33,427 nt of DNA from a bacterium. GTDB taxonomy: Bacteria; Hydrothermota; UBA3073; JACQXS01. The notes beneath the pieces were generated by a model. That model had not been told where the DNA came from. It saw only the letters and a list, made by a program, of their open reading frames with translations, and ran no database searches. Below, one piece after another: positions 1 through 33,427 of this stretch; position 1 is the stretch's first letter, and each line of letters begins with the position of its first letter. The stretch is from the NCBI GenBank assembly GCA_030605695.1, contig JAUWHX010000033.1:1-33427 (forward strand), written 5' to 3'. Made by a program: the position numbers and the translations under genes.

Positions 1-612
1 AAACAAAAAAGGAATAAACCCCCAGAGGATATTGAGTCCCTTTTCCTTTTTCTGAAAGAGAGCTATACATAAAAAGATAGGTAGTAAAATTATGTTACCA
101 TATCTTATAAGGAAAGAAAATCCGAAACTCATTCCGGCAGATAAGTAATTTTCTCTCTTGTAACAATAAAAACCTACAAGAAAAAAGACAGCCGCAGGTA
201 TATCGCTCATAACTGTCCTACTAAAAAGAACATAAGCTGGGAAAAAGAGATAAAAGATTGCATATCTGACATTCATTTTATGCTCCCTGAGGATTTTGAT
301 AAAAACGAAATATCCAAGAAGGTGAAAAATAAGACCGTAGAGAAATATTCCTATTTTACCAAGAAATGTAAAAGGCATAAGAAGAAGTGAGTTTCCGGGA
401 GGATACTTTGAAACCAGATGCTCTCCACTCTTTATTGGAAAATGTGGATATATATTTGCTTTATCCAAATAAATCGTTCCTTTTCGCAAGCTATAAGCTA
501 AATCAATATAGCAAGCTTCATCAAAGATTGTATAGATTTTGGGGTAGAAGATGATATATATCAAAAGATATACTACTACAGAACCTATTAAAATACTACT
601 CTCTCTTTTCAT
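1..612 (-). CDS. PMT/ArnT-type membrane glycosyltransferase, N-terminal part
   Basis: This is the first 204 codons of a gene that runs off the left edge of the window. The protein starts MKRESSILIGSVVVYLLIYI, a first membrane helix. An extracytoplasmic loop with an acidic pair follows (IFDEACYIDLAYSLRKG, near residue 30), then KYPPGNSLLLMPF and several hydrophobic helices including SRTVMSDIPAAVFFLVGFYC. This is the arrangement of GT39/GT83-like enzymes, which move a sugar from a polyprenyl-phosphate donor on the periplasmic side; the loop-1 acidic residues usually act in catalysis. A GT2 enzyme that could make such a donor lies 71 bp upstream on the same strand. No clear ribosome site precedes the ATG. 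The family call rests on topology and the loop motif, so the substrate is unknown. Confidence 0.7.
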   Translation of the reverse strand, partial: MKRESSILIGSVVVYLLIYIIFYPKIYTIFDEACYIDLAYSLRKGTIYLDKANIYPHFPIKSGEHLVSKYPPGNSLLLMPFTFLGKIGIFLYGLIFHLLGYFVFIKILREHKMNVRYAIFYLFFPAYVLFSRTVMSDIPAAVFFLVGFYCYKRENYLSAGMSFGFSFLIRYGNIILLPIFLCIALFQKKEKGLNILWGFIPFLF

Positions 613-659
613 ATTGTATAAATATAAGCAGGCAAAAACTCTTGCTTTTACTACACTCA

Positions 660-692
660 GGAGGTTCGAGCGAGGACTTGAGCCTACCCTCC
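660..692 (-). repeat. Hairpin-like dispersed repeat overlapping the GT2 stop codon
   Basis: GGAGG at 660-664 can pair with CCTCC at 688-692 around a GC-rich loop. The last two glycine codons and the TAG stop of the GT2 gene (684-686) lie inside this structure. It may act as a weak terminator or be an inserted repeat; there is no U-tract on the minus strand. Confidence 0.35.
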
Positions 693-1355
693 GATGAATT
701 TCTTAGTAAATAAGAAAACAAGATTCTTAATTCCGTCTTTAAAAGGATATAGCTTTGTCTTTCCTGTTCTTTCATAATATCCTATATGACATTCGCCAAA
801 TTTTCCTTTCTTGAGAGCCTCTATTTTGATTTCCTCTGAAAAAGGCATTCCATTACTCAAGAGTCTTAATTTACTTAGAAGCGATTTTTTAAATACCCAC
901 ATCCCAGACTGAGAGTCTTTTATCTTGTATCTATAGAGGAAACAAAAAAAGAAAGTGAGTATCTCATTTCCTATTATATTTCGTCTGCACATAGACTTTC
1001 TATTTTTTAAAGGAAAGCGACAACCTGAAATGAAATCTAAAGCATTTTCAAGCATAAAGTCAACAAGTTTTGCTATCTCTGAACGAGGATAAGTACCGTC
1101 ACCATCCAAAACAACTATGATTTCTCCTTCTGCTTTTAAAAATCCTCTTTTACAAGATATGCCATAGCCCTTTTTCTTTTCAAACATAACTTTCGCTCCC
1201 ATTTCTTTTGCAATTTCATCTGTTCTGTCTATAGAATTATTATCTACTACTATTACTTCATCTATGTAAGAGGGCATAATTCTTAATGTTTCTTTAATCC
1301 CTTCCTCTTCATTATAACAGGGGATGACGCAAGAAATTTTATATTCTTTATACAT
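684..1355 (-). CDS. GT2 family glycosyltransferase (DPM1/polyprenyl-phosphate sugar synthase-like)
   Basis: The protein is a GT-A fold GT2 enzyme. ISCVIPCYNEEEGIKETL opens the nucleotide-binding domain, VIVVDNNSIDRTDEIA follows, and the metal-binding DxD is in VVLDGDGTYP. It ends with a short hydrophobic stretch (NLVFLFTKKFIGG). Enzymes of this group usually attach a sugar to polyprenyl phosphate or to a growing glycan on the cytoplasmic face. I start it at MYKEYKISC (1355) because the alternative start ten codons upstream (1385) would translate an 18 bp palindrome. About 223 residues is short but normal for DPM1-like enzymes. The PMT-type gene follows on the same strand, so the pair could make and use a lipid-linked sugar. 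The last two codons and the stop come from a repeat. Confidence 0.85.
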   Translation of the reverse strand: MYKEYKISCVIPCYNEEEGIKETLRIMPSYIDEVIVVDNNSIDRTDEIAKEMGAKVMFEKKKGYGISCKRGFLKAEGEIIVVLDGDGTYPRSEIAKLVDFMLENALDFISGCRFPLKNRKSMCRRNIIGNEILTFFFCFLYRYKIKDSQSGMWVFKKSLLSKLRLLSNGMPFSEEIKIEALKKGKFGECHIGYYERTGKTKLYPFKDGIKNLVFLFTKKFIGG

Positions 1356-1373
1356 ATCCGTCAGCTGACGGAT
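1356..1373. repeat. Perfect 18 bp palindrome at the GT2 start
   Basis: ATCCGTCAGCTGACGGAT reads the same on both strands and abuts the GT2 start codon. Its core AGCTGACGGA recurs at 7239-7248, after ruvB. It could be a regulator site or one member of a dispersed repeat; the second copy favours a repeat. Confidence 0.6.
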
Positions 1374-1375
1374 TA

Positions 1376-1403
1376 CATATATCACAGAAGTTCAAATATG
1401 CAA
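1376..1403 (-). promoter_or_regulatory. Possible promoter for the GT2 gene
   Basis: On the minus strand an A-tract precedes TTGCAT (1398-1403), followed after 16 bp by TATATG (1376-1381). The same A-tract plus TTGCAT block occurs upstream of the propeller gene that starts at 23118. The boxes are weak matches to the usual consensus. Confidence 0.3.
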
Positions 1404-1412
1404 CTTTTTTCT

Positions 1413-1441
1413 TTGACATAGTTTCTTCTTTACAATAAAAT
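1413..1441 (+). promoter_or_regulatory. Promoter for the methyltransferase pair
   Basis: TTGACA at 1413-1418 and TAAAAT at 1436-1441 are separated by 17 bp. A six-T tract lies directly upstream, as at the other promoters in this window. The predicted transcript starts near 1448, giving a leader of about 19 bases before the ATG at 1467. Confidence 0.65.
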
Positions 1442-1466
1442 AAGCTACATAGAGAGAGAAAAAATA

Positions 1467-2090
1467 ATGAAAACACTGCTTTCATTAATAGAATCTTTTC
1501 ACAGTAGATATGTCTTCGGGCGAAGAGTTCAAGTTTTATCAAAGATGCTTTCTGAATTAATTCCCAGCAACTCCTCCGTGCTTGATATAGGTTGTGGTAA
1601 CGGGAATATTGGGTATCTAATGATACAGAATGACCCAAGTATTTCCATACAAGGATTGGAAGTATTGGCAAAATCAAGTTGTCTAATTAAGTGTAAGATT
1701 TTTAATGGGATGAACATTCCGCTGGAAGACTCATCGGTAGATGTGTGTATGTTAATAGATGTCCTTCATCATACACTTAACATTGGAGAGTTGTTAAAGG
1801 AAGTTTGTAGGGTGAGTCGTAAATACATACTCATAAAAGACCATATATGTGAAAATAGTATGGACTTATCTATCTTGAAATTCATGGATTGGATAGGAAA
1901 CCGCCCACATAATGTAAAACTGGTGTATAACTATCAAAGTAAACATAAGTGGATTGAATATTTTTCATCTTGTAAGTTGCGAACCGTTAAGTGGAAAAAT
2001 GAAATCCCCCTCTATCCTTACCCATTTAACAAAATATTCAGTAGGAACTTGCATTTCATAGCATTACTAAAGAAAGATGAACATTATTAA
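1467..2090 (+). CDS. Class I SAM-dependent methyltransferase
   Basis: This is a Rossmann-fold methyltransferase of the Methyltransf_11 type. Motif I is SVLDIGCGNGNIGYLM (about residues 37-52), which binds the methionine part of SAM. GLEVLAKS is in the place of motif II, and DSSVDVCMLIDVLHH is the usual strand-4 motif (about 87-101). At 207 residues it is a bare catalytic domain with no membrane segment. It overlaps the next methyltransferase gene by 14 bp, so the two are probably translated together, and a TTGACA/TAAAAT promoter lies just upstream. Next to two glycosyltransferases, its substrate may be a sugar or a glycan end, but the acceptor cannot be read from the sequence. Confidence 0.85.
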   Translation: MKTLLSLIESFHSRYVFGRRVQVLSKMLSELIPSNSSVLDIGCGNGNIGYLMIQNDPSISIQGLEVLAKSSCLIKCKIFNGMNIPLEDSSVDVCMLIDVLHHTLNIGELLKEVCRVSRKYILIKDHICENSMDLSILKFMDWIGNRPHNVKLVYNYQSKHKWIEYFSSCKLRTVKWKNEIPLYPYPFNKIFSRNLHFIALLKKDEHY

Positions 2091-2835
2091 ATTCATTGCT
2101 CCTGATTTTTTAATAGGTAAAACATTGTGCTTAGGAAGAGCTGCGTTTGACATTATGCTATTACTCGTTCGTAAGCCCTCAAAACGAACGATTCACCTTG
2201 CTCGGCTTATCCTTCAAGTTATACCAAGACATACAATGCTATCGCCCAACAGGTTAATAAACCTTTATGATTTGGTGCAAAAGGCAAATACTCTTAATTT
2301 GCCAGGAGATATAGTGGAGTGTGGCGTCTGGAATGGTGGGTCAGCAGTAATAATGGGTGTTGCGTGCCGGGAGGATGAAATCTACTTCAAAGTAAGGAAT
2401 TTATGGCTCTTTGATTCTTTCCAGGGACTTCCTCGACCTAAAGCGAGAGATGGGAAAAGAGAAAGAGATTCCTATTTCGAAGGATGGACTAAAGGAGATA
2501 TCAAGAATGTTGTAAAAGTTTTCAATAAACTGGATGTCCCGTTGGAGAATGTCAAAATTATTCCGGGATGGTTTAATTCAACTTTGAGTGCGAATTCTAT
2601 AAATACAATTGCGGTTTTGCATATCGATGCTGATTGGTATGAGTCTGTCAAAATGGTTTTAGAAGAATTATATGATAAAATCGTTCCCGGCGGTTTTATT
2701 GTCCTGGATGACTATTGGACATGGCAAGGATGCAAGAAAGCATTCGAGGATTATATAAAGGAAAATAAGATCGAAGGGATAGTGATGAAAAAAGTTGATA
2801 AGAGTGTTTACTTTCAGAAACCTGCGTATTATTAA
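2077..2835 (+). CDS. TylF/macrocin O-methyltransferase-like protein
   Basis: The 252-residue protein matches the TylF (macrocin 3-O-methyltransferase) family, which methylates sugar hydroxyls using SAM and a metal. It shows GDIVECGVWNGGSAVIMG (residues 77-94), LWLFDSFQGLP (109-119), HIDADWYESV (182-191, the acidic pair D184/D186 likely binding metal) and PGGFIVLDDYWTWQGC (204-219). The hydrophobic N-terminal third (MNIIKFIAPDFLIGK) is typical of the family and is not a cleavable signal. It overlaps the upstream methyltransferase gene and ends 68 bp before a short-unit repeat array. A role in decorating the surface glycan built by the neighbouring glycosyltransferases is likely, but inferred from position. 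Confidence 0.85.
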   Translation: MNIIKFIAPDFLIGKTLCLGRAAFDIMLLLVRKPSKRTIHLARLILQVIPRHTMLSPNRLINLYDLVQKANTLNLPGDIVECGVWNGGSAVIMGVACREDEIYFKVRNLWLFDSFQGLPRPKARDGKRERDSYFEGWTKGDIKNVVKVFNKLDVPLENVKIIPGWFNSTLSANSINTIAVLHIDADWYESVKMVLEELYDKIVPGGFIVLDDYWTWQGCKKAFEDYIKENKIEGIVMKKVDKSVYFQKPAYY

Positions 2836-2856
2836 GTTTACGGAAGTGAAGAGTGA

Positions 2857-2934
2857 GAAGCGAGAATTGGTGAAAACTTACCTGCGGGAATTTACTTTGT
2901 GAAGGTTCAAGAGTTTGAGGGTTTAAGGGTTTAA
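2857..2934 (+). pseudogene. Remnant of a type-IX-like C-terminal sorting domain
   Basis: One frame reads EARIGENLPAGIYFVKVQEF and continues EGLRV before a stop. NLPAGIYFVKV is the near-terminal strand seen in FlgD-like/Por secretion tails; the two intact versions nearby read VPSGIYFYKLRAGEF (3259-5994 gene) and FSKGIYFIQFKSGKF (giant gene). The normal ending, a basic strand such as RKIVILK, is replaced by residues encoded by the octamer array. A TGA stop lies just upstream in the same frame. I read it as the 3' scrap of a lost surface-protein gene whose end was taken over by the array. Confidence 0.6.
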
Positions 2935-3030
2935 GAGTTTAAGAGTTCAAGGGTTTAAGAGTTTAAGGGTTTAAGAGTTTAAGAGTTTAAGGGTTTAAGA
3001 GTTTAAGGGTTCAAGAGTTTAAGGGTTTAA
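2903..3030. repeat. Octamer tandem array, 16 units (GRGTTYAA)
   Basis: Sixteen consecutive 8 bp units fit GRGTTYAA, mostly GAGTTTAA or GGGTTTAA with occasional GGGTTCAA or GAGTTCAA. There are no spacers, so it is not a CRISPR array. The same octamer family occurs in the opposite orientation at 10575-10662 and as a short run at 24874-24904. The first four to five units lie in the reading frame of the sorting-tail remnant. Confidence 0.9.
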
Positions 3031-3047
3031 AGGTTCGTATTCTTTTT

Positions 3048-3215
3048 TCACCGCAGAGGCGCAAAGAACACAGAGAAAAGAAAAACCTGAAAAAGATAAA
3101 AGATTTAACCACAAAGACACAAAGATTTTAGGAGAAATGGAGAATATCGGAAAAGGAGATGATAAGAGATAAAATTAAAACAGCACACAGATATTCACAG
3201 ATAAAACAGATTTCC
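3048..3215. repeat. CACAGAG/CACAAAG short-unit repeats
   Basis: Three clusters of roughly octameric units appear here: CCGCAGAG with GCGCAAAG, then ACCACAAA with GACACAAA, then CACAGAT variants. The same vocabulary recurs near 9850-9880, 11883-12048 and 16005-16015, mostly close after stop codons. I have seen this type of degenerate repeat as a common dispersed sequence in uncultured bacterial genomes; its function is unknown to me. Confidence 0.5.
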
Positions 3216-3239
3216 ACAGACTTTTATAGTCTCATAAAT

Positions 3240-3261
3240 CGCAATCAGGAGATTGCTCCTA
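3240..3261 (-). repeat. Hairpin repeat carrying the protease stop codon
   Basis: On the minus strand the sequence GTAGGAGCAATCTCCTGATT begins inside the last codons of the protease gene. AGGAG pairs with CTCCT over a CAAT loop, and GCAATC can pair alternatively with GATTGC. The TAG stop of the protease (3259-3261) is part of the repeat. No U-tract follows, so an intrinsic terminator is uncertain. Confidence 0.55.
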
Positions 3262-5994
3262 CTTGAGGATTACTATTTTTCTTGTGCACTCAAACTCGCC
3301 TGCTCTTAATTTGTAAAAGTATATTCCTGAAGGGACTTTGTGTGCATCCCACTGCACTGATTTTGCTCCCGAAGATTGAAGTTCACTTACCAGTGTAGTT
3401 AGTTCCTGACCCACAGAATTGTAAATAGAAAGTCTGACAGGAGATGGCTTGCTCAATGTATATTCTATTTGTGCTATCCTCCTGTCAAGTGGATTGGGGC
3501 AGGAATGCGAGAGAGAATATACTAACGGAAGTGGTTTTTCCTCTTCTATTGCAACAAATTTACCTCCATAGTAGCCGGTGCGGTGTGGATTACAGCGATA
3601 CATATTCCAACAATTATCATTACTGCCCTGTGATTTTATATCTATTATGTGCACTCCTGCGTTACTGCCAAATACAACTTCAAGGTCTCCATCTTTATCT
3701 ATATCTTCTATTGCGGGTGGGGTCAATGTACTTGCCTCACTATACATTGGGAAATATTTGAGCAGTGTGCCGTCTTTATCATATATCCACAAATGGCCGC
3801 CTGTTGTAGTAACAATTATTTCAGGATAACCATTATTGTTTAGGTCAGCGAAACTCAGTTCTCCATCTATTCCACCACCAACAGATTGGGGCCATCCCGG
3901 AAAAGGATTCTTTCCCTTATACACATATACATTGCCATCACTTGAGCCGAAAACAAGTTCAGCTTCTCCATTACTATCTAAATCAACGAATGAAGGACTT
4001 CCTTTTATTTGTCCGCCAGCCAGCACATTAAATATCTCGTTACCTCCTGCATCTATGAGATAAAGCTTTTTGTCGCTTGAGCCAACTGCTATCTTTGGGT
4101 TGCTTGAATCAACGATTGATGGGACTCCTTGTATGCTTCCTCCAGCTAAAAATGGCCATCCAGAAAGTGGAGAGCCGTTAGAGGAAACTGCATAAACATT
4201 TTTGTTGGTGCATCCAACAACTATATCTTTAACCGCATCACCATCTATATAACCGACAGCGACACCAGAAAAGACTTTTGCTCCACTTGCAAGGAGATAT
4301 GGGAATCCGGGATAGTCTGCTCCATTATGATGAAATACATATAAATACCCATCATACCCACCTACTATTATTTCCAGGTCTCCATCTCCATCAAGGTCGC
4401 TAAGCACAGGAGTAGCAAGAATTCTATTACCCAATGCTTTACGAGTAAGTATAGTGCCATTTTTCTTTATTATATAAACAGTATCTTCCCAGGAGCCAAC
4501 CACGATTTCTAACTCGTTATTATTATTTACATCCCCCACTGCCGCAGAGCCCCATATTTTTCCAGTTGCCTGGAATGGGAATCCGGATTCATCCTCACCT
4601 AAAATGTTCTTAACATACACTGCACCACCGTCTGTGCCAAATATCACTTCATTTTGTGCATCTCCGTCTAAGTCTAAAATCAGAGGAGAGGAACGAACCT
4701 GTCCAATTCCAGCTGGCCAACCAGCCTGGTCAAAACTGGTTTTTAGCGAAAATCCTAATTCCGTAAAATAAGAAGTAGCAGTAACACCCAAAGTAAATGG
4801 CACAACAGTAAGAGTCTCAGAGAATGTAACCCTGAACCTATTACTTGAATTTGCACCAGTTGAGCCACCTGGGATATCTGGATAGCTCCCTGTATTGTCA
4901 ATCATTGTTGCATTAGAGCTTGTTGTGCTCAAAATACCTGTTACGGAAGTAGCAGTTTTATACGCTGGTACATTCTCAAGAGTGGTAATTAAATCTACCT
5001 GTTCACCCGGATTTAGGACTCCATCAGAATCACCTGTAACCTCGGATATTTCGGTGGAGACATACCTTATCTTTGGAGCTGCCCCGGATGGTGTTCCAAT
5101 GTAAACAGATCCAGCATTTATTGAGCACTGACCCCATTTTATCCGGAAATATCCGTCTTCCCCCCAATAAGGGCTCCAGCTATTTTTGCAAATCCAGTGT
5201 CCATAGGGGCGATTGTTCCATCCAATAATAATAATAGCATGGGCGTTTTCATAAGCTCCTGAAGTACGTTCGTATATACCACCTGTATAAACCAGGAAAT
5301 CTTCGTAAACGTCCAATCCCCCAACCACAGGCCCATCCATTAATGCACCTTTTACAGAATTAACTGAGTTGGAGATACCACCATAGCTAGAAATCTTAAC
5401 TATCCTTTGCTCCCAATTTGAACATCGGTCACTACAAGGAATCTGGTGAGCGAGAGAGTCTCCTGCGCCTTCGTATGGAAAACAATCCTCATCTGGAACT
5501 CCATAGTTTTTAACGAAATTACACGTGTTACCAAAAGTACCACCCTTACAAGTACCACTTGGAAAGCATGTAGAAACTAAATACTGTTCCGCCAAATTTT
5601 GTGTTGGGTCTGGCACTCCTCCACATACATTCATTTTTGCCTCAACCACTCCAAGTACGGCAAATGCCCAGCAAGCTCCACATATTCCTTGATATCTAAT
5701 AGGAGTAACCCAGTTGGCATCAGTATGTCCGTTATAAGTGTAGCAACGCCAATCAAGAGAGTCAGGATAGAGAATCCCTTTAGGTGACTCATACATAGGA
5801 ACATCAGGAGGTAGCGGTTCTATACGCAAACCGCATAGGAATTTTTGTTGCTCCGGTGGCAATATTGATACACTCGTACTACCTGCTGTCCAGTTAGCCC
5901 CTTTTTCTTTAATTGCTTCTCTTACCTCTTCTAAAGTAATCTCGCCATAAGCTACCACTGAGAAAAACATAAGGGAAAAAATAATTTTATACAT
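3259..5994 (-). CDS. Secreted papain-family (C1) protease with FG-GAP repeats and sorting tail
   Basis: The 911-residue protein begins with a signal peptide (MYKIIFSLMFFSVVAYG). After a short pro-region, a complete C1A peptidase domain follows (about 80-302): Gln102 and catalytic Cys108 in YQGICGACWAF, His252 in ENAHAIIIIGW, and Asn271 in CKNSWSPYWGEDGYF, with many cysteines that suggest disulfides. Residues about 305-425 look like an Ig-type spacer. About 430-800 hold repeated FG-GAP/VCBS blades with calcium-loop motifs such as LDLDGDAQNE and LSDLDGDGDLE. The last 82 residues (SCPNPLDRR to RKIVILK) form a FlgD-like domain of the kind used for type IX export. An SD (GGAGGT) and a TTGACA/TAAATA promoter precede the ATG. 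It is probably an active surface or secreted protease; the substrate is unknown. Confidence 0.9.
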   Translation of the reverse strand: MYKIIFSLMFFSVVAYGEITLEEVREAIKEKGANWTAGSTSVSILPPEQQKFLCGLRIEPLPPDVPMYESPKGILYPDSLDWRCYTYNGHTDANWVTPIRYQGICGACWAFAVLGVVEAKMNVCGGVPDPTQNLAEQYLVSTCFPSGTCKGGTFGNTCNFVKNYGVPDEDCFPYEGAGDSLAHQIPCSDRCSNWEQRIVKISSYGGISNSVNSVKGALMDGPVVGGLDVYEDFLVYTGGIYERTSGAYENAHAIIIIGWNNRPYGHWICKNSWSPYWGEDGYFRIKWGQCSINAGSVYIGTPSGAAPKIRYVSTEISEVTGDSDGVLNPGEQVDLITTLENVPAYKTATSVTGILSTTSSNATMIDNTGSYPDIPGGSTGANSSNRFRVTFSETLTVVPFTLGVTATSYFTELGFSLKTSFDQAGWPAGIGQVRSSPLILDLDGDAQNEVIFGTDGGAVYVKNILGEDESGFPFQATGKIWGSAAVGDVNNNNELEIVVGSWEDTVYIIKKNGTILTRKALGNRILATPVLSDLDGDGDLEIIVGGYDGYLYVFHHNGADYPGFPYLLASGAKVFSGVAVGYIDGDAVKDIVVGCTNKNVYAVSSNGSPLSGWPFLAGGSIQGVPSIVDSSNPKIAVGSSDKKLYLIDAGGNEIFNVLAGGQIKGSPSFVDLDSNGEAELVFGSSDGNVYVYKGKNPFPGWPQSVGGGIDGELSFADLNNNGYPEIIVTTTGGHLWIYDKDGTLLKYFPMYSEASTLTPPAIEDIDKDGDLEVVFGSNAGVHIIDIKSQGSNDNCWNMYRCNPHRTGYYGGKFVAIEEEKPLPLVYSLSHSCPNPLDRRIAQIEYTLSKPSPVRLSIYNSVGQELTTLVSELQSSGAKSVQWDAHKVPSGIYFYKLRAGEFECTRKIVILK

Positions 5995-6013
5995 TTTACA
6001 CCTCCATAGATAC

Positions 6014-6042
6014 TATTTACTATTAAAATACAAATTTGTCAA
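6014..6042 (-). promoter_or_regulatory. Promoter for the C1 protease gene
   Basis: On the minus strand TTGACA (6037-6042) and TAAATA (6014-6019) are 17 bp apart, with a T-rich tract just upstream of the -35 box. It is divergent from the ruvB promoter at 6071-6099. Confidence 0.6.
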
Positions 6043-6070
6043 GGAAAAAGTAGAAAGAAGGCATTTTTTC

Positions 6071-6099
6071 TTGACATAGTTTAAGATTTACACTATGTA
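6071..6099 (+). promoter_or_regulatory. Promoter for ruvB
   Basis: TTGACA (6071-6076) and TATGTA (6094-6099) are 17 bp apart, with a T-tract immediately upstream. The -35 region resembles that at 1413 (both read TTGACATAGTTT). Transcription should start near 6106. Confidence 0.65.
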
Positions 6100-6115
6100 T
6101 TTCACAGAACCTTGT

Positions 6116-6161
6116 CACAAACTCCACGAGTAGAATCTGTGCCCGCTCGTAGAGTCCTGTG
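6116..6161. repeat. Imperfect inverted repeat in the ruvB 5' region
   Basis: CACAAACTCCACGAG (6116-6130) and CTCGTAGAGTCCTGTG (6146-6161) are imperfect inverted copies. A copy of the arm, CACAGACTCTACGAG, lies at 21012-21026 just after a stop codon, and GCAGACTCTGTGAG at 7227-7240 is a relative. It is a dispersed repeat, so I do not treat it as coding. Confidence 0.6.
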
Positions 6162-6174
6162 GAATGGACAAAAA

Positions 6175-7212
6175 ATGAGAATTACTACACCCGAAAAACT
6201 CAAAGGCGAAGAAGAAGTTGAATTTACTCTTAGACCTCGCACGCTTTCCGAGTTCGTTGGTCAATCAAAGGTAAAAGAGATTCTTAAAGTCTCTATGGAA
6301 GCCACTAAGAGACGAGGCGAGGCACTTGCTCATATTCTCTTCTTTGGACCACCCGGACTTGGAAAAACTACCCTTGCATATATAATCTCAAGGGAGCTCG
6401 AAGTAAATATAACTATTATCTCAGGTCCTGTAATTGAGCGACCGGGAGACTTGGCAGGAATTCTGACAAAGCTTGACTCTCGGGATACTTTTTTTATAGA
6501 CGAAATCCATAGAGTCGGAAAAGCAGTAGAAGAGTATCTTTACCCTGCGATGGAAGAATTTAAAATTGAGGTGCTTCTTGACCAGGGTCCAAATTCAAGA
6601 GTTGTTTCACTTAATTTAAGTCCTTTCACATTGATAGGAGCTACAACCCGTTCTGGGCTTTTATCATCTCCACTCAGGTCAAGATTTGAGCTAATATTCC
6701 GCCTTGATTTTTATTCCCCAGAGGAACTTAAAGAAATAATACTTCGTTCCGCAAGAATTCTGGGCACTTCTATTGATGATGAAAGTGGCAATGAACTTGC
6801 TTGCCGTTCAAGAGGAACTCCAAGAATTGCAAACCGCTTGCTCAAACGTGTTCGGGATTATGCACAGGTAAAAGGAAAAGGAGTAATAAATCTGGATATA
6901 ACCAAGTATGCCCTTTCACAGCTTGAAGTTGATGAGCAGGGACTTGATGAAATGGATAAGCAAATTTTAACTACGATAATAGATAAATATCAAGGTGGTC
7001 CTGTAGGGCTTGGCACAATAGCCGCCTCCATATCAGAGGACCCTCAAACAATAGAGGAGATTTTTGAGCCTTATTTGCTGCAACTGGGATTCATAAAGCG
7101 AACTCCACGAGGAAGAGAAGCAACTCCTCTTGCTTATCAGTATTTTGGAAAAGAATCTTCTCCACAGGATTCTTCAAAGCGGGATCCTCTGAACCAAAAA
7201 TCCTTATTTTAG
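6175..7212 (+). CDS. ruvB: Holliday junction branch-migration helicase RuvB
   Basis: RuvB is the AAA+ motor that drives RuvA-bound Holliday junctions during recombination and repair. The protein shows LRPRTLSEFVGQSKVKEIL at the N-terminus, Walker A GPPGLGKTT, Walker B FFIDEIHR, sensor 1 IGATTRSG, the arginine-finger region LSSPLRSRFELIFRLDFY, and the winged-helix end DKYQGGPVGLGTIAASISED with RTPRGREATPLAYQYF. I choose the ATG at 6175 (345 residues, the usual RuvB length). An in-frame TTG at 6112 would add 21 residues, but it lies about 6 bases from the predicted transcription start and would translate a dispersed inverted repeat. The ribosome site before 6175 is weak. No ruvA or ruvC is adjacent. 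Confidence 0.95.
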   Translation: MRITTPEKLKGEEEVEFTLRPRTLSEFVGQSKVKEILKVSMEATKRRGEALAHILFFGPPGLGKTTLAYIISRELEVNITIISGPVIERPGDLAGILTKLDSRDTFFIDEIHRVGKAVEEYLYPAMEEFKIEVLLDQGPNSRVVSLNLSPFTLIGATTRSGLLSSPLRSRFELIFRLDFYSPEELKEIILRSARILGTSIDDESGNELACRSRGTPRIANRLLKRVRDYAQVKGKGVINLDITKYALSQLEVDEQGLDEMDKQILTTIIDKYQGGPVGLGTIAASISEDPQTIEEIFEPYLLQLGFIKRTPRGREATPLAYQYFGKESSPQDSSKRDPLNQKSLF

Positions 7213-7220
7213 CCAATCCA

Positions 7221-7250
7221 TCAGTTGCAGACTCTGTGAGCTGACGGACC
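7221..7250. repeat. Dispersed repeat after ruvB
   Basis: The stretch contains GCAGACTCTGTGAGCTGACG, combining a relative of the CACAGACTCTACGAG arm (6116, 21012) with the AGCTGACGGA core of the palindrome at 1356. This suggests that the two motifs belong to one composite repeat family. It begins 8 bases after the ruvB stop. Confidence 0.45.
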
Positions 7251-7299
7251 AGTTAATCCTGTCAAATAAAGGAAAGCATATAAAAATCCAAAAAGAAAC

Positions 7300-7327
7300 T
7301 TGACAACCTTTTTTAACAAAGTATTTT
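7300..7327 (+). promoter_or_regulatory. Promoter for sucC
   Basis: TTGACA (7300-7305) and TATTTT (7322-7327) are 16 bp apart. An AAGGAAAG ribosome site (about 7335-7342) precedes the ATG at 7346, so the leader is only about 12 bases. Confidence 0.6.
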
Positions 7328-7345
7328 TTCAGAAAAGGAAAGCGT

Positions 7346-8521
7346 ATGAGACTCTATGAATATGAAGGGAAAATGTTGTTTAAGGAATTTGGAATCCCTG
7401 TCCCGCAAAGTGTCCTCATTGGAGACCCAAGAGAACTTGATAAAGTTATCTATCCCGCAGTCCTAAAAGCTCAGGTATTTATAGGCAAACGTGGTAAAGC
7501 AGGGGCTATAAAAATCGTAAACTCAAGACAAGAAGCAGAGCTTGAGATAAAAAACTTATTGGGTAGAGTTATTGCAGGATACGAGGTTAAGAGTGTGCTT
7601 ATTGAGGAGAAAATAGACATTGAAAAAGAGCTTTATTTAAGTGCTATCATTGACAGGAAACTCCACAAGCCACTTATTCTTGCATCCAGCGAAGGAGGAA
7701 TGGAAATAGAAGAAGTAGCAAAAAGCAATCCAGATGCGATTACAAAGCACTACTTTGAAGTTGGAGAATATCCAGAAGGTTGGACTGGAAGATGGATTGC
7801 CCGTGCTATTGGAGTTCCGAGTTCCCTTATCTCAAAAGCAAGCTCAATCATAAATAAGATGTATAAATTGTTTCTTGACTATGAGTGCAAGCTTGTAGAG
7901 ATAAATCCTCTTGCCATCACAAAAGACGGAAACCTTGTTGCATTGGATTCCAAAGTAGATTTAGATGAAGATGCAATGTATCGGCATCCAGAGTTGAAGA
8001 AACTGGGCATCTCGGCTCGTCATGAGGTTGGCGAACTAACCGAGAGAGAGAAGCTTGCGAAAAAAGCAGGAGTTCCTTATGTTGACCTTGATGGAGATAT
8101 TGGAGTTTTCCCTGGAGGTGCGGGTTTTGGTATTGCGAGCATTGATTTAATCAAGCACTTTGGCGGCAACCCTGCAAATTTTATGGACTCAGGCGGAGCT
8201 CCTACCCAAGAGAGACTTAGACTTATGATAGACCTCCTAATGAAGAATCCAAGAGTCAAGGTAATTTTCGGAGCAAGGTTTGGAGGAATCTCAAGATGTG
8301 ATGACTGGGCTCGTGCCATTTGTCAATATATTATGGAGAATAAGCCCGAGAAGCCAATGATTATGCGGATGGCAGGAAATATGGAACAAGAGGGGAGAAA
8401 GATATTTGAAAAATATAGACGCGAGGAGCCAGAACTCTTTAAGAATATAAAGATTTACAAATTTGACACTCCTATTGAGGAAGTCATAAAAGAAGCAATA
8501 AAAATAGCATTTAGTAGTTAG
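7346..8521 (+). CDS. sucC: Succinyl-CoA synthetase beta subunit (SucC-like)
   Basis: The 391-residue protein has the SucC layout: an ATP-grasp domain (MRLYEYEGKMLFKEFGIPVP, then PAVLKAQVFIGKRGKAGAIK, and LVEINPLAITKDGNLVALDSKVDLDEDA with metal-binding acidic residues) and a CoA-ligase domain (DLDGDIGVFPGGAGFGIASIDL, NFMDSGGAPTQERL). With SucD it makes ATP or GTP from succinyl-CoA in the TCA cycle. Several positions differ from textbook SucC (FPGGAGFG where NGAG is usual, SGGAPTQER where VGGGATKER is usual), so a related acid such as citrate or malate is possible. The last codons and the TAG stop lie inside the heptamer repeat that begins the four-helix-bundle element, so the native C-terminus may have been altered. 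Confidence 0.88.
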   Translation: MRLYEYEGKMLFKEFGIPVPQSVLIGDPRELDKVIYPAVLKAQVFIGKRGKAGAIKIVNSRQEAELEIKNLLGRVIAGYEVKSVLIEEKIDIEKELYLSAIIDRKLHKPLILASSEGGMEIEEVAKSNPDAITKHYFEVGEYPEGWTGRWIARAIGVPSSLISKASSIINKMYKLFLDYECKLVEINPLAITKDGNLVALDSKVDLDEDAMYRHPELKKLGISARHEVGELTEREKLAKKAGVPYVDLDGDIGVFPGGAGFGIASIDLIKHFGGNPANFMDSGGAPTQERLRLMIDLLMKNPRVKVIFGARFGGISRCDDWARAICQYIMENKPEKPMIMRMAGNMEQEGRKIFEKYRREEPELFKNIKIYKFDTPIEEVIKEAIKIAFSS

Positions 8522-8540
8522 CATTTAGTATTTAGTGATG
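8506..8540 (+). repeat. Heptamer array, left inverted end of the four-helix-bundle element
   Basis: Five 7 bp units run without gaps (AGCATTT, AGTAGTT, AGCATTT, AGTATTT, AGTGATG). The array contains the sucC stop (8519-8521) and the start codon of the next gene (8538-8540). The outer 15 bases GCATTTAGTAGTTAG are an exact inverted copy of 8915-8929. Confidence 0.85.
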
Positions 8541-8918
8541 AGAGAGAATTTTGGTTTTGAAGGACTTAAAGTTTATCAAAAAGCCATTGAACTCACTGAC
8601 AAGGTATTTTCTATTAGCAATGGGTTTTCGAAGAGAGTCCAATTTTCTTTAGGTGAGCAGATACGGAGGGCTTCACTTTCAATTCCCAATAATATTGCTG
8701 AAGGTAGTGGCAGAAGGCATAGAGCGGAAAAGAAGCAATTCTTCCAAACAGCACTTTCCTCGGCTTTTGAATGTGTGCCAATTTTAACCATAGCTCTTAG
8801 GCAAAACGAAATTACACAACAAGACTATGACCAAATTTATGAAAGTTGCTACGAAATTTCCAAAATGGTATCAGGACTTATTAAATCTGTGGATAAAATG
8901 CTAAATGCTAAAAACTAA
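8538..8918 (+). CDS. Four-helix-bundle protein, 23S rRNA intervening-sequence (S23) family
   Basis: The 126-residue protein has the family signature: FEGLKVYQKAIELTDKVF, then EQIRRASLSIPNNIAEGSGR (about residues 43-62), then helices with YESCYEISKMVSGLIKSVDK. Such proteins are encoded inside 23S rRNA intervening sequences and, as free genes, are abundant in many uncultured bacteria; the Avd protein of diversity-generating retroelements is a relative. Their biochemical role is not established, though a pentameric basic nucleic-acid binder is known for the family. Here the gene sits between sucC and sucD and is bounded by inverted heptamer arrays that encode its start and its last residues (MLNAKN). 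I use the ATG at 8538; a GTG one codon earlier is possible. There is no clear ribosome site, so coupling to sucC is likely. Confidence 0.88.
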   Translation: MRENFGFEGLKVYQKAIELTDKVFSISNGFSKRVQFSLGEQIRRASLSIPNNIAEGSGRRHRAEKKQFFQTALSSAFECVPILTIALRQNEITQQDYDQIYESCYEISKMVSGLIKSVDKMLNAKN

Positions 8919-8929
8919 CTACTAAATGC
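8900..8929 (+). repeat. Heptamer array, right inverted end of the four-helix-bundle element
   Basis: Four 7 bp units (GCTAAAT, GCTAAAA, ACTAACT, ACTAAAT) end in GC at 8929. CTAACTACTAAATGC (8915-8929) is the exact inverse of the outer end at 8507-8521. The array contains the stop of the four-helix-bundle gene and ends 10 bases before the sucD ATG. Confidence 0.85.
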
Positions 8930-8939
8930 TGCTGTAAAG

Positions 8940-9827
8940 ATGGCGATAATTATTGACGAAAATACGGAAACAATTGTTCAGGGGATTACCGGCACAAACG
9001 CTCAACTCCACACCAAGTTTATGCTGGATTATGGAACCCGCATCGTAGGAGGAGTAACTCCTGGCAAAGGAGGGCAGGTAGTTCATGGTGTGCCAGTTTA
9101 TGACACTGTTAAAGAATGCCTGGCTCATCATCCTAATGCAAAAGTCTCATCAATATGGGTGCCTGCAAGATTTACGCGAGATGCAATACTTGAGTCAATT
9201 GATGCAGGAATCCAGATAGTGATTGTTATCCCTGAAGGAATACCAATCCACGATATGTTATTTGTCCGCAAAAAAGCAAAGGAAAAAGGAGTAGTTGTAA
9301 TTGGGGGGAATACACCGGGAGTTATTTCACCCGGTAGAGCACTTCTTGGAATGCTTCCAAAGATTGCATTTAAACGCGGGAGGATTGGAACAGTTGCAAG
9401 AAGTGGAGCAATTACTTATTATATTGCAAATTCATTAAACCTTGAAGGGCTTGGCGAATCAACATCCGTCGGACTTGGTGGAGACCCGATTCTCGGCTCA
9501 AACTTTGAAGATGTATTGAAAATGTTTGAAGAAGACCCTGATACTGATGCTGTTGTTCTTGCTGGTGAGATTGGAGGTGTTTATGAAGAGCTTGCTGCAG
9601 AATTTATCAAGACAATGAAAAAGCCAGTAATAGGTTTTATAACAGGCAGGGTAGCACCTCAAGGCAAACGGCTTGGGCATGCTGGTGCAATAATTGAAGG
9701 TGAGCTTGGGACAGCACAAAGCAAAATAACTGCCCTAAAATCCTCAGGAGTTCTAATTGCCGAAACCCTTTCCGAAATACCCGTATTAGTCAAGAAAGCA
9801 TTAAAATATTTTAATAGTAACTTATAG
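8940..9827 (+). CDS. sucD: Succinyl-CoA synthetase alpha subunit (SucD-like)
   Basis: The 295-residue protein is a full-length SucD. TIVQGITGTNAQLHTKFMLDYG and GGVTPGKGGQ form the CoA-binding N-terminal domain, GGNTPGVISPGRALLGMLP follows, and the phosphorylated His is His247 in KRLGHAGAIIEGELGTAQSK. It partners SucC in substrate-level phosphorylation. The gene is normally next to sucC, but here a four-helix-bundle element separates them by 418 bp. There is no good ribosome site before the ATG; only weak TAAAG precedes it. The last codons and TAG stop come from a 10 bp repeat (9816-9845), as in sucC, where a heptamer array plays that part. Confidence 0.9.
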   Translation: MAIIIDENTETIVQGITGTNAQLHTKFMLDYGTRIVGGVTPGKGGQVVHGVPVYDTVKECLAHHPNAKVSSIWVPARFTRDAILESIDAGIQIVIVIPEGIPIHDMLFVRKKAKEKGVVVIGGNTPGVISPGRALLGMLPKIAFKRGRIGTVARSGAITYYIANSLNLEGLGESTSVGLGGDPILGSNFEDVLKMFEEDPDTDAVVLAGEIGGVYEELAAEFIKTMKKPVIGFITGRVAPQGKRLGHAGAIIEGELGTAQSKITALKSSGVLIAETLSEIPVLVKKALKYFNSNL

Positions 9828-9845
9828 TAACTTGTTGTAACTTAT
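9816..9845. repeat. 10 bp tandem repeat at the sucD stop
   Basis: Three units follow one another: AGTAACTTAT, AGTAACTTGT and TGTAACTTAT. The first encodes the last residues of SucD and part of its TAG stop. A CACAGAG-type short repeat (minus-strand sense) follows up to about 9880. Confidence 0.8.
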
Positions 9846-9892
9846 AGAAATTCCTTGTTTTTCTGTGAATCTCTGTGGCTAATGCATTAGGG

Positions 9893-10558
9893 TTAAGTCT
9901 CGATTAAGCCATCTCTTATTTTTACCACACGGTCTGCATGTTCACTTACTTCTGGGTCGTGAGTAACAACTATTAGAGTTCTTCCTTCTTTGTGTAAATC
10001 CTCAAATAGCCCCATTATCTCATTTCCTGTATTGGTATCAAGATTCCCTGTTGGTTCATCTGCAAGAATTACTTTCGGGTTACCTACGATGGCTCTTGCA
10101 ATAGCTACTCTTTGACACTCTCCACCTGAAAGTTCTGTTGGACGATGGTCTATTCTTTTTTTTAATCCTACTCTCTCAAGTGCCTTTAATGCTCTTTTAT
10201 GAATTGAATCTGCTTTTCCACCAGCATATAAGAGTGGCAACTCAACATTCTCATAAGCTGTCAGTCTCGGGAGCAGATTGAAAAACTGAAAAACAAATCC
10301 AACTTGATGACTTCTTATCTCTGCAAGTCTGTCCTCAGAAAGATTGTGTACTCCATTCCCACCAAAAAAGTATTCACCAGAACTTGGCACATCAAGGCAT
10401 CCAAGAATATGCATAAGTGTGGACTTTCCACTCCCAGAAGGTCCCATAATAGCTATATATTCCCCTTCTTCTATTTGAATGCTCACATCTCTCAAGGCAT
10501 GAACTTCTACTTCCCCAATCTTATAGGTCTTTCCTACTCTTTTTGCATCTATTAGCAT
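9893..10558 (-). CDS. ABC transporter ATPase, MacB/LolD type
   Basis: The 221-residue protein is a stand-alone ABC ATPase of the MacB/LolD/FtsE class. Walker A is GPSGSGKST (residues 39-47), the Q-loop is FQFFNLLPRLTAYENVELP, the signature is LSGGECQRVAIARA (143-156), Walker B with the catalytic Glu is VILADEPTGNLD (163-174), and the H-loop is VVTHDPEV. Its likely partner is the MacB-type permease at 16036-17295 on the same strand, which lacks its own ATPase. With the adaptor and TolC upstream it would power export across both membranes by a mechanotransmission mechanism, as known for MacAB-TolC. It is the last gene of the cluster. No ribosome site is visible; an octamer array lies just upstream. 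Confidence 0.92.
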   Translation of the reverse strand: MLIDAKRVGKTYKIGEVEVHALRDVSIQIEEGEYIAIMGPSGSGKSTLMHILGCLDVPSSGEYFFGGNGVHNLSEDRLAEIRSHQVGFVFQFFNLLPRLTAYENVELPLLYAGGKADSIHKRALKALERVGLKKRIDHRPTELSGGECQRVAIARAIVGNPKVILADEPTGNLDTNTGNEIMGLFEDLHKEGRTLIVVTHDPEVSEHADRVVKIRDGLIET

Positions 10559-10574
10559 AGCATCAACAACAAAT

Positions 10575-10662
10575 ATCTAAACCTTTGAACCCTTAAACCC
10601 TTGAACTCTTAAACCCTTGAACTTTTAAACTCTTGAACCCTTAAACTCCTAAATACCTGAAT
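10575..10662. repeat. Octamer tandem array, about 11 units, between adaptor and ATPase genes
   Basis: The plus strand reads units such as CCTTAAAC, CCTTGAAC and TCTTAAAC, which are the reverse complement of the GRGTTYAA units at 2903-3030. The array begins one base past the stop codon of the MacA-type gene (minus-strand sense) and ends 16 bp before the ATPase start. Units at the stop-proximal end are more degenerate. Confidence 0.88.
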
Positions 10663-10663
10663 T

Positions 10664-11866
10664 TTAACCTATTTTTACTCTCGCACTAATCTTTCCTTTT
10701 CTCTTTCTCCGTTTATCTTTCATCTCTGGGTCAGACTTATCCTTAATTTTTATCTCTATTTTATCCTCATCCTCTAATTCTCTCAATTTCTTGTAGGGTC
10801 CTGTTAAAACAGTATCACCTACACTTATCCCTTCTATTATCTCAACCCCGTCTTCACCCGTCAATCCTAATTTTACGGATGTAATTTTTGCTTTATTTGC
10901 TTCTGCTAAAATTACTATATCCTCTTCTTTCTCTTTTATCTTTCTTGTGCCAAGCGACATATATGGGATGACAATCACCGAATCCTTGCCCCCAACTCTA
11001 ATCTCACAACTTGCTGACATCCCGGGATAAAGATTCTCTGGAGTTCCAGAAATCTCAACTTCTATTGGGAAATTAACTGCTTCTTCTCCTGTAAATCCTG
11101 ACTTTGTCGGAAGACCTCCAATCTTAACAACTTTCCCCTCAAAAACAGTGTCCTGAAAAGCATCAATCGTTACATCCACTGGGTCTCCTATGCCAACCTT
11201 CACTATTTCCGTTTCATCGACCAAAGCCCGCACAAACATTTGATTGCGGTCTGCGATTGTCATTATCACTGAACCGGGCGTATTTATAGTTCCCGTTATT
11301 GCCATCTCGCCTTCCTCTTTGTTTCGTTGAATAACTTCCCCTGCCACAGGAGACCTTATAATTGTCTTCTCAACCATAGATTTCGCTTCATTGTAAGACT
11401 CTTCATTTGACCTAACTTCTGCGAGTGCCGTCTCATACTTTAGTTTTGCAGATTCATAATCTTCTTTTGAGACAAGTCCTGATTTAAAAAGCTCCGTCGC
11501 ACGCTCCAAATCTGCCTCTGCTTTAGTTCGTCTTGATTCGGAAAGTCGGAAAGCCGCAACTGCTCGCCTTTCCCTTGATTTATAGGTGCTTTGGTCTATT
11601 ATACACAAGATATCTCCCTTGCGAACTCTGTCTCCTTCTTTTACACGCATCTCTATGATTTTCCCCATAACCTCGCCTCCAATATCTACTTGATTTAGCC
11701 CTTTTAAAGTCCCATCAGCCCTGACATTGGAAACTATACTTCCCTTTTTGACGATAGTAGCACTCAATTTGTCTCTGCCTCTTCCCTTTCTCAAATTAAT
11801 CATCACAACAAGAATCACAACTACAACAATCCCTACGATTATAAATAATTTCTTCTTCTTCCTCAT
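10664..11866 (-). CDS. Periplasmic efflux adaptor (MacA/HlyD family)
   Basis: The 400-residue protein is a membrane-fusion adaptor. It has a basic N-terminus with one membrane helix (about residues 6-23, IIVGIVVVVILVVMI), a barrel-sandwich (lipoyl-like) motif in GEVMGKIIEMRVKEGDRVRK followed by GDILCIID, an alpha-hairpin (about 80-170, rich in Glu/Lys/Ala), the second half-motif TIIRSPVAGEVIQRN, and beta-barrel and membrane-proximal domains. It would link the inner-membrane permease to TolC. The C-terminal tail is very basic (KDKRRKRKGKISARVKIG), which is unusual. A strong SD (AGGAGG) precedes the ATG. The TolC gene is 188 bp upstream, and the gap holds an inverted short-unit repeat. Confidence 0.9.
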   Translation of the reverse strand: MRKKKKLFIIVGIVVVVILVVMINLRKGRGRDKLSATIVKKGSIVSNVRADGTLKGLNQVDIGGEVMGKIIEMRVKEGDRVRKGDILCIIDQSTYKSRERRAVAAFRLSESRRTKAEADLERATELFKSGLVSKEDYESAKLKYETALAEVRSNEESYNEAKSMVEKTIIRSPVAGEVIQRNKEEGEMAITGTINTPGSVIMTIADRNQMFVRALVDETEIVKVGIGDPVDVTIDAFQDTVFEGKVVKIGGLPTKSGFTGEEAVNFPIEVEISGTPENLYPGMSASCEIRVGGKDSVIVIPYMSLGTRKIKEKEEDIVILAEANKAKITSVKLGLTGEDGVEIIEGISVGDTVLTGPYKKLRELEDEDKIEIKIKDKSDPEMKDKRRKRKGKISARVKIG

Positions 11867-11952
11867 CTCAATCCCTCCTAATTTTTAACCACAGTTTTTG
11901 TAATAATTTAGTTTTTCTAAAATCTACTTTGGAGTATCCATTCCATTGATTC

Positions 11953-12048
11953 GCCACAAAAACACTAATGCACTAAGTTTCACTAAAATCATAATATAAT
12001 TCTCTTATTTCTTTTTGTGTACTTTAGTGTTTTTGGTGACTTCGTGGC
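11953..12048. repeat. Inverted pair of GCCAC/AAAACACTAA repeats
   Basis: GCCACAAAAACACTAATGCA starts the left arm at 11953, and an inverted relative ends at 12048 (minus-strand GCCACGAAGTCACCAAAAAC). The arms are about 32-37 bp around a 27 bp AT-rich centre. There is no open reading frame inside. It lies between the TolC stop and the adaptor start and could form a long transcript hairpin. Confidence 0.65.
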
Positions 12049-12054
12049 TCAATT

Positions 12055-13311
12055 CTATAATCCTCCAGTTACATATTGCAATCTGGTGTATGCGAGTTTA
12101 TAATCATATTTAGTGTTCACATAGCTTATTTCAGCATCTAATCTATCTTCTGCCACACGGAAGAAATCAAGAGCCGAAATAAGCCCAAGTTCATATTGAG
12201 TCTTGGAGAGCTTGTATGCCTCCTCTGCCGCAAGCCACATACTTTCTGCAAGCTTTAAATTGCGATGAGCTTCTTCTCCAAGAAGCCAGGCGTCTTTTAC
12301 TTCCCTTACTATGTTTAACTCTTTGCTTAAAAGAGCAAGTTTGCCCTTATCCAAAGCAGTCTTAAATTGCCAAACCTCAAACGGATAAGTAAATAAATTA
12401 AGTCCAATGCTCCCTTTCCATCCGGAACTCTTGTTCGCTCCGTCTCTGATTTCAGAAAATCTCTCAGGAAAGTCCTCTGTCCGATATCCCCACCACCACT
12501 TAAACGATATGGCTGGCAAAAATGAGAGAATGCTACCATAAAACCCAAGTTTGCCTCCTTTTAGAGCTTCTCTCTCTGCTTTTACAGAGGGCCTCTCCTC
12601 AAGAGCACTTGCGACAAGACTATCAAGGGGTGTTAAATTTAACACCCCTACATTCACCGACTCAAGCAAGAGCTCTCGTTCCTCAAAGATACCAAGCGCA
12701 TTTAGCAAAACTCTTTTAGCAAGCTCGTAATTCTTATCTGCACCAGAACCATCAAGCTTTGCACGATTTAAACTTACTTCTGCATTCAAAGAATCAAGCT
12801 TTGACGCTTCTCCTACTTCCAATTTCTTGCTCACAAGCCGCATATTCTCATTTGCCCTTTCAACTGCTTTTTCCTTTAACTCAACTAATTTCTGGGATTT
12901 CAAAACAGATAAGTAGCAGGATTCCACCTCATAAAAGAGCCGATTCTCCGATTCCTCTCGTAGAGCTCCGTTTGCATTTTTCTCGAATTTGCTCCCCAAA
13001 AGAGAAGTAACTTGCCCAAGGTCAAGAACCCTCTGATTAAGAGAGAAGTTAAAAGAATAACCCTTTGCGGAATACAACATCGCATCTGGAGACTCTACTT
13101 CTGAATAATTAACACTAACCTCAGGATTTAATATATTTGAGCTAAGTTTTTTATAAAGTCCGAGCTTGCTGTAAGTATGCGATAGAGCATCTATTTTATA
13201 TCCCGGATTTGCTTTCCTCGCCATCTGTTTGGCTTGCTCCAAATTTATCTTTAAAGTATCTCCTGTCATTACATAGGATTTTACCAACAAAAACATAGTT
13301 ATCCAAATCAT
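12055..13311 (-). CDS. TolC-family outer-membrane efflux protein
   Basis: The 418-residue protein matches the TolC/OEP family that forms the trimeric outer-membrane and periplasmic channel. It has a short N-terminal hydrophobic segment (MIWITMFLLVKSYVMTGDT), then two OEP halves. Each has long Ala/Leu/Glu-rich helices, with the typical KARELLSVGEASKLDSLNAE-like turn seen here as SKKLEVGEASKLDSLNAEV and, in the second half, as KTQYELGLISALDFFRVAED. The start overlaps the stop of the propeller gene (ATGA), and the preceding GAGGAG is its ribosome site, so the two are translationally coupled. It should serve the MacA-type adaptor and MacB-type permease of the same cluster. Confidence 0.9.
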   Translation of the reverse strand: MIWITMFLLVKSYVMTGDTLKINLEQAKQMARKANPGYKIDALSHTYSKLGLYKKLSSNILNPEVSVNYSEVESPDAMLYSAKGYSFNFSLNQRVLDLGQVTSLLGSKFEKNANGALREESENRLFYEVESCYLSVLKSQKLVELKEKAVERANENMRLVSKKLEVGEASKLDSLNAEVSLNRAKLDGSGADKNYELAKRVLLNALGIFEERELLLESVNVGVLNLTPLDSLVASALEERPSVKAEREALKGGKLGFYGSILSFLPAISFKWWWGYRTEDFPERFSEIRDGANKSSGWKGSIGLNLFTYPFEVWQFKTALDKGKLALLSKELNIVREVKDAWLLGEEAHRNLKLAESMWLAAEEAYKLSKTQYELGLISALDFFRVAEDRLDAEISYVNTKYDYKLAYTRLQYVTGGL

Positions 13312-14723
13312 TTTATCTCCTCTTTAGCTTTTTCGAGAGTCGTTTTACTTGCGAGCTCTTTTAGATTTTCTTTTGTCTTTGGAACTTGCAAAATGTATAT
13401 TTTATCATTTGAGGCGTCTGTTACTGCAAGATACCTGCCATCCGGAGAGAAACAGAAACTCCTGCTGGAATGAAAAGAGAGAAAGTTGCTGTAAAGAACC
13501 AATCCTTCATCAAAAAAATCGGATTCATACCTTATCTTTATACCTATCTTTATACTTGTAAGATACTTGATCTTTGTACCTACTGTATCTTTTATGATAC
13601 TTGTCTCTTCGTAAAAATTTACAAGATACCTGCCGTCAGGCGAAAAGGTGTATCTTTCTTCTTTCAACAGCTCACGCACACCAAGGTCAGAAAGACGCCA
13701 GACTTTATCATTCTTTTCGTATTCTCTGCGTGCCAGTAGATACTTGCTATTCAGAGCAAACTCTACTCCTCTTAATCCACTTATTCTTAGCACATTAGGT
13801 TCCTCTGTGTATGGGGCCTTATACAATTCAATATAATTCCCGTACCTTATCACCAGATATTGCCCATCATTTGATATTACAATGTTACGGTATTTTTCCT
13901 CCGGCAACTTCAAGGTTCCAATCTCCTTGAAATTAGATATTTGTCGTATACTTATTTTACGCTTTTCACAAATAGCCAAGCATTTTCCATTCTCTGAGAA
14001 ATTCAAGAGTTTTTTCTTTAGACACTTCACTGATTTGAAATTCGGAAGTCGCCATGCCTTCTCGTTAATCCACCCCCTTTTACCCCCCCGGTAGTAATCA
14101 CTTTTGCCATGACAAAGTGTATTGTCAGGCAAGAATTTCAAGTTTTCTTCGTCCATATATTTTTTGTTCTCCTTAAAAGTTTTTATCTCTTTCCAATTAG
14201 AGACTTGCCATACTATTATAGCCGACTCATCTTCATCTCCATATTTTACATTATAGTTGATCATGGCGGCACAATACTGACCATCTGGTGAGAAATGAGC
14301 ATTAATAACTTTCCGTACCTTTTTAGGAAATTTAATCCTCTTGACTTCAGAAACTTCAGGAAGTTTCCAGGCACTTACACTCTTGTCAGTATTCGCAGAC
14401 ATTAAGTACTTACCGTCAGGAGAACAACAGACAATATCTGCAACCCAATCATCTTCTTCAGTTAAAGTCTTTATCTCTTCAAACTCAGGAATACTCCAGA
14501 TTCTGAAGCAATTTTCATTTTTGACACCCTCTGGTGTATATTTATTTATCAAATACCTGCTATCCCTTGAGAAATAAGTCCTCCCACCTACTCTCTCTAA
14601 TACTGCAATCAAGATGCTGTCACACTGAAATTCATCACAATAAGCTCTCCCAAAACCACAAAAAAGAGAAATTAAGCAGTTACATATTAAAAAGACGATA
14701 AACTTTTCAAAATTCCTTTGCAT
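13308..14723 (-). CDS. Exported WD40-like beta-propeller protein
   Basis: The 471-residue protein starts with a signal peptide (FIVFLICNCLISLFCGFGRAY, then CDE). It is built of repeated WD40/TolB-like blades with FSPDGRYLV, CSPDGKYLMSANTD, FSPDGQYCAAM and FSPDGRYLAVTDAS, each next to a segment like WKLPEVSEVKRI or WQVSNWKEIKTFKE. A propeller of about seven or eight blades is likely. It has no catalytic motif that I recognise. The cysteine near the end of the signal could make it a lipoprotein, but the lipobox is poor. SD GAGGAGG precedes the ATG, and the stop overlaps the tolC start. Its place in an efflux operon suggests a periplasmic partner or substrate sensor, which is only inference. Confidence 0.75.
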   Translation of the reverse strand: MQRNFEKFIVFLICNCLISLFCGFGRAYCDEFQCDSILIAVLERVGGRTYFSRDSRYLINKYTPEGVKNENCFRIWSIPEFEEIKTLTEEDDWVADIVCCSPDGKYLMSANTDKSVSAWKLPEVSEVKRIKFPKKVRKVINAHFSPDGQYCAAMINYNVKYGDEDESAIIVWQVSNWKEIKTFKENKKYMDEENLKFLPDNTLCHGKSDYYRGGKRGWINEKAWRLPNFKSVKCLKKKLLNFSENGKCLAICEKRKISIRQISNFKEIGTLKLPEEKYRNIVISNDGQYLVIRYGNYIELYKAPYTEEPNVLRISGLRGVEFALNSKYLLARREYEKNDKVWRLSDLGVRELLKEERYTFSPDGRYLVNFYEETSIIKDTVGTKIKYLTSIKIGIKIRYESDFFDEGLVLYSNFLSFHSSRSFCFSPDGRYLAVTDASNDKIYILQVPKTKENLKELASKTTLEKAKEEIK

Positions 14724-14861
14724 TGCGCCTCCTCTCTTAACGAAGTTGTCAAATATAAAAATTGCAATCTGTTAAAGAACTCTGTTATGGTGCCTCCCAC
14801 CTTTTCCTCCCTTTACCTAACCTCTCTTGTTTTACGAGCCTTAATGCCCAACTTACATTAA

Positions 14862-15944
14862 TTACCAACTATAAATTGCTTTCCTTGACAAAGCCTTTAA
14901 TATTTCTTCTTGAATCTTTATCCTCTGTTTCAAATTTTCTTTTGGCCAATTTAAATACGAATATTCAAAATTAAACCAAGGTAAATGAACAAGTTTTTCC
15001 CATAGCCAAGACTTAACGGGTTTTTCGCTATATGGATTTTCAAATATTATAGTATTTCTTGGCAGAGAAATTATAACCGCATCAAACAGAGAAATTATAA
15101 CTGTATCAAATTTTGTATTTTGTCTAAAGCGACCATCCCCTCTCATTTGGATTGGAGGAATTTCATGTCTTATTTCTGTAGTTTGTCTTTCAAATATTGG
15201 TGCTCCTTCCCATCCATAAAAAGCATACCAAAATTCTCCTGCAAAAAATTTGCCATTCCCAGAACTCACGGGTAAAACACTATCTACACCAATTCCTAAA
15301 TTCCAAATTTCATCCTGAAAATCCAGCCACAAGATTGATGTATTCTCTTCGCTTGCTTGTTTTTCACTTTCTTTTATTGAGGCAAGTACACTTATAACTT
15401 TTTCGGCTATATTTTCCCCTCTGTTGGGTTTACCGAATGGTCTCACAAAGTGTTCTCCAATAATGCCTTTTCGCCCTTCCTTTAGCTTAGTCATTTCGTT
15501 ATAGAATTCTGCCAAATCGCGAGATTCTTCGCCATGCAATTGCTTACTGTAAACTTCCACCCATATTTCTTCACTGTTCTCCTTAACTACAAAGTCAGGT
15601 GTAGGAGAAGATTTTTTCGGCACTGATTTGACTAAAGTAGTAGATTCTAATAAATAACCATAAGCCCTAATTTCACCTAAAGCGCTTGAGGAGGATGAAT
15701 AATGCTTGGTATTAAGAAGTTTTGGTGGTTTTCCTTTTCGCCCTTTTTTCATTTTTTCAAACCAGGGCTTATCTTTCATAAGAATATATTTTAAAGCTCT
15801 CTCTGTATTCGCGACGACTTGCAAATCTTTATCATTTTTCGGAAAAAGCAAACGTTTCAAAGGATGCTGTCTATCTTTTATCTCTGTTTTATAGATTGAT
15901 TCAATTTCTGACTTTGTAAATTGAGATTTTAATATGTTACTCAT
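14862..15944 (-). CDS. Unknown protein with PD-(D/E)XK nuclease-like motif
   Basis: I do not recognise a named family for this 360-residue soluble protein. The middle reads SSSALGEIRAYGYLLES (Glu91, Glu100), then PKKSSPTPDFVVKENSEEIW followed by VEVYSKQL. An early Glu, a PD motif (Asp117) and a strand with Glu130 and Lys134 recall the restriction-endonuclease-like fold, although EVYSK differs from the usual ExK spacing. The C-terminal half is rich in aromatic residues (AGEFWYAFYGWEGAP) and ends in amphipathic helices. It has no signal peptide. It interrupts the efflux cluster between the MacB-type permease (91 bp upstream) and the propeller gene (138 bp downstream), so it may be an insertion. 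An 8-residue tandem duplication is present (VIISLFDAVIISL). Confidence 0.6.
   Translation of the reverse strand: MSNILKSQFTKSEIESIYKTEIKDRQHPLKRLLFPKNDKDLQVVANTERALKYILMKDKPWFEKMKKGRKGKPPKLLNTKHYSSSSSALGEIRAYGYLLESTTLVKSVPKKSSPTPDFVVKENSEEIWVEVYSKQLHGEESRDLAEFYNEMTKLKEGRKGIIGEHFVRPFGKPNRGENIAEKVISVLASIKESEKQASEENTSILWLDFQDEIWNLGIGVDSVLPVSSGNGKFFAGEFWYAFYGWEGAPIFERQTTEIRHEIPPIQMRGDGRFRQNTKFDTVIISLFDAVIISLPRNTIIFENPYSEKPVKSWLWEKLVHLPWFNFEYSYLNWPKENLKQRIKIQEEILKALSRKAIYSW
15064..15111. repeat. 24 bp tandem duplication inside the nuclease-like gene
   Basis: AGAGAAATTATAACCGCATC plus four bases is followed at once by a copy with four base differences. It adds eight residues in frame, giving two successive VIISL strands. 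Confidence 0.75.
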
Positions 15945-16035
15945 ATATTTCTTTATCTTTAACTCTTTAGTAAAGAAAATCCCTTTCTTTCACAAAATCT
16001 TTTAATCTGTGGCTATTATTAACTGCATTCATCTG

Positions 16036-17295
16036 TTATTCCTGTCTTAATGCTTCTATTGGATTAAGTTTGCTTGCTTTCCTTGCAGGATAAATGCCAA
16101 AGAAAACTCCCACACCCACTGAAAACCCAATTCCGACTAATATACTCCAAAAAGGAGTGCTTGCAGGCAATGGAGTTAATGCACTTATAAGTTTTGACAA
16201 TCCAAAGCCCAAAAGGATTCCTATTATTCCTCCTGTCAGGGTTAAAACTATTGCTTCTATAAGGAATTGGAACATTATATCTTTGCGTTTAGCTCCTACA
16301 GCCATTCTAATTCCTATTTCTCTTGTTCGCTCGACCACCGAGACCAACATTATGTTCATTATACCAATCCCACCAACGAGAAGTGCAAGAGAAGCTATTC
16401 CTATCATCGCCATAAAAATACCTCTTGTTATCTTATTGTAAGCATCTAAAATCATCTGCTGAGTGTTAAGAGCGAAGTCATTCTCTTCGTTGAATCTACA
16501 TCCCCTTCGGGCTCGCAAAAGTTCCTCTATCTCCTGCTGTGCTTCCTTAACCGTATAGTCAGGATGAACTTGTGCAAGAGGAGAAGGAGCACCCCAAACA
16601 TGATATCGCCATCTCTTTCTAATAAATTTTTTCAGTGTAGTTAATGGAATGATAGCTTTATTATCCAAATTATGACCCATAAAACTTCCTTTCTCCTCTA
16701 AAATTCCAATTATAGTGAACTTATGGGGTCCTATACTAACATTCTTGCCCAAAGGGTCTTCACCTTTTTTAAATAAATTATCCACTATATATGGACCTAC
16801 AATCCCAACCTGACGCCTGAAAGCAATGTCAGTTTCTACAAATCCCCTACCTTTTATAATCGTATAATTAAGTATTTTAAGAGATTTTGGAGTTCCGCCT
16901 TCAATCTGTTGAATCTCAACTTTATTATCTCTATAGGTTATCTGTGCTCCTCTTGTAGATTGAGTAAGCGTAGCCAAATTGATACTTGGGAGTTCTTCAA
17001 TTGCAGAAGCATCCTTTTTAGTAAAATCTTTTCTTTTTGCAATTTCACGCCACTCTCTTCTACTCTTCCCTCCACCAGGACCCATCGTCATCCATTTATA
17101 CTTCTGCACATATATCGTATTGCTTCCCATACTGCCAAGAACTTTATAAACATACCTGTTCATTCCTTCAATAATTGACATCATAGTAATAACTGTCATA
17201 ACGCCAATGATAATCCCAAGTGTAGTGAGAAAAGTCCGCATCCTCTGAGCACGTAAAGAACGCAAAGCAGATTTAATATATATCAATGATTGCAT
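16036..17295 (-). CDS. ABC transporter permease, MacB/FtsX type
   Basis: The 419-residue protein has the MacB permease layout: a cytoplasmic N-terminus with one helix (about 20-42, MRTFLTTLGIIIGVMTVITM), a large periplasmic domain (about 45-285), and three C-terminal helices with VVERTREIGIRMAVGAKRKD between the first two. The end, YPARKASKLNPIEALRQE, is the family's conserved tail. It lacks an ATPase domain, so it should pair with the separate ATPase at 9893-10558. This class moves substrates out of the periplasm through TolC, or pulls lipoproteins, rather than pumping across the inner membrane. It starts 40 bp after the DUF4249-like gene. A CACAGATT-type repeat follows its stop. Confidence 0.92.
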   Translation of the reverse strand: MQSLIYIKSALRSLRAQRMRTFLTTLGIIIGVMTVITMMSIIEGMNRYVYKVLGSMGSNTIYVQKYKWMTMGPGGGKSRREWREIAKRKDFTKKDASAIEELPSINLATLTQSTRGAQITYRDNKVEIQQIEGGTPKSLKILNYTIIKGRGFVETDIAFRRQVGIVGPYIVDNLFKKGEDPLGKNVSIGPHKFTIIGILEEKGSFMGHNLDNKAIIPLTTLKKFIRKRWRYHVWGAPSPLAQVHPDYTVKEAQQEIEELLRARRGCRFNEENDFALNTQQMILDAYNKITRGIFMAMIGIASLALLVGGIGIMNIMLVSVVERTREIGIRMAVGAKRKDIMFQFLIEAIVLTLTGGIIGILLGFGLSKLISALTPLPASTPFWSILVGIGFSVGVGVFFGIYPARKASKLNPIEALRQE

Positions 17296-17335
17296 TATAT
17301 TTTATCTCTCAAGAGCTTAAACTTTTCAGCAATTC

Positions 17336-18052
17336 TCATTTCACATATACTTGAACTGACTCAACAACACAGGAGCCAAATACACTCGGAGCATCTTCCT
17401 CACCACCAGCTCCCGGTGGACCATCGCCTTCTTTTAAATAGTTATGGTAATTTTTATCAATAGCTACTACTTTTATAACATACTCTCCTGTATTTCCCAG
17501 GAAAAATGGCAAGATAGGGAAAATTGTGTCTATGGCGTTCATATTAGCACTAAAATGAGTGGTATCAACACGACTTGAAATATCTATAAAATAACTGGCA
17601 GCATTCTGGCTTCTTGTCCAGATTATCATAGGAAGATAGCCCCTCTTATCCAGTGTATCGCCTTCTTCGGGTTGAATAATGCTAAAAGTATCAGGAACAG
17701 TTGTTTCGCTATAAATCTCCTCTTCACCCGGAATAATGACCTTCAGATGATAAGTCTCCAACGGAAAAACCATCAGCGAATCCAATGGGCTAAAAAGTCC
17801 TGACTTATCTTCTATAGGAGCATATTCAATAGTATCTTCTGGTGTACTTACTACCACTTCGGCATTATTTATTCCAAGCCCTTCTTCTGGTAATTCTTTA
17901 TCTATTTCCCAGGAACGCTCAAGCTTAACAAGTGGATTCGAATAACCAGCAATGAATAGTGAAAATACTACTATTTGAGATTCAAACTGATACGGGGATT
18001 TATTACCACATCCCAGAAATAGAATAAATGCCCAAGCTAACCACTTTTTCAT
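17336..18052 (-). CDS. DUF4249-like lipoprotein
   Basis: From the ATG at 18052 the protein (238 residues) starts MKKWLAWAFILFLGCGNKSP, a lipoprotein signal with the lipid-bearing Cys near residue 15. The following domain (IVVFSLFIAGYSNPLVKLER, then NNAEVVVSTPEDTIEY, then LETYHLKVIIPGEEEIYSET) resembles DUF4249. Genes of that family in Bacteroidetes usually follow a TonB-dependent receptor with a carboxypeptidase-regulatory domain, exactly as here. An upstream ATG at 18076 is possible but would overlap the receptor gene by 23 bp; the chosen start is one base past the receptor stop. It is probably an outer-membrane partner of the receptor. The substrate is unknown. Confidence 0.75.
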   Translation of the reverse strand: MKKWLAWAFILFLGCGNKSPYQFESQIVVFSLFIAGYSNPLVKLERSWEIDKELPEEGLGINNAEVVVSTPEDTIEYAPIEDKSGLFSPLDSLMVFPLETYHLKVIIPGEEEIYSETTVPDTFSIIQPEEGDTLDKRGYLPMIIWTRSQNAASYFIDISSRVDTTHFSANMNAIDTIFPILPFFLGNTGEYVIKVVAIDKNYHNYLKEGDGPPGAGGEEDAPSVFGSCVVESVQVYVK

Positions 18053-18053
18053 C

Positions 18054-20294
18054 TTAAAATTTAATATTAAAACCAAGAGAAGGGAAGAGAGGAAACATTG
18101 TTACTGCTATTCGTTCAGGCGGGTCCTTTTCACAATCCCAGATATACAAGAAAACATTTTTATGATTATAAAGATTTATAACTCCTACAAAACATTCTCC
18201 CTTCAAGAATTTCCAGTTAAATGCTTTTTTAAGTCCCAAATCTGCTCGATGGTAAGCAGGATAACGATAATAATCTCTTGGTGCCGTAATGTATCTAGTG
18301 CTGGTAGTAGTGCTATCTCCTGAAAAATCATACTCGGTTCTGTGGTATCTGCCTCTCACTCCTGGATAAGGAAATCCAGTTCCAAGTTGCCACTTGAGAT
18401 TCGTGCTTAATCCCCAGGGAAGATTCACCTCAAATCCTAAACTCAGATTATGTCGTTGGTCATATCTTGGGCAAAAAGTCGTATCATTAAATGTCCGTTT
18501 GGTCAAAGACAAAGAGTAACTTATCCCACCAGAAAACTTGCCTGCTGTTTTTTTAAACATAAAGTCAAGACCTGTAGCATATCCTGAACCAGTATTAAAA
18601 GCATCATCGTCAAATGTTCCTTTTTCTTTTAGTTCTAAAAGATGCTCAAATGTTTTATAATATCCCTCAACAGTAAAATTGAGCGTATTGGAAATCCATT
18701 GCTCCACACCCAGAATGTAGTGTTTAGAAAGACCTGGAGCATAATTTTCTCCTGGCGGCAACCAAATATCAAAAATGTTAATCAATTCTTCACCACTGTG
18801 TACCGTAGCTAAAAATTGGCTGTAAAAACCAAAAGATGCATTGATTGCAGTATTGGGAGCCAGCCGATATTTTAATCCTAATCTTGGGTCCCATCTAAAA
18901 CGGGAACCTGGTGTGAAGTGAGTAGGTCGGATTCCTACTTGAAGAAAACATAAGGGGTTGATTTCCCATTTATCCTGAAGATAGAATGTCCGAACTATCG
19001 CTGTATCTACTTCATTCAAGAGTTTTATTGTGTCCATCTCAACTTCAAAGTCAAAAGTAATACTTTTTGCATCAAATCCAAAATCCAATGTATGGTTGGG
19101 TGCCAGAGCATAGGTAAAATCTCCTTTCACAGTGTAGTCAATAACTTCATCTTTAAAGCTGGAATTAGATTTAAAAAACTCAAGATTCATATTAGTATGG
19201 AAGTTGCTCCAGGCACAAAGAACTTCTCCATATAATTTGGGAGTTAAATATTGGAGCCACTTAGCAGAGAGTCCCCGATTCCCCCATCGCATATCCAATT
19301 GCCCAAGCTCTTTACCATCTTCTTCAATCGTATAATTGAAGACATCTTCTCCGAGCAGTCCAGCTAAAGTAACATTAGTATTTGCAGATAAATCAAAATT
19401 GACTTTCCCCATCCCATCATAGAAATAGTAAGGGAAAGAAAATTTGGTGTTTTTAAGAAGTTGGTCGAAATAAGTCCGCCTGATACTTGCCATCCAGGAC
19501 CCTTTTGCCAAAGGTCCTTCAAGAAGTGTTTTCGCAGATATAATACTAATACTTGAACTCGTTGAAAACTTTTTGCTATTTCCATCTTTTGAGGTAATAT
19601 TCAGAACCGATGACATTCTACCACCATATTTTGCTGGAAATCCTCCTGTCATAATCTCTGCGTCACTAATCGCATCCGTATTGAAAGTGCTGAAAAGACC
19701 TCCAAGATGAGAAGGATTATAAACAGTTATACCATCGAGTAGAATCAGATTCTGGTCTGGACTCCCACCTCTCACATAGAGCTGACTGGAAAAATCACTG
19801 GAGGCAATAACACCGGGCAGTAGTTGTAATGAACGGAATAGGTCTGTTTCTCCACCAACAACAGATGCTTTCTCTAAATCTGTTTTTCTCAAAGTATAAG
19901 TGCTTACGCTTACATCTCGCTCAAACTTCAATCGTTTTGCATTTACCGACACACTTTTTAATTGAATTGGGGATGGTTCAAGTTCAAAATTACATCGTAG
20001 AGTTTTGTTTGGCTCAACAATTATTTCTTTGCTTGACTCCTTATAACCCATATAGGAAGCAGTGATTATATACTTCTCAGCAGGAATATTCTCAATAAAG
20101 TAGTAACCCTTTTTATTGGATATCCCGCCAAATTTGGTTCTTTTAATAACAATATTGGCATAGGAGAGCTTCTTCCCATTAGAGGCATCCTTGATAAGTC
20201 CATTGATTTGACCAAAATCTTTGTTCTTTGCGAAAATCACGGAAGAAGAAAGAAGCAATACAGTTATAGATATTGCTTGATGTCTTTTGCTCAT
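18054..20294 (-). CDS. TonB-dependent outer-membrane receptor with carboxypeptidase-regulatory domain
   Basis: The 746-residue protein has a signal peptide (ISITVLLLSSSVIFAKN), a CarboxypepD_reg domain (about 27-110, INGLIKDASNGKKLSYANIV and YFIENIPAEKYIITASYMGY), a plug (about 130-225, LQLLPGVIASSDFSSQLYVR, then NLILLDGITVYNPSHLGGLF, then GGFPAKYGGRMSSVLNITSK) and a beta-barrel ending SLGFNIKF. It lacks an obvious TonB box. Such receptors import bulky ligands using TonB/ExbBD energy from the inner membrane, none of which is encoded in this window. It lies 117 bp after a MarR-type gene and one base before the DUF4249-like gene, in line with a receptor, lipoprotein and efflux cluster. No ribosome site is clear before the ATG. 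Confidence 0.92.
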   Translation of the reverse strand: MSKRHQAISITVLLLSSSVIFAKNKDFGQINGLIKDASNGKKLSYANIVIKRTKFGGISNKKGYYFIENIPAEKYIITASYMGYKESSKEIIVEPNKTLRCNFELEPSPIQLKSVSVNAKRLKFERDVSVSTYTLRKTDLEKASVVGGETDLFRSLQLLPGVIASSDFSSQLYVRGGSPDQNLILLDGITVYNPSHLGGLFSTFNTDAISDAEIMTGGFPAKYGGRMSSVLNITSKDGNSKKFSTSSSISIISAKTLLEGPLAKGSWMASIRRTYFDQLLKNTKFSFPYYFYDGMGKVNFDLSANTNVTLAGLLGEDVFNYTIEEDGKELGQLDMRWGNRGLSAKWLQYLTPKLYGEVLCAWSNFHTNMNLEFFKSNSSFKDEVIDYTVKGDFTYALAPNHTLDFGFDAKSITFDFEVEMDTIKLLNEVDTAIVRTFYLQDKWEINPLCFLQVGIRPTHFTPGSRFRWDPRLGLKYRLAPNTAINASFGFYSQFLATVHSGEELINIFDIWLPPGENYAPGLSKHYILGVEQWISNTLNFTVEGYYKTFEHLLELKEKGTFDDDAFNTGSGYATGLDFMFKKTAGKFSGGISYSLSLTKRTFNDTTFCPRYDQRHNLSLGFEVNLPWGLSTNLKWQLGTGFPYPGVRGRYHRTEYDFSGDSTTTSTRYITAPRDYYRYPAYHRADLGLKKAFNWKFLKGECFVGVINLYNHKNVFLYIWDCEKDPPERIAVTMFPLFPSLGFNIKF

Positions 20295-20410
20295 TATATT
20301 ATAAACGATGGCTCTTTTGATTTATTGTATATTATTTTACGCACCCAAATGTGCTTGCTTTTGAGCAATAATACTGTAATCTGCACCGTCGCCTAACAAA
20401 GTAATAGATA

Positions 20411-20869
20411 TCATATTTCTCTCCCATATTTTGATAGAATACTCGTAATACGATCTATTGCTTCCATAAATGCTTCTCTATCTTTTTCCTCAAATTTATT
20501 CAACACCTTTATCATGTGCTTCTTCTGAAAATCTTTCATTTTTCTCGACACTACTTTTCCCCTTGGAGTTAATTTGACCCTTATGGCTCTTCGGTCATTG
20601 GGATCACTGGTTCTACTGACCAACCCCCTTAACTCTAACCGGTCAATGATACGAGTCATCATAGCAAAGGAAATAGAGAGTTCTTTGGATATCTCGCTAA
20701 TCTTAAGGAGATTCTTATGTTCGGATATCGTCTTCAAAGTATGCATATGTGGTGGACCTAATTCCAGGTCCAAGAATTTTTTCGTTATTTTAGGCATCAA
20801 TCCCTTCACAGCTTCCGGCATTTCTTCCAACATTTTCTCAATGAATCGATTAACTTGCTCTTCTTTCAT
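20411..20869 (-). CDS. MarR-family transcriptional regulator
   Basis: The 152-residue protein is a winged-helix MarR-family regulator. The recognition region is LLKISEISKELSISFAMMTR followed by IIDRLELRGLVSR, and the wing is TSDPNDRRAIRVKLTPRGK with the conserved DxR. N- and C-terminal helices (VNRFIEKMLEEMPEAVKGLM and MKDFQKKHMIKVLNKFEEKD) form the dimer interface. MarR proteins usually repress their own gene and nearby efflux genes until a small ligand binds. Here it is the first gene of a minus-strand cluster containing a TolC/MacAB-type exporter. An inverted repeat abutting its -10 box is a plausible operator. The ligand is unknown. Confidence 0.93.
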   Translation of the reverse strand: MKEEQVNRFIEKMLEEMPEAVKGLMPKITKKFLDLELGPPHMHTLKTISEHKNLLKISEISKELSISFAMMTRIIDRLELRGLVSRTSDPNDRRAIRVKLTPRGKVVSRKMKDFQKKHMIKVLNKFEEKDREAFMEAIDRITSILSKYGREI

Positions 20870-20901
20870 TTCTCCCTCTCACCCTTCAATAAATTTAATT
20901 G

Positions 20902-20928
20902 ATTTACAAAATATTATCATTTGTAGAT
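20902..20928. promoter_or_regulatory. Candidate MarR operator
   Basis: ATTTACAAA (20902-20910) and TTTGTAGAT (20920-20928) form an inverted repeat with one mismatch and a 9 bp spacer, so half-sites are 18 bp apart centre to centre, as expected of a MarR dimer. It abuts the -10 box and covers the predicted transcription start of the MarR gene, which would give autorepression. Confidence 0.55.
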
Positions 20929-20956
20929 ATTATGCATAGTAAAATAAACTTGTCAA
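20929..20956 (-). promoter_or_regulatory. Promoter of the MarR/efflux cluster
   Basis: On the minus strand TTGACA (20951-20956) and CATAAT (20929-20934) are 16 bp apart; TAATAT with an 18 bp spacer is an alternative -10. A T-rich tract lies just upstream. This is the best promoter candidate for the MarR gene and perhaps the genes after it. Confidence 0.6.
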
Positions 20957-21003
20957 GTAAAAAATTCAACATTTTTTTATATTTTTTGTTGGAAACAAGC
21001 GAA

Positions 21004-21030
21004 TCGCAGGTCACAGACTCTACGAGAGGA
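21004..21030. repeat. CACAGACTCTACGAG repeat after the propeller gene stop
   Basis: CACAGACTCTACGAG (21012-21026) starts just after the stop of the propeller gene in minus-strand sense (TAG at 21031-21033) and matches the arms of the inverted repeat in the ruvB leader. Confidence 0.55.
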
Positions 21031-23118
21031 CTATCTTATTATTGCAATTTTGCCAATCCTACGCTCTCCACCCTTGATATAAACTGCAAATATATATACT
21101 CCGCTTGCCACAAATTCATTGCTCTCATTCTTAACATCCCAAGTCGTAGATTCTCGGATAGTCCTAACTTTCTTCCCGGAAAGTGTGTAAATGTTTATTT
21201 CTTCAAATTCTCTCTCACATACTTCCTTAAATATTATTCCATTATCTTTGTGTTTAGAGAATACAAAAGGATTTGGATACACCTTAACTTCAGGTTTTGG
21301 AAGAGGAATCTCAGCCTCAAATCTTGAAACTCCTCGTATAGTTCCAATCCATAAGACCCCTTGCTTCTCATCAAATCCAAGCCGAAGAACCTCTTTATCA
21401 ACAAGTCCATCCTCAATGCCATAATGTTCCCACATCCCGTCTGGCTTTAGCCTTTTAATGCCGACATCCTTTACCGCAAACCATATCCCTCCTGCAAGGT
21501 CTTTTGCAATATCTTGTACTGTTCCTCCCATATCAACTTTCGTATAGCTAATAGTTACTTCTCTATCAACAACCCGATAAATATCAGAATCTGTTCCTAC
21601 CCACACTTCTTCACCAAATGATTTTATAAACTTTATCGGCTCAATTGGAATCCCAGATACTCTGGAAAGTCCTCCTTCTTTTAAAAATATCCATAAACCA
21701 CTATCACGGTCTCCTACCCATACGCACCCATCCGGCGAAACCCAAATAGCCGTAACATTCTTGGTATAGTCATTTGAAATAGCAGTGTCTACAACATCAT
21801 TTCTTATCCTCCGTATATATCCATCTCCACACCCTATCCATACATTGTCATCTGTATCTAAGCAAGCGGTTGTAATACAATTTGCATTAGCGCCGCCATC
21901 AATCTTTAACTTAATTATAGAATCGTTCGGCATTATCTTTACTACTCCGACTTCCCCCTCCGGGTCCCAATTTCGCATCATCACCCATGCATTATTAACT
22001 TTATCTACAAGCACCCTGGTCGGTCCGCCTCCGACTCGTCCCCATTCGTTAGGATGATTATATATTTTCCATTTCCATTTTTTTTGAGTTCCATCATTGT
22101 ATAACTTGCTTACAGCCACACAGCCGGGCGTGAAATCGTGAGTGCTCCATAAGTTCCCATCTAAATCCACTGCAATAGAGGAAAAAACATTTGATGCCGG
22201 ACCCTCCGGGATGTAACTATGCAAATCAGCTCCATCATATGAGCAAATCCCATTCCCAAATGTCCCCATCCAAAGACAACTATCAAATGATACACTTCTT
22301 GTATCCATCCAAGAAATCTGACTCCACCATCCATACTCCCATTTTTTCGCTCCGAATGAAGTAGCCGCCCAAAATTCTGTAGCACTCCCATAAAAACCAT
22401 ATCCTCTTATCCATATTGTGTCGTTCTCTGAAGGACACCAATAATTTGCATCCACAATTTCCCATCCAGATGGTCCTAACCTTGCACTTCCTTTTATCGT
22501 TCCTGCCCAAACATATCCATCCCATTCTGCAATCGCAAGAACTGTATCATTCGGAAGCCCTGAATCAGTATTATATACCCTAAAAGAATCTCCTCCCTTT
22601 TTCATAACACCAATCCCCTTATGAGTCCCAAACCATATTGAATCACCTATTACCTGAATGCACTCAACTTCATTTGTCGGCTTAATATCAAATAACTTAC
22701 CACTACCATCTCCAGTAAATGGGTCTCCTTGCATATCATACATCCATACCTCTGCATTATCTGAAGTTCCCACCCATACAGTATCTCCATCTATAAACAG
22801 AGAACTCAAGTCATAACTTGGCAAGTTCTCTATGCTCGTAAAATTCCTTCGCTTATTCCCTCGCATTAAAGTAATCCCACTACCGGAACAAAGAAACCAG
22901 AAATTCCCATAATGGTCTATTTCTACTCCTCGCACGTCATTAGATAAGAGCCCATTTACATTCGTAATATGAGTAAAGCTTGTATCTTTCTTGTTGAAAA
23001 TTAATGCTCCACTGGTCGTTCCTATCAAAAGACTATCCCCACAATCTGCCATATCATAAATCTCCTTTGAATTCAAGAAACTTATCCATTGAGATATAAT
23101 AAATAAGATAATAATCAT
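21031..23118 (-). CDS. Exported two-component-regulator-type propeller protein with sorting tail
   Basis: The 695-residue protein begins with a hydrophobic signal (MIIILFIISQWISFLNS). It is then made of Reg_prop-like blades such as IYDMADCGDSLLIGTTSGAL, GLLSNDVRGVEIDHYGNFWF, VWVGTSDNAEVWMYD and GLVDKEVLRLGFDEKQGVLW, probably two seven-bladed propellers as in the sensor part of hybrid two-component systems. No kinase or regulator domain follows. The end, KVYPNPFVFSKHKD to RRIGKIAIIR, is a FlgD-like sorting domain of the type IX kind, so it is likely secreted or surface-bound. The predicted promoter would place the transcript start at the ATG, so it may be leaderless. Confidence 0.85.
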   Translation of the reverse strand: MIIILFIISQWISFLNSKEIYDMADCGDSLLIGTTSGALIFNKKDTSFTHITNVNGLLSNDVRGVEIDHYGNFWFLCSGSGITLMRGNKRRNFTSIENLPSYDLSSLFIDGDTVWVGTSDNAEVWMYDMQGDPFTGDGSGKLFDIKPTNEVECIQVIGDSIWFGTHKGIGVMKKGGDSFRVYNTDSGLPNDTVLAIAEWDGYVWAGTIKGSARLGPSGWEIVDANYWCPSENDTIWIRGYGFYGSATEFWAATSFGAKKWEYGWWSQISWMDTRSVSFDSCLWMGTFGNGICSYDGADLHSYIPEGPASNVFSSIAVDLDGNLWSTHDFTPGCVAVSKLYNDGTQKKWKWKIYNHPNEWGRVGGGPTRVLVDKVNNAWVMMRNWDPEGEVGVVKIMPNDSIIKLKIDGGANANCITTACLDTDDNVWIGCGDGYIRRIRNDVVDTAISNDYTKNVTAIWVSPDGCVWVGDRDSGLWIFLKEGGLSRVSGIPIEPIKFIKSFGEEVWVGTDSDIYRVVDREVTISYTKVDMGGTVQDIAKDLAGGIWFAVKDVGIKRLKPDGMWEHYGIEDGLVDKEVLRLGFDEKQGVLWIGTIRGVSRFEAEIPLPKPEVKVYPNPFVFSKHKDNGIIFKEVCEREFEEINIYTLSGKKVRTIRESTTWDVKNESNEFVASGVYIFAVYIKGGERRIGKIAIIR

Positions 23119-23125
23119 ATTTTAA

Positions 23126-23153
23126 ACTTTAATACTCTTATATAAAAATGCAA
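23126..23153 (-). promoter_or_regulatory. Possible leaderless promoter of the propeller gene
   Basis: On the minus strand AGAAAAAAGTTGCAT ends in a TTGCAT -35-like box (23148-23153), and TAAAGT follows after 16 bp (23126-23131). The predicted start is at about 23119, next to the ATG at 23118. The same A-tract/TTGCAT block occurs at 1398-1412. Confidence 0.4.
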
Positions 23154-23170
23154 CTTTTTTCTGCAATTTA

Positions 23171-23198
23171 TTGACATTTAATATTTACACAGTAAAAT
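23171..23198 (+). promoter_or_regulatory. Probable leaderless promoter of the PMT-type gene
   Basis: TTGACA (23171-23176) and TAAAAT (23193-23198) are 16 bp apart. The predicted transcription start (23204-23206) coincides with the ATG at 23206, and no ribosome site exists. Confidence 0.6.
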
Positions 23199-23205
23199 AA
23201 AATAG

Positions 23206-24894
23206 ATGTTTGACAAAAAGGGAATCAAGTATCTATTAATAGCAATAGCTTTCTCCATTTTCATATATATATTCATAGGCAAGCTCTCTCGCGCGCATCA
23301 TCCTGTATTTAATTATTACCTCCAACAATTACACAGAACAATTCTTTTTCTCCCTATTGCTGTCTTCTTATATAACATATTGCCCTTAAGAAAATTCCTT
23401 GATTATAGTAAATACTTACAAAAAATAAAGGAATCTCACTTACTTATTGGGGTCTTTTTAATTTCTTTTATCACCACAAACCTAATCTCTTACTATCTAT
23501 ATGACCATATTCCTCAAGGTGATGATGTTACTGCATTTTTTCAGGCAAAAATCCTCGCATCAGGAAAAAGATGGGTTCCCCCTCCTAAATACCCAGATTT
23601 CTTTATAGAAGAAATGGTGCACAATAATAACAAATGGTCGTGGATGAAGCCAATAGGACATGCACTTTTACTCAGCATCGGAGTTATGTTAAAAATCCCC
23701 TGGATAATTTGTCCGCTACTTGCTTCTTTTTCCCTTCTAATATTTTATTTCCTGCTTAAAAATTTATTTAACCCCAGAACTGCACGCGAAGGAGTTATCT
23801 TTCTTCTGCTTTCCCCAATTTTTCTATTTGTTTCTTCTTCAATGCTACCACAAAATTCTGGCTTCTTTTTCTCTCTTGCTTCCACATTTTTTATCACCAA
23901 AGCCATAAAAACAAAAAAGACTATTTATTCTCTATTTTCAGGACTATCTATAGGATTTGCTTTTTTCTCAAGACCCCAGCTATCAGCAATCTTTCTAATA
24001 ATCCTATTTGTTTTTTTATGCATATCAGTTATCAGAGACAAAGAACTGACTATCCGCCCTATCTTTCTTTTTATATTGGGCTTTATGCCTTTCCTTTTCC
24101 TCCAATTGATTGATAATTATCTTCTCACAGGGAGTCCTTTCCGCTATGGATATTGGCTGTATAGCTTGAAATACAATGCTCTGGGATTTGGAGCAGGGAG
24201 AGGAAGCCCAAGTTTTGGAATTTACGGTCATAACTTCATAAAAGCAATTATTAATCTTACTTACAATGGATTTGCCGGGTCATTACATCTTTTCGGTTGG
24301 CCACTGGTTTCCCTTGCTTTCGTTCCCATCCCTTTTATAAGAAGGACAAAAAATAAATGGGAATTCCTTGCACTGGGAATTATCTTAGGAACTGTAATCT
24401 TTTGGATATGTTATTGGTTCCACGGTATAAGTCCTATGGGACCAAAATACTATTATGAAATCACTCCTTTCCTTGTTTTGCTCACAGTAAGAGGAATTGA
24501 CAGATTGAAGATTAACATAAGACCGTTAATCACTTTATTTTTCCTTATAAGTATTTTTGTTTATATTCCACGGGCTACAAAGATTTTTAGTAAGTGGGGA
24601 ACAAATCTAAATTGTTACAACCTCGTGAAAAAAGAAGAAATACATAACGCCATAGTGTTTATCAGAAATATATCACGCTCTCCTAAAATGAAGTATTTTT
24701 TAATAAACAGATTTAATTATCCCTCGGTTAGCTTTAGAAATTCACTTAATCTTGAAGAAGGGGATATTATATACGCCAGAGATTTAGGAGAAGAACAAAA
24801 CAAGCTTTTAATAGAACTGTACCCAAATAGAAGGATTTATCTTTTTGAATACTTAGACGAAACCCATTACCATCTTAAACTCTTCAACCCCTAA
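23206..24894 (+). CDS. PMT/ArnT-type membrane glycosyltransferase
   Basis: The 562-residue protein is a polytopic membrane protein of about 11-13 helices with the GT39/GT83 layout. The first large loop has an acidic pair (HIPQGDDVTAFFQAKILASG, near residue 105) and the later loop has WSWMKPIGHALLLSIG. After the helices is a short soluble C-terminal part (about 455-562). It resembles the partial protein at the left edge of the window, so two such enzymes exist here. It would transfer a sugar from a polyprenyl-phosphate donor outside the inner membrane; acceptor and sugar are unknown. The last codons and the TAA stop lie in octamer units (24874-24904). It is divergent from the propeller gene. 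Confidence 0.8.
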   Translation: MFDKKGIKYLLIAIAFSIFIYIFIGKLSRAHHPVFNYYLQQLHRTILFLPIAVFLYNILPLRKFLDYSKYLQKIKESHLLIGVFLISFITTNLISYYLYDHIPQGDDVTAFFQAKILASGKRWVPPPKYPDFFIEEMVHNNNKWSWMKPIGHALLLSIGVMLKIPWIICPLLASFSLLIFYFLLKNLFNPRTAREGVIFLLLSPIFLFVSSSMLPQNSGFFFSLASTFFITKAIKTKKTIYSLFSGLSIGFAFFSRPQLSAIFLIILFVFLCISVIRDKELTIRPIFLFILGFMPFLFLQLIDNYLLTGSPFRYGYWLYSLKYNALGFGAGRGSPSFGIYGHNFIKAIINLTYNGFAGSLHLFGWPLVSLAFVPIPFIRRTKNKWEFLALGIILGTVIFWICYWFHGISPMGPKYYYEITPFLVLLTVRGIDRLKINIRPLITLFFLISIFVYIPRATKIFSKWGTNLNCYNLVKKEEIHNAIVFIRNISRSPKMKYFLINRFNYPSVSFRNSLNLEEGDIIYARDLGEEQNKLLIELYPNRRIYLFEYLDETHYHLKLFNP

Positions 24895-24904
24895 ACTCTT
24901 AAGC
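24874..24904. repeat. Short octamer array at the end of the PMT-type gene
   Basis: Four units (CTTAAACT, CTTCAACC, CCTAAACT, CTTAAGC) belong to the octamer family at 10575-10662. They encode the final LKLFNP residues and the TAA stop (24892-24894). Confidence 0.7.
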
Positions 24905-24982
24905 TTTTTCTTCAGAGCAAATGAGAGCCCTTGCTCTCTGTAGTTTAATATATTTAAAAAATGAATTTTTATATCACTACAC

Positions 24983-25070
24983 ATTTTTTCCTTGCCAATT
25001 AAATCATAGTTGTATATCTTTTAAATAGAAATATATTTCTTGAATTGATGGATAATATAATATTAGAATT
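24983..25070 (+). repeat. Leader and 5' end of the FtsE-like gene, duplicated at 32866
   Basis: This 88 bp block, from the T-tract through the first codons of the FtsE-like gene, recurs at 32866-32949. The last 37 bases (from AATAGAAATA to GAATT) have only three differences between copies. A TTGTAT/TATATT pair (25010-25037) in it could start transcription about 3 bases before the ATG. Confidence 0.8.
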
Positions 25071-25641
25071 TACAGGGGTTTCTAAGTTTAGTCTAAAAAA
25101 TATAAACCTCAAAGTAGAAAAAGGAGAATTTCTGGTAATCTCTGGCAAGGGAGGTTCAGGCAAAACGACACTCCTCAAATTAGCATCCGGAGAACTTATT
25201 CCAGATGCAGGAACCATAAATATACCCAATAGAAAAAAGATTGGATTCATCCATCAACAAGGAAATATATTAGAGGAAAAAAGTGTATTTGCAAATCTTG
25301 AAATCCCCCTTAAATTACTGGGTGAATATAATAAGGGAGTTGTCTTATCTATCTTGGAAAAACTAGGACTCTATGAGTATCGGGATACAAAAGCTTTAGA
25401 ACTCCCCTGCTCTCATCAGCAGTTACTTGAAATCGCACTCTCTGTGGCAAAAAACCCCTTATTACTGCTTGCCGATGAGCCACTCCAAAACCTTGACCCA
25501 GAACAAGAAGCTCAAGCAAGCTCTCTATTGAAAGACATAAACACACTTGGCACCACCATCCTATTCGCCACTTCAAAAACGCTTCCTTCTTATTTTACAA
25601 GAGAACTCCGTTTAGCTAATGGAGAAATAATTTACTCTTAA
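25048..25641 (+). CDS. FtsE-like ABC ATPase with a degenerate signature motif
   Basis: From the ATG at 25048 this is a 197-residue ABC ATPase (an earlier TTG at 25045 adds one residue). Walker A is GKGGSGKTT, Walker B is LLLLADEPLQNLDPE, and the layout (ISGKGGSGKTTLLKLASGEL, NILEEKSVFANLEIPLKLLG) resembles FtsE/LolD. The signature LSGGQQ is replaced by LPCSHQQLLEIALSVAKNP, so the serine and the two glycines that contact ATP are lost or moved. The H-loop His is replaced too (ILFATSKTLPS). No permease gene is adjacent. It may be an inactive or regulatory ATPase, an FtsE of a divergent division complex, or a decaying paralogue. Its 5' end is duplicated upstream of the radical SAM gene. Confidence 0.75.
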   Translation: MDNIILEFTGVSKFSLKNINLKVEKGEFLVISGKGGSGKTTLLKLASGELIPDAGTINIPNRKKIGFIHQQGNILEEKSVFANLEIPLKLLGEYNKGVVLSILEKLGLYEYRDTKALELPCSHQQLLEIALSVAKNPLLLLADEPLQNLDPEQEAQASSLLKDINTLGTTILFATSKTLPSYFTRELRLANGEIIYS

Positions 25642-25647
25642 AAAAAC

Positions 25648-25676
25648 TTGACACTTGAATCATAAACAGCTATTTT
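25648..25676 (+). promoter_or_regulatory. Promoter for the giant surface protein gene
   Basis: TTGACA (25648-25653) and TATTTT (25671-25676) are 17 bp apart. Transcription should start near 25683, with a strong AAGGAGGAG ribosome site just before the ATG at 25719. Confidence 0.65.
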
Positions 25677-25718
25677 TATTAATCACTTTTGCATACTATA
25701 GCAAAAAAAGGAGGAGAA

Positions 25719-28700
25719 ATGAGAAGCTTTAATAAATTTATGCTCAGCTGTTTTTTAGCAACTGCAAGTTTAGTCGTAGGAGTCCAGATGGGATGGGCTG
25801 ATTTTTTTATACCTGATGTGAAGGTAAATGATGTTACTACGAATAACCAGAGCGGTGAAGGACGATGGATGGCTACACTCGGTGATACAGTATATGTAGT
25901 GTGGGCAGACCCGAGGACAGACACTGCTCACATATACTTTGCCAGATCTACAAATCGTGGAGCAACTTTTGGGTTAAGTAAAAAGGTGGATACAAATCCA
26001 GATAGTATGGACCAAATAATACCTTGTATCACAGTAGACCCCTCAGGAAACATCTATATTGCATGGATAGGTGGCAATACGGCTACAATGAAAGAGCTTC
26101 GCATCTACTTTGCTAAATCTACTAATGGAGGAGATAATTTTAGCTCCAGTATAATGGTGGATAACTCTACCCTTGAGGATAATGTAATACAGGTCTTTCC
26201 ATCAATTGCTGTTGATGGAGATTCAGTATATATTGCCTGGATGGATAACCGAAACTATGACTATAATGCTGGAGAGATGAAGTGGGATGTACATTTTGCG
26301 AGGTCATTAAATGGGGGAACGGGTTTTGAGAGCCCTATTCAGGTAAATGATGCTCTCTGCAATTTGGTATATGGGCCGGATGACGCGATGACTGCAATGG
26401 CAGTGGATGCTTTGCATAAAATTTATTTAGTATGGCAGGATGGGAGAAATGGAAATGCTGATATATATTTTGATAAATCTACGAATGGAGGAGTAAATTT
26501 TGGCACCAATGTCCCTGTAAATGATATAACATCGCCTGCCGGAGATTCACTCCAGTGTTACCCTTCCATAGCAGTAGGATATACGGATACAGTTTATGTT
26601 GCCTGGGAAGATTATAGGATGGGTGAAAATAACCGTCGCGTATACTTCAATAAGTCTTTGAATGGTGGAACAACTTTTGGAACTAATGTTCCTGCGAGTG
26701 ATACAATTCGTGAACCAAGTGCTGGAGAACCATCCATTGCTATTTCGTCAGACAAAATATATATTGCTTATATTGCACAGAGAGATGGACAAGAGAGAGT
26801 GAGGTGTGCAAGTTCCTGCGATGATGGCATTACCTGGAGAAGCGGATTTGCAGTGTCAGATACCTATAATATAGAGTTTAACTATCCATCCTGTGCAATG
26901 GGTCCGGGAGACAGTCTCTATGTAGTATGGGGAGACTCTCGTTTGTCAGGTATTGAGGATGATTGTGAAATCTATTTCTCTAAAGGCGAATATCCCGGGT
27001 TCAGTGGGCATATAACTGAAAATACCACCTGGGGACAGGATATTTTTATCTCTGGCGATGTATGGGTCGATTCCACTGTTACTTTGACTATTGCCTCCGG
27101 GGTCACTGTAACTTTTGATGCTCGCTCCGATGACCAGTATTATTTTTACCCGGCGGCTGACGCATCAGATACTGCAAAGTGCTCTATTTGGATATTGGAT
27201 ACGACAGCAGTTTTAAATGCTCAGGGTGGAGCAAAGGCGGACTCTATTGTATTCACATCCAATGCAGGTTCACCGGATACAGCAGATTGGGGAATGATTG
27301 CAGGATTTGGGAATATGACATTTGAGTATTGTGATATCGGATACAACTATACGATGGTGGGACTTAAGGATTTCAATGTCAGTAATTGCAAGGTTCACGA
27401 TTGCAAAGAGGATGCATTAGGTTATCATGGAGCGGAAATGAGTATCCCCGGCGTTGCTATATTGACACATAATACCATATATAACGCAAATGCGGGTATG
27501 TGGCTTGGTGCTCGCTCCCATACTATAACGCATAATACTATATACAATTGTGAAACAGGAATAGGACTTAGCGATTCTGGAACTTCTATTATAAACAGTA
27601 ATTCAATAACTAACTGTTCTAATGCAGGTATCCAGCTTGAAGACAGTGTTACCCCTACTATAACGCGAAACCAGATAACTAACGACGGCAATGGTATAGG
27701 AATAAGGGATAATGCGAATCCCTTCATTGGTGGAAGTCTTGTAAATGCAAATGATATATACAACAATTTTAACTGGAATATTCAAAACGACCACTCTGAT
27801 ACCGTAAAAGCCGAGTATAACTACTGGGGGGTTCTGACAAATAGTGGAATTGCGGCTACTATGGGAGGAAACCATCCTGACTTAGTTGATTACATCCCCT
27901 GGACAAATGTTGCCCACGATTCTGCTTATTCCCCACACCCGGGTCCAGTCTGGTGGGTAGATACCACAGGTGATGATGGCACAGGTGATGGAAGTTCAAG
28001 TAATCCATTCAGGACCATAGGTAAAGGATTATCTGAAGCACCTTACGATGATACAGTGATGGTAAGACCTGGAATCTATGATGCAGGAGAAGGAGAATTA
28101 TTCCCTCTCAATATGCCAAATGGGGTTGCACTTATGAGTGAGAAAGGACGCGACTCAACTACAATTAATGGAAGCAGTAGAGTAATTAAGTGCGATAATG
28201 TGGACACCAATACTGTCATCTCCGGCTTCACTATCACGGGAGGAAATAAATGGAGAGGAGCAGGGATATATTGCACTAATAATGCCAGCCCTCAAATAAT
28301 ATCTAACACTTTTTTTGAGAACATTGCTTCCCAGGGTGCCGGGATATGTTGTGAATTCAACTCCAATGCTGCAATAGAAGACAACCTCTTTATTTCTAAT
28401 AATGCTGACCAGGGTGCTGGGATATACATTGATTGGTCAGCTCCGCATATAACTAACAACACTTTAAGTAATAACTTTGGCACATTAGAAGGCGGACATA
28501 CAGAAGGAGTTATATATTGTGACGTTACTCAATTTGGGACCATAATATCTGAAAATACTATTACTGATAATGATGGAAGAGGCATTTATTGCAACAATAA
28601 TTCCGTAGGTTCAATTACATTTAATACGATTACTGGAGATACAATTCCTACCAGTGGTGGATGGAATGGTGCTGGAATATACTGTAGTAACAATTCGTCG

Positions 28701-31700
28701 CCGAACATTGAAGGGAATACTCTCTCTCTTAATAGAGCACGCAATGGTGGAGGTATTTCTTGTAATGGTGGAGGCACTAATCCAACAATCAAAGGAAACG
28801 CTATAACCAATAATAAAGCAGAACCTTCGGGTGGTGGTGGAGGCTTAGGAGGAGGTATTTTCATTCTTAATGATGCATCTCCTATGATAGATAGCAATAC
28901 TGTCACAGATAACAATGCAAAAGCTGGTGCTGGAATTTTTTGGTACGGCGGCAGCGGTGGAGATATTAGTCGGAATGTTTTAAAGTCAAATACTGCTGAT
29001 GCTAATGGAGGAGGTATTCTCTGCTTCCAAAGTTCTCCGAATATTTATGAAAATAGTATAATAGAAAATAATGCTGTCTATAATGGCGGAGCTATTTGCT
29101 GTTGGGATAATGCCAATCCCACAATAGAGGAAAATGTTATTGAGAGAAACATTGCCGATAGCTTAGGTGGCGGTATCTACTGCTTTAACAATTCCTCACC
29201 ACAGATTGTGGAAAATACAATTGTCGGAAATATTGGAACCTATGATAGTGGAATATGCTCTGCTGATAACTCAAATCCTAATATAGAGAGGAATGCTATA
29301 ATGGATAATGCTTGTGGGGTTTATTTCCTTCCAACATCAGGATTAGGAGGATTTGTAAGTGATAACAACATTTATTATAACACCTATCAGCCTGCACCAA
29401 CAGATTATGATATCATAAACGCTACCCTAGGCACCGTCGGTTTCCCTAACTGCTGGTGGGGAACCACTGACTCTGCCTCAATTGACGAAAATATAGATGG
29501 TGATGTTGCTTTTATGCTCCCTCTTGCTGCTCCTGCACCTACTGCCCCGGGCGAACCATCGACTGTGGATTCCGTTAGAATATACGATGACACTTACAGC
29601 AACAACCTTATCAATGTGAACTTTGGCGACACAATGTTCATTGAACTTGGTGGCACAGACTGGCGTTCTGGAACCCGTGACCCTGCTATGGTCATTCTTA
29701 AGAGTCTGACAGATACTTTTGGCATAGGATTAGCACTTGTTGAGACTGGCACTGCAACTGGCATATATCGCGGATATGCAGTAGTGGATACTGTGAGTAA
29801 CGACCTTTATAACCATATATCCGCAGATACTAATGGCTTTATAGTTGTGTGCTCCAATATTGATACTTTATGTGATACAGTATATATGCCAATTACGCCT
29901 CCTGTGATGTCAGCAGAGCCAACCTATACACAAGGCACAAGTAACCTTGTTTACTGGACAGGAGTCGCAGTAGAATATTACGCAGAATGTGATACTAATA
30001 GCAATTTTACCTTAATCCATAGTTTCAGTGGCTGGATTACAGATACATCTTATACCTTTACTTCTCTTGACGATGATGTTAAGTATTACTACCGCGTGAA
30101 GAAACGCCGGGCTCCTTTAGCTGAAAGTAATTGGTCAAATATCGTATTTTCCACTCAGGATACTACACCTCCTACTATTACCGACCTTACACCTCCGGAC
30201 AGTTCATATCTTGATACAACGATATTCACTATCTCTGCTAAATATGCAGATAGTCCATCATCAGGAATTGATACAAACTCAGTTATCATTGAGCTTGATG
30301 GTGCTGATATTACTTCCCAGGCAACAGTTACTGATTCTATGGTTCGTTATACTCCTGCATCAGCTCTTTCGGACACTATTCATACAGTGCTTGTTAAAGT
30401 GAGTGATAATGTGGGCAACCCAGCAGATTCTGCTATCTGGTCTTTTGAGGTAGATACTACTCAACCTCTTGCCCCCACACTAATCTCCCCGAATGCCTGC
30501 TGGCTTAATGATACATCGGTTGCTTTTGAATGGACTGCAGTTACAAAAGGAAGTCAGAAGTCAGAAATCAGAAGTCAGAAAATAGGCAGTTTCAACCACG
30601 GGCTTTTAACTACGAGGCGAGCCTCTCTTAACTCCGAGGCGAACCTCTCTCAACTCCGAGGTGAGCCTCTCTCAATTCTTAACTTTAAATCTGCTCCTAT
30701 TAGGTATGTGCTTCAGATAGATACCAATCTTACCTTCCCAGTCCCAGTAGTTGATACTACCACATCAACCAACGATACCCTCAGTTTTAGCGACGCCCAA
30801 TATTTCTGGAGAGTCGGTGCATTTGACTCTGCTGGTAACATAGGCAATTTCTCTGACCCATTCTGGTTCGGGGTAGATACTACGGTCCCTTACATCACCA
30901 ACGTATTCCCTCCAGCCGACACATTGATAGCCGATAGTCTCCCCACCATTAAAGCAAAATACATTGATGAGCTATCAGAAATTGATACAGCAGAGGTTGT
31001 GCTTGAAGTTGATGGCAATCCTGTTTCAGCAACAATAACTGATTCTATGGTAAGTTATACTCCTTCAACTGCACTTGCAGATACAATTCACTCGGTAACC
31101 GTTCACATCAAGGACAATGCAGGCAATCCTGCTTCTAGGAGCTGGTATTTTGAGGTAGATGCCAATGCACCAACAATTCCAACACTCGTCCAGCCAACTG
31201 GTGGCGTGTGGCAAGACTCGTTGCCTGTTCATTTTGAGTGGACTACAGTTACAAAAGGGATTAAGCTATTAAGCCATCAAGCTATCAAGCTATCAAGTTG
31301 GAAAAAAACAAAGAACACAAAAATTTACTATGTGATTCAGATAGACACAACCACAAGTTTCACAACCCCCGTTCTTACGGACACGACCACGGACACGGAT
31401 TACGATACTACTCTCTTTGAAGGTTATTTCTACTGGAAAATAATGGCTTATGACTCTGCCGGAAATCCAGGTTCCTGGACAGCGATAGATAGCTTTGGAG
31501 TAGATACTACTAATCCTTCAGTGCCTATATTGATTTCTCCTTTAGACAGTGCTTATTTAAATGACAGCACAGTCCATTTTGAATGGAACCTTGCAACTGA
31601 TGACTTGAGTGGTGTTAGTCACTATCAGCTCCAGGTTGATACTACGGATGGCTTTGCAGATCCTCTCATTGATACTATTCTATCGGACACAGTTTACCTT

Positions 31701-32807
31701 GGAGATTTTGATGATACTGAAGATTGGCTCAAGACAACCCCCCACTTACGCTGGAGAGTAAGAACCGTTGACAAGGCAACAAATAAAAGTGAATGGTCAG
31801 CAGTCCGGATTTTTGGGATTGATACCGAGACGCCAGATAAGCCAACACTTGTGCAACCGATAGATGGTGTATGGCAAGACTCGTTGCCTGTTCATTTTGA
31901 ATGGACTGCAGTTGCAAAATTGGCATTCCTCAATTCTGATAAACTAACGAACCAACAAACTAACAAGCTAACTCCTAACCCCTATCCCCTATCCCCTAAT
32001 AAAGCATCGCCAATAAAGTATGTAATTCAAGTGGATACAACTACAAGTTTCACAACCCCTGTAATTACGGACACGGTCACGGACACGAACTACGACACTA
32101 CTCTCTTTGAAGATTACTTCTATTGGAAGATAATGGCTTATGACTCTGCCGGAAATCCAGGTTCCTGGACAGCAATAGACAGCTTTGGAGTTGACACAAC
32201 TTCTCCCGTAATAGATAGCACAACAGTCTGGGAAGACACGGTTTCTTTCTGGGGTCCGTTCCCAGTGGAAACAAAAATAACCGATAACTTTGTATTTAAC
32301 AGTCCTGTGCTGTTTTATAGAACAAGCGTAGATACAGACTGGGTAGCTGATACTATGAATTCACTTGGAGGAGATTGGTATATAGATTCAATCCCGGTGC
32401 AGACACCACAAGATAGCATTATAGTTGACTATTACTTGACCGCTAAGGATTATGCAGGCAATAATTCAAGAGACCCAAGTTCCGGTTTATACTCTTTTAT
32501 TCTCCGAATCAAACCGTCTGCCCAAGAGGACAAAAAGGTGCCTGACAAATTCATATTGTTCTCACCTACTCCAAATCCATCTCTGAGAAGCATACAGATT
32601 AAGTATGGATTGCCAGAAAAAGCAAATATAACTTTATCTATCTATGACATCTCGGGCAGACTAGTGAAGACTTTTTACTCCGGCACGCCAGAAAAAGGTT
32701 ATTATACTATTAGTCTAAACTGTAAGGAATTCTCTAAAGGCATCTACTTTATCCAGTTCAAAAGTGGTAAATTTACAGATAGGAAGAAGTTCATAATATT
32801 GCAATAA
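25719..32807 (+). CDS. Giant secreted protein: sialidase-like repeats, beta-helices, Ig/Fn3 domains, sorting tail
   Basis: From the ATG with the strong SD (25719) the protein has about 2362 residues. It starts with a signal peptide (MLSCFLATASLVVGVQMGWA). Residues about 31-430 are BNR/sialidase-like repeats (VYVAWEDYRMGENNRRVYFN type). About 430-735 form a right-handed parallel beta-helix (HTITHNTIYNCETGIGL). About 745-838 is a DUF1565-like segment (DDGTGDGSSSNPFRTIGKGL), followed to about 1228 by a second beta-helix with a cysteine at the same place in many coils. About 1280-2260 are Fn3/Ig-like domains with FEWTAVTKG and YVIQIDTTTSFTTPV motifs, three of which carry in-frame short-unit DNA arrays. 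The end (PNPSLRSIQIKYGLPEKANI to KKFIILQ) is a type-IX-like sorting domain. A surface adhesin or glycan-binding role is likely; no catalytic residues were identified. Confidence 0.88.
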   Translation: MRSFNKFMLSCFLATASLVVGVQMGWADFFIPDVKVNDVTTNNQSGEGRWMATLGDTVYVVWADPRTDTAHIYFARSTNRGATFGLSKKVDTNPDSMDQIIPCITVDPSGNIYIAWIGGNTATMKELRIYFAKSTNGGDNFSSSIMVDNSTLEDNVIQVFPSIAVDGDSVYIAWMDNRNYDYNAGEMKWDVHFARSLNGGTGFESPIQVNDALCNLVYGPDDAMTAMAVDALHKIYLVWQDGRNGNADIYFDKSTNGGVNFGTNVPVNDITSPAGDSLQCYPSIAVGYTDTVYVAWEDYRMGENNRRVYFNKSLNGGTTFGTNVPASDTIREPSAGEPSIAISSDKIYIAYIAQRDGQERVRCASSCDDGITWRSGFAVSDTYNIEFNYPSCAMGPGDSLYVVWGDSRLSGIEDDCEIYFSKGEYPGFSGHITENTTWGQDIFISGDVWVDSTVTLTIASGVTVTFDARSDDQYYFYPAADASDTAKCSIWILDTTAVLNAQGGAKADSIVFTSNAGSPDTADWGMIAGFGNMTFEYCDIGYNYTMVGLKDFNVSNCKVHDCKEDALGYHGAEMSIPGVAILTHNTIYNANAGMWLGARSHTITHNTIYNCETGIGLSDSGTSIINSNSITNCSNAGIQLEDSVTPTITRNQITNDGNGIGIRDNANPFIGGSLVNANDIYNNFNWNIQNDHSDTVKAEYNYWGVLTNSGIAATMGGNHPDLVDYIPWTNVAHDSAYSPHPGPVWWVDTTGDDGTGDGSSSNPFRTIGKGLSEAPYDDTVMVRPGIYDAGEGELFPLNMPNGVALMSEKGRDSTTINGSSRVIKCDNVDTNTVISGFTITGGNKWRGAGIYCTNNASPQIISNTFFENIASQGAGICCEFNSNAAIEDNLFISNNADQGAGIYIDWSAPHITNNTLSNNFGTLEGGHTEGVIYCDVTQFGTIISENTITDNDGRGIYCNNNSVGSITFNTITGDTIPTSGGWNGAGIYCSNNSSPNIEGNTLSLNRARNGGGISCNGGGTNPTIKGNAITNNKAEPSGGGGGLGGGIFILNDASPMIDSNTVTDNNAKAGAGIFWYGGSGGDISRNVLKSNTADANGGGILCFQSSPNIYENSIIENNAVYNGGAICCWDNANPTIEENVIERNIADSLGGGIYCFNNSSPQIVENTIVGNIGTYDSGICSADNSNPNIERNAIMDNACGVYFLPTSGLGGFVSDNNIYYNTYQPAPTDYDIINATLGTVGFPNCWWGTTDSASIDENIDGDVAFMLPLAAPAPTAPGEPSTVDSVRIYDDTYSNNLINVNFGDTMFIELGGTDWRSGTRDPAMVILKSLTDTFGIGLALVETGTATGIYRGYAVVDTVSNDLYNHISADTNGFIVVCSNIDTLCDTVYMPITPPVMSAEPTYTQGTSNLVYWTGVAVEYYAECDTNSNFTLIHSFSGWITDTSYTFTSLDDDVKYYYRVKKRRAPLAESNWSNIVFSTQDTTPPTITDLTPPDSSYLDTTIFTISAKYADSPSSGIDTNSVIIELDGADITSQATVTDSMVRYTPASALSDTIHTVLVKVSDNVGNPADSAIWSFEVDTTQPLAPTLISPNACWLNDTSVAFEWTAVTKGSQKSEIRSQKIGSFNHGLLTTRRASLNSEANLSQLRGEPLSILNFKSAPIRYVLQIDTNLTFPVPVVDTTTSTNDTLSFSDAQYFWRVGAFDSAGNIGNFSDPFWFGVDTTVPYITNVFPPADTLIADSLPTIKAKYIDELSEIDTAEVVLEVDGNPVSATITDSMVSYTPSTALADTIHSVTVHIKDNAGNPASRSWYFEVDANAPTIPTLVQPTGGVWQDSLPVHFEWTTVTKGIKLLSHQAIKLSSWKKTKNTKIYYVIQIDTTTSFTTPVLTDTTTDTDYDTTLFEGYFYWKIMAYDSAGNPGSWTAIDSFGVDTTNPSVPILISPLDSAYLNDSTVHFEWNLATDDLSGVSHYQLQVDTTDGFADPLIDTILSDTVYLGDFDDTEDWLKTTPHLRWRVRTVDKATNKSEWSAVRIFGIDTETPDKPTLVQPIDGVWQDSLPVHFEWTAVAKLAFLNSDKLTNQQTNKLTPNPYPLSPNKASPIKYVIQVDTTTSFTTPVITDTVTDTNYDTTLFEDYFYWKIMAYDSAGNPGSWTAIDSFGVDTTSPVIDSTTVWEDTVSFWGPFPVETKITDNFVFNSPVLFYRTSVDTDWVADTMNSLGGDWYIDSIPVQTPQDSIIVDYYLTAKDYAGNNSRDPSSGLYSFILRIKPSAQEDKKVPDKFILFSPTPNPSLRSIQIKYGLPEKANITLSIYDISGRLVKTFYSGTPEKGYYTISLNCKEFSKGIYFIQFKSGKFTDRKKFIILQ
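28240..29290 (+). other. Beta-helix coils with a cysteine ladder
   Basis: About ten successive coils of the giant protein place cysteine at the same position of a GIYC-type motif: GAGIYCTNNASP, GAGICCEFNSN, GVIYCD, GIYCNNNS, GIYCSNNSSP, GGISCNGGG, GGILCFQSSP, GAICCWDNANP, GGIYCFNNSSP, GICSADNSNP. The stacked cysteines would lie one above another on one face of the helix. Confidence 0.6.
30550..30584 (+). repeat. In-frame heptamer array in the giant gene (site 1)
   Basis: Four exact or near-exact GAAGTCA heptamers (30550-30577), then a degenerate fifth, follow directly after the codons for WTAVTKG. They encode SQKSEIRSQKI-type sequence unlike the rest of the protein. Confidence 0.8.
30609..30674 (+). 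repeat. Three 22 bp tandem repeats in the giant gene (site 1)
   Basis: Three 22 bp units (each ACTMCGAGGCGARCCTCTCT plus two bases, with small changes) lie 24 bp after the heptamers. Each unit holds GAGG and CCTC that can form a small hairpin. Three units total 66 bp, so the frame is kept although one unit would shift it. Confidence 0.85.
31165..31505 (+). repeat. Duplicated Ig-like domain, copy A
   Basis: The segments on both sides of the array are nearly identical to 31825-32190 (about 48 bases with 3 differences before the array and about 89 bases with 6 differences after it). The array between them is unrelated in the two copies. Confidence 0.85.
31260..31299 (+). repeat. In-frame octamer array in the giant gene (site 2)
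   Basis: Five 8 bp units fit ATYAAGCY (ATTAAGCT, ATTAAGCC, ATCAAGCT twice, ATCAAGTT). They begin directly after WTTVTKG codons, the same place as sites 1 and 3. Confidence 0.85.
31825..32190 (+). repeat. Duplicated Ig-like domain, copy B
   Basis: This is the partner of 31165-31505, with a different and longer array at the same loop. Confidence 0.85.
31936..32003 (+). repeat. In-frame octamer plus heptamer array in the giant gene (site 3)
   Basis: Five octamers of the CTAACRAA type (31936-31975) change to four heptamers (TAACCCC, TATCCCC twice, TAATAAA; 31976-32003). The array lies directly after WTAVAK codons plus a short linker. Confidence 0.85.
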
Positions 32808-32838
32808 CTCTCGACTTACAGATTTCATAATAGGGTTG

Positions 32839-32872
32839 TAGGGGCGTATCACGATACGCCCCTATATTTTTT
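32839..32872 (+). terminator. Intrinsic terminator of the giant gene
   Basis: TAGGGGCGTAT (32839-32849) and ATACGCCCCTA (32854-32864) form a perfect 11 bp stem over a CACG loop, followed by TATTTTTT. It begins 31 bases after the stop codon. The stem resembles GC-rich hairpins that are repeated in many bacterial genomes, so it may be a dispersed repeat used as terminator. Confidence 0.8.
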
Positions 32873-32980
32873 CCTTGCCAATCAAAATTTAATCATATAA
32901 TAAATAGAGATACATTTCTTGAATTGATGGACAATATAATATTAGAATTCTCAAGATTTTGTTATAGGGGTTGGCTTTAA
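32866..32980 (+). pseudogene. Truncated copy of the FtsE-like gene 5' end
   Basis: Bases 32866-32949 repeat the leader and first codons of the FtsE-like gene (24983-25070). The frame from ATG 32927 reads MDNIILEFSRFCYRGWL and stops at 32978-32980, immediately before the radical SAM start. The first eight residues match the ATPase; the rest is new. It may serve as a promoter and short leader for the radical SAM gene. Confidence 0.75.
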
Positions 32981-33427
32981 ATGAAAATGTTGGATAAACC
33001 ATATATGATAGATTGGGCGATTACAATGAAGTGTAATCTGAATTGCCAGCATTGTCGGGGTATGACACCCAATGAGCTATCTACGGAAGAGGCACTTAAA
33101 GTAGCTCAAGAGATAGTCGAGCTTGAGCCCGGATGGATTATCATTGAAGGTGGCGAGCCACTAATGAGAGACGGAATATGGGAAATCCTAAAAGTCCTTT
33201 CCACTGGATTCTGCGAACAAGGGTTAGATGTGAACTTAATCACAAATGGAACTTTAATAAACTCCGAAAACATAGAGCGTCTAAAAGATTTGGGCGTAAA
33301 AGTAATGCTGTCACTTGATTCGCCTCATCCTGAAGTGTATGAGCGTCTCCGAACAGGTGCAAAATTCAAAGAAGTCCTGCATAATGGAGAAAAACTTGCT
33401 AATCAAGGAATACTGCATTCCATAAAC
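32981..33427 (+). CDS. Radical SAM protein, N-terminal part
   Basis: This partial gene (149 codons, cut by the window end) encodes a radical SAM enzyme. The cluster motif CNLNCQHC follows DWAITMK, as in PqqE/MoaA/SPASM-type proteins, and IIEGGEPLMRDGIWEIL carries the GGEP motif that binds SAM. LITNGTLINSENIERLKDLG and VKVMLSLDSPHPEVYERLRT are the next conserved barrel strands. Such enzymes make a 5'-deoxyadenosyl radical; the substrate could be a peptide or a heme/cofactor, but the C-terminal part is missing. The ATG follows directly after the stop of the truncated FtsE-like leader frame, suggesting translational coupling. A second in-frame ATG (32987) is an alternative start. Confidence 0.92.
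   Translation, partial: MKMLDKPYMIDWAITMKCNLNCQHCRGMTPNELSTEEALKVAQEIVELEPGWIIIEGGEPLMRDGIWEILKVLSTGFCEQGLDVNLITNGTLINSENIERLKDLGVKVMLSLDSPHPEVYERLRTGAKFKEVLHNGEKLANQGILHSIN

Follow-up and report, generated by a model that had tools for sequence, protein, structure and literature searches.

A four-helix-bundle (S23) gene between inverted heptamer arrays in the sucC–sucD gap, probably one copy of a mobile intervening-sequence-type element

The window, a 33,427-nucleotide stretch of DNA from a bacterium of the Hydrothermota (contig JAUWHX010000033.1), probably carries one copy of a mobile element of the intervening sequence (IVS) type, in which a gene of the S23 (four-helix-bundle) family lies between inverted arrays of short tandem units. 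No paper linking S23 genes to arrays, or describing non-rRNA S23 genes as array-bounded mobile elements, was found in the open-access literature.

The sucC, S23, and sucD genes all run in one direction (Table 1). The S23 protein is a member of PF05635 (E 8e-32, 110 bits against a curated cut-off of 33.8) and scores above the cut-off of TIGR02436 (E 5e-30, 104 bits; cut-off 24), and the family profile matches the solved structures 2GSC (Xcc0516, E 2.5e-35) and 2RLD. Tandem Repeats Finder identifies 7/14-bp arrays at 8505-8536 and 8896-8930, and the best inverted repeat joins 8506-8535 with 8901-8930 (30 nt, 90% complementary). These results bear out the preliminary description of the locus as an S23-family gene between mutually inverted 7-bp arrays. 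The outer 16 nt of the arms are identical (AGCATTTAGTAGTTAG / CTAACTACTAAATGCT), where 15 had been counted. The arrays had also been said to supply the stops of sucC and S23 as well as the S23 start. Both stops do fall within arrays, that of S23 being the TAA at 8916-8918; the GTG start codon ends at the left-array edge, and the ATG follows directly after the array.

Table 1. Features of the sucC–S23–sucD locus (window coordinates) and array units of the four S23 elements of the same genome (G000)
Feature	Position	Strand	Remarks
sucC, host gene upstream of S23	7346..8521	+	stop TAG 8519-8521 within left array
Left arm, 7-bp array (TAGCATT TAGTAGT TAGCATT TAGTATT TAGT)	8505..8536	+	Tandem Repeats Finder and inverted-repeat match
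S23 / four-helix-bundle gene, 126-127 aa	8538..8918 (ATG)	+	GTG 8535 alternative start; PF05635, TIGR02436
Right arm, inverted 7-bp array AAATGCTAAATGCTAAAAACTAACTACTAAATGCT	8896..8931	+	holds S23 stop; Tandem Repeats Finder
sucD, host gene downstream of S23	8940..9827	+	start ~9 bp past right arm
Window element			array unit TTTAGTA
C50 element			array unit CACGAACC
C44 element			array unit GGTTTGAA; left arm short, weak
C72 element			array unit GTAGAAATTA, ~11 bp

The match between the window arms is not due to chance, because its local score of 45 exceeds the 99th percentile (28) of scores between arms taken from different elements and is reached by 0 of 100 shuffles. In RNA prediction, the minimum-energy and centroid structures agree in pairing the arms over 17+13 bp; the folding z-score of the whole element is modest (-1.44). 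The earlier suggestion that the ends could pair is supported by the inverted arms together with this model, on which pairing in RNA is considered quite likely. S23 is the sole ORF inside the element. Two marks of a DNA transposon or insertion sequence, a target-site duplication and an encoded transposase, are missing.

Flanking arrays appear to be the rule for S23 genes. A profile search finds four PF05635 genes in the genome of the window (G000, estimated to be 84% complete), the window copy included, and all four are flanked on both sides by inverted short-unit arrays with a different unit in each (Table 1). Their absence from the other S23 genes of this genome would have spoken against the earlier proposal of an IVS-like element; they are present, and inverted, in the remaining three. 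At C72 (L003 1866-2000), the gene that follows, which probably encodes a lipoprotein, takes its N-terminal part from the right array (MRNRERINFHKFLSISTNFHKF...). For 86 S23 genes from G000 and its relatives, the left flank was compared with the reverse-complemented right flank of the same element; the median score is 30.5 versus 16 between elements, and for 68 genes no more than 1 of 100 shuffles attains the arm score. No matching signal is obtained when the flanks of these 86 genes are compared in direct orientation. Named genomes spanning many phyla (among them Patescibacteria, Bacteroidota, Planctomycetota, Nitrospirota, Desulfobacterota, Acidobacteria, and an archaeon) supply 77 S23 genes, of which 62 pass the same shuffle test. 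In a control restricted to non-coding flanks, a score of at least 24 is attained by 97 of 168 S23 genes (58%) versus 20 of 900 other genes (2%) in the sampled genomes. Against the mobile-element reading, a clear array pair is absent for about one fifth of S23 genes. The array unit varies between elements, and the two arms of any one element match. Left arms are C-poor on the sense strand (A.37, G.26, T.26, C.10), and the arrays therefore have a constant polarity towards the S23 gene. In one element (element A of G014:C41), part of the left-arm heptamer array also belongs to a higher-order tandem repeat of ~54 bp.

As judged from pairwise comparison, array type goes with S23 protein type at unrelated sites. 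Similar arrays accompany 60% of S23 pairs that are >70% identical and occupy non-homologous sites, 16.5% of such pairs at 60-70% identity, and about 1% of those at <50%; when arms are permuted among elements, the observed value is reached in 0 of 2000 permutations. Among the 15 closest pairs, the two that involve L268 may represent one site. By sequence comparison, S23 and its arms form a single unit, in which the matching arms travel with their own gene. The S23 protein, by its dN/dS values, is under purifying selection (0.02-0.13 in seven of eight pairs and 0.59 in one).

Arrays also occur without S23. Strict 7/8-bp arrays number 45 in ~543 kb from 13 S23-containing genomes versus 1 in ~513 kb from 13 S23-free genomes (p 1e-4). 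These counts come from sampled stretches, not whole genomes, and the contrast is dominated by G008, which contributes 31 of the 45 arrays in 160 kb; under a loose repeat definition, the array-density correlation is weak (rho 0.43, p 0.04). Inverted array pairs lacking S23 exist and are few in the sampled stretches. Several repeats in the literature are 7-bp arrays like those of the S23 elements, namely those of Xanthomonas (GGGAATC) and Nostoc (PMC4692102) and the TAACTGA arrays of Beggiatoaceae (MacGregor 2015, PMC4679880), and the Xanthomonas heptamers, like S23-element arms, often form convergent inverted pairs. In two xanthomonads, Rehm et al. 2015 counted 186 and 183 arrays of GGGAATC, among which are 70-75 convergent pairs, and reported that heptameric repeats are generally not associated with mobile elements (PMC4692102). 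Neither paper mentions S23.

Such findings invite an account in which the arrays themselves are mobile or self-spreading, through slippage and template switching or through an unknown factor, and S23 is a passenger or a repeatedly caught host gene. It would accommodate the abundance of S23-less arrays in some genomes, such as G008, and their presence in the window, the existence of S23-less inverted pairs (70-75 in Xanthomonas), and a solo array in the sucC–sucD gap of genome G006. However, it does not explain why array type tracks S23 protein type at unrelated sites, why inverted pairs are rare around other genes, or why S23-free genomes are almost without arrays, the last point being subject to the weight of G008. 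This account remains viable but rather unlikely.

S23 elements come and go as units between close relatives. A gene always found at sucC–sucD would have countered the earlier suggestion that the element may be mobile. In the sister species G001, whose DNA is 94-96% identical on both sides, the sucC–sucD gap holds a different S23 (33% identical in amino acids) within arrays of ACAGAAT units, unlike those of the window. In G006, which belongs to the order of G000, the solo array stands alone in this gap and has TAGTAGTTAGCATTT in common with a window arm; it may be either a remnant or an older target. The C50 site is cleanly empty in G001 (flanks 87-92%), and in G006 it is occupied by a different S23, which is broken and has other arms. 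Between G011 and G014, two elements whose S23 proteins are 99% identical have been swapped between two sites ~1 kb apart; the inner arrays went with the S23 genes, and the outermost array units remained at the sites. One Nostoc plasmid site is empty in strain C057, filled in N. edaphicum (C052), and occupied in Nostoc sp. ATCC 53789 (L302) by an inverted array pair of ~200 bp without S23, likely a non-autonomous derivative. Similarly, a site filled in Calothrix brevissima stands empty in both Tolypothrix and N. carneum. No target-site duplications were seen at the compared empty and filled sites, and 12 to ~40 bp of target are replaced at insertion sites. These alignments demonstrate, at the level of DNA comparison, that close relatives differ at gene junctions by insertion, loss, exchange, and replacement of the unit, and S23 with its arrays is very probably one mobile unit on an evolutionary time scale. 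A phage origin found no match among phage records. The set L268/L280/L289 was considered as a case of transfer between phyla and dropped; L280 and L289 lie at one gene junction, and misassignment of the Limnohabitans bin is possible.

The same comparisons bear on the possibility that S23 is an ordinary host gene with regulatory array stems and no mobility, species differences arising solely by loss and by horizontal replacement through homologous recombination. Purifying selection on S23 is compatible with this possibility, as is the joint persistence of S23 and array type in some orthologous pairs (G000/G002 at C44 and G000/G003 at C72), and the G011/G014 swap could involve recombination in the shared outer array units. 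Against it stand the empty sites in close relatives, the many unrelated sites, and the presence of elements in 23S rRNA and tRNA operons across phyla, which make a purely static gene improbable.

The sites occupied by mobile S23 elements are mostly co-directional. The upstream neighbor is oriented with S23 in 79 of 81 cases versus 121 of 152 controls, and both neighbors are in 67 of 79 versus 97 of 152. Elements lie in tRNA-tRNA gaps of six genomes (L100, L101, L103, L104, L106, and L114), three of which (L100, L104, and L106) share an occupied tRNA-Ser(tga)/tRNA-Ser(gct) gap. In three further cases (L041, L046, and L040 in G013, G015, and G037), the element is immediately upstream of cas2, and the gene upstream of S23 is cas1-like by eye, without Pfam confirmation; in two cyanobacterial plasmids, it lies between cas6 and cas4. 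In Azospirillum lipoferum, an S23 element lies inside the 23S rRNA.

The Azospirillum insert links the S23 elements to the rRNA IVSs. Its arms (TCAGAGGACGGATGACAGAGG... / ...CCGTCCTCTGTC...) consist of tandem short units with a C-poor 5′ arm, as in the window element. In the Coxiella 23S IVS, 2-3 tandem heptamers GACAGAT precede the S23 ORF, and RNase III cuts at the first heptamer repeat; against the mobile-element reading, the authors think that S23p is not produced in vivo (PMC4990558). On the basis of the similar Azospirillum arms and the Coxiella heptamers, rRNA IVSs and array-bounded S23 elements are taken to be of one kind, an assignment that is very likely correct. Like the 23S rRNA IVSs of Coxiella and Leptospira, the window element has an S23 ORF in the predicted loop between pairable ends, and its arms are heptamer arrays like those of Coxiella and Azospirillum. 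It thus meets two criteria for an IVS, an S23 ORF bounded by ends predicted to pair and the shared end architecture of tandem short units with a C-poor 5′ arm, but fails that of 23S location, since its neighbors are protein genes in an mRNA operon, and RNase III excision has not been shown. The proposal of a free-standing IVS-like element is supported by these parallels.

The following mechanism is inferred. The element would be transcribed in sense from the host operon, and the stem formed by its two arms would enclose the S23 gene as a loop. RNase III may then cut this stem as in rRNA IVSs, in keeping with the earlier suggestion that the RNA may be cut out or processed, an inference by analogy that is only slightly favored; such cutting is proposed to make the interruption of an operon, tRNA, or rRNA transcript tolerable. 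An S23 oligomer would bind arrays of its own type, as DNA or RNA, and would thereby act as the specificity factor for spread, with host enzymes cutting and joining. That S23 recognizes its cognate arrays is likewise only inferred, with the odds evenly balanced. Solo arrays and S23-less array pairs would be derivatives of full elements. RNA-level selection on the stem leaves no signal by G.U bias, arm mismatches showing no excess of G.U over A.C (127 vs 116, p 0.52); the arms may therefore be kept alike at the DNA level, where a DNA-level process would suffice. To our knowledge, S23 proteins have no nuclease or recombinase activity, and autonomous movement is for this reason unproven.

RAYT genes are flanked by inverted repeats that have dispersed genomic copies, and the S23 element resembles REPIN/RAYT systems in having a gene between inverted repeats and dispersed repeat copies in the genome. 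In a mechanism of this type, a Y1 (HUH) transposase acting in trans would mobilize hairpin-forming array pairs, S23 being accessory, and Y1_Tnp is indeed present in 29 of 34 S23-containing versus 8 of 26 S23-free genomes. However, the Y1-positive, S23-free genomes G032 and G051 are almost without arrays, and the Y1-negative genomes G004 and G058 do carry array-flanked S23 genes. The association may merely mark genomes rich in mobile DNA. Unlike REPIN/RAYT, moreover, the S23 element contains no HUH transposase, the Y1 genes being located elsewhere, and its repeat unit differs per element. The Y1 transposase was rejected as the array source, as it co-occurs with S23 but the arrays do not track it, and the trans mechanism is quite improbable.

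PF05635 resembles Avd of diversity-generating retroelements, a four-helix bundle and distant homolog of S23 (PMC10053308). A retroelement reading, in which S23 as an Avd relative delivers the RNA of the element to a reverse transcriptase for copying into new sites, can draw on the sense orientation of the elements to transcription and on the weak Avd similarity of the window S23 (bAvd E 7e-5; DivGenRetAVD E 3e-5, both under curated cut-offs; 24 bits against the Avd equivalog cut-off of 80, which is not met), but it is largely refuted in this phylum and scarcely tenable, given that RVT_1 is found in 1 of 60 genomes searched and not in G000 (84% complete), and that S23 elements, unlike Avd systems, have no reverse transcriptase and no template or variable repeats that could be seen.

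The free-standing four-helix-bundle proteins of TIGR02436 / PF05635 (2GSC Xcc0516 and 2RLD) belong to the same family as the window S23, and nothing was found that describes them as mobile elements bounded by arrays. A tentative generalization, held with somewhat less than even confidence, is that a very widespread class of minimal mobile elements has S23 proteins as its specificity factors, each type recognizing its own array, moving the unit into gene junctions and tRNA/rRNA operons, and seeding the dispersed 7/8-bp arrays known from separate descriptions in many bacteria, with the rRNA IVS as the special case that was noticed first. If this is true, the many genes annotated as "four helix bundle protein" are placed in a context and given a role that can be tested, one origin of the heptamer arrays dispersed in bacterial genomes is explained, and the old question of how rRNA IVSs spread becomes testable in ordinary mRNA operons. 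It would also be relevant to the cas, sucCD, and tRNA operons that bear S23 inserts.

Further arrays lie elsewhere in the window. Two long 8-bp arrays without S23, at 2904-3035 (GGTTTAAG) and 10578-10646 (TAAACCCT), are of the unit type found in the right-hand array of the S23 element C44. Arrays of 7, 8, and 22 bp at 30550-30675, 31263-31297, and 31941-31999 lie inside an ORF of 2372 aa (25689-32807), where they form in-frame low-complexity inserts between protein repeats.
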